64,000 nt of DNA from Pirellulimonas nuda (GTDB taxonomy: Bacteria; Planctomycetota; Planctomycetia; Pirellulales; Lacipirellulaceae). Made by a program: the position numbers and the translations under genes. The notes beneath the pieces are model-generated. The model was not told where the DNA came from. It saw only the letters and a program-made list of their open reading frames with translations, and did no database searches. This document shows positions 1 to 64,000 of the stretch, in pieces (position 1 is the stretch's first letter; the number at the start of each line of letters is the position of its first letter). The DNA lies in contig NZ_CP036291.1 of NCBI RefSeq assembly GCF_007750855.1, positions 3,348,001 through 3,412,000 on the forward strand, written 5' to 3'.

Positions 1-58
1 GTTCCCACCCAGTAAGGCGCCACGCCCGCCCATTGGCCCGCCCTTTCGCGATTCGACC

Positions 59-1048
59 ATGCCCGCCCCGCTGGACACACGCACGACACACGCTCCCGGG
101 GAGTCGGCCGGCGCCGCGCGCGGCGTGAACTTCGTGGACGCCAAGACGCTGATGCAGATCAAGAATCTGCAGATGCGGGCGAAGGTGATTGTCGAAGGGT
201 TTTACGCGGGCATCCACCGCAGCCCCTACCACGGGATCTCGGTTGAGTTCAGCGAGTACCGCCAGTACGTCCCGGGCGACGACGTGCGCTACGTCGATTG
301 GCGGCTGTTCGCACGCAGCGACCGCTACTATGTGAAGCGGTTCGAAGACGAGACGAACGTGCTTTGCTATTTGCTGGTCGACACGAGCCGGTCCATGGGC
401 TTCGGGGCGGGCGACGTCACGAAGCACGAGTACGCGCGGACCCTGGCCGCTACGATGGCCTACTTTCTCTACCTGCAACGGGACGCGGTCGGACTGGCGG
501 TTTTCGACGAGCACATCCTCGAGTACCTCCTGCCGCGGCGCCGTACGGGACACCTGCGCCGCTTGATGGCCGCCCTGCAGCGCGAGCCGCAGGGGACCGG
601 GACCGACCTGGCGCGCCCGCTCGAGCAGATCGCCAAGACCGTCCGCAAGCGCGGCATGGTCATCTTGATCTCCGACCTGCTCGCGCCGGTCGAAGTGCTC
701 GCCACTCAGCTCGGCTACCTGCGATCACGCGGGCACGAAGTGCTCGTGCTGCGTGTGCTCGATCCGAGCGAATCTACTTTTCCGTTTACCAACCCCCGCG
801 TCTTCCACGACATGGAGTCGGGAAAGAAGTCGTACATTGATCCCCAGGAGGCTCGCAAGAGCTACCTCGACGCATTCAAGGAACACGCGACTGGACTAAC
901 CAAAGCATGCAACGACCTGGGCGTGGAGTTTGTGGACTGCCCCACGGATCGGCCGCTTGAGTTGTCGCTGTTCGACCTGCTGCGGGCGAGGATGCTCCGG
1001 AGCCGCACCCCCTCGCACAACGACCGCAAGGCGAGGAGGGGGGCTTGA
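59..1048 (+). CDS. DUF58 domain protein (MoxR-operon VWA-like protein)
   Basis: 329 residues. The central part has the DUF58 signature: a Y-H-G-I-S-V-E-F stretch, then R-Q-Y-V-P-G-D-D-V-R-Y-V-D-W, followed by a von Willebrand A-like fold whose metal site reads D-T-S-R-S-M (about residues 109-114). No signal peptide or membrane segment is visible, so it is probably cytoplasmic. In this family the protein is encoded directly after a MoxR AAA+ ATPase and is thought to work with it in assembly or maturation of envelope or metalloprotein complexes; the MoxR gene would lie just left of the window. The stop overlaps the TTG start of the next gene by 4 nt, so it is the first visible gene of an operon. 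Family assignment is firm, cellular role is inferred. Confidence 0.9.
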   Translation: MPAPLDTRTTHAPGESAGAARGVNFVDAKTLMQIKNLQMRAKVIVEGFYAGIHRSPYHGISVEFSEYRQYVPGDDVRYVDWRLFARSDRYYVKRFEDETNVLCYLLVDTSRSMGFGAGDVTKHEYARTLAATMAYFLYLQRDAVGLAVFDEHILEYLLPRRRTGHLRRLMAALQREPQGTGTDLARPLEQIAKTVRKRGMVILISDLLAPVEVLATQLGYLRSRGHEVLVLRVLDPSESTFPFTNPRVFHDMESGKKSYIDPQEARKSYLDAFKEHATGLTKACNDLGVEFVDCPTDRPLELSLFDLLRARMLRSRTPSHNDRKARRGA

Positions 1049-3159
1049 GCGCACTGGCGCCACTCTACTTGCTGGGCATGGCGGCCGTTTCGTTGCCGCT
1101 GCTGTTTCACCTCATCCGCCGCACACCCCGTGGCGAGATGCTGTTCAGCTCGTTGATGTTCTTGCGGCCTTCGCCCCCGAGGCTGACCAAGCGGAGCCGG
1201 CTGGACAACCTGCTGCTGCTGTTGCTGCGTGGCTTGGCGATCGCCCTGTTGGCGTTGGCGTTCGCGCGACCCCTGTTTCGCCAGACCGCGATGGTGACCC
1301 CCGAAGACGTCGGGCGGCAGCGCGTAGCCGTACTAATCGACACGAGCGCCAGCATGCGTCGAGGCGACCTGTGGGAGCAGGCGGTGGCGGCGGTCGACCA
1401 CGCCTTGGCGGACTATCGTCCGCAAGACCGTTTCGCGGTGTACGCCTTCGACGAGACGCTGCGGCCGGTCGCCAGCTACCAGGATTTGGCCGGACTGGAA
1501 CCCTCGCGGCGTCGACCGACGGTGGCGCGAAGGCTAACGCAAATCGAGCCGACTTGGGCGGGGACCCACCTGGGACAGGCGTTGGCCGACGCCCTGGCGT
1601 CGCTAGAAGACATGCACGACGCCGACAACGAAGAGGTCGCCGCGCCGCGGCGGATCGTGCTCATCAGTGATCTGCAGGCCGGTTGCCGGCTCGACGCCTT
1701 GAGCGCCTACGGGTGGCCCGACGACGCCGCGTTAGAGCTGATACCGCTGAGGCTGGACGATCCGACCAATGCCGGCCTGGAGCTGCTCGGGCAGCGCGCC
1801 GTGGCCCAGAGGGTGGAGGACGCCCGCGACCAGCGGCTTCGCGTGCGCGTGACGAACGCCGCCGGCTCGAAGGTCGAGGACTTCCGGCTGCAGTGGCAGA
1901 CCCCAGCGGGGCAGCCGCTGGGGAGTCCCATCGAGGTGCACACGCCCCCCGGCGAGAGCCGCGTGGTGCGGGTTGCTCCACCTGGGTCCGCCGGCCCTCG
2001 CCCGCAACTCGTGCTGCGTGGCGACGGCTTCGACTTCGACAACACGGTCTATTATTTGCCCCCAGCGCGCGAAGTCGTACGCGTCGTCTGCCTGGGGAGC
2101 GACGACCCCGCGGACGCCGACGGGATGGCGTATTACCTGGACCGGGCCATCGGGAGCGATGCGGCGCGGTCGGCCGAGGTGGCGCACGTGGCGCCCGGCG
2201 CCCGCGCGATCCTCGAGGGCGAGCCCCCGGCAATGGTGGTCGTGACCGCCCCGCCGTCCGGGACGCAGGCAACGGAGCTTCGCCGGTTCGTCGAGCGCGG
2301 CGGTCTGCTGCTGTACGTGGTCAGCGGTGAAGAGGACGCCGCGGCGCTGGGCGTGCTGCTCGAACAAGAGAGCGTAGAAGTCACCACCGTCGCGCCCGAC
2401 GACTACGCCCTGCTGGGCGAGATCGACTTCGCCCACCCGCTGTTCTCCGCGATGGCCGGGCCCCAGTTCAATAACTTTACGCAGATCCTGTTCTGGAAGT
2501 ACCGCCAACTCAACGAAGCCGCGCTGCCGGGCCTGGGCGTCATCGCCCGGTTCGATTCGGGCGACCCGGCCGTCTTGCAGCGTAGCGCCGGCGCCGGTCG
2601 ATTGCTGGTGATGACCGCGGGGTGGAACCCCAAAGACAGCCAGCTCGCCCGTTCGTGGAAGTTTCCTTTGATGCTCTCGTCGTTGATCGAGAGCCATCAC
2701 CGGCACACCACCTTCCGTCCCAGCTATCAGGTCGACCAGCGCGTGCCGCTGCCCGCTGGGATCGAGTTGCCAGAAAGTCCTGTCGTCACCAAGCCCAACG
2801 GCGACCGGGTTCCGCTCGCCGGCGATGCGACGGTCGTCCTTGGCGCGGATGTTCCTGGCGTCTACCGCGTGAGCACGAGGGATGAACCGGCGGAGTTTGC
2901 GGTGCACCTCGACCCGACCGAAAGCAACACCGCGTCGCTGCCCCAGGAAGCGCTGGAGCAGGCCGGGGTGCGGCTATCGACGGAATTTGACGTCGCGGCC
3001 GAAAAGGCGAAGATGCAACAGCTGCGCGACGTGGAGCTGGAGGGCCGCCAGAAGATATGGAAATGGCTGGTGGCGCTAGCCATCGTTATGCTGATCGCTG
3101 AAACCGGACTGGCCGGTTGGTTCTCGCGATCCGCCGATCAGACGCTCGCCGCGGCATGA
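1045..3159 (+). CDS. BatA-like membrane protein with N-terminal BatA and VWA domains
   Basis: 704 residues. Residues 1-80 carry the BatA (aerotolerance regulator) N-terminal pattern: a short hydrophobic helix, the F-H-L-I-R-R-x-P turn, F-S-S-L-M-F-L-R, then a second long hydrophobic helix. A VWA domain follows with MIDAS-like D-T-S-A-S-M near residue 98. A last membrane helix is near residues 675-695, so most of the protein sits between two membrane anchors. The start is a TTG whose bases overlap the upstream TGA, preceded by a strong GAGGAGGGG ribosome site, indicating translational coupling with the DUF58 gene. Proteins of this type form envelope complexes with MoxR partners. The exact substrate is unknown. 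Confidence 0.85.
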   Translation: MSALAPLYLLGMAAVSLPLLFHLIRRTPRGEMLFSSLMFLRPSPPRLTKRSRLDNLLLLLLRGLAIALLALAFARPLFRQTAMVTPEDVGRQRVAVLIDTSASMRRGDLWEQAVAAVDHALADYRPQDRFAVYAFDETLRPVASYQDLAGLEPSRRRPTVARRLTQIEPTWAGTHLGQALADALASLEDMHDADNEEVAAPRRIVLISDLQAGCRLDALSAYGWPDDAALELIPLRLDDPTNAGLELLGQRAVAQRVEDARDQRLRVRVTNAAGSKVEDFRLQWQTPAGQPLGSPIEVHTPPGESRVVRVAPPGSAGPRPQLVLRGDGFDFDNTVYYLPPAREVVRVVCLGSDDPADADGMAYYLDRAIGSDAARSAEVAHVAPGARAILEGEPPAMVVVTAPPSGTQATELRRFVERGGLLLYVVSGEEDAAALGVLLEQESVEVTTVAPDDYALLGEIDFAHPLFSAMAGPQFNNFTQILFWKYRQLNEAALPGLGVIARFDSGDPAVLQRSAGAGRLLVMTAGWNPKDSQLARSWKFPLMLSSLIESHHRHTTFRPSYQVDQRVPLPAGIELPESPVVTKPNGDRVPLAGDATVVLGADVPGVYRVSTRDEPAEFAVHLDPTESNTASLPQEALEQAGVRLSTEFDVAAEKAKMQQLRDVELEGRQKIWKWLVALAIVMLIAETGLAGWFSRSADQTLAAA

Positions 3160-3190
3160 TCCCCAACCCAGGGTGCGTCAGGAAAAACGG

Positions 3191-6100
3191 ATGATCCAGG
3201 ACCTCCACAAGATGCTCCGTGCGGTCCGCTCACGCATGCAAATCGTGCGTCAGCGGTGGGCGCTCACGCTCTGCTGGCTTGTGTGGGCGGCCCTCGCCGG
3301 ACTGCTCTGGGCCAACGCGGACGAAGTTGATTTCACCGGTCGGCAGCTTGCGCTCACGGTTGCAGCCGGCGCGCTGCTGACCGCCGTGGTTTGCCGGATC
3401 CTCGTGCTGCGGAGCCTGCGCGACCCGCACCGGGTGGCCCAACGCATCGAAGCCAAACACCCGGAGCTCGGCGCCTCGTTGTTGGCGGCGCTGGAGCAGG
3501 CCCCTTCGCCCCAACTTCAGACGCTGGGCTACCTGCAGTCGTCCGTGGTTCGCGAAGCGGTGCGCCACGGCCGCAAGCACAACTGGAACCACGCGGTTTC
3601 GGCCGCGCAGCTCGGACTGGCGCAGCTCGCGCAGCTGGCGGCGCTTGCCGTGCTGGTCGCGGCGTGTGTGACGCTGTTCGATCGCGGCGAAGCCGCCGCG
3701 CGGCTGAGCGGCCCCACGCTAGGTCTTCGGGCGCCGGCGCAACGGCTCGACTTTGACGTGAGCATCCAGCCCGGCGACACGCAGATCGAACGCGGGACGA
3801 CGCTGCTGGTCGTGGCCGAGTTCGGCCGTGACGCCCCTACCGAGGCGACGCTCATGCTGCGGGCGACGGAGCGCCTTGCGGACCCCGAAGCAGACGACCG
3901 CGTGGCCTCTCGCCCCATGACCCAGAGCTTCGACGACCCGAAGTTTGTGGCCCGAGTGGCGTCGGTCGACAGCGACCTGCGCTACTGGGTGGTATACGCC
4001 GGTCAACCGACCCAGCAGTACCGCGTCACGGTGTTTGAGTATCCCAGGCTCGAGCGGGCCGACGCCGGGCTCCTCTACCCCGAGTACACCTCCCTGGCGC
4101 CAAAAGCCATCGACAACGTCCGCCACGTCACGGCGGTCGAAGGCGCGCAGCTCACGTTTCGTTGCCGTTTGAACAAGGAAGTGGAGCACGCACGGTTTGT
4201 CGACCAGGACGGCGGGGAGGTCCCGCTGGCGCGCACCGGCGACGCGGCGCCGGTCGTCGCGGCGACCCTTACGCTCGACGCGTCTCGCCGGTTCAAACTC
4301 CTGCTGACCGACGACCAGGGCCGCCAAAACAAGTCGCCCCCCGAGTTCGTCGTGAAGGTTCTGCCGAACCGGCCGGCCAAACTCAAGATCGCCCAGCCCG
4401 CCCGCGACGTGCGCGTCTCGCCCCTTGAAGAACTCGAAGTCTCGGGCGAGGCGACCGATGATTTCGGCTTGCTGCGTAGCGGCATCAGCTACTCGATCGG
4501 CGGCAGCGAGCCGCACGACGCCGTGCTGCTCGATCACGCCGGCCCAAAAGCCGGCCCAAAAGCCGCCCCAGACGCCGCGACCAAGAAGTCGCTGGTCGCG
4601 CACCTGGTGGACTTCGAGGCGCTCGACGCCCGGCCCGATCAGCTGCTGTCGTACTACGTGTGGGCCGAGGATATCGGTCCCGACGGCGAGGTGCGACAGA
4701 CGATGAGCGACATGTACTTCGCCGAGGTGCGGCACTTCGAGGAGATCTTCCGGCAGGGCGATCAGCCCACCGGTCAGCAACAGCAGGAGGCCCAAGAGCG
4801 GCAACAGCAGCAACAACCTCAGGGCGCCTCGCAGCAGGCCGAAGAGCTCGCCGAACTGCAGAAGCAGATTATCGGCGCCACCTGGGCGCTCGTTCGCCGC
4901 GAGACCGCCAAGGCGCCGTCGCCGTCGTTCGCCAACGATGTTGGCGTGCTGGTCGAGTCGCAACAACAGGCCCTCGGGCAACTGGAGGAGTTGACGGGCG
5001 AGCTTAGCGATCAAGAGTCGATCGAGCACGCCGCCGCGGCCCGCCAGCAGATGCAAAGCGTCTTAAAGCGGCTCGGCGCGGTCACCACTTCGGCGGGCGC
5101 CGACGGGCTGCGGCCCGCCCTGTCGAGCGAGCAGGCCGCGTACCAGGCGCTGCTGAGGCTCCGCGCCCGCGAGTTTAGTGTCGTCCAGGGCGGTCCCCAG
5201 CAGCAACAGCAGGGCGCCCAGTCGAGCAGCGCCTCGGGACAACGCAGTCGTTCGCAACAACAGCTCAACCAGCTCGAGTTGTCGGCCGAGGAGAACCGTT
5301 ATGAGACGCAAAGCCGGGCGCAAGACCAACGCCAGCAGGCCCAGGGGGGTAGCGACCAGGCGCAGCAGGTGCTGGACCGGCTCCGCGAGCTCGCCCGTCG
5401 GCAGCAGGACCTGAACGAGCGTGTGCGGCAGGTGCAGTCGGAACTAGAAGCCGCGCAGGACGACGAAGAGCGCGACGCGGTCGAGCGGGAACTCAAGCGG
5501 CTGCGAGAGCAGCAGCAGGAGATCCTACGCGACACCGACCAGTTGCAGAGCGAGATGGAGGGCTCCGAGGATGCGCCGCAAACCGAGGACGCTCAGCGCC
5601 GGCTCGAGCAGACGCGCGACCGCATCCAGGAGGCTTCCGAAGCACTCCAGCAGGGCCGGGTGTCGGACGCCGCCGCCGAGGGCGCCCGCGCCGAACGCCA
5701 GCTGAACGATTTGCGGGACGAGTTCCGCCGCCGCGCGGCCGACGACTTCAGCGAAGAGATGCGACAGCTCAGCGACGCCGCCCGCCGGCTCGACGAGCGG
5801 CAACGCGCGTTGACCGAAGAGCTCTCTCAGCAGCAGGAGCGGCAAGACCGCTCGCTGCGGGACGGCGGCGCGCGGCAGGAGGTCGTGGAGGGTCTCGCCG
5901 AGCAGCGGCGGGAGTACGAAGAACTCATCGAGCGCATCCAGGAAACCGTACGCGAGGCCGAAGAGCCCGAGCCGCTGCTCGCCAGGCAGCTCTACGAGGC
6001 CGTCGGGGAGGCCAGCGACGCCCGGGTGCCCGAAGCCCTCGACGTCGCCGAGCAGCTCCTCGAAATTGGCGTTGTGAAGGACGCCGCCGAATCCATGCGC

Positions 6101-7120
6101 TCCGCGGGCAACGGCGTCCGCCGGCTCCGCGAGGGAGTGGACAGCGCGGCCCAGAGTGTGTTGGGCGACGAGACCGAGGCGCTCCGCCGCGCCGAGCGTG
6201 AGCTGGAAGACCTCGACTCGCAGCTAAACCGCGAGATCCGGCGGGCCCAGGGCGGAGGCGACCCGACGGACCCTCAAGGCGAACGGCAGCCAGGCGAAGA
6301 ACAAGGCGAAGAACAAGGCGAAGAACAAGGCGAAGAACAAGGCGAAGAACAAGGCGAAGAACAAGGCGAAGAACAAGGCGAAGAACAAGGCGAAGAACAA
6401 GGCGAGCAACACGGACAAAGCGGCCGTGAGCAAGAACCGGGTCAACCGGGAGAAGGAGAACAAGCCTCCGAGCCGCCTCGCCAGGATAGCGAGGGCCAAC
6501 CCGGGGGGCAGCAGCCGGGCGGCAGGCGACAAGACCCCAACGGCCAACCGCCGCGAGGCGAGCCATCCGGCGGTCAACCAACCCAACAAGACCCCCAGCA
6601 AGCGGGGCAAGGCGCCGCTGGTGGCGGCGGCCCACAACAACATCAGCAACCGCAAGAGGGCTCAGACGGCGAGCGCGACGACCAGCGGTCAACGGATCGC
6701 CAGGAGGGCCAGGGCGGCGGCGCCGGGGAACTGCCCAGCGACTTGACGCGTTGGCTGGAGGCTTCGCGCGCCGGCGCCGAGGGCCCCATCACCGGCGACG
6801 CGTTCCGCGCGTGGAACGACCGCATGCGTGATGTGGAGGACCTGCTGGACGATCCGGACCTGCGCGCCCAGGCCGCCCGCATCCGCGACCGCGCCGAGGC
6901 CGCCCGGGCCGACTACAAGCGGTTTTCTAAGGAGCCGGATTGGAACCAACTAATCGAAGCGGTCGCGGAGCCGCTGGCCGAGCTGCGCGAGCGCGTCCGC
7001 CAGGAGAGGCGGCGGAGGGAATCGCCCGATTCGCTGGTTCCCATCGACCGCGACCCGGTTCCGGTCGAGCACGCCGACACCGTGCAGAAGTACTACGAAC
7101 GTCTGGGGAGTGGTGAATGA
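3191..7120 (+). CDS. DUF4175-like large membrane-anchored coiled-coil protein
   Basis: About 1309 residues from the ATG at 3191, chosen over an in-frame GTG at 3173 because AGGAAAA sits 5-7 nt ahead of it. Two membrane helices near residues 22-38 and 50-66 and a third near 140-165 resemble the DUF4175 N-terminus. Beta-rich domains follow to about residue 480, then a long Gln/Glu/Arg-rich coiled coil (about 490-1020) and a very polar region that includes nine perfect G-E-E-Q repeats. The C-terminus is again helical. It overlaps the next gene by 4 nt (ATGA) and follows the VWA gene by about 30 nt, so it belongs to the MoxR-type operon. A scaffold role in the periplasm is inferred, not shown. 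Confidence 0.8.
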   Translation: MIQDLHKMLRAVRSRMQIVRQRWALTLCWLVWAALAGLLWANADEVDFTGRQLALTVAAGALLTAVVCRILVLRSLRDPHRVAQRIEAKHPELGASLLAALEQAPSPQLQTLGYLQSSVVREAVRHGRKHNWNHAVSAAQLGLAQLAQLAALAVLVAACVTLFDRGEAAARLSGPTLGLRAPAQRLDFDVSIQPGDTQIERGTTLLVVAEFGRDAPTEATLMLRATERLADPEADDRVASRPMTQSFDDPKFVARVASVDSDLRYWVVYAGQPTQQYRVTVFEYPRLERADAGLLYPEYTSLAPKAIDNVRHVTAVEGAQLTFRCRLNKEVEHARFVDQDGGEVPLARTGDAAPVVAATLTLDASRRFKLLLTDDQGRQNKSPPEFVVKVLPNRPAKLKIAQPARDVRVSPLEELEVSGEATDDFGLLRSGISYSIGGSEPHDAVLLDHAGPKAGPKAAPDAATKKSLVAHLVDFEALDARPDQLLSYYVWAEDIGPDGEVRQTMSDMYFAEVRHFEEIFRQGDQPTGQQQQEAQERQQQQQPQGASQQAEELAELQKQIIGATWALVRRETAKAPSPSFANDVGVLVESQQQALGQLEELTGELSDQESIEHAAAARQQMQSVLKRLGAVTTSAGADGLRPALSSEQAAYQALLRLRAREFSVVQGGPQQQQQGAQSSSASGQRSRSQQQLNQLELSAEENRYETQSRAQDQRQQAQGGSDQAQQVLDRLRELARRQQDLNERVRQVQSELEAAQDDEERDAVERELKRLREQQQEILRDTDQLQSEMEGSEDAPQTEDAQRRLEQTRDRIQEASEALQQGRVSDAAAEGARAERQLNDLRDEFRRRAADDFSEEMRQLSDAARRLDERQRALTEELSQQQERQDRSLRDGGARQEVVEGLAEQRREYEELIERIQETVREAEEPEPLLARQLYEAVGEASDARVPEALDVAEQLLEIGVVKDAAESMRSAGNGVRRLREGVDSAAQSVLGDETEALRRAERELEDLDSQLNREIRRAQGGGDPTDPQGERQPGEEQGEEQGEEQGEEQGEEQGEEQGEEQGEEQGEEQGEQHGQSGREQEPGQPGEGEQASEPPRQDSEGQPGGQQPGGRRQDPNGQPPRGEPSGGQPTQQDPQQAGQGAAGGGGPQQHQQPQEGSDGERDDQRSTDRQEGQGGGAGELPSDLTRWLEASRAGAEGPITGDAFRAWNDRMRDVEDLLDDPDLRAQAARIRDRAEAARADYKRFSKEPDWNQLIEAVAEPLAELRERVRQERRRRESPDSLVPIDRDPVPVEHADTVQKYYERLGSGE
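6293..6400 (+). repeat. 12-bp tandem repeat, 9 copies
   Basis: Nine perfect copies of GGCGAAGAACAA plus a degenerate tenth, inside the DUF4175-like gene, encoding G-E-E-Q repeats. Perfect identity suggests recent slippage; copy number probably varies between strains. Confidence 0.97.
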
Positions 7121-9450
7121 CCGAGTGGGGTCTATGGGGCGCTCCCGAATGGGCTGGTGCGGCGATCGTGTTGTTCGCGATCGGCCTGGCAGCACTGCTG
7201 TGGAGCTATGGGCGGGCGCCCTGGTCGTTGGGATGGCGTGCGGCCTGCGCCGCACTCAAGGCCACGGGGCTGGCCGCTCTGGCGCTCTGCTTGGTTGAAC
7301 CGCTCGCCGGCGGAGTCCGCCCCCGGCCCGGCGCCAACTTGTTTGCCGTGGCGGTTGATAACAGCCAGAGCATGCGGGTCCGCGACCCCGGCGGCGGCAA
7401 GACGCGGGGAGAAGAACTCCAGCAGATGCTGCTCGCCGAGTCGCGTTGGCAGACGCGGCTGGGGCGCCAGTTCGACGTGCGGCGGTTTGCGATCGACCAC
7501 CGTCTGCACGACGCCAAGGACTTCACGGGGCTCGATTTCGCGGGAGAGGCGACCGGCCTCGTTTCAGGGCTGGGCGAACTCGAGCGGCGTTTTCGCGGGC
7601 TGCCGGTCGGCGGCGTGTTGCTCTTCACGGACGGCAACTCGACCGACGCGTTCAGCGAGTCACTCGATTGGTCCGGGGTCCCGCCCGTTTACCCCGTTGC
7701 GGTGGGCGCCCACGACGTGCTGCCGGACGTCTGCGTCGAGAGCATCTCCGTGCGGCAAACCAACTTCGAAACCGCGCCCGTCACGGTGCACGCGGACATC
7801 CGCTCCACGGGCGCCGGTGAGCGAGACGTCCAGGTGAGGCTGCTCGATGAGCAGTCCAGCACGATCGATACGAAAACGGTCCACGTTCGGGCCGGGTCGG
7901 AGGTCGCCACGGCGCGCTTCCAGGTCCGCCCCGAGCACGCGGGGGTGAACGTGTTCTACGTGACCGCCGCCGGCGGCGCCGACGAAGCGGTCGAGGCGAA
8001 CAACACGCGGGGCGTGGTCGTCGACAACGGCAAAGGTCCCTTCCGGGTGCTCTACGTCTCGGGACGACCCAACTGGGACTTCAAGTTCCTGCGACGGGCC
8101 CTCGCCGACGACGACCAGTTGGAGCTGGTTGGCTTGATCCGCATCGCGAACCGGGAGCCGAAGTTCACGTTCCGCCGCCGCGGCGAGGGCTCGGGGAATC
8201 AGCTCTTCGACGGGTTTAACCGCGACGACGAGGACACGGCCGAACGCTACGACGAGCCGGTGCTCACGCGGATCGGCACGCGCGACGAGCAAGAGCTCCG
8301 GGACGGCTTTCCGAAGTCGGCAGACGAGTTGTACGCGTACGACGCGATCGTGCTGGACGACGTGGAGGCCGAGTTCTTTTCACCCGACCAACTGGCGATG
8401 ATCGAGGGGTTCGTGAGCCGTCGTGGCGGTGGGTTGCTGATGGCCGGCGGCGGCGGGTCCTTTGCGGAGGGGGGGTACCGCCTGACCCCCGTTGGCGGCT
8501 TGCTGCCGGTCTACCTGGAGCGTGACGCCGCGGACCGCCGGGCCGCGGGCGGCTCGGGGTTCCGCTTGGTGCTGACCCGCGAAGGCTGGCTGCAGGACTG
8601 GGTGCGGCTACGCAAGACCCAGGACGAAGAACAAGCGAGGCTGGGGGGCATGCCGGCTTTCCAGACATCGAACGCCGTTGGAAACCTCAAGCCGGGCGCC
8701 GTGGAGCTCGCCCGGGTGGCCGACGCCAGCGGCGCTGCGCACCCGGCGCTGGTCGCGCAGCGGTTTGGGCGCGGCCGCTCGGCGGCGCTCTTGGTCGCCG
8801 ACGTCTGGCGGTGGGGGCTGCGTCGCGCCGAGGTTGACAACGACGACCTCGAAAAGTCTTGGCGGCAGACGATCCGCTGGCTGGTGGCCGATGTCCCGCG
8901 ACCGGTGGAGGTCGAGGTGGACGCGGCGCCCGACGGCCAAACCTCGGCCCACGCGCAGCTCATCAAGGTTCGCGTCCACGACGCGGAGTACCTGCCGCTC
9001 GAGAACGCAACGTTGCAGGTCACGGTGCGTACGCCCGATGGCAGGCAGGTGAAGCTGTCGGCCGAGGCGGACGACGAAGAGGCGGGCCTGTACGTGGCCC
9101 AGCACCACTCACGCACCCCGGGACCGCACCGCGTGAGCGTCGAGGCCGCCGGGCCCGACGGCTCGCCCCTGGGCGGGTGCGAGGGGGGCTGGGTGGCCGA
9201 ACCCCTCGCCGATGAGTTCCGCCGGTTGCGGGTGAACCGCCCGCTGCTAGAAGACATCGCGGCAAGAACCGGTGGCCAGGTCGTGGAGCTGGACGAGCTG
9301 GACGGGTTTGTCGCGGGCCTGGAGCAACGCAAGATGCCCGTGACCGAAACGTGGATCAACCCGCTCTGGCACCATCCGGCGTTCTTCACCTTCGCCATCG
9401 CGTGCCTCATCGGTGAGTGGGGACTCAGGCGTTGGAAGGGGCTGGCGTAA
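7117..9450 (+). CDS. VWA / glutamine-amidotransferase-like membrane protein
   Basis: 777 residues. Two hydrophobic helices near the N-terminus (about 8-25 and 38-58) precede a VWA-like segment starting A-V-D-N-S-Q-S-M (MIDAS-like D-x-S-x-S), then Ig-like beta domains and a class I amidotransferase-like Rossmann region around residues 310-500. A final hydrophobic segment lies about residues 752-768. This arrangement is typical of the last large membrane gene of planctomycete MoxR/Bat operons. The start overlaps the upstream stop by 4 nt. The amidotransferase-like domain in such proteins often lacks the catalytic triad and I did not find a convincing nucleophile Cys, so it is probably structural. 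Confidence 0.82.
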   Translation: MTEWGLWGAPEWAGAAIVLFAIGLAALLWSYGRAPWSLGWRAACAALKATGLAALALCLVEPLAGGVRPRPGANLFAVAVDNSQSMRVRDPGGGKTRGEELQQMLLAESRWQTRLGRQFDVRRFAIDHRLHDAKDFTGLDFAGEATGLVSGLGELERRFRGLPVGGVLLFTDGNSTDAFSESLDWSGVPPVYPVAVGAHDVLPDVCVESISVRQTNFETAPVTVHADIRSTGAGERDVQVRLLDEQSSTIDTKTVHVRAGSEVATARFQVRPEHAGVNVFYVTAAGGADEAVEANNTRGVVVDNGKGPFRVLYVSGRPNWDFKFLRRALADDDQLELVGLIRIANREPKFTFRRRGEGSGNQLFDGFNRDDEDTAERYDEPVLTRIGTRDEQELRDGFPKSADELYAYDAIVLDDVEAEFFSPDQLAMIEGFVSRRGGGLLMAGGGGSFAEGGYRLTPVGGLLPVYLERDAADRRAAGGSGFRLVLTREGWLQDWVRLRKTQDEEQARLGGMPAFQTSNAVGNLKPGAVELARVADASGAAHPALVAQRFGRGRSAALLVADVWRWGLRRAEVDNDDLEKSWRQTIRWLVADVPRPVEVEVDAAPDGQTSAHAQLIKVRVHDAEYLPLENATLQVTVRTPDGRQVKLSAEADDEEAGLYVAQHHSRTPGPHRVSVEAAGPDGSPLGGCEGGWVAEPLADEFRRLRVNRPLLEDIAARTGGQVVELDELDGFVAGLEQRKMPVTETWINPLWHHPAFFTFAIACLIGEWGLRRWKGLA

Positions 9451-9451
9451 C

Positions 9452-10546
9452 ATGGGATCGACGGCTCGGCGGATCGTGTTGGCTAGCATCAGTGCGTTCT
9501 TGCATGCGCAGGCGTACGGCGACGGCGCCGTGCTCCCCAAGCAAGAGATCCTCGTCGTCATCGGCGCCGCAGGCCAGCCCGAGTACGGCCGAATGTTCGG
9601 GCAGTGGGCCGACGCGTGGCGCTCCGCGGCGGACGCCGCGCAGGCCAACCTGCAGGTGATCGGCGAAGCGGCCGACGGCGCCGCCGATCGCGAGCAGATC
9701 GCCGCCGCGCTGCGGCGGCAGGCGGACGCCCGGCCCGATTTGTTCTGGCTTGTGCTCATCGGGCACGGCACCTACGCCGGCGATTCGGCGAAATTCAACC
9801 TGCGCGGCGCCGACGTTACCGCCGAACAACTCGCCGGGTGGCTCGCCCCTATCGGGTCGCCGACGGTGGTCGTCAACTGCGCATCGGCGAGTGGGCCGTT
9901 CCTCCATGAGCTGTCGGCCGATGGCCGCATCGTGATTACCGCGACCAAGAGCGGTTACGAACTCAATTTCGCCCGGTTCGGACAGTACTTCTCGGGGGCG
10001 CTGACCGATCCGCAGGCCGATCTCGACAAGGACGACCAGGTCTCGCTTCTAGAGGCGTACCTCACGGCGTGCCGCCGCCTGGAAGAGTTCTACGCCGAGG
10101 ACGCCCGTCTGGCCACCGAACACGCGCTGCTCGATGACAACGGCGACGGGCTGGGGACTCCGGCGGCCTGGTTCCGTGGCTTAAGGGCGACGCAGCGCGC
10201 CAAAGAAGGCGGCCAGTTGGACGGCGTCCGCGCCCATCAGGTGCACCTGGTCGCCAGCGATCGCGAGGCCCGCATGCCGCTCGAGCTCCGCAAACGCCGC
10301 GACGGGCTGGAACTGGAACTCGAAGCACTCCGCGAGCAGAAGCCAAGCCTCAAGGAGGAAGACTACTATCGTCAACTCGACGCGCTGATGCTTGAGCTGG
10401 CGCGGGTCTACCAATCCGCAAACAGCGCCGAGAACGCACACTCAGAGAACGCACAGCCGGAGAACGCACAGCCGGAGAACAACCAGCCGGAGAACAACCA
10501 GCCAGAGAACAACCAGATCGACGCGTCCGCGAGATCGGGTGATTGA
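9452..10546 (+). CDS. clan CD (caspase/C13-like) peptidase-like exported protein
   Basis: About 364 residues. I place the start at ATG 9452, two bases after the previous stop, because it begins a signal-peptide-like segment; an upstream in-frame start at 9413 would overlap the previous gene. The fold hints at a clan CD cysteine peptidase: I-G-H-G at about residues 103-106 and V-V-V-N-C-A-S-A near 139-146, giving the His-Gly and Cys dyad (about H105 and C143). A D-L-D-K-D-D-Q-V segment looks like an EF-hand or dockerin-type calcium loop. The C-terminus is a 15-bp tandem repeat encoding E-N-x-Q-P. It is the last gene of the MoxR-type operon. Proteolytic activity is inferred from motif spacing only. 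Confidence 0.68.
   Translation: MGSTARRIVLASISAFLHAQAYGDGAVLPKQEILVVIGAAGQPEYGRMFGQWADAWRSAADAAQANLQVIGEAADGAADREQIAAALRRQADARPDLFWLVLIGHGTYAGDSAKFNLRGADVTAEQLAGWLAPIGSPTVVVNCASASGPFLHELSADGRIVITATKSGYELNFARFGQYFSGALTDPQADLDKDDQVSLLEAYLTACRRLEEFYAEDARLATEHALLDDNGDGLGTPAAWFRGLRATQRAKEGGQLDGVRAHQVHLVASDREARMPLELRKRRDGLELELEALREQKPSLKEEDYYRQLDALMLELARVYQSANSAENAHSENAQPENAQPENNQPENNQPENNQIDASARSGD
10430..10516 (+). repeat. 15-bp tandem repeat at the 3' end of the peptidase-like gene
   Basis: About 5.8 copies of GAGAACxxxCAGCCx, encoding E-N-(A/N)-Q-P at the extreme C-terminus. One of several unrelated 15-bp minisatellites in this window. Confidence 0.95.
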
Positions 10547-10646
10547 GCGGGGATTTCTTCTGCCTCGCCTGCTGGGGAGTCGTCCCGCCGAATCCGCCTG
10601 CGGCGGATACAGGGGTGTGTCGCTTCGGGCTCTTATCGCGCATCGT

Positions 10647-10682
10647 GAGTCTCCTGCGGCCCTCATCGGCCAGTGGAGACTC
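10647..10682. other. imperfect hairpin after the MoxR-type operon
   Basis: GAGTCTCC and GGAGACTC arms flank an inner GGCC/GGCC pairing. There is no T-run afterwards, so it is at best a weak or Rho-type terminator candidate. Confidence 0.35.
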
Positions 10683-10800
10683 TCATAACACTTGGATCAG
10701 GAATTGGGGAGCAGGCCAGGCCAGGCCGAGAAAGGCTCGCGGCCAACCGCCGTTCGCCAGGCCGGGCACGAGTGACTTTGGGTGATCGACGCCGTATGCC

Positions 10801-11060
10801 CCCAGCGTTTACTGGTACTCGGCGGGGCACGCCGCAGGGCGCTGCGGCCCTCAGCCGAACGCGCCAATCATCAACTCGTTCTTGGAGCTGTTCGCCCAGA
10901 CCATCCCTGATATGGCGCACGCCGTGATGATCTGGGACGGCGCGGCCGAAACTAGACCCATGGGCACACCAGCGGGCGCCGCAGAACGTGACACTGGTGA
11001 AGCCGCCACCCTACTGCCCCGAGCTCAACCCAATCGCGTTTCGGCGCCGTGCGCAACAAC
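10801..11060 (+). pseudogene. IS630-type transposase remnant
   Basis: Reading from 10801 gives Y-W-Y-S-A, then N-S-F-L-E-L-F-A-Q and H-A-V-M-I-W-D-G-A. A frame change is followed by N-V-T-L-V-K-P-P-P-Y-C-P-E-L-N-P-I. These are the second-Asp strand (M-I-W-D-G-A) and the P-Y-S-P-E-L-N-P-I-E block of IS630/Tc1-type DDE transposases. The N-terminal third is absent, the frame is broken between the blocks and the final Glu of the DDE triad is lost (I-A in place of I-E). It is a dead fragment filling the space between the peptidase-like gene and the permease. No terminal inverted repeats were found. Confidence 0.8.
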
Positions 11061-11263
11061 CCTGCGGATGGCGGGGCCAACGACGACATCTCCGTGCCTG
11101 GAATCGAAGCCTTCGACAGACCCCCTCCGGGCCAAGTGTGAGGCGGCCGCAGGTGGCGCCAGCGCCTGCCCCAGTCCGGCGGATCAATGTAAGGTGACCG
11201 GCAATGAGCGGGCGGCGGGACGCACCTGCTCAGAACCCGCCGAGATTATCGGAGAAAATTGCG

Positions 11264-12655
11264 ATGGAGTTCTCTGAGAACTTGCTGATTGCGGCCGCCC
11301 AACCGGGGGCGCGCTCGCCCGCGTGGGTCATGACCCTGTTCGCCCTGGGGATGCTGGCCACGTACGTAGGCGTCGCGGTGGATAGCTTCCACAAGACCGT
11401 CGCGGCGTTGACGGGCGCCGTCGTGCTGGTCCCGCTAGCGCTGGTGCTGGGGGTGTTGCCCGATTACGACGCCACCTACGAGATCCTCTCGCACGACCTG
11501 AACATCTTCGGCGTGATCATCGGGACGGGGATTCTCGTTGACGTTACCGGCCGGAGCGGGTTGTTCCACTTCCTGAGCATCTTGATCGTCAAGGCGACCG
11601 GTGGTCGGGCGTCGGCCCTCTACTTCGCGATTTGCACGCTGACGTTCTTGTTTGTCGCGGTGCTAACGATCGTGCCGGCGATGCTCATCCTCAGCTCCCT
11701 GGTCCTGGTGATCTGCCGGAAGCTCGCGTACCCCCCCAAGCCGTTCTTGCTGTCGGTCGCTATCTGCGCCAATAGCGGCGCCGTGGTCACTTTCGCGAGT
11801 GGTCTGCCGAACATCATGATCGGGACTCAGGCGGGGATCCCCTACGTGCACTTCCTGATGGTGGCCGCGCCTTACGCGCTGATCAGCTTCCTCATCGCGT
11901 TGGCCGGGCTGCGTTTCGCGTTTCGCCGGTCGCTGCCGTGGACACAGAGCGACACTCAGCAGGCGGAGCTAAAGAGCCGCATCGAGCGGTTTGACGCCTG
12001 GGCGCTCGTCGAAGACCGCGGGGTGCTGGTCCGCAGCGCCGTCATCTTGGCGCTCACGGTTGTCGGATTCGCGCTGGCGCAGCCGCTCGGGGTCGGGATG
12101 GACTTCATCGCCATCGCCGGCGGCACCGCCGCGCTGCTCTTCGCCGGCAAGACCATTGAAGACTCCATCGCGAAGGTCAATTGGACGATCATCCTGTTCT
12201 TTCTCGGGTTGTTTCTTATCATCGGCTGCGTCAAGGCGACGGGCGCGCTGAACTTGTTGGCCGAACAAGTGGTCGCCTTGTCCGGCGGCAGCACGGGGCT
12301 GCTGGTCGCGCTGCTGACGGGGTTCTCCGCGGTCGCTTCGGCGATTATCGACAACATCCCCGTGGCCGCGACGCTCATTCCGGTGGTGGACCAGATCGGC
12401 GCCGGCGGCGTGGCGGTCGAGCCGCTTTGGTGGGGCACCATCCTTGGCTGCAACCTCGGCGGCAACGGCACGCCGATCGGGTCGATCTCGTGCGTCATCG
12501 CGCTGTATACCTTGAAGAAGGAGGCGCAGCAGAGCGTCTCCTGGGGAGAATTCATCCGGCTGGGGGGTACGATAATGGTTGTGCAGATCGCCGGCGCCAT
12601 CGCGTATCTGTTGGCCCTGAACGCCATGGGATGGATCCCCCGCCTGCCGGGGTAG
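11264..12655 (+). CDS. SLC13 / ArsB-NhaD superfamily permease (ion or anion transporter)
   Basis: About 463 residues with around 11 hydrophobic helices and almost no soluble domain. The repeats G-A-V-V-L-V-P-L-A near the start and the paired re-entrant-like segments (N-S-G-A-V-V-T-F-A-S-G-L-P-N-I-M-I-G, and N-L-G-G-N-G-T-P-I-G-S near the C-terminus) fit the ion transporter superfamily containing CitMHS, ArsB and NhaD proteins. The ATG at 11264 has a GGAG site 9 nt upstream; a second in-frame ATG at 11204, with AAGGTGA ahead of it, would add 20 polar residues. A UspA-like gene lies 222 nt downstream on the same strand, a common pairing for transporters under stress control. Substrate cannot be told from sequence. 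Confidence 0.82.
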   Translation: MEFSENLLIAAAQPGARSPAWVMTLFALGMLATYVGVAVDSFHKTVAALTGAVVLVPLALVLGVLPDYDATYEILSHDLNIFGVIIGTGILVDVTGRSGLFHFLSILIVKATGGRASALYFAICTLTFLFVAVLTIVPAMLILSSLVLVICRKLAYPPKPFLLSVAICANSGAVVTFASGLPNIMIGTQAGIPYVHFLMVAAPYALISFLIALAGLRFAFRRSLPWTQSDTQQAELKSRIERFDAWALVEDRGVLVRSAVILALTVVGFALAQPLGVGMDFIAIAGGTAALLFAGKTIEDSIAKVNWTIILFFLGLFLIIGCVKATGALNLLAEQVVALSGGSTGLLVALLTGFSAVASAIIDNIPVAATLIPVVDQIGAGGVAVEPLWWGTILGCNLGGNGTPIGSISCVIALYTLKKEAQQSVSWGEFIRLGGTIMVVQIAGAIAYLLALNAMGWIPRLPG

Positions 12656-12731
12656 CGATGGAACCGGGCCGTGCAGTTCGGTGGACGCCGGCGTTCCACC
12701 AGCAGCGTAAGGCCCTCGGCCTTCGTGCTCG

Positions 12732-12821
12732 GCGTTCCTGCTCAGCGTTCCTGCTCAGCGTTCCTGCTCAGCGTTCCTGCTCAGCGTTCCTGCTCAGCGT
12801 TCCTGCTCAGCGTTCCTGCTC
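12732..12821 (+). repeat. 13-bp tandem repeat, 6.9 copies
   Basis: GCGTTCCTGCTCA repeated almost perfectly in the space between the permease and the UspA-like gene. A 13-bp unit cannot be a coding repeat in one frame, so this is intergenic slippage. Confidence 0.97.
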
Positions 12822-12877
12822 GGGGGTCGAGCAGGATCCACTAGAACCAAGCGACCAGCGTACGGGAGCCTCCACCA

Positions 12878-13807
12878 ATGCCTGATCCAACCCAACGCCA
12901 CGTCGACAACGAGCTCAGCGACTCGATGGACTTGTTCGAGCGGGCGGACGTCGGCGCCGCGGTAGAACTGCGGCAGCTGCGCCCGAGGAAAGTCCTGGTA
13001 GCGACCGACGGGTCGGCCCAAGATCACGCGCTCCGATCGTTCGCCAAGCAACTGCAAGATCGCTTGGCGTGCCAGCTTTACTGGCTGGCGGCAGGCGGCC
13101 AACCGCCGACGGGTGCGGAGCAAACCGGCGACTGGGTCGCAACGCCCGTCGACGTCGACGCAGCCATCGAACACGACTACGACCAGATCCTCTCCGCCGC
13201 CGCATCCTGCGGCGCCGACCTGCTGATGCTGGGGTGCCCGTTCGGTCGCGACCTCGAGTCGCTGGGAGAAGACAGCGCAGGGACCGTCATGGAGGTGATC
13301 GCGGCGAGGTCTGCGGTCCCCACGATCTTCATCCGTCGCCCGGACGCCGCGGGGCGGGATCCTTCGGGTCATGTTCGCATCGTCCTGACGCGGGAGAACG
13401 CGGCGGCCCCCAGAGCGGCCGGTTGGGCCGCGGGCCTCGTTCAGCCAAGCGGGCGGTTGGAACTGCTGCTGATGGTCGAAGAAAGCACGTACAAGAATTT
13501 TAGGGAGATCATGAACGCGCTTCAGCCCGACGCCCGCTTCAACCCGGAGGACCTGGAAGACGCACTGGCGCGAACCTACGCCGGGCTGCATTCGGGCCTT
13601 CAACGGGCGTCGGAGGAGTTTGGGTTCGCCTACGATCTAACCCTTCGCTACGAAGCAGACCAACAGCCGATCACCCCCGAACACCCCGCAACCCACCCGG
13701 CGCTCGTCGCCCTCGGTCTGGTGCGCAGCGATCACGATTCCAGGAGCGAGGTCTATGATTTCGTGAGACGATCTCCGCATCCGGTGCTGGTGGTCCCCAT
13801 GGATTGA
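12878..13807 (+). CDS. tandem universal-stress-protein (UspA-like) family protein
   Basis: 309 residues. The first Usp-like domain begins R-K-V-L-V-A-T-D-G-S near residue 37 and contains A-D-L-L-M-L-G-C-P-F-G (about 108-118), close to the ATP-loop G-x2-G-x9-G region; it ends S-A-V-P-T-I-F-I. A second domain starts about H-V-R-I-V-L-T-R and ends H-P-V-L-V-V-P. No signal peptide or membrane helix, so cytoplasmic. It follows the permease on the same strand and probably modulates or senses stress linked to that transporter. A GGGAG site lies about 9 nt before the ATG. The Usp assignment rests on fold-level motifs and is moderately firm. Confidence 0.7.
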   Translation: MPDPTQRHVDNELSDSMDLFERADVGAAVELRQLRPRKVLVATDGSAQDHALRSFAKQLQDRLACQLYWLAAGGQPPTGAEQTGDWVATPVDVDAAIEHDYDQILSAAASCGADLLMLGCPFGRDLESLGEDSAGTVMEVIAARSAVPTIFIRRPDAAGRDPSGHVRIVLTRENAAAPRAAGWAAGLVQPSGRLELLLMVEESTYKNFREIMNALQPDARFNPEDLEDALARTYAGLHSGLQRASEEFGFAYDLTLRYEADQQPITPEHPATHPALVALGLVRSDHDSRSEVYDFVRRSPHPVLVVPMD

Positions 13808-14413
13808 TGCTGGGGCTGCGTGGCGCGGGACAAGCGAAGGATCCGAGGCCCTGCCGGCTCGGGAGGTATCGGGACGGTAAGACCGCACCGGATGCCGGGC
13901 CCGATGGTTCGCTGCGGTTTACGGAGGCGCGGCTTCTTGTGGAGGTCCGCATGCCAGTGGAGGTCCGGTTGCCGCGCGTTGCTGAGGCCTCTCGCCACCC
14001 CATTCGGGTGGACCACCCGCCCCCCGCGTGCGTCCGGCGCCCATCCGCCCAGGCGCCCCCCACTTCTCTTGGTTCGCCCGCGAGCCAAACTGCGGCGGGC
14101 GCCTCCGCTTCGCGGAGCTAGCGGCGGGCCGACCCGGCCGCCGTCTCCACGCCCGGACGCGACCTGACCTCCCAGGCGCGCCCAGGCGCGGCCCCCCGCC
14201 CGCCGGTGTTGGTCCCTGCGCGCCGGCTCCGCCGGAGCCTGCATGCGCGGTTGGGCCCGGTTACAATAGCCAGCGGTCGCGCCGAGAGCGTTTCCCGGCC
14301 CGGCCATCGCGAGAACCCCCGGTTGGCGGCGTCGCTTGCTGATCCGCGTGCCCATCACGCCGGCGGGTGCTTCGGACTCTTTTCGGTTCCACGGGCTTCT
14401 CAAGGGGGCAGCG
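13808..14413. other. 606-bp GC-rich intergenic region
   Basis: No credible gene, RNA or mobile element. Short overlapping open frames have arginine/proline-rich compositions typical of GC-rich noncoding DNA. Confidence 0.7.
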
Positions 14414-16729
14414 ATGCTACCTATCCATGGTTTGGCGGGCGGCGTGATGCGGATTGCGCTGGTGTTGATGGTCGCTTGGGGGGGCAGGCTTCAGGCGCTC
14501 GAAGTGACGGGCCTGACGCTGGTCAACGCGCAGACCGATCTGGATATCGGTCCGCTTACGGACGGGCAGGTGGTCGACCTCGACCGGGTCATCTGGGCGC
14601 TGAACGTGCGAGCCAACACAACGGGCGACGTCAAGAGCGTCAGGTTTGGGCTCGACGGTAATCCCTCGCGGGCCGTAGAGAGCGTGGCGCCGTTCGCGCT
14701 GGCCGGCGACGCCGACGGCGACTACAACGACTGGACCCCCGAGGCCGGCGGGCACACGCTCACGGCGACCCCCTTCCCCGAAGCGGGCGCCAAGGGGACG
14801 CCGGGCGAGCCGTTGGTCGTGACGTTCCGCGTCAAGGGAATCGGCAGAGCGCCCGCCGGGCGGGGGCTCGGCCCGGCGAACCAGACGCCCGACGTCGGCG
14901 ATGCGCAAGAGCTACGCGTCCTGTGGGGCCAAGTCGCTGCGCCGGTCGGCGGCCAAGCGGTCGTGTCTGGCGAGCTCAAGCAGTGGCACAACGTGACGCT
15001 CACGTTCGACGGCCCGCAGGCGGATGTCGCCGGGAAACCGAACCCTTGCCTGCACTACCGTCTCAACGTCTTGTTTACCCAAGGCGATCGCCGGTTCCTG
15101 GCGCCGGGCTACTACGCCGGCGACGGCCGCGGGGGCGACGCCGGCAACCGGTGGCGTGTCCACTTCGCGCCCCCTACCACCGGAGCGTGGGGCTACAAGG
15201 CCTCCTTCCGCGCAGGCTATCAGGTCAACGTCAGCCTCGACCCGAACGCGGGCGTTCCCGCGGCGTGCGATGGCGCCTCGGGGAGCGTCGCCGTCGCCCC
15301 CTCAGACAAAAAGGCGCCCGACTTCCGCGCGGCCGATCGCGGCCTGCTCAAGAATCGTGGCGGGCACTACCTGACGTTCGCCAACGGCCGGTTCTGGCTC
15401 AAGGGCGGCCCCGATATCCCGGAGAACTTCCTCGGCTACGATGGCTTCGACAACACCCCCAAGGCCGGTCATCGCTACGAGGCCCACGCCGCGGACTGGG
15501 AGCCGGGCGACCCTGATTGGGGGGACGGCCGAGCGCGGCGTCTGATCGGCGCGCTCAACGCCATCGCCAACCTGGGCGGAAACTGCGTCTACTTCCTGCC
15601 GATGAACATCGGCGGCGACGGCAAGGACACGTTCCCGACCATCGATCCGCTAGAAAAACTCCGGTACGACCATTCCAAGCTCCAGCAGTGGGAGACCGTG
15701 TTCGCGCACGCCCAGCAGAAGGGGATCTTCCTCCACTTCCAGCTCGCAGAAACCGAGGACGCCAACGAGAACTACCACGACAACGGAGAGCTGGGTCCCG
15801 AACGCAAGCTCTTCTATCGAGAGCTGATCGCCCGCTTTGGCCATCACAACGCCAGCGAGTTCAATATCGGCGAGGAGAACGACTACGGGCCCGACAAGCA
15901 GGTTCGGTTCGCTCAGTACATCCGCGACGTCGACCCCTACGATCACCCGCTCACCACGCACACGAAAGGCGTCGACGCCTTCTATCGGCCCCTCGTCGAC
16001 CGCTTGGCGGCGGGCAAACCGGTGGTGATCGACATGACCTCGTTCCAGAGCGGCGCGACCGGCAAGGACCTGGCGCGGCTGGTGCAGAAGTACCGCGACG
16101 CGTCGGCCGAGCACGGCCGCCCGTGGATCATCTCGCTCGACGAGCCTCAGAAGATCGAGAACGACAAGACGGATCTCGCCGAGGGGTACGCCTTCGGGCG
16201 TCGCGGCAAGCTCTGGCCAACCTACATGGGGGGGGGCGGCGGCTTCGAGTGGTACGTCCAGATGGACGGCGGCGGGCACGCCTTCGACCACAAGATCGAG
16301 AGCTTCTACGACATGGACGACGCGCTGCGTTGGACGGCCATCGCGCGGGAATTTCTGGGGACTTTCCCGCTCCCCGAGATGCGCCCGGCGCACCACCTGG
16401 GCGCCTCGCGCGGCGGCGGGTTCGTCTACGTGCTCGCCAAGCCGAACGAGCAGTACGCCGTCTACAGCGAACGCTGCGAGGCGCCGCTGGAACTCGACCT
16501 GACAGGGGCGGAGGGCCGGTTCGAGGTGCGCTGGCTCGATCCGCGCAACGGCGGCCCGCTCGCCGTGGGAACGGTCGACACGGTCGAGGGCGGCGGCAAG
16601 CGGAGCCTCGGCTCCCCCCCCAACCAGGCGTACGACTCGGCCGTTGACAAGGGGGCCGTCGACAGGGACGCCGTCGACAAGGACGCCGTCGACAGGGACT
16701 GGGCCGTGGCGGTTCGGCGCGTAGAGTGA
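14414..16729 (+). CDS. exported DUF5060 domain glycoside hydrolase-like protein
   Basis: About 771 residues from the ATG at 14414, which has a strong AAGGGGG site; an upstream TTG at 14336 would only add a polar leader. Residues 1-28 form a signal peptide. A first Ig-like domain (to about 150) is followed by a DUF5060-like domain (W-H-N-V-T-L-T-F-D-G-P). An alpha/beta-barrel region then starts H-Y-L-T-F-A-N-G-R-F-W-L-K-G-G. E-F-N-I-G-E-E-N near residue 495 looks like the barrel strand with the acid/base Glu, and W-I-I-S-L-D-E-P near 575 could carry the second acid. A C-terminal beta domain ends in a 15-bp-repeat-encoded V-D-(K/R)-D-A tail. Likely a secreted polysaccharide-degrading enzyme; substrate unknown. 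Confidence 0.8.
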   Translation: MLPIHGLAGGVMRIALVLMVAWGGRLQALEVTGLTLVNAQTDLDIGPLTDGQVVDLDRVIWALNVRANTTGDVKSVRFGLDGNPSRAVESVAPFALAGDADGDYNDWTPEAGGHTLTATPFPEAGAKGTPGEPLVVTFRVKGIGRAPAGRGLGPANQTPDVGDAQELRVLWGQVAAPVGGQAVVSGELKQWHNVTLTFDGPQADVAGKPNPCLHYRLNVLFTQGDRRFLAPGYYAGDGRGGDAGNRWRVHFAPPTTGAWGYKASFRAGYQVNVSLDPNAGVPAACDGASGSVAVAPSDKKAPDFRAADRGLLKNRGGHYLTFANGRFWLKGGPDIPENFLGYDGFDNTPKAGHRYEAHAADWEPGDPDWGDGRARRLIGALNAIANLGGNCVYFLPMNIGGDGKDTFPTIDPLEKLRYDHSKLQQWETVFAHAQQKGIFLHFQLAETEDANENYHDNGELGPERKLFYRELIARFGHHNASEFNIGEENDYGPDKQVRFAQYIRDVDPYDHPLTTHTKGVDAFYRPLVDRLAAGKPVVIDMTSFQSGATGKDLARLVQKYRDASAEHGRPWIISLDEPQKIENDKTDLAEGYAFGRRGKLWPTYMGGGGGFEWYVQMDGGGHAFDHKIESFYDMDDALRWTAIAREFLGTFPLPEMRPAHHLGASRGGGFVYVLAKPNEQYAVYSERCEAPLELDLTGAEGRFEVRWLDPRNGGPLAVGTVDTVEGGGKRSLGSPPNQAYDSAVDKGAVDRDAVDKDAVDRDWAVAVRRVE
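16643..16702 (+). repeat. 15-bp tandem repeat, 4 copies, at the 3' end of the DUF5060 gene
   Basis: Units of the type GTCGACAxGGACGCC encode V-D-(K/R)-(G/D)-A near the C-terminus of the preceding hydrolase-like protein. Confidence 0.93.
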
Positions 16730-16900
16730 ATCGGCCGGCCGCGCGGCGCCAGCCGTCCACGGCCCGGTCCCCCCCGCGCGGCGGCCCGCGGCGGGCCCGC
16801 TTGCTGCGGGCGGCCCACCGGCCACCGGACCGCGGGGGCGTCCTGCGCGGCGGTTGGCGGGCGCCGCCAACCCGCAGCGGCGGCTCGACTCGGCCGAGGG

Positions 16901-18217
16901 TCACTTGGTGTACGAGACGCGCCAAACGACGCCGCCGTCGTCGTCGCTCACCAGCAGGTCGCCGCGCGGCGTGACCGCGACCCCCACGGGGCGGCCGTAC
17001 ACCTGGCTCGCGTCGCCGTCGGCGATGAAGCCGGTGAGGAAGTCCTCGGGGGGCCGGGGCCGCCCCGCTCCGTCGAACGGCACGAACAGCACCTTGTAGC
17101 CGGCGAAGTTGGCGCGGTTCCACGAGCCGTGCTGACCCACAAACGCCCCGCGGTGGAAGCGTGCGGGGAACTTGTCGTGGGTGTAGAACGCCAGGCCCAA
17201 CGACGCGGTGTGCGGGCCCACGGGCACGTCGGGCACGATCGCGCGCTCGACCAGGTCCTGATGGGGGTCCTGGGCCCACCGCGGGTCACCGATGCCGCCG
17301 AAGTAGGAATAGGGCCAGCCGTACCACCCGCCCCGGCGGACGCTCGTGATGTAGTCCGGGACGAGGTTGTCGCCGATCTCGTCGCGTTCGTTGACCGCGG
17401 CCCACAGCTCCCCGGTGACCGGGTTGTAGTCCAGGCCGACCGGGTTGCGTAGGCCCGACGCGTAGAGCGCTTCGCCCGACCCGTCGGGGTCCATCTCGAG
17501 GATGCAGGCGCGTCGCTCCTCCTTGTCCATGCCGTGCTCCCCGACATTGCTGGAGGAGCCCACGGTCACCAGCAGGCGCCGGCCGTCCTTGGTCGGCAGC
17601 AGGTTGCGGGTCCAGTGGTGGTTGTAGCCCCCCGCGGGGAGCTCGGCGATCCGCTCACCTGCGCCCTCGAGGCGCGTCGCCGCTGCGCGGTAGGGCCACC
17701 GCATCACCGAGTCGACGTTCCCGACGTAGAAGTGGTCGTCGAGGATCGCCATGCCGTAGGGCTGGTTGAGCCCGTTCGCCCCGTCGGCGAAATCGAACCT
17801 CTCCTCCACCCGGCCGTCGCCGTCGGCGTCGCGGAGCAGCACCACGCGGTTGGCGCTCCTGCCGGCGTCGTCGCTGAGGGCCACGAAGTAGTCGGCGCCG
17901 CTCGGCCCGACGTAGACCCGCCGCGGGTGCGCGAGGTTGTCGGCGAACCTCGTGACCGTGAACCCCGCGGGCGCCCGCGGCGCAGCCCCCTCGGGCCACG
18001 GCACGATCCGGCTCCGCTTGGTCACCGACTTCGACGCGTAGGGGGGCGGCAACGTCAGGTCGCCCACCGCGGTCGACACCCTCACCGGCGGCCGCGAGGC
18101 CAGCTCCGCCTTTTGTGCTGCGCTGGGCGGCTGGACACCGTCGGCGTCCACCGCAGCAGTCGCGCCGAGCAACCAGCAGAGGGTACCCAGGGCAAACAGC
18201 GGGCGGGGGGTTCGCAT
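16901..18217 (-). CDS. exported PQQ-type sugar (sorbosone-like) dehydrogenase
   Basis: 438 residues with a signal peptide (about 1-25). The body is a six-bladed propeller of the soluble glucose/sorbosone dehydrogenase family. G-Y-N-H-H-W-T-R-N-L carries the catalytic-type His. Further family blocks are D-G-R-R-L-L-V-T-V-G-S-S-S-N, A-S-G-L-R-N-P-V-G-L-D and N-E-R-D-E-I-G-D-N-L-V-P-D-Y. Known members oxidise sugars in the periplasm using PQQ and pass electrons to cytochromes; several planctomycete paralogues have no tested substrate. It is transcribed alone on the minus strand, convergent with the DUF5060 gene. Confidence 0.86.
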   Translation of the reverse strand: MRTPRPLFALGTLCWLLGATAAVDADGVQPPSAAQKAELASRPPVRVSTAVGDLTLPPPYASKSVTKRSRIVPWPEGAAPRAPAGFTVTRFADNLAHPRRVYVGPSGADYFVALSDDAGRSANRVVLLRDADGDGRVEERFDFADGANGLNQPYGMAILDDHFYVGNVDSVMRWPYRAAATRLEGAGERIAELPAGGYNHHWTRNLLPTKDGRRLLVTVGSSSNVGEHGMDKEERRACILEMDPDGSGEALYASGLRNPVGLDYNPVTGELWAAVNERDEIGDNLVPDYITSVRRGGWYGWPYSYFGGIGDPRWAQDPHQDLVERAIVPDVPVGPHTASLGLAFYTHDKFPARFHRGAFVGQHGSWNRANFAGYKVLFVPFDGAGRPRPPEDFLTGFIADGDASQVYGRPVGVAVTPRGDLLVSDDDGGVVWRVSYTK

Positions 18218-18562
18218 GGCGCTACGTCTGGGTCGGTTGGATGATGCGGCTCAAGACGATCGGTCCCCACGGGGCCGTCGCCGCCGCCTATTCTAGCGTC
18301 CCGCGGGGCGGGCGGCCTGGGGTCGTCCGCCGCCGGCCGCCCCCTGCGTGGAACAAGCCTCGGGAGGGTGTGGACACTAGGGCGTCGGCGGCGGCGCCGA
18401 TCGGGGGCCAACGCCCGGCCCGTCCGCCGGCGCCGCCGGCCGAGTCGGGCGGCGGTATACTTGCCGGGGAACCCGTCCGCGGAGGCCGACGGGCCGCGTG
18501 CAGGCCGCGGCCGCGGCCCGCGCGGGAAACCCGCCCATGCAACGCTCCGATGGCGACCCGCG

Positions 18563-19174
18563 ATGCGCTCGTTCAGTTCCTACGCGATTGTGCCGGCGGC
18601 CGGCCGGAGCCGCCGGATGGGCTCGGACAAGCTGATGCTCGCCGTCGCGGGCCGGCCTCTGATCGACTCCACGCTGCGGGCGTGGACCAACAGCGCCGCG
18701 GACCACGTCGTCGTGGTGGTCCGTGGCGAAGACCAACCGCTGCGCGACCGGTGCCGGCTGGCCGGCGTCGAGGTAGCCGCGGCGGGCGCCGACCCGGCGG
18801 AGATGCGCGACTCGCTGGAGATCGGGCTGCGGTATGTGGCCGAACGATTTGCTCCGGAGCCCAACGACGCGTGGCTCGTGGCGCCGGCCGACATGCCGGG
18901 CCTCGGGCCCACGGCGATCGATCTTGTGCTCGCGCAGTACGACGCGCGTTGCCCCCGCGTGATCGTGCCGCGGGTCGCGGGCAAGCGGGGGCACCCGGTG
19001 CTGCTCCCGTGGTCGGCGGCCGCCGCGTTTACTCGGTCGCCCCCGCACGAGGGGCTCGACGCGTTCGTGCGGCGGTCGCGGGCGCTTGAAGTGCCGCTGG
19101 CGGGCCCGGGCGCCGTGCTGGATATCGACACCCCGGCCGATTATCGGCGGCTGGTTTCCGGGGGGGGAGACTAG
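18563..19174 (+). CDS. MobA/MocA-like nucleotidyltransferase (molybdenum cofactor maturation)
   Basis: About 203 residues from ATG 18563; the upstream part of the open frame is Arg-rich and not protein-like. The N-terminal V-P-A-A-G-R-S-R-R-M-G-S-D-K block is the NTP-transferase signature, A-P-A-D-M-P-G-L supplies the metal-binding Asp, and G-K-R-G-H-P-V-L is the conserved MocA/MobA substrate block. The gene ends with D-I-D-T-P-A-D-Y. Directly downstream are the 2Fe-2S and molybdopterin subunits of a xanthine-dehydrogenase-type enzyme. That makes cytidylyltransfer to molybdopterin (MocA-type) for that enzyme the most likely role. Confidence 0.85.
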   Translation: MRSFSSYAIVPAAGRSRRMGSDKLMLAVAGRPLIDSTLRAWTNSAADHVVVVVRGEDQPLRDRCRLAGVEVAAAGADPAEMRDSLEIGLRYVAERFAPEPNDAWLVAPADMPGLGPTAIDLVLAQYDARCPRVIVPRVAGKRGHPVLLPWSAAAAFTRSPPHEGLDAFVRRSRALEVPLAGPGAVLDIDTPADYRRLVSGGGD

Positions 19175-19268
19175 TTTGCAGGGAGTGCGGGGATCGCCTA
19201 GGCTGACGGCTGGCGGACCGCTGCTGGCCGCGGCCTCCTACGCTGGCGCCGGTCCGCCGCGGGCGGCG

Positions 19269-19388
19269 GGGGCCTTCGCGTCAGGGGCCTTCGCGTCGGG
19301 GGCCATCGCGTCAGGGGCCATCGCGTCAGGGGCCATCGCGTCAGGGGCCATCGCGTCAGGGGCCATCGCGTCAGGGGCCATCGTGGCG
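19269..19388 (+). repeat. 15-bp tandem repeat, 8 copies
   Basis: GGGGCCATCGCGTCA-type units between the MocA-like gene and the 2Fe-2S subunit gene. Six middle units are nearly identical; the edges have drifted. It lies in a 269-bp gap that otherwise holds nothing recognisable. Confidence 0.97.
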
Positions 19389-19443
19389 GGGCCGATTTGT
19401 CAGGCGCCGGTTTGTTCGACGGTGAGGCGAGAGGGACCAGGTC

Positions 19444-19908
19444 ATGCCGGGCAGCTTCACAATCAGCGTCAACGGGGCGGACCGCGCCGTCGTGACGGAC
19501 GCCGACCGCCCGCTGCTGGATGTGCTCAGGGAGGAGTTGGGGCTGACGGGCACGAAGTACGGCTGCGGTGAAGGCGCTTGCGGCGCGTGCACCGTGATCT
19601 TGAACGGGGAGGCGGCCCGGTCGTGCATCACGACCATCGAAGAGGCCAGCGGCTGCGAGGTAGAAACGATCGAGGGCCTGGCGGACCGGCAGCAGCTCCA
19701 CGCGGTTCAGCAGGCCTTCATCGACGAGTCGGCGATGCAGTGCGGGTATTGCGTGCCGGGGCAGATCATGGCGGCGGTCGCGTTGTTGCGCAGCGCTCCG
19801 CAGGCGACGCGCGCCGACGTCGTCGCGGCCATGAGCGGGAATCTTTGCCGCTGCTGCAACTACTCCCGCATCCGCGCAGCGGTCGAGAAAGCGTCGGGCG
19901 CGTCTTGA
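19444..19908 (+). CDS. 2Fe-2S subunit of a molybdenum hydroxylase (IorA type)
   Basis: 154 residues, the normal length for the small subunit of isoquinoline-oxidoreductase/aldehyde-dehydrogenase-type enzymes. A plant-ferredoxin-like domain has Y-G-C-G-E-G-A-C-G-A-C-T-V then R-S-C. The helical domain has Q-C-G-Y-C-V-P-G-Q and N-L-C-R-C-C-N-Y, giving the eight Cys for two 2Fe-2S clusters. It transfers electrons from the molybdenum site of the large subunit encoded 160 nt downstream. No FAD subunit gene is adjacent, which fits the two-subunit IorAB layout using a cytochrome acceptor. Confidence 0.94.
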   Translation: MPGSFTISVNGADRAVVTDADRPLLDVLREELGLTGTKYGCGEGACGACTVILNGEAARSCITTIEEASGCEVETIEGLADRQQLHAVQQAFIDESAMQCGYCVPGQIMAAVALLRSAPQATRADVVAAMSGNLCRCCNYSRIRAAVEKASGAS

Positions 19909-20068
19909 CCGGCGCGTCTTGACGGGCGCGGGCCGGTAGAGTTTGCCGGAAGCATGGAGCGGGCTTATCCTGGGCGGCGCAATCCGGCGGGCGTTCCGCT
20001 CGCCGAACAACAGCGATGGACGTACGGCGATGACTGGGGGTTGGGCGTTGGGGGTTGGGGGTTGAGTC

Positions 20069-22222
20069 ATGAGCGAAGCGCCGCGGTTGCCGATGGACAC
20101 GCCCGACCGGGAGCATCTCGAATGGGAGCGGTACGAGCTGCGCGAACCGCCGGCGTACGCGTTCGCCGCAAACCGCCGCGAGTTCGTTCAAACGCTCGGC
20201 GCCGGCCTGTTGATCGCCGTGGCGGCCCAGAACGCGTCCGCCCAACGCGGCGGGCGGCGGGCGCGACGCGACGAACCGCTGTCGGCGCGGATGCACATCG
20301 GCCCAGACGGCCGGGTCACCCTCTTCACCGGCAAGGTGGAGGTCGGCCAGGGCGCCCGCACGCAGCTCACGCAAGCGGCCGCCGAAGAACTGCGTCTGTC
20401 CGTCGACCAGATCCGGCTGGTGATGGCCGACACGCTCCTCTGCCCCGACGACGGCGGCACGGCCGGCAGCCAGACCACCCCCTCCACCGTGCCGCGTGTG
20501 CGCAGCGCCTGTGCGGCCGCGCGGGAGCGGCTCACCGACCTGGCGGCGGCCCGGCTGGGCGCGGACCGGGCCACGGTCCGGCTCGAAGCGGGACTGTTCC
20601 GCGCTGCTTCGGGTGGATCGCTCTCGCTCGCCCAACTGGCGGCCGGGCCGGGCCTCGAAGACGCGTTGCTTGATCCGCCCACCCAAGGGGTCACGGTCCG
20701 ACGGGTCGACGCCTGGACGGTGCTCGGCGCCCAGGTCCAGAAAGTGGGCGCCGCCGACATCGTCACCGGCAAGCACCGCTACCCGTCCGACATCCAGCTG
20801 CCCGAGATGCTGTACGGGAAGGTGCTGCGGCCGGCGTCCTACGGCGCCACCCTCAACTCGATCGACCTGGCGCCCGCACAAGCGATGGCCGGCGTGAGGG
20901 TCGTCCGCGACGGCGGCTTCGTCGGCTGCGTGGCGCCCTCTTCTTGGCGAGCGGCGCAGGCGATCGAGGCGATCGCGGCCACGGCCGACTGGACGCGTCC
21001 CCCGCACCCCCCCAGCACCGAGTTGTTTGCACTGCTCAAGCAGACGGCGGACCCAGACGCGGCGACGCGCGGCGGCGACCGCCGCGAGTGGGGGGACCCC
21101 GCGTCGGCGCTCGCCGCTGCAGCGACCAAGTTCCAAGGGGCCTACGAGGTCGCCTACATCCAGCACGCCCCCATGGAGCCGCGGGCGGCCGTCGCCCGGT
21201 GGGGGGACGACGGGCTCACCGTCTGGACGGGGACGCAGCAGCCCTGGCGGGTGCACGGTGAGCTGCGGCAGGCGTTCCGGCTGCCCGACCAGAGCGTCCG
21301 CGTCATCGTCCCCGACACGGGGGGCGGGTTCGGGGGCAAGCACACCGGCGAAGCGGCGCTCGAAGCGGCGCGGCTGGCCCAGGGGGCCGCAAAGCCGGTT
21401 TGTGTCCGCTGGACCCGCGAAGAAGAGTTCACCTGGGCCTACTTTCGGCCGGCCGGGCTGATCGAGCTGCGGGCGGGCCTCGACCCCGCGGGCCGGCTGG
21501 TGAGTTGGGACTTCACCAACTACAACTCCGGCGGTTCGGCCCTGCAGACGCCCTACCGGGTTCCCAGCGGCCGCACCCGCTTCTTGAGCTCCGACTCGCC
21601 CCTCCGGCAGGGGTCGTACCGCGCGCTGGCGTCGACGGCCAACACCTTCGCCCGCGAGTCGGCCATGGACGAGCTCGCGGAAGCGGCGGGGGTCGACCCG
21701 CTCGATTTCAGGCTGGCGCACCTCGAGCCGGGGCGGTTGCGGGACGTGCTGGTCGGGGCGGCGGAACGCTTCGGATGGCGGGAGCGTCGCGCGGAGGGGA
21801 GATCGGTGGGGATCGCGTGCGGGACCGAGAAGGGGTCGTACGTCGCGGCGTGCGTCGAGGCCGAGGTGGCCGGCGGGCGGATCCGGGTGCTCAGGGTGTG
21901 CCAAGCCTACGACTGCGGGGCGGTGCAGAACCCGCTGAACCTGCGATCGCAGATCGAGGGCTGCCTCGTGATGGGCATGGGGGGCGCGCTGACCGAGGAG
22001 ATCCGCTTCGCGGACGGGCGGGTGAGCAACGCGAGCTTCTACGACTACCTGGTTCCCCGCATGGAGGACCTGCCCGAGATCGAGATCGTGCTGGTCGACC
22101 GCCCGGACCAGCCGTCGGTCGGCGCCGGCGAAACGCCGATCATCGCCGTGGCGCCGGCCATCGCCGGCGCCCTCTACACCGCTCGCGGCAAACGCTGCCG
22201 GTCGCTGCCGCTCCGGGTCTAG
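20069..22222 (+). CDS. molybdopterin-binding subunit of a molybdenum hydroxylase (IorB type)
   Basis: 717 residues. A twin-arginine-like segment N-R-R-E-F-V-Q-T-L-G-A-G with a hydrophobic stretch lies at about residues 34-60, so export of the folded complex by Tat is likely. Cofactor blocks include G-K-V-E-V-G-Q-G near residue 90, P-D-T-G-G-G-F-G-G-K-H near 415 and the C-terminal V-G-A-G-E-T-P-I-I-A-V-A-P, whose Glu matches the catalytic base of the xanthine oxidase family. Members hydroxylate N-heterocycles or aldehydes in the periplasm. Substrate is unknown here. Forms an operon-like set with the MocA and IorA genes. Confidence 0.9.
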   Translation: MSEAPRLPMDTPDREHLEWERYELREPPAYAFAANRREFVQTLGAGLLIAVAAQNASAQRGGRRARRDEPLSARMHIGPDGRVTLFTGKVEVGQGARTQLTQAAAEELRLSVDQIRLVMADTLLCPDDGGTAGSQTTPSTVPRVRSACAAARERLTDLAAARLGADRATVRLEAGLFRAASGGSLSLAQLAAGPGLEDALLDPPTQGVTVRRVDAWTVLGAQVQKVGAADIVTGKHRYPSDIQLPEMLYGKVLRPASYGATLNSIDLAPAQAMAGVRVVRDGGFVGCVAPSSWRAAQAIEAIAATADWTRPPHPPSTELFALLKQTADPDAATRGGDRREWGDPASALAAAATKFQGAYEVAYIQHAPMEPRAAVARWGDDGLTVWTGTQQPWRVHGELRQAFRLPDQSVRVIVPDTGGGFGGKHTGEAALEAARLAQGAAKPVCVRWTREEEFTWAYFRPAGLIELRAGLDPAGRLVSWDFTNYNSGGSALQTPYRVPSGRTRFLSSDSPLRQGSYRALASTANTFARESAMDELAEAAGVDPLDFRLAHLEPGRLRDVLVGAAERFGWRERRAEGRSVGIACGTEKGSYVAACVEAEVAGGRIRVLRVCQAYDCGAVQNPLNLRSQIEGCLVMGMGGALTEEIRFADGRVSNASFYDYLVPRMEDLPEIEIVLVDRPDQPSVGAGETPIIAVAPAIAGALYTARGKRCRSLPLRV

Positions 22223-22559
22223 CGGCCGCGGGTGAGCAGAGCGGGCGGCCCATCGCTGGCGGCCCATCGCCGGTGGCCGGTAGCCGGGACGCAGCGGTGC
22301 GGCGTGGTCCCCACGGGGCTTCTCGCCGGACGCCCCCGCAGCGGACCCGCGAGCGCCGGCGACCCGGCCGGACCCGAGCTTGAAGCGGGTCAGTTCCGCC
22401 GCCGCGGGTTGGCGGGGGCGCCCACTCAGCGAACAGGGGGCAACCTGTGTGTCGAAGTCGGTCCCGGGCCACGGCCAGGGCGTTCGGGCCGCCGCCGAAG
22501 CTAGCGCCCCCGTGGGGGGCGACGCGCCCATCAACGGCTGCGCGGCGCTGCGTCGCTAG
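22223..22559. other. GC-rich spacer without recognisable content
   Basis: No gene or RNA supported between the IorB stop and the AraC fragment. Confidence 0.6.
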
Positions 22560-22680
22560 TGGCCCGAGGCGTTCTTGAGCCGGTAGGCCGTGGGCGTCGT
22601 CGCCGCCATGCGGAAGAAGGAGCGTGCGAAGTTGTTGGGGCCGGAGTAACCCGGCTCGTCCGCGATCGCGCGCCAAGGTG
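22560..22680 (-). pseudogene. AraC-family regulator, C-terminal helix-turn-helix fragment
   Basis: The minus strand reads A-I-A-D-E-P-G-Y-S-G-P-N-N-F-A-R-S-F-F-R-M, then T-P-T-A-Y-R-L-K. This is the second helix-turn-helix of AraC regulators (G-Y-S-x-P-N-x-F-x-R-x-F, T-P-x-x-Y-R). Only about 37 residues remain; the rest is lost toward the IS5-type element. A further 146 bp up to the IS end is unassigned debris. Confidence 0.8.
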
Positions 22681-22826
22681 TCCAGTAACTCCGCGGCTGT
22701 GTGGGGTGGATTTTTGCCAGCCGCTCGTTGTCGCTGTAGCGGCCTGCAACCGACTGGCACGGCTTTCTGCGCAGCAGGATGCGTATCCATTTGGCCTGGA
22801 TGAGACCTTCTTTGGCAAACCGAATC

Positions 22827-23873
22827 GGCCTTGTTGACTAACTCCAAACGAACAACGGCATGCCAAGGGTGACGAATACGTTGAGCAGTTTGCATCGGAG
22901 TGCGACCTCGGTCGCCTGATTGGGGAGCGTCCGGTTCTTCAGGCGGTCGCCGAAGTTCGTCTTGAGACGGAACATGGCGGTCTCGGCCAGGCTGCGGCGG
23001 TGGTAGCCGATGGATTCTTTCCACGCCTTCTTGCCGTCTCGACGGATCTGCCGCAAGCACTCGTCACGCTCCAGCGGCTCTGCGGACGTGTTGCCGTGCT
23101 GCTTGATCTTTGCGTTCTTCCGTGGCGGGATGACCTGATGGATCGACTCGCTCTGCAAATAGTCGCGCACCTTCCACTGGTCGTAGGCCCCGTCTCCATA
23201 GAACGTCTGGACTTCGGCCTCGACCTGCTTCAGGAGCGGCTTGGCCGCGTCACCGTCGTGCGTGTTGGCGCCGGTCACGATCTGGGCGACGATCGTGTGC
23301 GACGTCGGGTCGACCGCCAGGTGGACCTTCCGCCACGTGCGTCGCTTGCCGACGCCGTGCTTCTTCACCTTCCACTCTCCTTCGCCGTAGACCTTGAGGC
23401 CCGTGCTGTCGACCACCACGTCGATCGGCCCTTTGGCCTGACGCACGTTGATCGACACTGCCAGCTTGGCGGCGCGTTTCTGCAGGCTCGTGTAGTCGGG
23501 GATCGCCACCTCGGCCCCCATAAGCACCGCCAACGCACGGCCGAATCCCTCGGTCTGCCGATACGGGAGCCGGAACAGCTCGCGGATCGTCAGCAGCGTC
23601 TCGACCGCGACGTTGCTGTAGCTGAACGGACGGCCGACCTTCTTCTGGCCGTTCTCGTGATCCCACGCGTCGATCACCGCTTCATCGAACCAGAGCGTGA
23701 TGTCGCCCCGGTTGACCAGGGACTCGTTGTATTCCCGCCAATTCGTCACCTTGTAGGCAAGCTTCTTCGGCTTGCTAGCTGGTTGGACCATCGTTCGCTC
23801 CGTCGGTTCGAGAAGAAAGGACTCCGTCCGGAAGCGATCTACGCAGCGTTTCAAGCGATTGTTCGACAAGGCC
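22827..23873 (-). mobile_element. IS5-family (IS903-like) insertion sequence
   Basis: About 1047 bp, the normal size for this group. Ends begin GGCCTTGTTGACTAA (left) and, as reverse complement, GGCCTTGTCGAACAA (right), similar to IS903-type termini. The transposase frame is intact. The 9 bp flanking each end (AACCGAATC and CCTATTGTC) are not a direct repeat, so either the insertion is old or the flanks were rearranged later. Confidence 0.85.
22838..23791 (-). CDS. IS5-family transposase (DDE)
   Basis: 317 residues from the ATG at 23791; the open frame runs further upstream but only this start gives the family N-terminus (K-V-T-N-W-R-E-Y-N-E-S-L-V-N-R-G). DDE residues are seen in V-V-D-S-T-G-L-K (first Asp), F-Y-G-D-G-A-Y-D (second Asp) and R-R-S-L-A-E-T-A-M-F-R (Glu). 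No frameshift or stop, so it may be active. It sits at the left edge of the sulfatase island. Confidence 0.93.
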   Translation of the reverse strand: MVQPASKPKKLAYKVTNWREYNESLVNRGDITLWFDEAVIDAWDHENGQKKVGRPFSYSNVAVETLLTIRELFRLPYRQTEGFGRALAVLMGAEVAIPDYTSLQKRAAKLAVSINVRQAKGPIDVVVDSTGLKVYGEGEWKVKKHGVGKRRTWRKVHLAVDPTSHTIVAQIVTGANTHDGDAAKPLLKQVEAEVQTFYGDGAYDQWKVRDYLQSESIHQVIPPRKNAKIKQHGNTSAEPLERDECLRQIRRDGKKAWKESIGYHRRSLAETAMFRLKTNFGDRLKNRTLPNQATEVALRCKLLNVFVTLGMPLFVWS

Positions 23874-24117
23874 CCTATTGTCACGCAATACATCGCCGGA
23901 AGTCGCGGCGCTGCTTCCCGACGCCTGGTTGGAGACGCATCCGGAAACTCGCCGGTGCTGGTCGAGGTAGTTGCGCGACGTAATGTTGCGACGTCGAGCG
24001 CCTTCAATCCAACGCATTCTGATTCGGCCCCAGCAGCAATCTCATGAGGCTTTACCTGGGTGTTTCGGCGAACCATACTGAAGCGTCATTTTCTCAACAA
24101 AGACAAGGAGTCACTTC

Positions 24118-25695
24118 ATGGTCGCATCAAACACCATCAGACGTCGAACGACACTGCTTGCCGCACTGTTCGCCATCCTCGCCACTACGGCAGCACACGC
24201 TGCCGACAAGCCAAACATCCTGGTCATTTGGGGTGACGACATCGGCACCGAGAACATCAGCTACTATAACCGCGGCATGATGGGCTACCAGACGCCCAAT
24301 ATCGACCGCATCGCTCACGAAGGTCTATTCTTCACCGACTACTACGGACAGCAGTCCTGCACTGCCGGCCGCGCCGCTTTCATCAGCGGTTCCGTCCCCG
24401 TCCGCACCGGCATGACCAAGGTCGGCATCCCCGGCGCGCCTGAAGGTTGGCAAAAAACCGACGCCACTATGGCTACGGTTATGAAGAGCCTCGGCTACGC
24501 CACCGGCCAGTTCGGCAAGAACCACCAGGGCGACCGCGACGAACACCTTCCCACCATGCACGGCTTCGACGAGTTCCTCGGCAATCTCTATCACCTCAAC
24601 GCCGAGGAAGAACCCGAGAACGAGGACTACCCCGGCGACATGGTACTGGCCAGCGGCAAGACCTTCCGCCAGGCCTTTGGCCCCCGCGGTGTGCTCCACT
24701 GCAAGGCCGACGGCAAGGGAGGCCAGACCATCGAGGACACTGGGCCGCTCACCAAGAAGCGGATGGAGACCATCGATGAGGAAACCCTCGCCGCCGCCAA
24801 GGAGTTCATCACTCGCCAAACAAAGGCCGGGAAGCCGTTCTTCTGCTGGTGGAACGGCACTCGCATGCACTTCCGCACCCACGTCAAAGCCGAGAACCGC
24901 CATAAAGGCAACGACGAATACACCGACGGCATGATCGAGCATGACATTCAGGTCGGCGAACTCCTCAAGCTGCTCGATGATCTCGGCATCGCGGACAACA
25001 CAATCGTCCAGTATTCGACCGACAACGGCCCGCACTACAACACTTGGCCTGATGCCGGCACCACGCCTTTCCGCAGTGAGAAAAACTCAAATTGGGAGGG
25101 CGCCTACCGTGTTCCTTGCTTCATCAAGTGGCCCGGCCACTTCCCTGCGGGCAAAGTCCTCAATGGCATCGTCTCCCACGAAGACTGGCTCCCCACTTTC
25201 GCCGCCGCCGCCGGCAACACGGACATCAAGGAGCAGTTGAAAGCTGGCGTCGAGCTTAACGGCCGCAAGTACAAGAACTATATCGATGGCGCCAACCAGC
25301 TCGACTACCTCAGCGGCAAGACCAAGGAGTCGCGGCGTAAGGATTTCATGTACGTGAATGACGACGGCCAGATCGTCGCCATGCGTTACCAGGATTGGAA
25401 AGCTGTCTTCCTCGAAAACCGTGGCCAAGCCTTCGAAGTCTGGCGTGAGCCCTTCACCGAGCTTCGCGTGCCGCTGCTCTTCAACCTCCGCCGCGACCCG
25501 TTCGAGAAGGCCCAGCACAACTCGAACACTTACAACGATTGGTTCCTCGACCGCGTGTTCATCCTCGCGCCGATGCAGCGCGTGGCCGGACAGTTCCTCA
25601 TGACCATGAAGGAATATCCGCCCAGCCAGACTCCTGGCTCCTTCAACCTGGAAGGAATCCAGAAGAAGATCGAAGCCACCATGAGCGGTCGCTAG
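24118..25695 (+). CDS. exported arylsulfatase (C-T-A-G-R active site)
   Basis: 525 residues with a signal peptide ending near A-H-A-A-D (about 29). The sulfatase core begins [13 protein letters not shown] with the metal-binding Asp pair. The formylglycine motif is C81-T-A-G-R85, the C-x-A-x-R variant. S-T-D-N-G-P-H supplies the distal Asp-Asn metal ligands. AAGGAG precedes the ATG. Base composition is clearly less GC-rich than the 0-20 kb genes, suggesting acquisition with the island. A second sulfatase follows 74 nt downstream on the same strand, so co-expression is likely. Natural substrate is probably a sulfated polysaccharide; this cannot be fixed from sequence. Confidence 0.93.
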
Positions 25696-25769
25696 CAACT
25701 GGATTCATTATGGCCGCCGTCCGTGAGGGCGGCGGCCTTCGCCTATGCATCACCATTGAGAGACCGGCC

Positions 25770-28127
25770 ATGAAACTCATCGCCTTATTCTTCGTTGCCG
25801 CTCTCGGGGCGCTCTCCTGCGAATCGTCAGCCCAATCGGTGCAGAATAGCCAGCCGGATCGCACTGTTATTCCGCTCGCCGAACCTAAATTCGAGGGCAA
25901 GATTGGCAAGACCTACAAGGATTCCGAGGCTGCCTGGCCCAAACTGCCCGTGCCGCCCGAAGGTGCGCCGAACGTGCTCGTGATTATGCTCGATGACGTG
26001 GGCTTCGGGCAAACCGGCGCCTTCGGCGGACCGATCCCGACGCCAACGCTAGACAAGCTGGCTGCGAATGGTCTGCGCTACACCCGCTTTCACACCACCG
26101 CGATCTGCGGGCCGTCGCGCGCGGCGCTCATCACGGGACGCAACCACCACAACGCCGGCTCCGGCTTCCTGGCGGAATGGGCGACCGGTTTCCCGAGCTA
26201 CAACAACATGATCCCGAAGACCACCGCCTCGGTCGCCGCCACGCTGAAAGGAAATGGGTACGCGACTTCATGGTTCGGCAAGAATCACAACACACCCGAC
26301 TGGGAGAGCAGTGTGGCCGGGCCGTTTGACCGCTGGCCGACGGGCATGGGCTTCGAGTATTTCTACGGCTTCATCGGCGGAGAGACGCACCAGTATTATC
26401 CGGTGCTCTTCGAAAACACCAGGGCGGTCGAGCCGAAGACCTCGCCGGAGGAAGGTTATCACTTGGTGACCGACATGACCGACCGGGCGATCAACTACAT
26501 CAAGTATTCCAAGTCCGTCGCACCGCAGAAACCGTTCTTCATGTATTTCGCCCCCGGCGCGGCCCACGCCCCACATCACGCACCGAAGGAATGGAGCCAC
26601 AAGTTCATGGGCCAGTTCGATCAGGGTTGGGAAAAAGTTCGGGAGGAGACTTACGCACGGCAGCTCAAGACGGGCGTTATCCCGCCGGATACGAAACTGA
26701 CCCCGCGTCCGGACTGGGTGCCCGCGTGGGACTCGCTTTCCGCTGATCAGAAGAAACTCTACCTACGCCTGTTTGAAAACTTTGCGGGCTACCTCGCCTT
26801 CACCGACCACGAGTGCGGCCGCCTGATCGACGCCGTGAATCAACTGCCCGACGCCGACAACACGATGATCATCTTCATCGTCGGCGACAATGGCGCGAGT
26901 TCCGAAGGCGGACCCGATGGCACGCTCAATGAAGTCAAGGCCCTCAACGGTTTCCCGACTCCGCTGGCGGACAACCTAAAGCACCTTGACGACATCGGCG
27001 GTCCCGACGGCGAGCCCCACTATCCCGTCGGTTGGGCCTGGTCGGGTAACGCGCCCTTCCAGTGGGTGAAACAGGTCGCCTCCCACCTCGGCGGCACACG
27101 CAATCCCATGATTGTCACCTGGCCCGCCCGCATCAAGGACAAGGGCGGCATCCGCACCCAGTTTACGCATCTCATCGACGTGGTTCCCACCATTCTCGAA
27201 GCCGCGCATCTGCCCGCTCCCAAGACCGTGGACGGCGTGGAGCAAAAGCCGCTGGATGGCGTCTCGTTCCTCTCCACCTTCGACAGCCCGGACGCCAAGC
27301 CCGTGCGCCAGCGTCAATACTTCGAGGTCTTCAGCAACCGCGCGATTTACGACAATGGTTGGATCGCCTGTGCCCAGCACACCTTCCCGTGGCGTCAGGA
27401 CTACGCGCCGGGGAATTGGGACCAGGATAAGTGGGAACTCTACCACCTCGACGAAGACTTCAGCGAAGCCAACGATCTCGCTGCGAAAATGCCGGAGAAG
27501 CTCGTGGCTATGATAGCGCTCTTCGACGAGGAAGCCGAGAAGAACCACGTCTATCCGCTCGACGATCGCGGCACGGGACGCATCTACATCCCGAAACCCT
27601 CGCCCGGCGGAAGCGATCCAAAACGCACCAACTTCACCTACTACTCCGGCGCCGTGCGCCTCGCTGAAACGGCCGCCGCCAACACTAAGAACCGTTCGCA
27701 CACCATCGAGGCCGACATCACCATGCCGGAAAATGGCGGTGAAGGCGTGCTCGTCGCGATCGGTGGAAGCAGCGGCGGCTACTCACTCTATGTGCAGGAC
27801 GGCAAGCTCGTCTATCACTTCAACTGGTTCGACGAAACCCGCACTGTCATCACCTCCAGCGAACCCGTGCCCGCCGGCAAGTCCACTGTCCGATTCGACT
27901 TTGCGTACGACGGCAAGAGCGGTGAATTAGGTAAGGGTGGCATCGGCACACTCTTCATCAAAGGCAAAAAAGTCGGCGAAGCACGCATCGAGAAGACCGT
28001 CCCCGGGCGCTTCGGCATCGACACCTTCGGCGTCGGCATGGACACTGGCTCGCCTGTGTCCAACAGTTACAAGCCGCCGTTCTCCTTCACCGGCACCATC
28101 GAGGAAGTGCGCGTAGAATTGAACTAA
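25770..28127 (+). CDS. arylsulfatase with C-terminal beta domain (C-G-P-S-R active site)
   Basis: About 785 residues from the ATG at 25770, which begins a signal peptide; the open frame extends upstream only by overlap with the previous gene. Core motifs: [12 protein letters not shown], formylglycine site C113-G-P-S-R117, and G-D-N-G-A-S. It is longer than ordinary arylsulfatases because of a beta-rich extension starting about S-H-T-I-E-A-D-I and ending V-E-L-N, the same module found as a lone fragment at 40.4-40.85 kb. Shares strand, spacing and lower GC with the upstream sulfatase. The gene ends just before hairpins belonging to an IS200-like end. Confidence 0.93.
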
Positions 28128-28130
28128 ACT

Positions 28131-28150
28131 ACCACCGGCTGAAGCCGGTG
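28131..28150. repeat. hairpin of an IS200-like end, separated from its element by ISAs1
   Basis: CCACCGGC-TGAA-GCCGGTGG is a perfect stem with a TGAA loop. A second TGAA-loop hairpin (GGACTGAAGTCC) lies at 29448-29459 on the other side of ISAs1, so the two were neighbours before ISAs1 inserted. Confidence 0.65.
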
Positions 28151-28160
28151 GGTTTGGACG

Positions 28161-29424
28161 CAGGGCAATCGCATCTAATCACGCGGCATTCCCCGTGAGA
28201 ATCCCCTGAAGCGTGGCGTTATTCCACCCGGCGCGGAGACGTTTGCCTCGGAGACTCTCGCGGAGGGTAGTGTCCTGCTTGAGGATCGAGAGCGCGAGGC
28301 GGCGGAATCCAGAGCATATTTCTTGGCCGCTGCCCTTGCGGATGCGGCTCTGGTCTTCTGAAAAAGTTACATCGAGCGACCAGTGCAGTGCGTTTTCCAC
28401 CCGCCAGTGCCCCCGCACATGCCCGGCCAACGACCGCACTTTCGGCGGGTCCGCCGCGGCGGACTGAGGAAAAACGACACCTCGCGGCTCTCTTTGCCGC
28501 TGGCCTCGCGGCAGCGGTACACCATGCCGACCGAGCGGACATCGCGCCAGTCGCGGGCAAGCGACTCGGGCGCGGGCGCGACGTAATACTCCCGCCGCTC
28601 CTCGCGCCCGTGGCTCTTCTCGACGGTCGTGTGCCGACGCACGCCGCGGTAGTCGGCGTCGCCGAACTCGATGAACAACTCTTGCAGCGCGTCGTGCACC
28701 GAAGGCTGATTGGCTTTGACCTGCAGCACGTAGTCGGCGCCGCGGTTGCGGATCGCTCGGGCGGTCTCCTTCTGACAGTGCATGGCGTCGAGGGTGACCA
28801 CCGCCCCCTCGATCGCCAGCATCTCAAGAAGCCGGGGAACCGCGGTGATCTCGTTCGACTTCTCTTCGGTCGCCACCTGGCCGATCGACACCCCCAGGTC
28901 GGTCGCCCACGCATTGACCACGTGCAGCGCCGAGCGGCCGACCGACTTGTCGTGCGACCTGCGGAGGGTCTTGCCATCGATCGCCACGGTCTTCCCCTTC
29001 AGGTCGAGCTGCAGGCTAGCGACCCAGTTCGCCAAGCAGTTGTAGAACTCGCTGGTGTCGAGCAAGGCGAACACCCGCCCGAACGTGTCGTGCGAGGGGA
29101 CGCCGTTCTCAAGACGCAGGAACGTGCGGAACCACTCGATCTTCTCGCGGCCGAACCGCTCCACATCGGCCCACGTGTCGGCGCCGCAGATCGCGCCGCA
29201 GATGGCGATGGCCACCATGTCGCCCAGACGGCGCTGCTTCGTCCGATCCATACGCGGATCGGACAGCTCCTCGAAGTGTGTAAGAATTACAGGAACGTTT
29301 GCAGACGCCATGCTCCGACCTCCGTGCTAGGAATGCTACCGCCGGGTCGGCTCCGCCGACCCACTAGACTCCAAGCATTACGACGCAACAATGCTCCTCG
29401 TTCGGATTAGATGCGATTGCCCTG
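28161..29424 (-). mobile_element. ISAs1-family insertion sequence with perfect ends and 10-bp target duplication
   Basis: Perfect 19-bp terminal inverted repeats (CAGGGCAATCGCATCTAAT at the left, its complement at the right). Both flanks carry the 10-bp direct repeat GGTTTGGACG (28151-28160 and 29425-29434). This marks a recent, unrearranged insertion of 1264 bp into an IS200-type end. Confidence 0.97.
28179..29311 (-). pseudogene. ISAs1-family transposase, split by a frameshift
   Basis: The first frame (29311 down to 28367) holds the family N-terminus (F-E-E-L-S-D-P-R), D-G-K-T-L-R-R-S, D-A-M-H-C-Q and V-K-A-N-Q. The C-terminal block V-R-G-H-W-R-V-E-N-A-L-H-W-S-L-D-V-T-F-S-E-D is in the -1 frame (28439 down to 28179). 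The switch falls at about 28445-28480, where F-F-L-S should continue into A-A-A-D-P. A G-TTTTT-C run sits there, so programmed -1 slippage is possible, but a one-base deletion is the simpler reading. Full length would be about 375 residues. Confidence 0.9.
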
Positions 29425-29464
29425 GGTTTGGACGTTCCGTGAGATTCGGACTGAAGTCCTCAAC

Positions 29465-29770
29465 TCACGATGGTGGAGTAACTTGGAATCGGTCGTCACC
29501 ATCGCTTGGTTCGGCGCCGTCCTGCCCGCGGATGTACGCCGCGATAGCCTCGTCGGTCACGTTACCGCTGGTCGCCACGAAGTAGCCCCGCGCCCACAGA
29601 TGCCGACCCCAGAACCGCCTCTCAATGTGCTTGAACTCCATCATCAGCTTCCGCGACGTCTTCCCCTTGATGTACTGCATAATCTTGCTCGGCGAGAGTG
29701 TCGGCGGGCACGACAGCAATACGTGCACGTGATCGAGCGACACCGACCCCTGCAGAATCTGGTTCCTCAC
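29465..29770 (-). pseudogene. IS200/IS605-type TnpA (HUH Y1 transposase), N-terminally truncated
   Basis: 101 residues remain of a usual 130-150. L-D-H-V-H-V-L-L-S is the HUH metal motif and E-A-I-A-A-Y-I-R-G-Q near the C-terminus carries the catalytic Tyr. The N-terminal beta strand and K-Y-R-R-x-V-L block are missing; sequence beyond 29770 no longer matches. TGAA-loop hairpins near the 3' end (29448-29459 and 28131-28150) fit an IS200-type right end interrupted by ISAs1. Confidence 0.85.
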
Positions 29771-29822
29771 CAGAACCTGTGGGTGAAAACGGTGAGTGCA
29801 TTTGAGGCAGACCTCAGCTCCG

Positions 29823-29977
29823 GCTCAACAGAGGGGTGTCGCCCCTACGCCTTCCCCCTCGCATCGGCCCTCGCCCCTACGCGGACGGTGCGAGGGGGAA
29901 GGCGGAGGGGCGCCCCCTTTGTTGGAGCAGGAAGCGAAGGTCGGTCCGCCTGTACCCACTAGAAACCCGGATGGACC
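29823..29977 (+). repeat. palindromic repeat element, copy A
   Basis: Contains perfect 15-bp arms (29849-29863 and 29889-29903) and ends in CCCACTAGAAACCCGGATGG. About 77 bp (29901-29977) is repeated in inverse orientation at 32706-32782 with one mismatch seen. Same terminal motif as copies B and C, but a different arm sequence. Confidence 0.88.
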
Positions 29978-30047
29978 CTTGAGTATGGCCTTGCAGAATT
30001 CTTCACCGACGGACATCCGCCATTCCATCCACGATCGTGAGAGCCAT

Positions 30048-30179
30048 GTAGGGGAGGTGGTTCCGACGGCGTTCTCGTGCGTGCCATCCTACCGCCGGAT
30101 GGCCGAGGCGGTGAATCCCTACGGGGACGGACGGGCGTCGGGGCGGATTCTTGAGGCGCTCGCCAAGCGGCTCGCGTAA
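30048..30179 (+). pseudogene. UDP-N-acetylglucosamine 2-epimerase, C-terminal fragment
   Basis: The last 40 or so residues read S-Y-R-R-M-A-E-A-V-N-P-Y-G-D-G-R-A-S, then I-L-E-A-L. This is the WecB/MnaA C-terminal block (N-P-Y-G-D-G-x-A). Upstream of about 30048 the frame runs into repeat element A, so only the 3' end of the gene survives. Probably left behind by recombination at the repeat. Confidence 0.72.
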
Positions 30180-30186
30180 CGTTTTC

Positions 30187-30259
30187 GAGCCGGTAGCGTC
30201 AGCGCCCGGAGTTGGTGCGGTGAAACCCCCGCTACTCCGGGCGCTGACGCTACCGGCTC
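30187..30259. repeat. perfect 25-bp inverted repeat (REP-like hairpin)
   Basis: Arms at 30187-30211 and 30235-30259 are exact reverse complements (GAGCCGGTAGCGTCAGCGCC then CGGAG in the left arm), with a 23-nt loop. No T-run follows. It resembles dispersed extragenic palindromes of planctomycete genomes and lies directly after the epimerase fragment. Confidence 0.92.
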
Positions 30260-30649
30260 CAACGCTGGTTCGCTCCGTGGGGTGCAGGGGTCGGACGCGC
30301 AAGCCGCTGCCCCGGCAGCGGCGCAATCTCTGTATTTCAGAAGGTGATGGTTGTCCGAGCCTCTAGGCGCCTCGCCCCGGGGAGAGCGGCCGAGGGGTTT
30401 CGCGATCCGACGGAATCTAACGAAGGTGCGGTTTTCCGGGGTTTTTTGTTGAATGATGTTTGGGCCTGTGTTACGCTCGCAAGAGTACCCGGGCCGTCGC
30501 GGCCGCTCCTCCTCTCGTTTTCGCTCGTCATGGTCAGAACGCTGGCACGCCGGTCTTGCTGGGTCGGCAGTTAGCCGCGCCGTGTTGTTGGGGTGAATTG
30601 TTTTCGCCGCTTGGCTTTTTCTGTTCCTCATTTCTAGAAGGTTGAACTA
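30260..30649 (+). promoter_or_regulatory. leader region of a PEP-CTERM gene, with weak promoter candidate
   Basis: About 390 bp without a gene. TTGAAT (30449-30454) and TACGCT (30472-30477) are 17 bp apart and could be a weak sigma-70-type promoter, giving a leader of roughly 165 nt. No riboswitch was recognised. Confidence 0.3.
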
Positions 30650-31540
30650 ATGCACTACCCGCGACTCTTATCACTCTCGCAAGGCAACGGCTCCCCGTTG
30701 CAGCGTGGGGCGGTTCTGCTGCCTCTACGCTTGGTTGGCGCTTTCTCGCTTCTGTTGGCAAGCGCCGTGTCTGTGGATGCCGCCAATATCAACGTTGATT
30801 TTGGAACCGGCGGCGCTGTGCAGACGGGCCTGGCCGCCGCACCAGACGCTGCCGGGGCGGTTGCGCAGTGGAACGGGACGACCGGCGGAAGCCCCTCTGT
30901 GGCTTCGTTGCTCGATTCGTTCGGCAACGCCACCGCCGTGGGAATGTCTGTTGGCTCACGCGGCGCTTTTAGCGCCGCGACCCCCCATTCGGAAGTTTCT
31001 GCCGCCGCCGGGGTTGCCGATTTGATGACGGATTACCTCACGTCCAGGGCCAACAGCAACCAGGAAGACCTTAGGACGGGTCAGATCACGGGCCTGCTGG
31101 CCGGAAGCAGCTACGACTTGTACTTCTACGGCCAAGGCGACAACTTTGTCGACACGAACAACAACGGCGGACAGAACGTCGGGGTCCGGATCGGAGCCGA
31201 TGTCCGCCACACGAGTTGGGACGGGGTCGTCGGTGGCGACGGATTTCTGGTCGAGGACATCGAGTACGTTGTCTTCCGCGGCATTGTCGCCGACGGCGCC
31301 GGCGCTATCTCCTTTGAGCACTTCAATCCGGGGACCGGCGCCCACGCCACGGATATGTCGTTCTGGGACAGCGACGGCGGCGCCAACGCGGTCGACATGG
31401 ACGGCAATGCTTCGCGTTTCCACGCACTCAACGGCGTCCAGATCGTCGGCACGTTCCCGGCGCCCGTCCCGGAGCCCGCCTCCTTGTCGCTGCTTCTCTG
31501 CGCCGGCATCGGCATGCTGGCCTACCGACGCCGGTCCTAA
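30650..31540 (+). CDS. exported PEP-CTERM protein
   Basis: 296 residues. Signal peptide about residues 20-45. The middle is a beta-rich domain without a recognised family, with choice-of-anchor-like composition (Gly, Asp, Asn, Ser). The C-terminus is V-P-E-P-A-S-L-S-L-L-L-C-A-G-I-G-M-L-A-Y then R-R-R-S: the V-P-E-P recognition site, hydrophobic helix and Arg tail used by exosortase for cell-surface sorting. No exosortase gene is in the window. It has its own strong terminator and lies alone between repeat elements A and B. Confidence 0.9.
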   Translation: MHYPRLLSLSQGNGSPLQRGAVLLPLRLVGAFSLLLASAVSVDAANINVDFGTGGAVQTGLAAAPDAAGAVAQWNGTTGGSPSVASLLDSFGNATAVGMSVGSRGAFSAATPHSEVSAAAGVADLMTDYLTSRANSNQEDLRTGQITGLLAGSSYDLYFYGQGDNFVDTNNNGGQNVGVRIGADVRHTSWDGVVGGDGFLVEDIEYVVFRGIVADGAGAISFEHFNPGTGAHATDMSFWDSDGGANAVDMDGNASRFHALNGVQIVGTFPAPVPEPASLSLLLCAGIGMLAYRRRS

Positions 31541-31566
31541 GCGACCCGAGTCGACCACCAATGAAG

Positions 31567-31601
31567 AAACGCGTCCTCCTTTGGGAGGACGCGTTTTTTT
31601 T
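31567..31601 (+). terminator. Rho-independent terminator
   Basis: AAACGCGTCCTCC-TTTG-GGAGGACGCGTTT stem followed by further Ts, 26 bp after the PEP-CTERM stop. A 10-bp GC-containing stem plus T-run gives a strong terminator. Confidence 0.93.
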
Positions 31602-31933
31602 GCGCCCGCCGCGCGGCGATCGTGTATGTCGGCGCGTCAACGCTGGGGGGTTCGACGGCGTTCAAACTCCGGGCGGGTGGCTGGGGTCGCAGGCGTCAGC
31701 CGAAGCCCCCAGCAGCGGCGCCAACCCCTATGGCTACTCTGTGGCGACCGCCAGGGGGGCTTCGCTTCGCTACGACCCGAGGCGACCGGCGTTTCCTGCT
31801 GAGGTGATGTCCACCGCTGCGGTTGCGCAATGGACCCATGGGCCTTGGCCTGGGTCGCGAGTAACCAGTGTTACTGCATCCGATGTCGCCGCCGTCGGGA
31901 TACCTCGGAAGGTTTGCTCCGGATCGTTGGGGG
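31602..31933. other. intergenic region without recognisable gene
   Basis: 332 bp between the terminator and the TlpA-like fragment. Nothing identified. Confidence 0.55.
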
Positions 31934-32764
31934 CTAGGGCTTCTGCTCTCGGAGGTTTTTAGCCAGCATTGCTAGATCGCCGCCTTTGACGAGATGACCT
32001 TCAGGGTTGATTAGGAGCATGGTGGGCCAGCCCTGGACGCCATACTTACTGTAGGTTCTCCCCTCGCCATCGAGCAGAACAGGAAACGGCAATTGCTTGC
32101 CGGACCAAGCTCCCTCAACGAGGGGTGCCGCGAGAGCGTCGTAAGCCGCCATCGTTTGAGCCTTCTCCTGCTCCGTGTTGCAGATGGCGAGAACCTCAAA
32201 GCGGTCGCGGTCAGCCGAGTGCTCCTCATAAAACTCCATAAGTTCGGGCAAGCTCTTCCGGATACAGGGACCGCACCAGAGCGCCCAAAAATCGAGTATC
32301 ACCCACTTGCCGTGAAAATCGACTAGCTTCACATTCTTGGGCACCCCGCGAGCGTCGGTGATCTCCAGCTCCGGCGGAGCTTTCCCAAAGTACTCCGTCA
32401 AATCGCGTGGGATGCCATCCTTGTCGCGCGGCAGTGCTACGTCGAGCACGCCCAAATCGCACTTCACTTGATTGCTAGGCACCTCGAAAAGCATCGACCT
32501 TGCCACCGCGCCGTCCGGTTGCTTTCGCGGCCGGAGGCTAGCAGATGGCAATTGGCTGCCGACAGTAAGCTCGTACGTACCAGGCGGTAGAAGGAACGAA
32601 ACTTCCCCTCGGAACGAGCCGCATTGCATGAACCTAGGTCCATTAGGAATGCAAACCCCAGCGGTGGTCCATTCGGGCGTCTTTCCGGCTTCGGAGCAAT
32701 AAATCGGTCCATCCGGGTTTCTAGTGGGTACTGGCGGACCGACCTTCGCTTCCTGCTCCAACAA
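31934..32764 (-). pseudogene. TlpA-like thioredoxin-domain protein, 5' end replaced by repeat element B
   Basis: The open frame has 276 residues but the first 20 (L-E-Q-E-A-K-V-G-P-P-V-P-T-R) are simply translated repeat element B, as the same string appears in copy A. From about residue 25 there is a real protein: a beta domain, then a thioredoxin-like domain with W-A-L-W-C-G-P-C-I-R-K (redox Cys pair) and G-W-P-T-M-L-L-I cis-Pro loop. Exported TlpA-like proteins reduce disulfides or sit in carbohydrate-response clusters. The native signal peptide and start are gone, so it is probably non-functional. Confidence 0.75.
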
Positions 32765-32850
32765 AGGGGGCGCCCCTCCGCCGTCGCTCTCGCATCGGCC
32801 GCAGTAGGGGTGACGGCCGATGCGAGAGCGACGACGAAGGGGCTAGAACC
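32706..32850 (-). repeat. palindromic repeat element, copy B (inverted)
   Basis: Begins with the complement of the shared terminal motif. Perfect 19-bp arms at 32783-32801 and 32814-32832. Its outer 77 bp match copy A in inverse orientation, so A and B bracket about 2.7 kb containing the epimerase fragment, PEP-CTERM gene and TlpA fragment. Confidence 0.88.
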
Positions 32851-32869
32851 CGCTCTGATCCAAAAAACC

Positions 32870-33022
32870 CTATGCGCAAAGTCTCCCGAGCCCCTTCCTC
32901 CTTCACCGTCGCATCGGCCTCGCCCCGCTCCCCAGGGCCGATGCGACGGGGAAGGAGGGAGGGGCGGCCCCTTTCTTCGAGCCCGAGTTGAGGTTTCCTA
33001 CCCACTAGAAACCCGGATGGAC
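32870..33022 (+). repeat. palindromic repeat element, copy C
   Basis: Perfect 14-bp arms at 32906-32919 and 32936-32949, with further partial pairing outside. Ends in the same CCCACTAGAAACCCGGATGG motif as copy A. Arm sequence differs from A and B yet remains self-complementary. Confidence 0.85.
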
Positions 33023-33137
33023 CAGATATTTGCTGTGTGAATCCCTGTTCGTCAACGAACGACAGAATTTGAAGTCCGCGTCAAACCAGACTGGGCAATC
33101 TGAACTGCGACCCAGCCTTCCTCATCATGCGCATCTT

Positions 33138-33152
33138 GATGCGATTGCCCTG
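33138..33152. mobile_element. orphan ISAs1 end
   Basis: GATGCGATTGCCCTG is identical to the outer 15 bp of the ISAs1 terminus at 29406-29424. No transposase is attached, so this is a relic of another ISAs1 copy immediately left of the second sulfatase pair. Confidence 0.7.
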
Positions 33153-33172
33153 GGATTCAACTCAACCGAGAT

Positions 33173-35212
33173 TCAGTCCTTCCGGTTCTCACCGGTTCGG
33201 CTAATTGGCCAAGAGGTGATCACGGAACCATCGGCTCCGATCAATCTAATTTCGGAAATTAGTAACTCACCTGGTTGTTTGCGAGGATCGACTCGAAGTC
33301 GGAAAATGCGTTGCCGTTCCGGTATGAGTAGGTCGATGTCTTGCCACGCATTCGAATCGCCCTCGATTGCAAATGCAATTTTCTTGCCGCGCTGTGGATT
33401 GTCGCCTGGATTGACCGTATACATCAACTCGCCATCGGCAGCGTCACCGGCGCGAACTCGCATGACGAAACGATAGGGACCATCGGGAAGCTGGCGGTCT
33501 CGCCAATCAATGAGGATGCCCGGGTCGTCGCCAGATGCTATCAACCGGACCACTCCGTCGGCCATTTCTAACTTGGTGTTTCGACGCGCTCGAGGCTCGA
33601 TCGCACCGACCGGCTTCAGGTCTGTCCGTGTGTCCGTGTGCGTGCTGCTGGTTGCTGCGGACTGAGTGCTGTACTTAGACCACTTGGGATGGGTATGGGG
33701 TTGCTGTGTTCGTTTGGGCGGTCCAATAAACTTTTCCGGTAGATGCAATTCGTTGACTGCCATTTCGGTCCAGGATTCAACCATATCAGCGAGCCTTTCT
33801 GGATTCGCTTCGGCAAGATTGTTGTTCTCAGCCCGGTCCTCGGCCAGGTTGTAGAGTTCCCAGGCATCGCCCGAGAAACTGACCAGCTTCCAATCGCCGC
33901 TCCGTAAGCCGCGATCGTTCTGGAATTGCAAGTGGATCGGCGGACGATCCTCAAGAGATTCTGCTTTTAAGATCGGTTTCAGCGAGACACCCGAAACGGG
34001 TCTCAGGTCGCGGCCGGCGTAAGTAGTAGGAATCGTCGACTCGGTCACATCGGCCAGGGTAGGCAAGACATCGATCAGGTGCACCGGTTCGTGGGCGATG
34101 GCTCCTGCCTTTGTCGAAAGGCCGTTGGGCCAATGGACGATCGCAGGCGTAGAAATGCCGCCCTCAAATTGGTTCTGCTTGTAGTAACGAAGCGGGCTGT
34201 TGCGCGCCCACGCCCATCCCGTCGAATCACCCAAGGAAACTCCACCGCTGGTGGGCTCAACATCGGTTTCACTTGAGCTGCCGCCGTAGGGACACGCACC
34301 GTTATCGGACACGAACAAGATCAAAGTGTTGTCGAGTTCACCGGCACTTCGCAGGTCTTCGACAAGTCGTCCAATTTCTTGATCGACTCGGTCAATCATG
34401 GCGGCCAGGGTTTGCATCTTAATGACTTCGTTTCCTTGCTGACCGGGCGTCAAATCGTTCCATGCGGGGACGTGTTCCGGACGAAGACTTTCTTGCTGAT
34501 CCACTGGCAACAAGCCGATCTGCTTCTGCTTGGCGACTCGCGCCGACCGAACGGCGTCCCAGCCCGCGTCGTACCGACCGTGGTACTTATCGAAGTCTTC
34601 TTGAAGGGCATGCAAGGGCGCGTGCGGTGCATTAAAAGCGACGTATAGGCACCACGGCTTACGCGTTTGACGAGCTTCGTTGAGAAACTCGATGGCAAAC
34701 GTGACGTCTGCAACGGTTGTGTAAAAATCTCTTGGCGGAACCTTCCATGGTTGACGGCCTAGACGAAAAGAGCCGTTGCCTTTGAAGTAATTGGTCGCTC
34801 CGCTGAGGTGTCCAAAATATCGTTGAAATCCGAAGTCCAGCGGATTCCCATTCAAGTGCCACTTGCCGGTCATGGCGGTGAAGTAGCCGCCGTCGCGAAG
34901 CACTTCGGCTAAAGTCACCGCATGCGTCAGTGCTTTATCACCGGCGGGAATGCAGTACTGGCCCGACAGCAAAGACACCCGCGACGAATGGCATTTCGCC
35001 GTGTTGTAGAACTGCGAGAACCGTAAGCCGCCCGCTGCGAGCGCGTCTAGGTTTGGCGTTTCGATTTCTGCGCCGTAACAGCCGATGTCAGAGAAGCCTA
35101 GGTCGTCGACCATGATGACAACGATGTTGGGCCGTTGGCATAGGCCCGTCGCGCTGAATGCAACGGAGACGATGAACGAAACGAAAGTCCGAAGAGATGG
35201 GTAGTTCATCAT
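33173..35212 (-). CDS. exported sulfatase with variant C-H-S-S-R active site
   Basis: 679 residues, signal peptide about 1-25. Core: R-P-N-I-V-V-I-M-V-D-D-L-G-F-S-D; nucleophile motif A-K-C74-H-S-S-R78; H-Y/F-N-A-P-H-A-P-L-H; and F-V-S-D-N-G-A-C-P. The formylglycine consensus C-x-(P/A)-x-R is replaced by Ser at the third position. After the sulfatase domain (to about 500) comes a linker rich in Thr/His and a beta domain of about 130 residues. Its start overlaps the end of the next upstream gene by 4 nt, so both sulfatases form one operon. GC is well below the flanking genome, consistent with lateral transfer. Confidence 0.9.
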   Translation of the reverse strand: MMNYPSLRTFVSFIVSVAFSATGLCQRPNIVVIMVDDLGFSDIGCYGAEIETPNLDALAAGGLRFSQFYNTAKCHSSRVSLLSGQYCIPAGDKALTHAVTLAEVLRDGGYFTAMTGKWHLNGNPLDFGFQRYFGHLSGATNYFKGNGSFRLGRQPWKVPPRDFYTTVADVTFAIEFLNEARQTRKPWCLYVAFNAPHAPLHALQEDFDKYHGRYDAGWDAVRSARVAKQKQIGLLPVDQQESLRPEHVPAWNDLTPGQQGNEVIKMQTLAAMIDRVDQEIGRLVEDLRSAGELDNTLILFVSDNGACPYGGSSSETDVEPTSGGVSLGDSTGWAWARNSPLRYYKQNQFEGGISTPAIVHWPNGLSTKAGAIAHEPVHLIDVLPTLADVTESTIPTTYAGRDLRPVSGVSLKPILKAESLEDRPPIHLQFQNDRGLRSGDWKLVSFSGDAWELYNLAEDRAENNNLAEANPERLADMVESWTEMAVNELHLPEKFIGPPKRTQQPHTHPKWSKYSTQSAATSSTHTDTRTDLKPVGAIEPRARRNTKLEMADGVVRLIASGDDPGILIDWRDRQLPDGPYRFVMRVRAGDAADGELMYTVNPGDNPQRGKKIAFAIEGDSNAWQDIDLLIPERQRIFRLRVDPRKQPGELLISEIRLIGADGSVITSWPISRTGENRKD

Positions 35213-37755
35213 TGAACTTCTTCTTGTAGTTGGTCGCAGCGACGACGAAGTGTAAGCAACTGACCGTTGAATTCCGGATCGGTGGCGAGGTTGTTCAGTT
35301 GGTCGGGATCGGTTTGATTGTCAAAGAGTTGCTCAAATGGGGGCGTCTCGGACGTGTACCGCGTATAGGTATGCGTCCTTGTGCGAACCCCGATCGTCGT
35401 TGGGATCTTTCCGTTGTGTCCATAAGGGTGGTCGTAAAACATGTCGTCTCGCCATTCGATTTCCTCATTGTCAGTCAACGCGGTCAAATCTAACCCTGAG
35501 ATCGTGTCGGGAATTGGGAGGCCGGCCAGTGCCAGTATCGTCGCTGAAAAATCGGTGGTGATGACAAGTTCATCGGAGACTGCTTCCTGAAGCGGCTTTC
35601 GCAGATCGCACAGGAACCCGGGGACGCGAAGCGATGGCTCGTACATCAGCCACTTTCCGCCGAGACCATGTTCGCCACTGAAGTGGCCGTTGTCCGACGT
35701 GAACAGCACGACGGTATTTTGATCCAAGCCGCGACGATGGAGCTCGGCCATGATGCGGCCCACGCCCATGTCCATGCTCGAAATACTTCGGTAGTAATCG
35801 CTCACGCTGGCCTGATGACGCGCGGGATTGTCCAACAACGTTTGACCGGCAGACCAGCCCAGCGAGCTCTGAACAACGGTCGGCTCGCGCTGTGCATTTG
35901 CTTTCGTCGCAGCCAGCGGTATTGGCATCGTCTTGCCGGCGGTGTACTCCCGCGTTGCGGGGTCCCAATCGCTAAACGGACCGTGCGGCGATTTAAAGAA
36001 CAGCATCATGCAAAACGGTCTGTCAGGGTCGCGACCTTCCAGAAATCGCTGGGCGTGCATCGGGATAATTTCTGCATCGTGATGGATGGGATCGCTGAGC
36101 GTTTCCTTGCCAACACGAACTTGGACGCCGGCGTGGCCACGCTTATCGGCAGGGCAATCACACAGGTCGTCTGAGGATCTCGAGAACCCGTCGTAGCGAA
36201 CATGGCGGCAATCGGATTCGTGGAAGTAGTTGGTTTGTTTGGGCTGACCGGCCCAATAGTCGAAGACCGCGGCGCCCAGGTGCGTTTTTTCGGAAGTGTC
36301 GCCGATGCCCCATTTTCCAAAGAACGCGGTTTGATAGCCGGCATCCCGGAGACGTCCGGGCACCGATTCTCGAAGTTGCTGATGGGTGAAGGTTTCAAAA
36401 AAGTCGCGGATGCCGTGTCGTCCGGGATACTGGCCCGAAAGCAAGTTGGCTCGATTGATCGCGCAGATCGACGTGTTGACGAAACAATTGCGGAAGACCA
36501 TCCCTTGCTTCGCCAGGGCATCCAGGTGCGGAGTCGTGATCGCTGAATTGCCCGCGTAGCCGACCGCATCCTGACGTTGATCGTCGCTGAAGATCATGAC
36601 AATGTTGGGCCGCACGTCGGGCTGCTGGCGTCCCGCCAACGAAGCGGCTTCAACCTTGACGCGAGCAAGCAATGGCAGATCCGGCCCGGGCGGATCGTTC
36701 CTCGTTAAAGTTGCGACAACATCTGCGGCGAGGTCCTTGGTCGTGCTCTGAACCGGAAGGTCGACGTCCATCCAAGCGAGCTGATTCTCATTCCATCTCG
36801 TTCCCATTGCAGCACCAAAAAACAATCTGAACTGGTTCTCAACCTTGCACAGAAACGGGGTGACGTGCCCGTGCGGTGCGAAGGGTCCGGCGTCGGCCAG
36901 CAATCCCTGATGTTGCCAGCGGATCCCGTCGGCCGAAGTCGCCCACAGCGTTCCTTTGCGCGATTCAATTAACATCACGAAAGAACCGTCGATCTGCGAA
37001 ACATGGACGGCGCCCGAGTCGCGATGCATCACGGGGCGAGGATGGCGTTTCCAGGTTAATCCATCGGCGGATTCCGCATAGCCAACCGAGCGTTGCGAGA
37101 CCGAACTTTTGATCGCTTGTTTATCGGGGGCCGAGGCGGGGAGGCTGCTGCGGCCGTCGTACCACATACGAAACTTGCCGTCGTCAAACAGCACGCTCGG
37201 TCGACCAACCAGCAGGCTGTTCCAACTTTCCGGTTCGCCAGGGCCGAATACTTCGCCGCGGTCGACCCAATCGCGACCGTTGTCTGATTCAGCCAACCCG
37301 ATCGTATCGGTTACCCCAATTTCGGCGCGGGTGTAAAACATCTTCCAACGCCCAGCAACTCGCACCACGGACGGATCGTTCACGTGGTTCAATCCCTCAA
37401 CCTGAAAGACAACGCATTCGTCTGTCCAGACTTTGCCGTCACGCGAGGTGGCGAGGCAGATCCGATCGTGGCCGTCCACGCCCTGGGCGCCGTAGTACTG
37501 GTAAAGCGCATCGGAGACACAGATCACGTCTGGCGCGTATGCGTTGCCGCGGCCATGAGGACCGGCGCGGTGCTCAGGATGAAGAGTTGATGGAAAGACC
37601 GATACTGTTTCAGATGACGCGGACGGGCAAACCAAGGCGACTGCCGTCAGCAAACCGACCAACGTCGACCATTTTCGACTGCCTGGTGCGATGGGAAGGG
37701 GAGCAATTCGAATCGGTGCTTTCAGAACGGAATGAATCACGGGAGAGTCCTTCAT
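35209..37755 (-). CDS. fusion of a glycosidase-like beta-propeller with a sulfatase (C-A-I-N-R site)
   Basis: 848 residues. An N-terminal leader with a hydrophobic stretch (about 30-48) precedes about 320 residues that repeat D-G-x-x-W, S-x-D-G and V-x-D-P-S-V-V-R type strands, typical of the five-bladed propeller of GH43/GH32-like proteins. From residue 382, R-P-N-I-V-M-I-F-S-D-D-Q-R starts a full sulfatase domain, with C431-A-I-N-R435 at the nucleophile site, F-F-G-K-W-G-I-G and F-T-S-D-N-G-H-F-S. The third position of the formylglycine motif is Ile, outside C-x-(P/A)-x-R. It overlaps the downstream sulfatase by 4 nt. A coupled glycan-binding or trimming and desulfation role is inferred. 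Confidence 0.87.
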   Translation of the reverse strand: MKDSPVIHSVLKAPIRIAPLPIAPGSRKWSTLVGLLTAVALVCPSASSETVSVFPSTLHPEHRAGPHGRGNAYAPDVICVSDALYQYYGAQGVDGHDRICLATSRDGKVWTDECVVFQVEGLNHVNDPSVVRVAGRWKMFYTRAEIGVTDTIGLAESDNGRDWVDRGEVFGPGEPESWNSLLVGRPSVLFDDGKFRMWYDGRSSLPASAPDKQAIKSSVSQRSVGYAESADGLTWKRHPRPVMHRDSGAVHVSQIDGSFVMLIESRKGTLWATSADGIRWQHQGLLADAGPFAPHGHVTPFLCKVENQFRLFFGAAMGTRWNENQLAWMDVDLPVQSTTKDLAADVVATLTRNDPPGPDLPLLARVKVEAASLAGRQQPDVRPNIVMIFSDDQRQDAVGYAGNSAITTPHLDALAKQGMVFRNCFVNTSICAINRANLLSGQYPGRHGIRDFFETFTHQQLRESVPGRLRDAGYQTAFFGKWGIGDTSEKTHLGAAVFDYWAGQPKQTNYFHESDCRHVRYDGFSRSSDDLCDCPADKRGHAGVQVRVGKETLSDPIHHDAEIIPMHAQRFLEGRDPDRPFCMMLFFKSPHGPFSDWDPATREYTAGKTMPIPLAATKANAQREPTVVQSSLGWSAGQTLLDNPARHQASVSDYYRSISSMDMGVGRIMAELHRRGLDQNTVVLFTSDNGHFSGEHGLGGKWLMYEPSLRVPGFLCDLRKPLQEAVSDELVITTDFSATILALAGLPIPDTISGLDLTALTDNEEIEWRDDMFYDHPYGHNGKIPTTIGVRTRTHTYTRYTSETPPFEQLFDNQTDPDQLNNLATDPEFNGQLLTLRRRCDQLQEEVQ

Positions 37756-38179
37756 CGATAGGTTGCCAACTTTTCAGTGGGTTACGTCACTGCTGACTGA
37801 CCAATGCGCTTTGCGACGGGGCGTTCTCGACATGGAAACGAAGATTCCTCCGAAAATGGTCCGTCCGGGTTTCTCCATGGGTAGAGATCGAGTTCGCCGC
37901 GGTAGAAGAAGATGGCGGTTTCGAAGTGTTGCTTATTGCGGCCCCCCGGGGATGCGACCTCCGGGGGCCCCCCCGCGGACGCCCATCCTCAAGATCTCCC
38001 ACAACTCCATCTTGACCAGTATCTGTTCGCGTGTGGACCGCACGGCCTGCCGGTCGTTTCCCGCTCTCGCGAGGCCCCCATGGCCCGCGTGGCCCGCGCT
38101 GATCTGGTCGGTCCTGCGTAGGTCGCTGCGTACCGCTGCATCCACCGCTGCGTGCGGCGCCGCTCCGGGCGCCGGCGCG
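37756..38179. other. intergenic region with repeat fragments
   Basis: Contains GGTCCGTCCGGGTTTCT near 37858, a degenerate match to the terminal motif of repeat elements A-C. CCCATCCTCAAGATCTCCCA near 37981-38000 recurs with three differences at 39416-39435 beyond the next gene. No gene supported. Confidence 0.55.
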
Positions 38180-39226
38180 TCACGTTCTGGGCATGCACGC
38201 TCGTTGTGGGGCGTGCCGCGGAGACAACTGAGTGCTGACTGAACTCCGTCTTAAGGCGAGCAATGCTGCACACAGCCATAGCGTCGAGGGCTCAGGAACC
38301 GCCAACACCGCCACGTCGTGAACCGCCGCATCAAAAGCCAGCGGCAATGTTTGCCGCGAAGCGCCGTTGGGCTCCGCATAGGAAATTCGACCTACCAGTT
38401 GGCTGCCCGAGCTGTCCACGCTGCCCCAGTACAGCTTGTTGGTGATCGGGTCGAAGTCCAAGCCCAGCGGAAAGTCTGTCAAAGAACCAGAGCCTGGAAC
38501 AACCTGTCTTGCCGGTGTGGCAATGCTGCTCGTTGCGATCACTCCCCCCGTGGAGCTCGACTCCGACCAATAGAAGTTCCCCGCACCCGTGTCTACCGTC
38601 ATCCCCCAGGTCTCGGTCTGCGCAGGCAGGGCGACCAGCGGCGTGGTCGGTCCACCGGCTAGCGGAGCGCTGAAGAACTCGATGTTGCTTGTTAAACCAC
38701 CGTAGACGCCTGAGTTTGAATCAACCTCCAGCGTTCGCGACTCAAGAACGCTCGTGGCGATTGTTTGGATGTTTAGGCCGTTGAGGTCGGAGGCGTAAAC
38801 GGCGCCAGGTCCGTTCAGATTCTGTTGCTCGATCCAGTAGATCTTGCCTTGCGACAAATCGAGCGAGAGCCCGCCGAGCTCGTCGCGATTGACAACGAGG
38901 TCGACGAGGTTCGAACCATTGAAATCGGAACGCCGGATGCGGCTATTGTAAACGTTGTTCCCGCCGGTGAGTTCGAGCCAGTAGATATGTTGATTTAGCG
39001 GGTCGATATCGAGGTTCGGAACAAACCCCAGACCGGAGTGGATGGTCTGCTTCCCGGTGCCGTCGGAGTTCACCACGCCGATAGAATGGATCGGTTGGAT
39101 CAGCCCGCTGCTGTCGCCTTCCGAGTAGAAGACCTTCACTGCTTGAGCAGCCGCGCCACTCGCGAGCCCCGCCAAGGCGAGCAGAACGAGCAACTTGAGC
39201 GCAAGCACCCGAATGAGCGATCTCAT
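38180..39226 (-). CDS. exported PEP-CTERM protein with LDL-receptor-type YWTD propeller
   Basis: 348 residues with a clear signal peptide (L-L-V-L-L-A-L-A-G-L-A-S-G-A-A-A-Q). Repeated blocks such as N-Q-H-I-Y-W-L-E, G-K-I-Y-W-I-E, G-N-F-Y-W-S-E and N-K-L-Y-W-G-S with D-x-x-G/N strands define a six-bladed YWTD-like propeller. The sorting tail V-P-E-P-S-T-L-W-L-C-A-A-L-L-A-L-R-R is followed by about 20 extra residues, longer than usual. AAGGAG lies before the ATG. It is probably surface-bound through the exosortase route; function unknown. Confidence 0.88.
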   Translation of the reverse strand: MRSLIRVLALKLLVLLALAGLASGAAAQAVKVFYSEGDSSGLIQPIHSIGVVNSDGTGKQTIHSGLGFVPNLDIDPLNQHIYWLELTGGNNVYNSRIRRSDFNGSNLVDLVVNRDELGGLSLDLSQGKIYWIEQQNLNGPGAVYASDLNGLNIQTIATSVLESRTLEVDSNSGVYGGLTSNIEFFSAPLAGGPTTPLVALPAQTETWGMTVDTGAGNFYWSESSSTGGVIATSSIATPARQVVPGSGSLTDFPLGLDFDPITNKLYWGSVDSSGSQLVGRISYAEPNGASRQTLPLAFDAAVHDVAVLAVPEPSTLWLCAALLALRRSSVSTQLSPRHAPQRACMPRT

Positions 39227-39394
39227 GAGACGCTCCTTATGAGAAGAAATGCACCTGGAATGCCAACCTGATGGCGTGGGTTACCGCAGTGCTGTAGGCC
39301 CACTAGGCTATATTGGCCGCTCGCGATTTACAAGCAAACGCTGATAGGCAGTGGAATCCTGCCTCACTCTTCTCGGCCGGCGGTCCTCAGGCTG

Positions 39395-39445
39395 AATGCA
39401 GCCCCCCCGGGGACACCCATCCTTAGGATCTCCCACAACCTCGGC
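39395..39445. repeat. short direct repeat flanking the YWTD PEP-CTERM gene
   Basis: The CCCCCCCGGGGACACCCATC and following GGATCTCCCACAAC stretch matches the block near 37965-38010 in the same orientation with few differences. Too short to classify. Confidence 0.5.
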
Positions 39446-39464
39446 GCCCTACCCGAGCCCGAGT

Positions 39465-39981
39465 TCACCCACCGATTCTGGTGAGGAGGCCATTTTTCTG
39501 ACCTATCTCGCGGAAAGCCTGAATCACGAGCCCGCTGAGTCGGCCGGCCGCCGCCATGTTGCGTGGCGTGGTTTGTCTGAGCTGGATCGTCATCGATCCG
39601 ATCTTGACCGTGCGGCTTGAGCCGTCTGTGAAGAAGACCACCTTGGCCGGCGCCTGCTCGGAAAGTCCGAGCGCGTTGGCGGCGTAGGCGCCAGCCGGTT
39701 GCAGTCTGGTGCGGTCGCGTCCGGCGAGAGCCGGAGCGATCGTCTCGGCCGAAGGCGTAAGCGGCCCGCAGTGTCCGGTGTTGCTTTGGCAGGTCGTAGT
39801 CGCCGCGAGCGAGCCGCCCGATAACGCCCTTTTTGGCGAGCCGATGCAGGGCCAGATCAACCGCTTCGCGGCTTCCCAGGTCGAAAAAGCCACCCGGCAC
39901 AAAGACGGCACCGCGTCCCTTCCCGCGAATTCACCTAAGTGCCTTTCCTACAATGCTTTGCGTCGTTTTCTCGGTCGCCAT
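39465..39981 (-). pseudogene. DUF6088 / AbiEi-like antitoxin-type protein, inactivated
   Basis: From an ATG at 39981 the strand reads M-A-T-E-K-T-T-Q-S-I-V-G-K-A-L-R, then an in-frame TGA (39931-39933), then G-R-G-A-V-F-V-P-G-G-F-F-D-L-G-S-R-E-A-V-D. The frame then shifts (about 39765-39785) into A-L-A-G-R-D-R-T-R-L-Q-P-A-G-A-Y-A-A-N, and later K-I-G-S-M-T-I-Q-L-R. These are the conserved blocks of DUF6088 proteins, winged-helix relatives of AbiEi. One stop and one frameshift make it a pseudogene. No partner toxin gene is seen nearby. Confidence 0.8.
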
Positions 39982-40094
39982 AATGTAAGGAATAGTGTAT
40001 GCTTTTCCTTACGTGTCAAGCGGGCCATGGGGGTAGTTGGCAAAGGAGCCGGGTTGCCCCGAACCAGCACCGACGGGCGTGAGCAGATTGCGAT

Positions 40095-40396
40095 TCACAC
40101 CGAGATCCGCTCGACGCTATCCCGCGTGACCGCCTTCTGCCGGCGGTCGTAGAGGCGGGTCGTCCGCACATCCGAGTGACCGAGAAGGTGCTGAACATCG
40201 TCCAGCGGGACACCCTGAAGCAGCAGGTCGGTTGCGGCGCAGGAGCGGAATGAGTGCGGAGAGATGTTCCCCGGCAAGCCGGCGGCTTCGAGCCGTCGCT
40301 TTACCCTCCGGCAGGTCTCGACGCCGCCCACCCCGCGATCGGTCAGCCGCCCGCTCTTATCGACCGTGCGGAACAGCGGCGCCTTCGAGGGTGGTT
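40095..40396 (-). pseudogene. tyrosine recombinase (integrase) C-terminal fragment
   Basis: The strand reads A-P-L-F-R-T-V-D-K-S-G-R-L-T-D-R-G, then S-P-H-S-F-R-S-C-A-A-T-D-L-L and L-G-H-S-D-V-R-T-T-R-L-Y-D-R-R. This gives the H-x-x-R, H and catalytic Tyr of XerC/phage-type integrases. The N-terminal half including the first Arg is missing. The break at about 40396 coincides with the start of a sulfatase fragment on the other strand, so this is a rearrangement junction. Confidence 0.85.
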
Positions 40397-40855
40397 GAGG
40401 GAGCCGCGCCGGACCTGAAGCACAAGAGCCACACCATCACCGCCGACGTTGAGATCCCCGAGGCGGGCGCCGAGGGGATGCTGATTACGCAGGGGGGCCG
40501 CTTCGCGGGCTACGGGCTGATGATCAAGGACGGCAAGTTGGTCTACCACTACAACCTAGTGGGGGTTGAGCGGTTCACCATCGCATCGGACGAGCGGCTC
40601 CCCGCCGGCAAAGTCGCGCTCAAGGCGGTCTACAAGACCGACGCCGACAAGCCGCTGGCGGGCGCCGACGTGACGCTGTACGCGGGGGGCAAGCAGATCG
40701 GTAAGGGCCGCGTCGAGAAGAGCATCCCCAACCGCGTCACCCTGGACGAGACGCTCGACATCGGCTTCGACACCGGCGCCCCGGTGATGGACGGGTACGA
40801 CATGCCCTTCGACTTCACCGGCAGGCTGAAGGCGGTTACGATAGAACTCAACTAG
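40397..40855 (+). pseudogene. sulfatase C-terminal beta-domain fragment
   Basis: Reads K-S-H-T-I-T-A-D-V-E-I-P-E-A-G, L-V-Y-H-Y-N-L, and F-D-F-T-G-R-L-K-A-V-T-I-E-L-N. This is homologous to the C-terminal module of the 25,770-28,127 sulfatase but more GC-rich, so it is a different copy rather than a recent duplicate. The catalytic domain is absent and the 5' edge abuts the integrase fragment. It could be translated but lacks a proper start. Confidence 0.85.
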
Positions 40856-40873
40856 GTCCGGTCGGGAGCCGCC

Positions 40874-42457
40874 ATGCGCCAGGTCTGCCAGATTTTCGTG
40901 CTCGTCCTCGGGCTCGGGCTCTCACTGAACGCCGAGGCGTCTGGCGGGTCGTTCGATCGCTCGGTTCGTACGGCCGAGAACCTCGAGCCTGCCATCCCGC
41001 ACCCGCAGCAGCAGGAGGCGGCCCTGGCCAAGCTCGCCGCGCTGAAGCAGGAGCACGGCAAGCGACCGAACGTCGTGTGGATCGTCGTCGACGACATGGG
41101 CTACGGCGACCCAGGGTGCTACGGCGGGGGCGTCATGACCGGCGCCGCCACGCCGAACATCGACCGGCTGGCTGCCGAGGGCCTGAAACTCACCTCTTGC
41201 TACGCCCAGCAGACGTGCACGCCGACCCGCTCGGCGATCCTTACCGGGCGGCTGCCCAGGCGGACCGGGCTGACGCGGCCGATCCTCGCCGGCGACAAGG
41301 TCACGAAGAACCCTTGGGAGGACGAGGTCTCGCTCGCCAAGCTCCTGAGCGACGCCGGGTACCACACGCTGCTCACCGGGAAGTGGCACGTGGGCGAGGA
41401 GGAGGGCATGCGTCCCCACGACGTCGGCTTCGACGAGTTCTACGGCTACTACCCGGCCCAGAAGGAGATATCCCAGCGGGTCGACCCGAGGCGCTATCCG
41501 GGGCTGGTCCTGGACGCGCAAAGGTTAAGGGGCTTCGAGGCCGTCGGACCCGAGGATCATCTGACGCACGGCTTCAAGGGGGGCGGGACCGAGCAACTTG
41601 CGCAGATTCAATCCATCGAAGACATGGGCCGTGCCGACAAGGTGCTGGCCGATTTTACCGTCGCCCAGATCAAGGAGCTCGCGCAGCAGGAGAAGCCGTT
41701 TTTCATCGAGCACTGCTTCATGAAGGCGCACTGCGACAACTTCCGCAACCCCGACCTCGGCTCTTTGAGCCAAAGCAAGTACGCCTACAAAGAAGCGGTC
41801 GCGGAAGTCGATTTACACGTGGGCGCGATCGTCCGGGCGCTCGCTGAGGCGGGAGTGCTGGAGAATACTTTTGTGTTCTTTACCTCGGACAACGGCCCGC
41901 AAATGGACGCCTGGCCCGACGCGGGCTACACCCCCTTCCGCGGCGCGAAGGGCACGACGTTCGAAGGGGGCGTCCGCGTGCCGGGCGTCGCCTACTGGAA
42001 AGGGGTCATTGCGCCGGGCCGGTGCAGCAACGACGTGTTCGACCTGATGGACTTGTTCGGAACGGCGTTGACGCTCGCCGAGGTCCCCCCCAGCAAGCTG
42101 CCCGCCGACCGGTACTACGACTTCGTCGACCAGACCTCTTTCTTGCTCACCGACCGGGGCGTGTCGAACCGCGAGACGGCCTACTTCTGGTGGGGATCGG
42201 AATTGATGGCCTGCCGGATGCACGAGTACAAGGCGCACGTCAAGGTGGTGTTGCCGCAGGCAACGCACATGCACATCGACATGGCGCTGCTGCACGACGT
42301 CGGGCTGTCGCCGTGGTTCTTCAACCTGCACCTCGACCCCAAAGAAGAGATGCCCGTCGGCCACCGGCTCGACCCGTGGCTGGCCAGCGTGTTGGGCAAA
42401 CTCAAGGCCCATGCCGCGACCTTTAAGAAGTATCCGCCGAAGGAGATCGGCCTTTAG
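40874..42457 (+). CDS. exported arylsulfatase (C-T-P-T-R active site)
   Basis: 527 residues; signal peptide about 1-23. Core: R-P-N-V-V-W-I-V-V-D-D-M-G-Y-G-D, formylglycine motif C115-T-P-T-R119 (canonical), L-T-G-K-W-H-V-G, and F-F-T-S-D-N-G-P-Q. It starts 18 nt after the sulfatase fragment, so the original locus probably held two adjacent sulfatases like those at 24-28 kb. GC matches the host better than the other island sulfatases. Confidence 0.93.
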   Translation: MRQVCQIFVLVLGLGLSLNAEASGGSFDRSVRTAENLEPAIPHPQQQEAALAKLAALKQEHGKRPNVVWIVVDDMGYGDPGCYGGGVMTGAATPNIDRLAAEGLKLTSCYAQQTCTPTRSAILTGRLPRRTGLTRPILAGDKVTKNPWEDEVSLAKLLSDAGYHTLLTGKWHVGEEEGMRPHDVGFDEFYGYYPAQKEISQRVDPRRYPGLVLDAQRLRGFEAVGPEDHLTHGFKGGGTEQLAQIQSIEDMGRADKVLADFTVAQIKELAQQEKPFFIEHCFMKAHCDNFRNPDLGSLSQSKYAYKEAVAEVDLHVGAIVRALAEAGVLENTFVFFTSDNGPQMDAWPDAGYTPFRGAKGTTFEGGVRVPGVAYWKGVIAPGRCSNDVFDLMDLFGTALTLAEVPPSKLPADRYYDFVDQTSFLLTDRGVSNRETAYFWWGSELMACRMHEYKAHVKVVLPQATHMHIDMALLHDVGLSPWFFNLHLDPKEEMPVGHRLDPWLASVLGKLKAHAATFKKYPPKEIGL

Positions 42458-42625
42458 CCCTCGCGAAAGAGGCGACTAGGATTTGCAAGGGGTCCGTGGC
42501 GTTTCAGCTTGATGCGGCGGGAGAGGTTTCCGCAACGGGCGTCGAAAGCGCCTTCTACACCCTGTGGACGGACTATTTCGAGCGAGGCGCGTCCGCCGCG
42601 TCGACGCCAGGCGTGCAAGGCGTGC

Positions 42626-42718
42626 AAGGTTGGGGTTCCTGAGCCGGTATCGCTGCTGCTGGCGCCGCTCGTTGGAGTGAGCCTAACCCGAAGCACGCGT
42701 CACTGCACCGCCAAGCGG
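42626..42718 (+). pseudogene. PEP-CTERM sorting-signal remnant
   Basis: One frame reads G-V-P-E-P-V-S-L-L-L-A-P-L-V-G-V-S-L-T-R, a sorting signal with no protein upstream of it. The rest of the 364-bp gap between the sulfatase and the esterase gene has no recognisable gene. Confidence 0.5.
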
Positions 42719-42821
42719 GCTGGCGGCGCAATGCTCGACGGGTGCGGACCGGCTCTGCACCAGCCGCCCTTGCAGCTAAAGTGACAGTTAGCGGTAGAGA
42801 AACGCCGCCGCTGATTCCGAG

Positions 42822-44513
42822 GTGAACCACAAGGGGGAAGCACTCTTGAAGCGTCTTCGTCATCCTGGCAGAGGATCGCCCCGCTGCTCCGGGCGCCGCG
42901 GCAGGCGCGTCGGGCTTGGCTGCGTGTTGGCTTGGGGGGTGTGCGCCGGCGGAGCGGTCGCCGCCCAATGGGACCTGTACCTGCTCGGCGGCCAGTCCAA
43001 CGCCGTGGGCTGGAACACCCACCAGAGCGCTCTGCCCGCTCCGCTGCAGGCGCCGCAGACCGACGTGCTGTTCTTTAACGGCGTCGACGGCTCGTGGGGC
43101 CCGCTGGCGCCCGGGTCGGGGAACAACGCGAACGCCTTCGGGCCTGAGATCACGTTCGGCCGGACGCTGGCGGACGACAACCCCGGCCGCCAGATCGCCA
43201 TCGTCAAGCACGCCGTGGGCGCCACCGACCTGATCCAGGAGTGGAACCCGGACGACCCGGGCGCGAACGAGTACGACCGTCTTCTCGACACGCTCCATAG
43301 CGCCGTCACGGCGCTTCCGGCCGCGGACACTTTTTCGGTGAAGGGCATGCTCTGGATGCAGGGCGAGAAGGACACCTCTTCGGCCCCGACCGCGGCGGCG
43401 TACCACACCAACCTGACCAACTTCATCTCCACGGTCCGCACCGACCTGGGCGTACCCGACATGCCGTTCGTCATCGGGCAGCTCGCCTTCGCCGTGACGA
43501 GCCGCACCGATCATTGGCCGGTGGTGCAGAACGCCCAGTCCCGCACCGCCGCGCTCGACGAGCGCGCCTCCCTGGTGATCACGACCGACCTGCCGCTCCA
43601 GGGCGACAATCTCCATCTGACCTCAGCGGCCCAACAGACCTTGGGCGTGCGGATGGCCGATGCGATCCAGGGCCGGCTCGACCCGCTTCAGATCACCAAC
43701 CCGAGTTTCGAGACCCCCGCCCGCAGCGACGACGCGGTCAACCCGGCCATCGTGTCGGGCTGGATCAAGAGCGGCGGCGTGATCGGCACCTTCAACCCGG
43801 GCGGCGGCGCCTACCTGGATGCGTCGGCCCTGGACGCCAACGGCGGCGTGGTGGGCGCCATGGAGGGCACGCACGCGCTCTCCATGACGGGCGCGGACGC
43901 GTCGGTCGAGCAGACGCTGTCCGCGGCGGTTCGGGCCGGGACCACCTACAAGCTGACCGTCGCCATCGGCGACCGCGACGCGGGGGGGAGCCCGGGATTT
44001 GCCGGGGCGCGGATCGAGCTGCTGGCGGGCGGGCAGGTGTTGACCGACTCCGGCGCCATCACCGGCCTGGCCGACGGGACCTTCACGGACGTTTCGATCA
44101 GCTACACGGCCGGGGCGGGCGACGCCGGCGCGTTGGGCGTCCGGCTGGTGGCGCTCGACGGCGCGGGCGGAACCTCGGTCGACTTCGACAACGTCCGCCT
44201 CGAGGGGGTCTCCGCGGTCTTGGCGGGGGACTTCAACGGCGACGGCGCCGTCGACGCCGCCGACTACACCCGCTGGCGCGACAACCTGGGCGCGCCCAGC
44301 GAAGAGGCGCTCCACGGCGCCGGCAGCGGCGGCGGCGGGGTCGACGCCGCGGACTACACCCTCTGGAAGAGCCGCTTCGGCACGAGCGGGCCCGCCGCGC
44401 CGGCGCGCGGCGCCGGCGTGCCCGAGCCGGCCGCTTGGCTGCTCGGTCTCTTGGGCGCCGCGTGCAGCGTCCGCGTCGCACGCACCCGGTGGACCAGCGC
44501 GCCGCACGGATGA
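42822..44513 (+). CDS. exported SASA/SGNH esterase with dockerin-type repeats and PEP-CTERM
   Basis: 563 residues from the GTG at 42822; a TTG at 42846 has a better AAGGGGGA site and may be the true start. After the signal peptide, D-L-Y-L-L-G-G-Q-S-N-A-V-G-W gives the G-Q-S-N nucleophile block of sialate O-acetylesterase-like SGNH enzymes, with W-M-Q-G-E-K-D and D-N-L-H-L-T as later catalytic blocks. A beta-sandwich (about 290-465) follows. D-F-N-G-D-G-A-V-D-A-A-D-Y-T-R-W and G-V-D-A-A-D-Y-T-L-W are dockerin-like calcium loops, the second degenerate. The tail is V-P-E-P-A-A-W-L-L-G-L-L-G-A-A. Likely a surface-attached glycan deacetylase. Confidence 0.9.
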   Translation: MNHKGEALLKRLRHPGRGSPRCSGRRGRRVGLGCVLAWGVCAGGAVAAQWDLYLLGGQSNAVGWNTHQSALPAPLQAPQTDVLFFNGVDGSWGPLAPGSGNNANAFGPEITFGRTLADDNPGRQIAIVKHAVGATDLIQEWNPDDPGANEYDRLLDTLHSAVTALPAADTFSVKGMLWMQGEKDTSSAPTAAAYHTNLTNFISTVRTDLGVPDMPFVIGQLAFAVTSRTDHWPVVQNAQSRTAALDERASLVITTDLPLQGDNLHLTSAAQQTLGVRMADAIQGRLDPLQITNPSFETPARSDDAVNPAIVSGWIKSGGVIGTFNPGGGAYLDASALDANGGVVGAMEGTHALSMTGADASVEQTLSAAVRAGTTYKLTVAIGDRDAGGSPGFAGARIELLAGGQVLTDSGAITGLADGTFTDVSISYTAGAGDAGALGVRLVALDGAGGTSVDFDNVRLEGVSAVLAGDFNGDGAVDAADYTRWRDNLGAPSEEALHGAGSGGGGVDAADYTLWKSRFGTSGPAAPARGAGVPEPAAWLLGLLGAACSVRVARTRWTSAPHG

Positions 44514-44781
44514 CAGGCTGAACGCGGACGCGGCGTGCTGCGTCACGATCGCGTGGGGCTCACGTGCCCCCCGGCGTGGCGTGGTGAGGCCGCACCTCTC
44601 ACCTCCAACCGGGCGGCGCCTGCGGGGCCCAACGCACCGGCCCGTCCCTACCTCTGTGCCGCCGCTCACCGCAGCGGCGCCGCCGCCGAGGGGGCCTTCG
44701 AGCGGTTGGGGGGGCGCCCATGCCCTGGCACGGACTCCCCTGGTCCTGCTGGGGGGCCGTCGCGCGGCGCCGAGAAGATGG
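44514..44781. other. intergenic region before the crRNA-like unit
   Basis: No gene supported. A 118-residue open frame starting at 44720 is Arg/Ala-rich and resembles no family. Confidence 0.55.
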
Positions 44782-44810
44782 TTGGGACGCGGGCCCGGAC
44801 CGGCTATACT
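44782..44810 (+). promoter_or_regulatory. promoter candidate for the crRNA-like RNA
   Basis: TTGGGA (44782-44787), a 17-bp spacer, and TATACT (44805-44810) make a good sigma-70-type promoter, rare in this GC-rich context. Start would be near 44817. Nothing protein-like lies downstream before the convergent cas9 gene, which argues for an RNA product. Confidence 0.6.
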
Positions 44811-44816
44811 TGGCCT

Positions 44817-44880
44817 TGATGTTGTGGCTCGCCGCTGCGGATTGGTTGCGGGTCAGGTTCGGTTACACGGCTCGGCTCTC
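44817..44880 (+). ncRNA. crRNA-like RNA: about 27-30 nt guide-like part plus repeat-like part
   Basis: The RNA would open with about 27-30 nt (to 44844) and continue into GTTGCGGG at 44845. Bases 44848-44868 pair antiparallel with 48349-48369 of the tracr-like RNA: 18 Watson-Crick pairs, 2 G-U pairs and one U-U mismatch at 44858. Type II-C crRNAs have just this order, spacer then a repeat beginning GTTG whose 5' part pairs with the tracrRNA anti-repeat. Only one well-supported unit is visible. Weak hints of decayed neighbours are GTTGGGA at 44781 (64 bp before) and GCGGGTC at 44913 (65 bp after). A hairpin GCGTCTGC/GCAGACGC at 44891-44914 may end or shape the transcript. The 3' end is unknown. 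Confidence 0.55.
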
Positions 44881-44994
44881 TCGATCCCAGGCGTCTGCTT
44901 CTTGCGGCAGACGCGGGTCGAGGGGCCCGGCCGCTGAGCTCCGGGCCGCTGAGCATCGGGCCGGACGCTCGTTCTGGGCGTCCCCGTTGGTGCA

Positions 44995-45054
44995 ACGCAG
45001 GCAGACCCAACGCGCGCTGACCCAACACCGGCAGACCCAACGCCGGCAGGGCGG
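44995..45054 (+). repeat. 15-bp degenerate tandem repeat, 4 copies
   Basis: Units of the form ACGCxGGCAGACCCA between the crRNA-like unit and the cas9 stop codon. Not a CRISPR array: unit length is only 15 and there are no spacers. Confidence 0.8.
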
Positions 45055-45072
45055 GCCTTCGCCGCGTCCCGC

Positions 45073-48000
45073 CTAGTCGTTCGCCCGGCGGATGCGGCCC
45101 AGGGGGTCCACCGTCACCTTCTTGGCGACCAGCGTGCTGGCCCTGGCCGTGTAATTGGTCTGGTCGTTGCTGCGTCGCGCGTCGTTCGCCAGCGCGAAGT
45201 AGATCTGCCCGTGGACCGTCGTCGCCGTCTTAAAAACCAGCAGCAGCTGCGTCCCCTTCCAGTCGGCCAGCACCGCCTCACGCGACGCCAACGACATCAC
45301 GAACCGGGCGTCGGGCCGTGATGGGTGTTCGCGCTGGATCATCCTCTCGCCCCGCCTGAGACGCGTGATCGCCTCCAGCAGGCTCACGACCAGCACCTCG
45401 CGTTTGGGCTTCCCGTCCTGGTCGAACTCGAAGAGGCAGAGGTGGTGGACCGAGCCGGGCCGCACGAACGCCTGGCCGGGGGACGCGGGGTCACGCAGCG
45501 GCCGGACCGACGCGTCGGGCCGCAGCAGCCGCACCCGCTTGATCGGGACGCCCGAGGGCATCCGCAGCCCGCCGAGCGCCTGCCGCATGCGTCGGACGTC
45601 CTGCTTCTTGCCCCGCCCCGACTCCAGCCCCGCCTTGCGCAGCGCCTCCTGCACGATCCGGCGGATCCCGGGGTCGCGGATGAGCGCGACCTCGTTGGCC
45701 GTGAGGTCCTCCACCGGCTTGCGCCTCACCCACTCCGCCGGGTTGGGGGTCGGGCCGTACTGGGTTTCTTCGTGCAACGCCCCGCGGGCCTTCCGCTCGA
45801 CGCGGTGCGAGACGTGCATCGTCCGCAGCCGCTGGGCGACCTGCTCGCGCATCCCCTCCCAGGGGGGCGCGAGCGTGCCCCCCTGCCCGACGCTCGCGGC
45901 CAGCCGACGCAGCCTGGCGCGGCTCGTCAGCGCGATCACCAGCGCGTCGATCGCCTGCGAACGGTGGTCGGCGCGGTCGTTGTCCCGGTCGCTCTGGCCC
46001 CCGTCGCTCTGGCCCCCGTTGTCGAGGCCCCCGTTGTTGAGGCCCCCGTCGCTGAGCCCCGCAGCGTTGGGCCACCCGGGGCTGTCGGGCAGCTCGCGCA
46101 GGACGCTCTCCAGGCCCCAACGCCGCCGCAGCTCGGGGATGAACTTCCGCTGGTAGCCGAGCACCGCGCCCTCTTTCTGGTAGAGGAGCCGCAGGTACGC
46201 GACGGTCGCGCGGGTGGTGTGCCACGTGTCGTAGAGCTGCCGTACGAGGTGCCTTTCGAGCTCCAAACCCTCCCGCACGATCCGCCGCTGCTTGGCGTAC
46301 GGGAGGACGCCGCGACGCATCAGCAGGCCGGCCCGCTCGCACAGGCCGGCGTACGCCTCGGGCCGGGCCGCGGCGAGCCACTCGTGCGGGGTCTGCTCGG
46401 CTTTGGTCTGGACGCACGCGCGGTGGCACACGAGCTGGTTCGAGCGGGAGTCGTCCAGCGTGCGCGTCAGCGGCAGGATGGGGTTGACCACCACCCCCTC
46501 CCCCAGGAGCTGCTCGGAGCCGATGGGCTCGCCGCAGTACAGGCACCCCCCCGCCTGCTCCCGCCACAGCAGGTAGCGGCGGACCGCTTCGGGGCCCGCC
46601 GGGGCGCCCAGCGCGCCGATCGCCTGGGCGGCGGCCTTGTGCTGGGCGAGGGCTTCGCGGCCGCGGCGGGCCAGCTCGCCCCGCTTCTGCTTGCCGAGCT
46701 TCACCGAACGGGCCAACGCCAGACGCACGACTTCGGGTTTGCCGTGCTCGCGGAGGATGGCGTTGACGAGCTTGCGGAGCTCGACGAGGACCCGCCGGAG
46801 CACGGGGCTGGCGGGGTCGCCGCCCACCGGGTCGGCCGGAGGGGTCCGCTCCAGCGGGGGGAGCGCGTCGAGCGCGGGGCGTCCGGACGCCCCGCCCTTC
46901 AGGTAGCCCGCGGCGTGCAACGCGCTGTGCTCGGGCTCGGACGGCGACTGGTACGGCAGCCCGCGCTGCAGGTGGGGCAGGAGGTTGTCGATCGCCTGGC
47001 GGGAGAGCGGACCGTGCCCCGACGGCAGCTCGACGGCCGCCGCCTTGGCGGCCTGCTCGGGGGTCATGCCGAAGCCGCTGACCAGCCGGCCGACGAGGGC
47101 CTCGTCCTCCAGGTCGTCGTCCAGCAGCAGCCGCACGATGGCGTCCTTCTCGTCCTCGGGCCGCCGGCGCCAGCCGGCGCCGGTCGCCTTGGCGAGCGCG
47201 GCCTCGGTGCTCCGCCCGGCGAGCGACGCACGCTTGCCACGCTCGAGGTTGAAGCGGGCCGACGCCGGCAGTCCCAGGTGCTTGCGGGCCTCGTCGAACG
47301 TCACCCGCGGCTTGCGGGAGAGCAGGCCCAGCAGGCCCGTGCGTTGCGGCTGGTCCAGGGCGAACTCTTCGCCCGATGCGGGGACCGTGTAGCGCAGGCT
47401 GTTGAGCTCGCACAGCACCCGCAGCAATTCGGCTTGCCGGTCGGCCCGCGGGCAGCGGCGGCGTTTGGGCTCCAGCGCGCACCGGCCGACGGCCGACCTG
47501 GGCCAGTAGTACTTGCGTTGGAAGAAGATCAGCCCGTGCACGCCGAACGCCTCGAGGTCGCCCAGCCCGGCGCGGTCGGGGTGGCGCCTGGGGACCGGCC
47601 GACGCGGCCGCCGCTGGCCCCCCAACGCCCCGACCCGCAGGGCCTCCGTGAGCAGGCCCGGGTGGTGGGGCGCCTGGGCCCGCCAGACCGCCTCGAACTC
47701 CGCCTCGAGCTGCTCCCGCGAGAAACGCCGCTTGCGGACGTGGTCCCCCGCCTCGCGGCGGCGGGGGTCCTGCACGGCCCGCTTGGCGGCGAGCATCGCC
47801 CCCACGGTGGCGTGGCCCCCCGCCTCCCGCTCGAGTTCGTTCTGGCGGATCTCGGCGAGCAGCCCCTTCACCTCGGCGTCGCCGCGTTCCCTCCGGCGGT
47901 TGGAGCAGAAGCCGCGACGCTGGTTCAGGTGCAGCAGCACCCGGCCGACCTCGAACGGTTCGAGCGGCTCCCGCAGGGCCCTGGCCCGCAGCAGGTAGGG

Positions 48001-48306
48001 GTCCTTGGCGGTCTCGGCCGCCTGCCGCTCGGGGTCCCCGGGCCACAGGCCGCAGCCGACCAGCGCCCGGCGGAGCCGGCGGGCCCGCTGCGCCCGCCGC
48101 CGGCCGGTCCGGCGGAGCAGGCGGGCGGCGCGGCGGGCCTCGGCCAGCGATTTTTCATTGAAGGTGTCGAAGGCGTACAGGCCCGCGGGGAAGACCCGCA
48201 CCCCCATGTCGATCAGGCCGCGGGGGGCGGACGCGTCGCGGTCGTCGTCGACCAGCGCCCAGCCGATCGAGCGGGGTCCGATGGCGAGGCCGAGGGTTCG
48301 GGGCAT
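45073..48306 (-). CDS. cas9: Cas9 (type II-C-like), predicted nuclease-dead in both RuvC and HNH
   Basis: 1077 residues, a normal II-C length, no stop or frameshift. Domain order: RuvC-I (L-G-L-A-I-G-P-R-S-I-G-W-A-L-V-D), Arg-rich bridge helix (about 55-82), recognition lobe, RuvC-II (V-V-R-L-A-L-A-R), HNH (588-643), RuvC-III (S-Q-A-I-D-A-L-V-I-A-L) and a PAM-interacting-type C-terminus. Catalytic positions: RuvC-I Asp is A8; RuvC-II Glu is A530; RuvC-III His is Q784, only its Asp (D787) remains. In HNH the D-H pair is N608-P609 and the catalytic Asn is V632. The family scaffold around them (G-W-A-L-V-D, C-L-Y-C-G, L-D-D-S-x-S-N, C-H-R, T-P-H-E-W) is intact. A Gly/Asn/Asp linker (about 750-778) is encoded by 15-bp repeats just before RuvC-III. 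RNA-guided binding without cutting is inferred. No cas1/cas2 nearby. Confidence 0.93.
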   Translation of the reverse strand: MPRTLGLAIGPRSIGWALVDDDRDASAPRGLIDMGVRVFPAGLYAFDTFNEKSLAEARRAARLLRRTGRRRAQRARRLRRALVGCGLWPGDPERQAAETAKDPYLLRARALREPLEPFEVGRVLLHLNQRRGFCSNRRRERGDAEVKGLLAEIRQNELEREAGGHATVGAMLAAKRAVQDPRRREAGDHVRKRRFSREQLEAEFEAVWRAQAPHHPGLLTEALRVGALGGQRRPRRPVPRRHPDRAGLGDLEAFGVHGLIFFQRKYYWPRSAVGRCALEPKRRRCPRADRQAELLRVLCELNSLRYTVPASGEEFALDQPQRTGLLGLLSRKPRVTFDEARKHLGLPASARFNLERGKRASLAGRSTEAALAKATGAGWRRRPEDEKDAIVRLLLDDDLEDEALVGRLVSGFGMTPEQAAKAAAVELPSGHGPLSRQAIDNLLPHLQRGLPYQSPSEPEHSALHAAGYLKGGASGRPALDALPPLERTPPADPVGGDPASPVLRRVLVELRKLVNAILREHGKPEVVRLALARSVKLGKQKRGELARRGREALAQHKAAAQAIGALGAPAGPEAVRRYLLWREQAGGCLYCGEPIGSEQLLGEGVVVNPILPLTRTLDDSRSNQLVCHRACVQTKAEQTPHEWLAAARPEAYAGLCERAGLLMRRGVLPYAKQRRIVREGLELERHLVRQLYDTWHTTRATVAYLRLLYQKEGAVLGYQRKFIPELRRRWGLESVLRELPDSPGWPNAAGLSDGGLNNGGLDNGGQSDGGQSDRDNDRADHRSQAIDALVIALTSRARLRRLAASVGQGGTLAPPWEGMREQVAQRLRTMHVSHRVERKARGALHEETQYGPTPNPAEWVRRKPVEDLTANEVALIRDPGIRRIVQEALRKAGLESGRGKKQDVRRMRQALGGLRMPSGVPIKRVRLLRPDASVRPLRDPASPGQAFVRPGSVHHLCLFEFDQDGKPKREVLVVSLLEAITRLRRGERMIQREHPSRPDARFVMSLASREAVLADWKGTQLLLVFKTATTVHGQIYFALANDARRSNDQTNYTARASTLVAKKVTVDPLGRIRRAND
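45968..46043 (-). repeat. 15-bp repeats inside cas9 encoding a flexible linker
   Basis: About five units on the plus strand of type GTCGCTCTGGCCCCC / GTTGTCGAGGCCCCC, encoding (L/Q)-(S/N/D)-(D/N)-G-G. They lie between the HNH region and RuvC-III, where extra length is structurally tolerated. Confidence 0.9.
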
Positions 48307-48315
48307 GGCTTCGTG

Positions 48316-48343
48316 TTGACAAGGGGATCGCCGGAGTCACAAT
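48316..48343 (+). promoter_or_regulatory. promoter of the tracrRNA-like gene
   Basis: A perfect TTGACA (48316-48321), 16-bp spacer and CACAAT (48338-48343). The -35 box starts only 10 bp beyond the cas9 start codon, so this promoter lies inside the cas9 leader and points away from cas9. Predicted start is 48349-48351. Confidence 0.75.
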
Positions 48344-48347
48344 CACG

Positions 48348-48353
48348 AGTGTA
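48348..48353 (-). promoter_or_regulatory. cas9 -10 box candidate overlapping the tracr-like promoter
   Basis: TACACT on the minus strand, preceded by GG (GGTTACACT). The -35 region (48371-48376, AAAAGG) is poor, so basal cas9 transcription should be weak. The predicted cas9 start (about 48341) falls inside the -10 of the opposing promoter, so the two cannot be occupied together. Confidence 0.45.
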
Positions 48354-48457
48354 ACCGATCCTGGCCTGCCCCTTTTCGTAGCAAGACGAAGAATTCGCAG
48401 GCACTGCCCCGCGGGGCAACCGGCCGCCTTGGCTCCGCCAGGGCGGCCTTTTTTTTT
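48350..48457 (+). ncRNA. tracrRNA-like RNA divergent from cas9
   Basis: About 105 nt between a strong promoter and a strong terminator, adjacent to and divergent from cas9. The 5' end (48349-48369) is an anti-repeat for 44848-44868. Three stem-loops follow: TTTTCGT/ACGAAGA with loop AGCAAG (48373-48392, one G-U); a TGCCCCGCGGGGCA nexus-like hairpin (48405-48418); and the terminator stem. An alternative fold pairs GCCTGC (48364-48369) with GCAGGC (48397-48402). With the first hairpin on top, this resembles a natural single-guide layout with a 5' guide of about 13 nt; it excludes part of the anti-repeat pairing. Layout matches II-C tracrRNAs (anti-repeat, nexus, hairpins, poly-U). No sequence search was possible. 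Confidence 0.72.
48422..48457 (+). terminator. Rho-independent terminator of the tracr-like RNA
   Basis: GGCCGCC and GGCGGCC arms, extended inward by T-G wobble and TGGC/GCCA around a TCC loop, followed by nine Ts (48449-48457). Lack of a T-run on the other side makes it directional for the plus strand. Confidence 0.92.
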
Positions 48458-48585
48458 AAGGGCCTTTTTTTAGGGTCTGGGGGGTGGGGCCTCAGGGCAG
48501 AGTCTCGGTGGGTCCGACCCGAGTCGCCGGAGGGAGCGGGGCATCGGGGGCCGCCCGGGGCCCCCGCGGCGGACGCGCGTGAGGG

Positions 48586-48894
48586 CTAGCCGGCGTTGCC
48601 GGCGCCCAGCGGGCCGCCGGACATCGCGGGGCCGAGGTTGGCGAGGCAGACCAGCGGCCGCTCCCCGCGCTGGTTCGCGTCGCGGATCGCGGCGGCCAGG
48701 TTCGCTAGCCCCGCGGCCCACGCGTGGCGGTCGAGCTGCATCGCGGCCTCCTGGGTGATCGCGTAGCTGCCGCAGTCGGGGCAGCGGCAGTGGCACACGT
48801 CGGGGTCCGAGTCGTGGGCCGCCTGCTCACCCAGCTCGAGGTCACAGAGCGTGCAGCGGTTGGTGACAAACCGAGCAAGGAACATCGCCAGCAT
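48586..48894 (-). CDS. small zinc-ribbon protein of unknown function
   Basis: About 102 residues from ATG 48894, with GGAG about 9 nt upstream; an upstream in-frame ATG at 48960 would add 22 poorly conserved-looking residues. Two Cys pairs, C-T-L-C near residue 14 and C-H-C-R-C-P-D-C near 34, look like a zinc ribbon. The rest is helical (A-M-Q-L-D-R-H-A-W-A-A-G-L-A-N-L-A-A-A-I). It lies about 280 bp upstream of cas9 on the same strand, with the tracr-like gene between them. No family recognised. A link with the Cas9 locus is only positional. Confidence 0.55.
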   Translation of the reverse strand: MLAMFLARFVTNRCTLCDLELGEQAAHDSDPDVCHCRCPDCGSYAITQEAAMQLDRHAWAAGLANLAAAIRDANQRGERPLVCLANLGPAMSGGPLGAGNAG

Positions 48895-48960
48895 ACGGGG
48901 GGCTCCGGTCGTAGAAGAGGCGGGGCGCGCCACGACGCGGCGCCCGTGACTGGATTTCAA

Positions 48961-49257
48961 CCCGAGGAGGGCGCAGCGTGCAACCCCGCGGCGGGTCGCC
49001 CCGGGCCAGCGATCGTTACGACCGGCGCCCAGCGTGCGGCGCCCCGCCGGTTACATGCGCAGACGCAGCGCTGAGGGGGGCTGCGCGGCGCCGAGCGACG
49101 GGCCGGGCCCGTGCGGCCCAGACGCGCGGCGGACCTGCCGGCGTCAGTTCGCTGGGGGTCGCCGCGTTGTGCGAGTGGCCGCTTCACGCGCGGGGCGCAG
49201 CGTCGCCCTCGCGTGCTTGCAGAACGCATCCTTGCGGAACGATGGGGGCGGAGGGCG
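48961..49257. other. GC-rich intergenic region
   Basis: Nothing identified between the zinc-ribbon gene and the next PEP-CTERM gene. Confidence 0.55.
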
Positions 49258-49899
49258 TTAGCCCACGGCTCTCGGGCGGCGGCCGAGCCCCAGCCAGGCC
49301 AGGACACTGCCAAGACCCAGCAGGGCCGATCCAGGCGGCTCGGGCACGGCGCTGGCGACGACCGAGACGCCGTCGAGCGTCGGGCCGAAGGCGCTGCGGG
49401 TGAGCGACGTGAAGCGGAGCTCGACGGCGCCGGCAGGGGCCGACAGCCCGGTGAGCCGGTGCGCCTGCCAACCCATCGCGGTGGGGGTGCGACCGGTGGC
49501 GTCAAACGCGAACACGCCGAGCGAGCCGCCGGCCCAAAACACTTCCATCTCCCGCAGCGCGGGGCCCCCCTGGGGGTTGCCGGCCAACCAGAACGCGAGG
49601 TCGTACGTCTGTCCGGGGGTCAACGCGAGCAGCTGAGAGATCGAACCCGCGTCGGTCGCGGAAAGATCGACGCTCTGCGTACCGGCGGCGGCCTGCCACG
49701 CCTGGTGGACGACGTCCACGCCCCCCGGCCCGACCTGCCAACCACTCAGCGTCTCGCCGGATGAAAACGTCTGAAACCGTCCCACCACGGCGGGGTCTTC
49801 GAAGCCGCCGTTGGTCACGAAACCGGCGCGGGCCGTGGCGCCGAGCAACACGCACAGCAGCCAGGCCGCTAGGGATAACGTCCGAAACGGGTGATGCAT
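49258..49899 (-). CDS. exported DUF642-like PEP-CTERM protein
   Basis: 213 residues with signal peptide (about 1-25). F-V-T-N-G-G-F-E-D-P begins a DUF642/choice-of-anchor-C type beta-sandwich, with S-G-W-Q-V-G-P-G-G-V-D-V-V, T-Q-S-V-D-L-S and L-T-P-G-Q-T-Y-D-L-A-F-W-L-A-G-N-P as standard strands. The tail is V-P-E-P-P-G-S-A-L-L-G-L-G-S-V-L-A-W-L, then R-R-P. Probably an extracellular matrix or surface protein. Confidence 0.9.
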   Translation of the reverse strand: MHHPFRTLSLAAWLLCVLLGATARAGFVTNGGFEDPAVVGRFQTFSSGETLSGWQVGPGGVDVVHQAWQAAAGTQSVDLSATDAGSISQLLALTPGQTYDLAFWLAGNPQGGPALREMEVFWAGGSLGVFAFDATGRTPTAMGWQAHRLTGLSAPAGAVELRFTSLTRSAFGPTLDGVSVVASAVPEPPGSALLGLGSVLAWLGLGRRPRAVG

Positions 49900-50309
49900 G
49901 GGAAGTAGCTCGCGATCGGGTGGACGCGTTTAAGCCGCGGCCTCGTGTTGTGCACGCCGCGCCCCCGCTAGCCTACCAGAACCACCCACAAGTCGACATC
50001 AGCGCCGCGCTTGAACACGGGGCCGCCAACCCACGCCCGCACCATTCGGAGGACGGTCCCCGGCCTTCGGGCGTTCTGGTCGGCAGCGCCTCGGAGAGGC
50101 CGGCTCACACGGGCCTCGGCCCTGACGGACCCGCCGCGGGGGGGGGGGGCGCCGGTCGGCGCAACGACCCGCGATTGGGACCGCGTCGTCGTTGGGTGCG
50201 ACCCCCCGGGGCGTTCGCCGGCGCGGGTGGAATCTCGGGGCTCAACCGGCGGCCGCGTGCGGGCGCCTCAGCGAGCAGCGGCCTCTGCTCTTCGAACACG
50301 CCTTGAAAG
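49900..50309. other. GC-rich intergenic region
   Basis: No gene or RNA supported. Confidence 0.55.
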
Positions 50310-50728
50310 CAGCACGCCCCGACGAACCCCTGATGGCTAAGAGAAGGCCCCCACGGGAGGACGCGCCTCCCCTCCCCTGCGGGCCGCTGCGGACGCAGCG
50401 GCCCGCAGAGTGTCGGGCGCCCCCCTGAGCACGACCGCCGCAGCCGGACCCGATCGGGCGGCCGCGACCAAAACCCCGGGGGCCGGGCCGCACGGTGGTT
50501 GCTCCGCGCGGGCGGGGGCCGTCTGGGCAGCCGCAGCCAGGCCACCAACCTCCTCAGGGCGCCACGAGGCCGCGGTCGGCGCCGCCGAGAAGGCCCGCCA
50601 GCACTCGGCCGGGTCCCGCCGCGGCTGGCTGATCCGGCCCGCCGAGACCCCCAGCCGCCGGGCGGCGTCGCCGGTCGACTCCCCCTCGGCGAGCGCGACG
50701 GCCAGGCGTCGCTTCGCTGCGGGGGCTC
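50310..50728 (-). pseudogene. duplicated 3' part of the sigma-factor gene plus its downstream flank
   Basis: This segment matches 52212-52640 at most positions: first a noncoding block beginning GACGAACCCCTGATGGCTAA, then the last third of the sigma-factor coding sequence on the minus strand, up to the helix-turn-helix. The copy has lost the sigma-2 part and ends exactly where the zeta-like toxin gene stops. It is not a functional sigma factor. Confidence 0.85.
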
Positions 50729-51308
50729 AGCCTCGCACCGGCAGCCAGCGCGGCAGCGGCTCTGCCGCTCGTACTCTCCTGCCCAACTCGTACTGGGCCA
50801 CGAACCGGTAGGGATCGGCGAGGTCGGAGTTGTCGTAGATCAAGACGTGCTGGACCGACTCCATCGCCGCATGCAGGTTCGCCAAGGTCCGCGGGTAGCG
50901 GGCGATGAGCTTGTCGTCAGGCACGTCGTGGCCGCCTTGGGTGACACGCATCGCCACCCGCTCGATCGACTGTTTTGCCGAGGCCAGGCCGACGAACAGC
51001 AAGGCTACCGTGTAGCCGCCAGCCGACGCTTCTTCCCAGAACCGCACCTCCGCGGCGACGGGGTCGGAAAAGACGGTCTCGAACGCGCAGCTCTCGTTCG
51101 CACCGACGAGCTGTCGGCGTATTTCTGCGGCCGCCTCCGCCGCTTGGTAAGCATCCAACGAAAGTTCCAAGGCGAGCCGGTCGGCGTCGACCAGCGGCAA
51201 TCCGGCTGGGGCGACGTGCGCGTGGTAGAAGGTCGTCTTCCCCGCGCCATCGGGACCGGCGATGGCGACCAGCAGCGGACGTTCGTCCAGCCACGGCAGC
51301 ACCGTCAC
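50727..51308 (-). CDS. zeta-toxin-like P-loop kinase (toxin of a TA pair)
   Basis: 193 residues. A-I-A-G-P-D-G-A-G-K-T-T-F-Y at residues 14-27 is a Walker A of the zeta-toxin type (A-G-x-x-G-A-G-K-T-T). V-D-A-D-R-L-A and C-A-F-E-T-V-F-S-D match the substrate-side Asp and the (F/V)-E-T-x-x-S block of the family. Zeta-type enzymes phosphorylate UDP-sugars or similar nucleotides; the substrate of chromosomal relatives is often unknown. The start overlaps the stop of the ParD-like gene by 4 nt, so the two are co-translated as antitoxin then toxin. Confidence 0.82.
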   Translation of the reverse strand: MTVLPWLDERPLLVAIAGPDGAGKTTFYHAHVAPAGLPLVDADRLALELSLDAYQAAEAAAEIRRQLVGANESCAFETVFSDPVAAEVRFWEEASAGGYTVALLFVGLASAKQSIERVAMRVTQGGHDVPDDKLIARYPRTLANLHAAMESVQHVLIYDNSDLADPYRFVAQYELGRRVRAAEPLPRWLPVRG

Positions 51309-51715
51309 TTCTGGGCCTTCGAACCAGACTTGCGTCTGGCGGGGGGTTTTTCCACCGGCACGAACACGCGGTTCACGAAACGCCCAACCGTGCGGCTGCC
51401 GCCGGCCTCGATCCGAACCACGCAGCCGGGCTGTTTGTCGGCCGCTTCGTAGTGCGGGAACGGCTGCTTCGACAGGTAGTGGGTGACGCGCTGGCGGCCT
51501 TCATCGCAGTGGACCGATTCGATCAGCGCCGAAAGCGGCCGCGCGTCCCCGCTGCGACGCAGGGCGAGCGCGGCGGCGCCGCTCATCAGGGGCTCGACGG
51601 CGCGGCCGAGCCTCGCCCAGAACTCGATTTGACCGGCGATCGAGCGCTGGGCGACCTCCCCGATGACGCGGGCGTCGAGAACGAGGTCGTCCGATAGCTT
51701 GACAGGCTGGCTCAT
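51305..51715 (-). CDS. ParD-like antitoxin
   Basis: 136 residues. V-K-L-S-D-D-L-V-L-D-A-R near the N-terminus followed by R-S-I-A-G-Q-I-E-F-W-A-R-L-G-R-A is the ParD-like ribbon-helix-helix block that usually pairs with zeta-like or RelE-like toxins. The C-terminal part (Q-P-G-C-V-V-R-I-E-A-G-G) should bind the toxin. A near-palindrome directly upstream is a likely autoregulatory operator. Confidence 0.8.
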   Translation of the reverse strand: MSQPVKLSDDLVLDARVIGEVAQRSIAGQIEFWARLGRAVEPLMSGAAALALRRSGDARPLSALIESVHCDEGRQRVTHYLSKQPFPHYEAADKQPGCVVRIEAGGSRTVGRFVNRVFVPVEKPPARRKSGSKAQK

Positions 51716-51722
51716 GCCTTAA

Positions 51723-51741
51723 GGGTGGCATATTGCTACCC
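51723..51741. promoter_or_regulatory. operator candidate of the TA pair
   Basis: GGGTGGCATATTGCTACCC is a 19-bp imperfect palindrome 8 bp upstream of the antitoxin start. It is the only AT-containing palindrome in the area and its position fits self-repression by a ribbon-helix-helix antitoxin. Confidence 0.5.
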
Positions 51742-52211
51742 GAGGAGCAAACGCCGATTCATCCCCCCCCATGCCGCCGGTTGGTCTCAAAAGTCGACTC
51801 TAGCCCGGTTCACGCGGCTCTCGAAAGCGCTGCGACCCGCCTTTCCGCGCCCGCTCGCACCTGCTCGGCAGGAGGGGTCGTCGCCCCGCATCGAACGACG
51901 CGGCCGCTCTCCCCTCACCCCCGCAAATCACTCGCGGCGACAGCCCGCTCGCCTAGATCTCCCCCAAACCCGATCGCCAAAACGACCGCTTCTTACCCGA
52001 CCGTCGCCGCCCGGCCATCACAGGCCTCTGGAACTTGTGGGAAAGGAACTCCTCCGGCTTACCGGCGGGGGCAAGATGCACCCCGCCGTCCGCTCACGAT
52101 CGCGATGCATCGCGGCGCCCTGCGTAACCGCGTGATGGAGTGCGCCCCGCGGGTGGGGCGTAAGCAGCCGCGCCACCGGACCCCGCGCCCCGCCGAGCCA
52201 TGCTTCCCCCC
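51742..52211. other. intergenic region without recognisable gene
   Basis: Pro/Arg-rich short frames only. Confidence 0.55.
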
Positions 52212-52640
52212 GTCCATCCGACGAACCCCTGATGGCTAAGAGAAGGCGCCCCCGGGCGAACGCGCCTTCCCTCCCCTGCGGGCCGCCCGGACGCAGCGGC
52301 GTCCGCAGCGGCCCGCAGGGATCCGGGCGACGCCCGGATCGCTCCCGCAGCAGCCGGCGGCGATTGGGCGGCCGCGTTACGAACCGGGGGCCGGACCACA
52401 CGGTGGATGCTGCGCGCCGGCGGAGGCCGTCTGGACAGGCCTGCCCAAGCCACCAACCTCCTCAGAACGCCACTAGGCCGCGGCCGGCGTCGCCGAGAAG
52501 GCCCGCCAGCTCTCGGCCAGGTCCCGCCGCAGTTGGCTGACCCGCCCCGCCGAGACGCCTAGCCGCCGGGCGGCGTCGCCGGTCGACTCTCCCTCGGCGA
52601 GCGCGACGGCCAGGCGTCGCTTCGCTGCGGGCAGCCGGCC
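52212..52640. repeat. original copy of the segment duplicated at 50310-50728
   Basis: About 420 bp imperfect direct repeat in the same orientation, 1.9 kb apart, spanning 260 bp of downstream flank and the 3' end of the intact sigma-factor gene. The TA pair lies between the copies. Confidence 0.87.
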
Positions 52641-53033
52641 GAGCCAGTCGCGGAAGTCGATCCGGACCGCGGCGATCTCGGCCGGCGTGGCGCGCGGGTC
52701 GGCGACCAGCTCGGCCCAGCCCGCGGCTTCTCCGCGGCGGCCCGGCCCAAGGGCGTCGCGGCCGGCCGGGCTCGACCCCAGCCGCCTGCCGGCCCGGCCG
52801 ACCCGGACCGCGTAGCGGGCCAGCGGCGTGGCGAAGGCGACCGACGCGCGTCCCTGCTCCGCCAGGCGGTAGTAGTTGAGGGCGGCCTGGGCGACCGCCT
52901 CGCTGCAGGCGTCTTCGAGGGCCTCGCCCCGCAGGCCGCCCAGCAGCCTGCGGACCTGGCGTTCGATAGACGGCAGCAGCGCCAGAAACCCTTCCTGCCA
53001 TGCCGGCGTACAAGTAGTCGCAGCTACGCTCAT
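52473..53033 (-). CDS. sigma-70 family (ECF-like) sigma factor
   Basis: 186 residues. The N-terminal half has a loose sigma-2 pattern (L-E-D-A-C-S-E-A-V-A-Q-A-A-L-N-Y-Y). The C-terminal sigma-4 region is clearer: F-R-D-W-L-G-R-L-P-A-A-K-R-R, then A-A-R-R-L-G-V-S-A-G-R-V-S-Q-L-R-R, a helix-turn-helix for -35 recognition. No anti-sigma gene is adjacent. Related planctomycete factors are common and mostly unstudied. It lies 4.2 kb from cas9 with a TA pair and a PEP-CTERM gene between, so no functional link can be claimed. Confidence 0.72.
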   Translation of the reverse strand: MSVAATTCTPAWQEGFLALLPSIERQVRRLLGGLRGEALEDACSEAVAQAALNYYRLAEQGRASVAFATPLARYAVRVGRAGRRLGSSPAGRDALGPGRRGEAAGWAELVADPRATPAEIAAVRIDFRDWLGRLPAAKRRLAVALAEGESTGDAARRLGVSAGRVSQLRRDLAESWRAFSATPAAA

Positions 53034-54029
53034 CTCGGGGGGCGTCCTTGGGGAAAGGACCGCCCCCGCACGCCGAGGGCGGTCGTGGGGGAAAACACAA
53101 CCGCTCGCGCGGGGCGCGCAGAGCGGACGACGGGGCGCCGGCAGGGACGTCGGCCTAGGGGAGCGGGCTCGGGCGCCGGGTTGGCGCGGGGCTCGCGGGC
53201 GCGTCGGCGCGACGCTTGGAAGCAGCCGTCCGGCGGGAGGGAGGGGCCACGGCCCCTGGCGGGGCGTGGCGGCTAAGGCTTCCTCAAGTTCTTATGCCGC
53301 GAAACCGGCGAATGTTTAGCGCCCGCCGGGCCGGCACGGCCTCGTCGGCGCTGCCAAGGCGGGCCCGGACCGCCGCACGTCTTCGCGGCTACGAACACGG
53401 CCGCGGCGTCACGCGATCGCTGCGGACCCGCACTGGTGCGGGTCCCTCGCTGACGCGTTGGCCCGGGCTGCGGCAGGATGTCCGTCTGAAGAGGACAACC
53501 CGCCGCGATGGCAAGACCACCCAGGCGCCGCACGCCACTACCCGCGTCTTACGTCGTCGGGGGGGGCAACGCGGCGAAGCCGCCGGAGGCGCAGCGGCGC
53601 CACCGGGGCATCGAGAACCGACCCGACTGGGTCCGCGGCGCCCCCTGGCAAGCAGACCGCCGGGGTGTCCGCGGCCCCAAGGCAGGCCACAACCTGGCGT
53701 GCTTGTGCGACGCGGCGAGCCATCTCCTGAGCCCCGCCAGAGCGTCCCTGCCGCGCCGCTGCTGTCGGCGGAACAGGCTTGCCGCTTCTACCACTTACTC
53801 CCAGAACTGGCCGCCGTGGATGAAGCCGTTGTCCTGAAGCCCCGAAGTTGCAGGACCCGCCTTGGCACGGGCTCCGGGTTGCGGCGTCACTGGCGCAGAG
53901 GCGAGCGGTTGTTCCGCAACGCCGGCCGGCGGCGGCGGGTCTTCCCCGCGCGACGACCGAACGACGCCCGTCCGGATGCCCGTCCGGATGCCCGCCCGTG
54001 GCCCCGAACCTGCGCTGCGACTCCGGTTC
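53034..54029. other. 996-bp GC-rich region without supported gene
   Basis: Contains a short 12-bp tandem repeat (CCCGTCCGGATG) near 53967-53996. No protein family, tRNA or terminator recognised. Confidence 0.6.
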
Positions 54030-54749
54030 TCAGCCGCGCGACGCCCCCTGGCGCCAGACGCCAAGCCCGGCCGCTCCAACGCCCAGCAGCAGGAGCGACG
54101 CCGGCTCGGGCACGGGCGCGGGCCGCGGGACCTGACGCAGCGTGAAGCGGCTGAAGTAGGGGGACGTTGGGACGTCCGGGACGTCGATGCGGAACTGGAA
54201 ACTCTCGGCGCCGGCGGACTGGGTCCCTCCGCTGAACAGCAGCGTGTCTTCGTTGGGCGTCACGACCACGGGGAAGGCCGAGGAAGTCGGGGGGAGGTCG
54301 TAATCGGGGAAGTCAAAGTCGAGCCCGTCGCCGGGGCCCGAGGGGACGAAGGCGGGGCCTACGCCGTACCCGAGGATCATCCGGTAGCCGCTCCAATCGA
54401 CGCCCGTGTTGTTGTCGGCCGACTCGAAGAAGGCGTACTCGGTGACCCCGTTGCTGGGGGAGACGAAGAACTCGATGTCGATGAAGCCGTTCGCATCAAA
54501 CCGCTTGATCGGCACGACGACGTTGTTGTCGGGGACGCCCGGGGTCGGGACGTTGTCGTTGTTCGGCGCGCCCGTGATGATCGCCGGGACCGCGACGGTG
54601 CCGAGCCCGGGGCCTACGCCCGCGTTGGGACCGAACATGGTGACGCTGGTAATCACACCGGCCGAAGCGGGAGCAATCGTGCCCAAAGCGACCGCACAGA
54701 AGAGCAGGCGCCGGGCAGCGCGCGAGAGCGCAGCAGGAGAAGAGATCAT
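54030..54749 (-). CDS. exported PEP-CTERM protein
   Basis: 239 residues from ATG 54749 (GGAA about 10 nt upstream), which begins a proper signal peptide (A-R-R-L-L-F-C-A-V-A-L-G-T-I-A-P-A-S-A); the longer open frame adds a non-signal leader. The body is one beta domain with F-F-V-S-P-S-N-G-V-T-E-Y and Y-R-M-I-L-G-Y-G-V-G blocks, of choice-of-anchor type. The tail is V-P-E-P-A-S-L-L-L-L-G-V-G-A-A-G-L-G-V, then R-Q. No known enzymatic motif. Confidence 0.88.
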   Translation of the reverse strand: MISSPAALSRAARRLLFCAVALGTIAPASAGVITSVTMFGPNAGVGPGLGTVAVPAIITGAPNNDNVPTPGVPDNNVVVPIKRFDANGFIDIEFFVSPSNGVTEYAFFESADNNTGVDWSGYRMILGYGVGPAFVPSGPGDGLDFDFPDYDLPPTSSAFPVVVTPNEDTLLFSGGTQSAGAESFQFRIDVPDVPTSPYFSRFTLRQVPRPAPVPEPASLLLLGVGAAGLGVWRQGASRG

Positions 54750-55260
54750 TAGCCGGGTTCCAAACGAGGAGTTCGTGCAGCAGTAGCGTCTCAACAAGGC
54801 TTTGCAGCCGGTTCCCAGGGGCTGGGCGTTCACGCCCAAACCCGAACCGCTGCTTTGGAGTCTAAGGCCGGCGCTGCCGGACTTCAACCAAAAAAACCGA
54901 ATTCAGCGGGGAAATCCTCGTGGCGGGGGCCGGCTGATGGGCGACGGACGGCGTGTGGTCTCGGCGCCGCTCGGCCGGCCCGACCCAAAACCTGCCCGGA
55001 ACGCGGCTCGTGGCGAGCGCGCCAAGCGGCGCGGGGCGGCGGCGACACCGCCCTTGTCACCGGCCAGCGCAGCTCCTCGGGGGGGCGTGGGCAAGCCGCT
55101 GGCGGGCGGGACGGCCCGGTGCGCCGCTGGGCGGACGGTGGAAGAGAAAGCGCGTATCCCGCGGAGGGACGCCGCCGCGGGGCTTTCCCGCCGAGCAAGG
55201 TGGGCAGCGGTGCGGCCCGACAGTGCGGTCCTCAACGAACCGCTACCCCTCGGCGGCCGC
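54750..55260. other. intergenic region without recognisable gene
   Basis: 511 bp, GC-rich, nothing identified. Confidence 0.55.
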
Positions 55261-56082
55261 TCAGCTTCGGCGCCATTCCCCCCACAGCAAGCCGGGGAGC
55301 GCGAGCCCATCGCGGACGTACCGCGCCGTGAGCCGGCGGGGGTCGCTGGCTGCCCGGTGGAGCCACTCGAGGTGGCTGCGCTGCATCCAGCGCGGCGCGC
55401 GGGTCTGGACGCCCGCCAGAAAATCGATCGTGGCGCCCGCGGCGATGGCGACCGGGACCGGCAGCCGCCGATAGTGCCGGTGGAGCCAGAGCTCTTGCTT
55501 GGGCGCCCCGAGGCCGACGACTAGCAGGTCGGGCTCGGCCTTGGCGACGAGCTCGACGATCCGGTCGGTCTCGCACGGGTCGTGCTCGAAGCCCCACGGG
55601 GGAGAATGGATCCCGGAGACCTCGACCGCCGGGTACCGCTTGGCGATACGTTGGGCGGCCCGCTCGCCCACCCCGGGCATCCCGCCGAGCAAGAACACCT
55701 TGAGCCCGCCCCGCTGGGGGGCGGCGTCCAGCAACGCCGGGACAAGGTCCGAGCCGGCGACCCGCTCGGGGAGCCGTTTGCCGAACATCCGCGAAGCGGC
55801 GACCAGCGGCCAGCCGTCGGCGAGCACAAGGCCGGCCTCGGCGTAGGCGGCCCGCAGCTCGAAGTTGTGGCGGAGCTGAACGACGTGGTCGAGGTTGGGG
55901 GTGACGACGTAGCGGCAGCCGACTCCGCGGGGCGCGTCGATCCAATCAGCCAGCCGGGCGACAGCCCCGTCGAGCGTAACGCGGTCGATGGCGATCTCAA
56001 AAAGCTCGATGCGGGGCGACATCGTCTCGCAGGGCAAGGCGGTTGCGGTGCTGGTCGCCGTCGGCGCCGGTGCGTTAATCAT
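55261..56082 (-). CDS. WecG/TagA/CpsF family glycosyltransferase (GT26)
   Basis: 273 residues; a later ATG giving M-S-P-R-I-E-L-F (start about 56022) would fit the family N-terminus better. V-V-T-P-N-L-D-H-V (acceptor Thr-Pro-Asn block), L-A-D-G-W-P-L-V-A-A-S, V-F-L-L-G-G-M-P-G-V, and V-V-G-L-G-A-P-K-Q-E-L-W are diagnostic. The family adds N-acetylmannosaminuronic acid or a similar sugar to a lipid-linked acceptor at the membrane. It opens the exopolysaccharide-type region on the right of the window. Confidence 0.93.
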   Translation of the reverse strand: MINAPAPTATSTATALPCETMSPRIELFEIAIDRVTLDGAVARLADWIDAPRGVGCRYVVTPNLDHVVQLRHNFELRAAYAEAGLVLADGWPLVAASRMFGKRLPERVAGSDLVPALLDAAPQRGGLKVFLLGGMPGVGERAAQRIAKRYPAVEVSGIHSPPWGFEHDPCETDRIVELVAKAEPDLLVVGLGAPKQELWLHRHYRRLPVPVAIAAGATIDFLAGVQTRAPRWMQRSHLEWLHRAASDPRRLTARYVRDGLALPGLLWGEWRRS

Positions 56083-56839
56083 ACGGCAAACCTAGCTTAG
56101 TATCCCGTCCCGGAGGCAGGGACCCAGCGGCCTGCCGGTTGGTTTGTGCCGGTCGAAGGGAGCAGAGCTCAAGAGAAGCCGTCGGCAGAGTACGCGGCTT
56201 TCTTCCGAGGGGTGTCGCAGTGGGTTTCGGGACGGCTGACCTCAGCAGACGCGAGGCCGGCGTCGCGCGACGGGCCAACCCCGCCCCGACAAGACACACT
56301 GAAACCCCGCGCTCCAACGAGCCTCGGGTCGAACAACGATCGACCCGCGCTTCGCCAACGACGGTCCCGACAGGGCGCCATCCCATGTTCACACGCGGCA
56401 GGAATACGGCATGAAGACAATCTGTGAGCTTGTGCGGGAACGTCCGACCAACCAACAAGCAGCCTACATCGCAATGGCCCAAATAGACGGCGACCCGCGT
56501 CGACAAGAAGAGTCACCGACAGCGGCGGCGGATTGAGACAGAAAACGGCATGACCGGGCGGCTCTTGGGCGCCGCCCTCCGCTCACCAGAGACAAGTACC
56601 CAGAATCGCTAAACCCGCCTGCACGCGGTCACTCACAACGTGATGAGTGTAAGACGATGGGTGCTCGAGGGAGCAGGCTTGGACTTATTGGCCTGCAGGT
56701 GGCTGATCGTCCAGACGCGAGCGTTCGCCTACACCAACGTCGAAAAACGGGGGTAGAAAGGATCACTCCTTATCGGCCCGCCCGGCCTGTCTCGTCCGAA
56801 CGCCCCGCGTGATTCGCGGTCTCGCCCGGAGCAGCCTGG
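56083..56839. other. 757-bp intergenic region
   Basis: Slightly less GC-rich than its surroundings. No gene, terminator or RNA family recognised. Confidence 0.55.
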
Positions 56840-57601
56840 TCACACGCGTCGGCGGACCAAGGCGGCCCCGACGATCAGCATCGAAGCCCACGCAACGACG
56901 GACGTAGCTTCAGGGACGGCTTGGATCTGTCCCAGTGGAGACTCGTACGCGACGTTGTCAAACTCGAACGCATAGCTCGAGCTCGTCGCCACGACTTTTT
57001 CGATCCCGATCGTCGAGTCGAAATTGACGTAGAGCGTGCCGCCGGTCGCTTGCGAACCAGACGGGAAGGAAGGGGCATTCGCCGCGTTCCAGAAGTTGAT
57101 GATATCCGTCCCCGTCACGGTCTCGATGCCTCCTCCCACCAGGTGGAAGGTGAGCTTGTTGTAGCTATCTACCGAGCCCCAAAGCAGGCCGAAGTAGCTG
57201 GTCGCCGAGCCGAAGACAAGCTCTGCGGCAGCGTTGGGGGTTGCTCCCGTGGAGCCCGTCGTGATGTAGGGCGTGCCGTCTGCCCCCATGAACTGGCCGC
57301 CGAAGTTCGAACCGTTTCCGTTGGACAACACCGGAGGAGCGTACTGGCCAGACTGCTTGCCGGTGACGACCTTGGCGCCGGGCGTCAGGTTGACCTGCAG
57401 CGAGCCCGCTGGCGCGGTGGACGTTAGGCCCCCCGTCGAGTTGACCGTGAGGTCGTTGAAGTTCGCGTAGCGGATGTTTGGACCGGTCAATGCCGATCCA
57501 CCCACGGACGCAGAGGATATCGAGATCGACGCGAGGGCCGCCGAACTAGCTCCAACGACCGCTACACAAATCAGGCAGGTGAGGCTTCGGTGAGATCGCA
57601 T
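56840..57601 (-). CDS. exported protein with variant PEP-CTERM (V-P-E-A) tail
   Basis: 253 residues from ATG 57601 (an adjacent TTG at 57604 gives one residue more). Signal peptide about 1-25. The body is a beta-rich domain with S-Y-F-G-L-L-W-G-S-V-D and Y-A-F-E-F-D-N-V-A-Y-E, typical of Npun/choice-of-anchor PEP-CTERM proteins. The sorting signal reads V-P-E-A-T-S-V-V-A-W-A-S-M-L-I-V-G-A-A-L-style, then R-R-R: Pro at the fourth position of V-P-E-P is Ala. A promoter candidate lies about 130 nt upstream. Confidence 0.88.
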   Translation of the reverse strand: MRSHRSLTCLICVAVVGASSAALASISISSASVGGSALTGPNIRYANFNDLTVNSTGGLTSTAPAGSLQVNLTPGAKVVTGKQSGQYAPPVLSNGNGSNFGGQFMGADGTPYITTGSTGATPNAAAELVFGSATSYFGLLWGSVDSYNKLTFHLVGGGIETVTGTDIINFWNAANAPSFPSGSQATGGTLYVNFDSTIGIEKVVATSSSYAFEFDNVAYESPLGQIQAVPEATSVVAWASMLIVGAALVRRRV

Positions 57602-57739
57602 CAATCGACTCGCAGGGCGGGGAGGTTCATCCGGACAGTCATTTCAAGGTGCAGACAGAAACCCGTGGGTTCCAAACGGTCCGAACAGGCGGGCGTTACG
57701 GGTACGGTTCCAGGTTGCAAAATCTGTCGCTTCAGGCCA

Positions 57740-57768
57740 ATTCTACCCACTGGATCATTAATCTGCAA
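57740..57768 (-). promoter_or_regulatory. promoter candidate for the V-P-E-A protein gene
   Basis: On the minus strand TTGCAG (57763-57768), 17-bp spacer, TAGAAT (57740-57745). The expected start near 57733 leaves a leader of about 130 nt. Confidence 0.5.
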
Positions 57769-58088
57769 ACGAAAATCCCTTCTGAACTCGGAAGTGGATT
57801 GCGGAACGCCGAATATTCCGAATCGGTACGGTCTGCCTGCCCGCCTGCCAGGAGCGGGCAGGGAGCACTTTCAGCGGCCGCGGTTTGCCGACGACCCGAT
57901 CATTCCGGCAGCCACTCGGCCAGAACTCACCTGTCGATCCGCCTCGCGCCCCTGCCGCTTCTGCAATCCAGCACAGAGAGATTTCAAGCCGCATCAACGC
58001 GCCACGTGCACGATGGACGCGTGGCAACGAAGTGAGGCTGACGCTCGCCTTTGGAGGTCGATGCAGCCCCTTCGGAAAGCAGGCGGGC
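57769..58088. other. intergenic region without recognisable gene
   Basis: 320 bp, nothing identified. Confidence 0.5.
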
Positions 58089-58874
58089 TCACGCTTTCCA
58101 GGGCGCTTCGCCGCGACTCCACATGGCGTTCAGGCTGTCGTAGTCGCGCTGCGTGTCCATGCAGTGCCAGAAGCCGCGGTGGCGGTAGAGCGAGAGCTCG
58201 CCCGCGGCCGCCAGACGGACCAGCGGCGTCTTCTCCAGGACGCAAGCCGGGTCCTCGTTGAGGTAGTCGAGAAAACCGCGGCGGAAGAACTGGTACCCGC
58301 CATTGATCCATTTTTCGGCGAATTCGGGCTTCTCCTCGAACTGGAGGACCGCGTCCCCGTCGAGCTTGATCTCGCCGAACCGGGACGGAGGGTTGACCCC
58401 CAGCACGGTCCCCAGCCTTTCGTGACCGAGGTGGAAGCGGAACTCGGCGGCCAGGTCGGCGTCGGTGACGCCGTCCCCGTAGGTGACCGCGAAGTGCTCG
58501 GCGTCGCCCAGGTAGCGGGAGGCCGCCCGGGCGACACGGGCCCCGGTCATGGTTTCTAGACCGGTGTCCGCGAGCGTGACCTTCCAGTCGTCGGTGTGGT
58601 CGATGGAATCGAGCGTCACGGTGTTGGTGGCGAGCTCGACCGTGAAGTCGCTGTTGAGCGACGTGTAGTGCAAGAAGTACTCGCGGATCACCTCGGCGCG
58701 GTACCCCAGGCAGAGCACGAAGCGGCGGAAACCGTGGCGGGCGTAGCTCCGCATGATGTGCCACAGGATCGGCCGGCCGCCGATCTCGATCATCGGTTTC
58801 GGGCGGAACTCAGTCTGCTCGCGCAGACGCGTGCCGAAGCCGCCGCACAGGATAAAAACCGGGACATCATTCAT
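58089..58874 (-). CDS. rfbF: glucose-1-phosphate cytidylyltransferase
   Basis: 261 residues from ATG 58874, chosen because it gives the family start M-N-D-V-P-V-F-I-L-C-G-G-F-G-T-R-L. R-P-K-P-M-I-E-I-G-G-R-P-I-L-W-H-I-M is the nucleotide and sugar-phosphate block; V-T-Y-G-D-G-V-T-D carries the metal Asp; I-N-G-G-Y-Q-F-F is the late active-site strand. It makes CDP-glucose from CTP and glucose-1-phosphate, first step to CDP-linked 3,6-dideoxysugars. The following pathway genes (4,6-dehydratase etc.) are not in the window. Supports a surface-polysaccharide region. Confidence 0.95.
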   Translation of the reverse strand: MNDVPVFILCGGFGTRLREQTEFRPKPMIEIGGRPILWHIMRSYARHGFRRFVLCLGYRAEVIREYFLHYTSLNSDFTVELATNTVTLDSIDHTDDWKVTLADTGLETMTGARVARAASRYLGDAEHFAVTYGDGVTDADLAAEFRFHLGHERLGTVLGVNPPSRFGEIKLDGDAVLQFEEKPEFAEKWINGGYQFFRRGFLDYLNEDPACVLEKTPLVRLAAAGELSLYRHRGFWHCMDTQRDYDSLNAMWSRGEAPWKA

Positions 58875-59442
58875 CAACACGGGTCCTTCTCGGAAAGTCG
58901 GGGCCGGGGGGCCGGGCGGGATCACTTGCGACGCACTGCCGGGGCCTGCGGCCGATCGGCGATCGTGTATTGCACGTCACGGTCGACGTCCACCCGGTAT
59001 GGACCAGACTAGTCAAGAACGGGCGACGGAGGAACTCCGACAGCGCCGGCCTGGCCCGCCTCTACCCGGGGGTTCTGTGAGGTCCCGGTTGCCAGGCTCT
59101 TCCGACGCCCGTCGGGTGCCCCCCGGCGAGCTGTCATCAGTGTTCGCTTTGCGAAACTTCTCACGCAGTTTCTCATCCTGAGAAGTGTGGCGTCCGCCTA
59201 GGAGCAGCGTGTGGCGATCGCGCAAGTCTTGTTCGAGCAAGTTGCAGGTCGCACGGATGCGGCGCTTGGCGGCATTAGTAGGGATTGGCAAGCGGGCATC
59301 GGTCTCTTAGGTTACCGGTCCCCCGTGGGTCAAACGTCGGGTGGCACGAGAGTTGCCCGTCCCCGCGGCAAGCCGAATGTGCGCGCCGGTATCAAAGCAG
59401 CGGCCGGTACGCGTCCCGCCAGAGTCCCCACCATTGATCGCC
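58875..59442. other. 568-bp divergent intergenic region
   Basis: Lies between the divergent rfbF and sugar transferase genes and must hold both promoters, but no clear boxes stand out. Confidence 0.5.
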
Positions 59443-60264
59443 ATGCCTGTCCGAGAGCTCACCAAGCCCCGTCCCCATCGCGCCGCCAGCGCCCCCGCTC
59501 ACCATGAAGGAGCCTCGCGAACTCCAGAATCGACCGGTTCGCTGATCGCCGAAGTGCTTGCCGGCGACGTCCTGGACGTTGACATGGCGGCCGCCGGCGA
59601 CGGCATAGTGATCCATCCGTCCCACGCCCAGCGCGACGCGCTAGATTTGGCGGCCGGGCGTTTCTACTTGATGGCCAAGCGGCTGATGGACATCGCCGGT
59701 GGCCTGCTGGCGCTGCTGCTGTTCTCACCCGTGATGGCCGTCGCGGCCGCGCTCATCAAGCTCCACGATGGCGGCCCGGTCCTCTTCGCGCAGACGCGGG
59801 TGGGACTGAACGGGCGTGAGTTTCGGTGTCTGAAATTCCGCTCGATGGTCGTTGACGCCGATCGCCTAAAAGTCGATCTCCACGAAGAAAACCACCACGA
59901 CGACCCGCGGACCTTCAAGATCCCCAACGACCCGCGCGTCACCTGGATCGGCCGGTTGCTGCGCCGCGGCAGCATCGACGAGATGCCGCAGCTGTTTAAC
60001 GTTCTTCGAGGCGACATGAGCCTGGTCGGCCCCCGACCGCCGGTCCCCAGCGAAGTCGAGAAGTACTCCTGGCGCGACATGCAGCGTTTTGAGGCCAAGC
60101 CTGGTTTGACCTGCATCTGGCAGGTTTCCGGGCGCAGCCGGCTGTCGTTCCCCGAGCAGATCGAGCTCGACCTGGACTACATCGAGAACCGTAGCCTGTG
60201 GCTCGACGCGAGGCTTATCCTCTTGACCTTGCCGGCGGTCCTCTCCGGAGACGGGGCCTACTAG
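59443..60264 (+). CDS. polyprenyl-phosphate sugar (hexose-1-phosphate) transferase, short type
   Basis: 273 residues from ATG 59443. After about 75 polar residues comes K-R-L-M-D-I-A-G-G then one hydrophobic helix (L-L-A-L-L-L-F-S-P-V-M-A-V-A-A-A-L-I). The catalytic domain of bacterial sugar transferases follows: G-P-V-L-F-A-Q-T-R-V-G, F-R-C-L-K-F-R-S-M, R-R-G-S-I-D-E-M-P-Q-L-F-N-V and M-S-L-V-G-P-R-P. It lacks the multi-helix N-terminal domain of WcaJ/WbaP-type enzymes. It starts lipid-linked repeat-unit synthesis by moving a sugar-1-phosphate to undecaprenyl phosphate at the inner membrane. Confidence 0.94.
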   Translation: MPVRELTKPRPHRAASAPAHHEGASRTPESTGSLIAEVLAGDVLDVDMAAAGDGIVIHPSHAQRDALDLAAGRFYLMAKRLMDIAGGLLALLLFSPVMAVAAALIKLHDGGPVLFAQTRVGLNGREFRCLKFRSMVVDADRLKVDLHEENHHDDPRTFKIPNDPRVTWIGRLLRRGSIDEMPQLFNVLRGDMSLVGPRPPVPSEVEKYSWRDMQRFEAKPGLTCIWQVSGRSRLSFPEQIELDLDYIENRSLWLDARLILLTLPAVLSGDGAY

Positions 60265-60453
60265 CTAGCCCCACCGGCGAGCCCCGGCCGCGAGGCCTGC
60301 ACGCCTGAAGAGCAGTGGGCCTGAAGACGGGCCCTCATCGCCCCCGACCCGCTGAAGCAGGCGCCCAGCGCGATCGCCCGATTGGCGGCGTCGCTCCCCC
60401 AGGCGCCTGTCCGCGGACAAGGCCGCTTGGACCGAAGGCCGCGTGGACCCGGG

Positions 60454-60819
60454 CTACCCCGCCGACTTCGCCGCGTCCACCAGGTCGGCCAGCCTTTCGA
60501 CAGGCCGTCCGATCCGGGCGCGGTCGCCCACGACCACAACCGGGCGTTCCAGCAGCTCTGGGTGCAGCGCGATCAGGCCCAGCCACCCGTCTGCATCGGT
60601 GGGGGAGTCGAGCTCCAGCCGCTGGAAGTCCCTGGCGCGGACCATGCTGCTCGGGGCCACGCCAAGCAGTTTCACTAGCCGGCGGAGTTCGTCGATATCC
60701 AGCGGCGTGCGTAGGTACTCAACCACGGTCGGCTGGATCCCGTTGGCCTGCAGGTACTCCAACGCCTCCCGACTCTTCGAGCACTGTGGGTTGTGATAGA
60801 TCGTGACCGTGGTTTCCAT
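60454..60819 (-). CDS. ArsC-family arsenate reductase (glutaredoxin type)
   Basis: 121 residues from ATG 60819. I-Y-H-N-P-Q-C-S-K-S-R-E-A-L has the catalytic Cys (C13); Y-L-R-T-P-L-D, and E-R-P-V-V-V-V-G-D-R-A-R-I-G-R-P hold the Arg residues that bind the oxyanion. Length and motifs fit glutathione/glutaredoxin-linked ArsC (YffB/ArsC family). No arsenic operon genes are adjacent, so it may be a general member. The longer frame upstream of 60819 is non-coding in character. Confidence 0.92.
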   Translation of the reverse strand: METTVTIYHNPQCSKSREALEYLQANGIQPTVVEYLRTPLDIDELRRLVKLLGVAPSSMVRARDFQRLELDSPTDADGWLGLIALHPELLERPVVVVGDRARIGRPVERLADLVDAAKSAG

Positions 60820-62480
60820 GGCTGAGGTGCTCAGAACGCTGCGTTGGTTGGTCATTCCCGGGGCCGGTAGCGGCGAGTCCGTGACGCTGCCGCTCCGCAC
60901 ACCAGCCCATGCTAGTTCGCCCCCGATCGGATCACCAGCGATCGGGGGTTTTCCATCGTGGGTTGGGAGGCGCCCCCCTGCCCCGGCGAGGTGTCGCCGC
61001 TGGTGAAGGCCCCCCTGCCGCGCGGGTTGAGTTCTGCCGAGTCTTTGCGCCACGCTTTCGCCCGGCCGTCTCGGGCCTCCGGCCCGTCGTCGCGCCCACC
61101 GGCTTTCTCGCGATGCCTCTGGGCCGTCGCCGCCGTGGGAGGGGCGGTCGCCCGCGTTTGCCTGCACCGATCGTCGACCGGCCCGACCTCGGCAACGCAA
61201 CGCGCCGCCGCGGGGCCAACCAGCCGTCGAGGGTGGAGCAGCGCGACCAAACCTACGGCGAGATCGATCTTCGATCCACCCAGCAGGCCCAGGTCACCCG
61301 TACAAACCCAACCATCGCCCCCTTCAAGGTTCCCCACGACCGGAGCGAAAGGGCGTCGCGAAAACGACCCATGGCTGATCGTCTGAGCGTCTTCCCATCC
61401 GGCCCGATTGGGGGATGGCGCACAACGCAAAACACTTGCATCCTGGGGTCCTCCGCATTAGTCTGCGGGGGGCCGAAGGGGCCGAAACAACCAGGGGGAT
61501 GGGAGTGGGTAGGCGCCAGGGCGGGCAGTTTAACAAAGGAAAAAATGGGGGATTTCTCGCGCCTGGTGGCCGCACAAGCGCCACGACGTTCCGCGTGATT
61601 CGCTAGCTGACCGCACCTCCTTCAGCGGTTGGTTGCTGCTGGGGCTTGGCCCGATCGGCGAGCAACCGGGAACGGCCCGATCGCGGGGCCACGCCCTCAG
61701 CACGCAGTCCGTTGGACGAATCTACGGGGGCGCCGCGATGCGGTCGGGAAACGCTGCCGGGTCAAGCTAGAGCGCCTGTGCGGTTTCGAGGGCCGGTTTC
61801 GCGCACTAATCGAAGAAAAGTGGGGAGAATGAGCCGCTAGAAAAGTAACCGAGTGATGATAGTGGGGCTGCCGGGAGACGCCAACCCGGCGGCGATCGGC
61901 GTGGGCGGGACGGGCAACGGTCCGCTAGCCGGGCGCCGATTTGACCGCGGCTGGCGGCCCTCCGCGGGATGGCGTGCCGCCCAGCCGTGGGAGGGATCGA
62001 AAACGAACTCGGAGGCAGAAGTCGAGGAGAGGAAAACCTGGTTACCGACAGGAGATGGGGCTTGAAGGTGAATATTCTTACGCAGAAACATGGCGGTGCG
62101 CCGCATCGGCCCGCCGCAGGGACCCTCCCGGCGGGGCGGGTCCTCGCGCCGGCGACGACCGCCGTACCGCAGCCCTCCCGAGCGGCCCAGACCGCGAGGC
62201 GAGACCGGGCCGCCGCGGTTCGCGGCCGCCGGCGGCCCGTCGGGCCGCTGACGCCGCCAACGGCCCGCTCTTCGGCGGCGGCCCAACTACCAGCAGCCCG
62301 GGTCGGGAGGCGCCACGGTTGGCGTCAGCAGGGCGACCGGACTCCGCCCGATCTTCATCAAAATGATGATTTCTAAGAATTCTTGCTAACAAGTGTGAGC
62401 TTTTTGGGGCCTTCTTACGTTTCTCAGTTGAGGCGTCCATCATCCACGAGGTCATCCCTATAACCGCCGCAAGGAGAGAC
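60820..62480. other. 1.66-kb region without supported gene
   Basis: All open frames are short and of GC-rich noncoding composition. Close to its right end are small palindromes (CATCAAAATGATG at 62357-62369 and CTTGCTAACAAG at 62381-62392), which could be regulator sites for the downstream sigma-54 activator gene. Confidence 0.55.
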
Positions 62481-64000
62481 ATGTCTTACGTGTCCGCGGA
62501 ACAGGTTGGATCGCGACCGCAACCGCCGGTCGCTGTCGTGACACCCAAATCGGCGTTCGTAAAACCCGTCGCGGCCCCGGCAGAGCGGCGGCCACTGATC
62601 GTGCTGGGGATCGCCAGCTCGGAAGCCGCCCTGGCCATCGAGCGGCGGCTCCAGGGGCTGGGGTGTGCTTGCCGCGTCGCGCACACCTACGACCGTCTGG
62701 AGGCACTGATGGCCGAAGGCGCGGAATGCGGCGCGATCCTCGACACCCATCTTTGCGGCAAGCCGACGCTCGCGATGCGTCACTGCTACCCGCGATTGAT
62801 GCAGACGACGCCGGTCCTCTACCGGGTCCCAGACGAAGAGGAGTCCTTTGAAGAAGTCCTCGCGGCGGTCCGGGCCGGCGCCTACGACGTGATGTTCGGG
62901 CTGAGTGGGCTGCACAAGCTTGACGGGCTCGTCTCCGAGGCGACTTTCTCGCGCCGCCCCGCGGAGCCTCCGGCCCAGGGACTGGGCGATCGTGGCTCCT
63001 CCGCCACCGAGCCGGCCGACAGCCGCGCCAGCATCTCCCACGCCCGCGGGTTAGAGGCGGCGCACGAGCACGCAGAAAAAGAGCTCGCCAAGCTCCTGAT
63101 CGGCGACAGCCCGGCGATGGACTGCATCCGCCGGCGGATCGTCGAGGTCGCCGAGACGAACGCCTCGGTGATGATCTGCGGGGAGAGTGGCACCGGCAAA
63201 GAGTTGGTGGCTCAGGCCATCCACCAGTTTAGCCGCGTTTCGGCCGGCCCGTTCGTCCCGGTCAACATGGCGGCGATCCCTCAGGGGCTGGCCGAGAGCC
63301 TGCTGTTCGGGCACGCCAAGGGGTCGTTTACGTCCGCGGCGAAGGACCAGACAGGGTACTGCCAGTCGGCCGACGGGGGGACGCTGTTCATGGACGAGAT
63401 CTCCGAGATGGAGGTCGCGATCCAGCCCAAGCTGCTGCGGTTCCTGCAGACCGGGGTCGTCCAGCCGATCGGCGCCCCAAGACCGACCGCGGTCGCGACC
63501 CGCATCATCACGGCCACTAACCGCGATCCCGGCGAGCTGGTCCGTTCGGGGCAGCTCCGCGAGGACCTCTTCTACCGGTTGCATGTCGTCCCGATCTCGA
63601 TCCCGCCGCTGCGGGAGCGGCCCGGCGATATCCGTCAGCTGGCGGCGGTGTTTCTTGACCGGTACGCCGCCGAGCACCGCAGGCCTGCCCGCGGGTTCAC
63701 CGAGGAGGCGCTGGCGGCCCTCGAGCGGCTGCCGCTGCCGGGCAACGTCCGGCAGCTCGAGAATCTCGTGGAGCAGATCGTGATTTTCACGCGGGGCGCG
63801 CTCGTCACGGTGAGCGACATCCCTACGGCGTTCTCGGGCGGACCGGGGGCGGTGCGGACCGGCGCACAACCCACTGGCCCGCAACGTCGCGGCGACGCCG
63901 CGACCCCCGACGCCGGGCCGGCGGCCCCGACCCTCAAGCGGTTCCAGCAGCAAGAACGGGCGGCGATCCTCGAGGCGCTCCAGCAGTCGCGCGGGCACGT
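62481..64000 (+). CDS. sigma-54-dependent activator (AAA+), 3' end outside the window
   Basis: At least 506 residues from ATG 62481 (AAGGAGAG site), open to the window edge. An N-terminal degenerate receiver-like domain (about 38-150) lacks a clear phospho-acceptor pattern. The AAA+ domain has Walker A G-E-S-G-T-G-K-E (about 233-240), the sigma-54 contact loop G-S-F-T-S-A at 281-286 instead of G-A-F-T-G-A, Walker B G-G-T-L-F-M-D-E, and R-E-D-L-F-Y-R-L and P-L-R-E-R-P as sensor and Arg-finger blocks. A Fis-type helix-turn-helix is just beginning (Q-Q-E-R-A-A-I-L-E-A-L). Exosortase/PEP-CTERM clusters often carry a sigma-54 regulator, so it may control the nearby exopolysaccharide and PEP-CTERM genes. 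Confidence 0.93.
   Translation, partial: MSYVSAEQVGSRPQPPVAVVTPKSAFVKPVAAPAERRPLIVLGIASSEAALAIERRLQGLGCACRVAHTYDRLEALMAEGAECGAILDTHLCGKPTLAMRHCYPRLMQTTPVLYRVPDEEESFEEVLAAVRAGAYDVMFGLSGLHKLDGLVSEATFSRRPAEPPAQGLGDRGSSATEPADSRASISHARGLEAAHEHAEKELAKLLIGDSPAMDCIRRRIVEVAETNASVMICGESGTGKELVAQAIHQFSRVSAGPFVPVNMAAIPQGLAESLLFGHAKGSFTSAAKDQTGYCQSADGGTLFMDEISEMEVAIQPKLLRFLQTGVVQPIGAPRPTAVATRIITATNRDPGELVRSGQLREDLFYRLHVVPISIPPLRERPGDIRQLAAVFLDRYAAEHRRPARGFTEEALAALERLPLPGNVRQLENLVEQIVIFTRGALVTVSDIPTAFSGGPGAVRTGAQPTGPQRRGDAATPDAGPAAPTLKRFQQQERAAILEALQQSRGH

Follow-up and report, generated by a model that had tools for sequence, protein, structure and literature searches.

Can a Cas9 without its catalytic residues still be a maintained protein, or is it the remnant of a former immune system? 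The question is raised by one gene of Pirellulimonas nuda, located in a window of 64,000 nucleotides (the whole stretch of DNA that was analyzed), which encodes a full-length type II-C-like Cas9 of 1077 amino acids. The initial annotation described a naturally nuclease-dead Cas9, and its coordinates, open frame, length, six substitutions, and retained D787 are all reproduced here. The features of the locus are collected in Table 1.

Table 1. Features of the dead cas9 locus, in window positions
Feature	Position	Strand	Remarks
crRNA promoter signal, TTGGGA-17-TATACT (sigma-70-like)	44782–44810	+	1 found; shuffles mean 0.0
Presumed guide of ~16 nt, predicted transcription start to repeat	44818–44833	+	Deduced from promoter spacing
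Single CRISPR repeat, crRNA sense	44834–44869	+	Pairs with the antirepeat of the window tracrRNA
Strong hairpin directly 3′ of the repeat, no T run	44877–44926	+	Possible crRNA 3′ end or stabilizer
Nuclease-dead Cas9	45073–48306	−	1077 aa; D8A, E530A, D608N, H609P, N632V, H783S, H784Q; D787 kept
Low-complexity 20-aa insertion (residues 755–774)	45985–46044	−	Absent from 13 close relatives; precedes the RuvC-III motif
tracrRNA promoter signal, TTGACA-16-CACAAT	48316–48343	+	1 found; shuffles mean 0.0
tracrRNA	48348–48457	+	Antirepeat 48348–48382, internal hairpins, intrinsic terminator 48422–48448, then nine T

Protein fold, catalytic residues, and locus

The protein matches the TIGR01865 profile over residues 4–1071 with 436.5 bits (cut-off 100), and its best solved relatives in phmmer are Nme1Cas9 and Nme2Cas9. 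The AF2 model (mean pLDDT 79.1, pTM 0.48) is predicted to contain the RuvC, bridge helix, REC, HNH, and CTD elements of a Cas9. It matches Nme1Cas9 with a Z score of 28.1, and its HNH domain matches 7mpz with a Z score of 20.0 at 1.6 Å over 135 residues. Fold and domain order are the same as in Nme1Cas9 and in the type II-C-like Cas9s of related planctomycetes (L023, L024). The indels unique to the dead Cas9 among 13 close relatives are all in frame and comprise the 20-aa insertion and deletions of one and six amino acids; the region of the insertion is a tandem 15-mer with a pLDDT of about 30 for residues 751–770.

Six of the seven catalytic positions are replaced, by Ala at 8 (GCC) and 530 (GCG), Asn at 608 (AAC), Pro at 609 (CCC), Val at 632 (GTC), and Gln at 784 (CAG), and only D787 (GAC) is left. 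A further change that adjoins the RuvC-III site, Ser at 783 (TCG), had been missed by the initial annotation. The residue correspondence, which was to be checked by alignment and structure, agrees for RuvC-I, RuvC-II, and HNH in the phmmer alignment to the Nme1Cas9 chains (which stops at residue 736), and for all catalytic sites in MAFFT alignments with 10 family relatives and with 33, 29, and 12 more homologs. In the MAFFT alignments with the 10 family relatives and the 33 homologs, no replacement acid or histidine was found in the RuvC and HNH motifs. Both nuclease centers are without their catalytic residues, which supports the earlier expectation that both should be inactive. Changes at the RuvC and HNH catalytic positions inactivate the respective domain in engineered Cas9s. 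That the protein still cuts through the retained D787 or through other residues is hardly credible, given that the motifs offer no substitute. Judged by its sequence, the protein is a Cas9 homolog that is predicted not to be an active Cas9 nuclease.

Matches to cas9 occur in 12 of 43 genomes of the family, 43 of 396 of the order (E ≤ 1e-50), and 15 of 397 of the class (E ≤ 1e-120), each count including the window's genome. Inspection covered 10 of 11 homologs from the family, where the fragment L012/L031 had been set aside before the count was made, all 42 from the order, and all 14 from the class; a search of genome contigs added one relative, L056. The catalytic sites are kept, where covered, in 51 of 51 inspected homologs, with the HNH Asp changed to Glu in 21 and the HNH Asn to His in one. 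The 53 records from a plasmid search, none of which reached 60% identity, were left out of this inspection, and viral contigs contained no cas9 homolog. The search for close homologs with the same substitutions, proposed earlier as a check, found none in the family, order, and class genomes, the relative contigs, or the viral contigs. The dead state is known from one genome only and is a single example.

The initial annotation knew of no description of a doubly dead Cas9, and a literature search, in which subscription journals and preprints are scarcely covered, found no natural one among the matches listed. In the passages from PMC13418256, PMC11417352, PMC12026748, PMC10278012, and PMC9260158, “native dCas9” is a table entry that refers to CRISPRi tools in streptococci. 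Surveys may miss dead Cas9s: one large metagenome survey, according to the passage of PMC10278012, picked representatives with a full set of catalytic residues and a neighboring array.

The planctomycete relatives harbor a cas9-cas1-cas2-array order with intact catalytic sites, with cas1 and cas2 placed between cas9 and the array in L023 and L024, whereas the window has both nuclease centers dead and one repeat left. Neither cas1, cas2, nor an array was found at the cas9 locus, which lacks the adaptation genes beside cas9 and the repeat-spacer array of a type II-C immune system; the only cas1 and cas2 of the genome are both found in a type I-C operon at 2.13 Mb. Broken cas genes are also seen in relatives: cas9 has an internal TAG in L097 and is spread over two ORFs in L056, and for cas1, L022 has matches divided between two ORFs and L025 has partial matches only. 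A Cys-rich small ORF (48586–48960) was considered as a partner and rejected, as it has no link to cas9. It matches no Pfam family and is present in two of 43 family genomes, the window's included, the other being a weak match with a stop. In the window, no tRNA was found, and no Rfam family passed the gathering threshold.

tracrRNA, single repeat, and guide

The tracrRNA gene sits upstream of cas9, divergent and antisense to it, and is the best conserved part of the locus. Candidates were found in 8 of 19 relatives' loci, and the window tracrRNA keeps 53 of the 54 columns invariant in the nine tracrRNAs from these eight loci. The search pattern itself fixed 14 of these 54 columns. The sole change, A to G, pairs with T2C of the repeat. 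The architecture of the tracrRNA and the sequence and orientation of the repeat are shared with L023, L024, and other relatives, and TTGACA is also readable upstream of the tracrRNA in L022, L024, L005, and L025.

The repeat has its sole match in the genome downstream of cas9. It forms 30 base pairs with its own antirepeat at −54.0 kcal/mol, with one internal and one terminal mismatch. Paired with the antirepeats of four relatives it reaches −29.3 to −36.8 kcal/mol. The relatives' repeats pair well with the window antirepeat (−40.5 to −47.1 kcal/mol), and the mismatch is therefore one-sided. None of 2000 random-drift pairs reached −54 under either of two nulls, which start from L024 and not from the ancestor. 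These pairings indicate that repeat and antirepeat have co-evolved, and the changes in both may predate the loss of the nuclease. A cognate tracrRNA and repeat, as befit a Cas9, are predicted at the locus. The Cas9's “own RNAs” of the initial annotation are confirmed as sequence features, namely the conserved tracrRNA together with a single repeat that co-evolved with it and has a promoter signal. The region of the downstream hairpin (44817–44945) folds with a z of −2.8, and 2 of 200 shuffles fold equally well.

No convincing target of the guide was found in the genome itself, the window, the type I-C locus, or viral contigs. The 16-nt guide has no second exact match in its own genome, and with two mismatches it matches 25 sites besides the locus compared to 21 for the reversed control, which is chance level. 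In the window, three mismatches give 17 matches, one of which is the locus itself (shuffles mean 9.7, with 3 of 100 reaching as many). A seed scan gives 14 window sites with a seed of at least 8 nt, the locus included, where shuffled guides average 3.5; the excess is probably explained by GGCTCGCC, which suits GC-rich DNA. The type I-C locus has no seed sites, and a 20-mer has 0 matches in viral contigs.

The missing target and the high conservation of the tracrRNA would also fit a dead Cas9 that is kept for a role without a crRNA of its own, e.g., autoregulation that relies on a long form of the tracrRNA, or sequestration of invader RNA or DNA. In Streptococcus pyogenes, the passage of PMC11417352 describes native Cas9 with tracr-L as binding and repressing its own cas promoter, but the Cas9 there is still an active nuclease, unlike that of the window. 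Such a role is quite improbable here, as it would have no need of the downstream repeat, which is kept, fits the antirepeat, and has a promoter signal in front of it.

Constraint and decay

The columns invariant in 12 relatives are lost unevenly in the dead Cas9. With domain boundaries set by the analyst, 30 of 112 are lost in the nuclease domains, compared to 5 of 56 in the CTD and 21 of 162 in all non-nuclease parts (Fisher p 0.0082 and 0.0046, respectively). The five CTD changes are S/T, K/R, T/S, T/V, and R/K, and REC has lost 14 of 92 columns. The earlier statement that bridge helix, HNH scaffold, and CTD are kept holds for the latter two and for the arginines of the bridge helix, which has otherwise lost 2 of its 14 invariant columns. 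The relative divergence of the nuclease domains is 1.74 (bootstrap 1.55–1.94) versus 0.87–1.18 in 13 relatives; REC (1.32) lies above the relatives' 0.89–1.28, and the CTD (1.13, 1.03–1.26) lies within their 0.79–1.51. The share of the dead Cas9 branch in the tree length is 13.9% for RuvC, 16.9% for HNH, 9.0% for bridge helix plus REC, and 4.9% for the CTD. Constraint on the CTD is stronger than on the nuclease domains.

A decaying remnant is an unlikely explanation of this pattern. It would mean that immunity ended when cas1, cas2, and the array were lost, that the nuclease became useless or harmful and lost its catalytic residues, and that the rest is drifting with no stop acquired yet. The absence of the adaptation genes and the array speaks for it, together with a change or gap at 53 of the 285 invariant columns, the long branch (0.84), the rarity of stops in GC-rich DNA, and the broken cas genes of L097, L056, L022, and L025. 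The initial annotation had argued that decay would have produced stops or frameshifts. This argument is weaker than claimed because the window has a GC content of 67% and the gene is overlapped by long open frames, one of 851 aa on its own strand and one of 1009 aa on the opposite strand. The absence of stops was discarded as proof against decay, since 6 to 33% of simulated neutral genes kept an open frame at 5 to 10% changed residues. At 27% changed residues, however, 0 of 150 genes were stop-free at each of three GC equilibria, and ∼19 frameshifts would be expected under neutrality at the assumed indel rate. Neutral drift would also be expected to strike all domains alike, and the CTD and the tracrRNA are about as conserved as those of intact systems. 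The GC3 of the gene is 0.95; ten neighboring ORFs have 0.71–0.92, and the intergenic DNA next to the gene has a value of 0.74. L097 shows the opposite pattern, with a stop present and catalytic residues kept where covered. The dead cas9 gene is not plainly decaying, and its changes cluster in the nuclease domains.

Proposed role and known counterparts

Cas9 has probably been exapted as an RNA-guided DNA binder that uses its own tracrRNA and one dedicated, probably short guide. The earlier reading of a natural nuclease-dead Cas9 is supported in so far as the nuclease sites are gone while the other domains and the predicted RNA features are kept. In the proposed course, a type II-C-like CRISPR-Cas locus would have lost cas1, cas2, and the array, and Cas9 would have lost both nuclease centers but remained constrained as a protein that binds DNA under RNA guidance. 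It would be loaded with its own tracrRNA plus one crRNA, presumably produced from the single-repeat gene downstream of cas9, which has a sigma-70-like promoter to itself and a presumed guide of ∼16 nt. The complex would then bind DNA and leave it uncut, and may block transcription at one or a few sites as a natural CRISPR-interference regulator.

For an exapted dead Cas9, transcription regulator is the most likely role. The chances are evenly balanced that this is the first natural dCas9 regulator, in which a type II-C Cas9 turned into a dedicated single-guide transcription factor with dual RNAs. Its guide would be ∼16 nt instead of the native ∼23, expressed from a new upstream promoter, while the promoter embedded in the repeat would be off, the repeat end having changed from TACACT to TACACG.

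The TldR proteins, in the passage of PMC13418256, are TnpB-like nuclease-dead repressors that lost the nuclease naturally and apparently kept guide RNA and DNA binding. The dead Cas9 likewise combines a dead nuclease with a kept guide RNA, in its case at the sequence level. TldR descends from TnpB, whereas the window protein is a Cas9 over its length, is dead in HNH as well as RuvC, and comes with a tracrRNA/repeat pair. TldR guides match a host promoter; the window guide gave no exact second site, and its near matches are at chance level.

Natural dCas12f regulators are dead CRISPR effectors with their own guide. They differ in being type V effectors, and for the window Cas9 no sigma factor or other partner is in evidence. 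Dead TnpB and dead Cas12f regulators illustrate that RNA-guided nucleases can turn into regulators. A Cas9 regulator, if true, would extend the pattern to type II, as a case in which two separate nuclease centers are gone but the two-part guide RNA persists. Engineered dCas9 carries D10A/H840A, and the window Cas9 resembles it in the change of the RuvC-I Asp to Ala and the loss of the HNH His, with the difference being that it is natural and has lost more catalytic positions. If true, it would be nature's equivalent of the CRISPR-interference tool in widest use.

Catalytic residues and predicted fold

The protein is a Cas9 homologue, yet, as read from its residues, it is no active Cas9 nuclease. 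Its catalytic positions are occupied by A8, A530, N608-P609, V632, S783-Q784, and D787, which confirms the initial annotation in its observation of dead catalytic positions in a full-length Cas9. The window covers 64 kb (G000:C1:3348001-3412000) of a 6.62-Mb, single-contig genome, assigned to the planctomycetes through one named relative; no second cas9 match occurs in this genome. Nme1Cas9 and Nme2Cas9 are the nearest solved structures, and the label "type II-C-like" is based on this likeness and on size. The predicted model (mean pLDDT 79.1) keeps the Cas9 fold (Z 28.1, rmsd 7.8, 766 aligned residues against Nme1Cas9), with the placement of its domains being uncertain due to a pTM of 0.48. 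Taken alone, the HNH domain gives a structural match with Z 20.0 and 1.6 Å over 135 aligned residues. A low-complexity insertion and tandem repeats are found in and beside the gene (see table).

Features of the dead cas9 locus and of the distant type I-C operon (G000:C1, contig of the source genome; L033, its type I-C locus)
Feature	Position	Strand	Remarks
Nuclease-dead Cas9, 1077 aa	45073-48306	-	Matches a Cas9 model end to end
Low-complexity insertion GLNNGGLDNGGQSDGGQSDR in Cas9	45985-46044		Inside a 15-nt tandem repeat
Additional 15-nt tandem repeats	44929-45049
tracrRNA	48348-48457	+	Upstream of and antisense to cas9; aligned with relatives' tracrRNAs
Single CRISPR repeat, 36 nt	44834-44869	+	Downstream of cas9
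Presumed guide, ~16 nt	44818-44833
Small Cys-rich ORF	48586-48960	-	Just upstream of cas9; without Pfam match; nearly unique within the family
Direct duplications, ~400 bp	50319-50723, 52218-52631		76-93% alike in three blocks; ~1.9 kb apart; flank the next two genes
Zeta-toxin-like protein	50727-51308
ParD-like antitoxin	51305-51715
Type I-C operon	L033:2974-12842 (G000:C1 about 2.123-2.133 Mb)		Cas3, Cas8c, Cas7, Cas4, Cas1; cas2 adjoining

The dead state is shared by none of the 51 homologues inspected (33, ten of these from the family alignment, plus 6 and 12; plasmid matches left out), the closest of which reaches 52% identity. The RuvC-I Asp and the RuvC-III His (784) and Asp (787) are each present in 50/50 homologues covering the site, and the RuvC-II Glu in all 51. 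The HNH acid (Asp in 30, Glu in 21) and His are likewise found in 51/51, and the HNH Asn in 50/51. The exception is the otherwise intact Cas9 of L025, in which a His is aligned. RuvC-I is uncovered in L056, a MAG from another collection that could come from the same organism as another of the genomes, and RuvC-III in L097. Some relatives are broken: cas9 is interrupted by an internal TAG in L097 and lies in two ORFs in L056 (7920-11162), and the cas1 match of L022 is split (7044-8144). All three retain the cas9 catalytic residues where covered.

Decay or constraint in the cas9 gene

The protein is probably a natural nuclease-dead Cas9 that was kept for RNA-guided DNA binding; decay under relaxed selection, the main rival, appears unlikely. 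The open frame, previously taken to rule out decay, carries little weight in DNA this rich in GC, and at small divergence simulated neutral genes often stay open. At 27% changed residues, however, stop-free runs numbered 0/150 at each of GC 0.65, 0.70, and 0.75; the number of indels expected in this simulation depends on an assumed rate. Also against decay, all indels unique to the dead Cas9 (versus 13 relatives) are in frame, and GC at codon positions 1/2/3 is 0.77/0.51/0.95, the last exceeding ten neighboring ORFs (0.71-0.92) and adjacent intergenic DNA (0.74).

The losses are concentrated in the nuclease parts. With author-set domain boundaries, 30/112 relative-invariant columns are lost there, compared to 21/162 elsewhere (p 0.0046) and 5/56 in the C-terminal domain (CTD, p 0.0082). 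None of 13 relatives put through this same comparison shows a nuclease excess at p <0.05; L039 comes near (0.057), and L005 displays the reverse pattern, a CTD excess (p 0.003). The nuclease distance excess (1.74) lies above the range of the 13 intact relatives (0.87-1.18) and that of the CTD (1.13) inside it (0.79-1.51), giving a nuclease/CTD ratio of 1.54 (bootstrap 1.32-1.78) versus 0.63-1.26. The dead Cas9 branch takes 13.9% of tree length in RuvC, 16.9% in HNH, 9.0% in bridge helix plus REC, and 4.9% in the CTD, in trees with support of 34-65 at four nodes. The fold kept in the predicted model also speaks for constraint. Against it stands the REC domain, which evolves faster than that of all 13 relatives, by a small margin (1.32 versus 0.89-1.28).

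tracrRNA, repeat, and presumed guide

The tracrRNA has a promoter signal (TTGACA-16-CACAAT) and a terminator of 12 pairs followed by nine T. In an alignment with nine tracrRNAs taken from the loci of eight relatives (L024 contributes two different tracrRNA-like copies, 10262-10378 and 10974-11083), it deviates at 1/54 columns identical across the other nine, or at 1/40 when the 14 columns fixed by the search pattern (8 opening columns and 6 closing T) are set aside. For 8/25 pairs predicted in the consensus fold, one or more sequences are changed on both sides. The sole deviant column, A34 to G, pairs with the repeat change T2C.

The repeat downstream of cas9 was the sole match in a genome-wide degenerate-pattern scan (≤3 mismatches). 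Compared with the repeats of eight relatives, it is changed at 9-12 positions. With the antirepeat of its own tracrRNA it still makes 30 pairs (-54.0 kcal/mol), within the range of the own pairs of four relatives (-50.3 to -57.4 kcal/mol). With the tracrRNAs of those four it reaches -29.3 to -36.8 kcal/mol, and their repeats with the window tracrRNA still -40.5 to -47.1 kcal/mol. When the L024 pair was drifted at random by equal numbers of changes, 0/2000 runs attained -54 under each of two nulls. The calculated pairing shows that selection acted on the repeat/antirepeat pair in this lineage; alone it does not place this selection later than the loss of the nuclease. That the tracrRNA is conserved while more than a quarter of the invariant nuclease columns are gone speaks for selection after the loss as well.

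A crRNA promoter signal (TTGGGA-17-TATACT) stops 23 nt short of the repeat, and its spacing, with a start ~7 nt on, leads to the presumed guide. The relatives' array unit is 66 nt (36 repeat, 30 spacer). Neisseria repeats end in a -10 box; if the relatives' repeats do likewise, the native guide would be ~23 nt. The window repeat ends in TACACG instead of the TACACT of the eight relatives compared, so that a repeat-internal promoter would be lost, and a strong hairpin lies directly 3' of it. No convincing target for the ~16-nt guide was found in the own genome, the window, the type I-C locus, or viral contigs. As the searches had no PAM to narrow them, and as one TldR (TnpB-derived nuclease-dead repressor) is described as working with guides as short as 6 nt (PMC13418256), this is not decisive.

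Locus context and probable role

In L023 and L024, the array is set apart from cas9 by cas1 and cas2; L022 has cas2 there and a cas1 match over two ORFs, and L025 one partial cas1 match (two ORFs searched). In the window, the repeat follows cas9 at a distance of only ~200 nt. In this genome, cas1 and cas2 occur nowhere but in the type I-C operon, 1.26 Mb from the dead cas9 and with its own 28-repeat array. This context rules out a complete immune system at the dead cas9 locus. Among the genes on either side are those for an acetylesterase, a sulfatase, a DUF642 protein, and a PEP-CTERM protein. The dead Cas9, as a kept DNA-binding protein, may well be a regulator, for which we see about even chances. 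As far as the searched open-access literature reaches, a natural nuclease-dead Cas9 of this kind is undescribed; by its sequence it would work like a TldR without being one.
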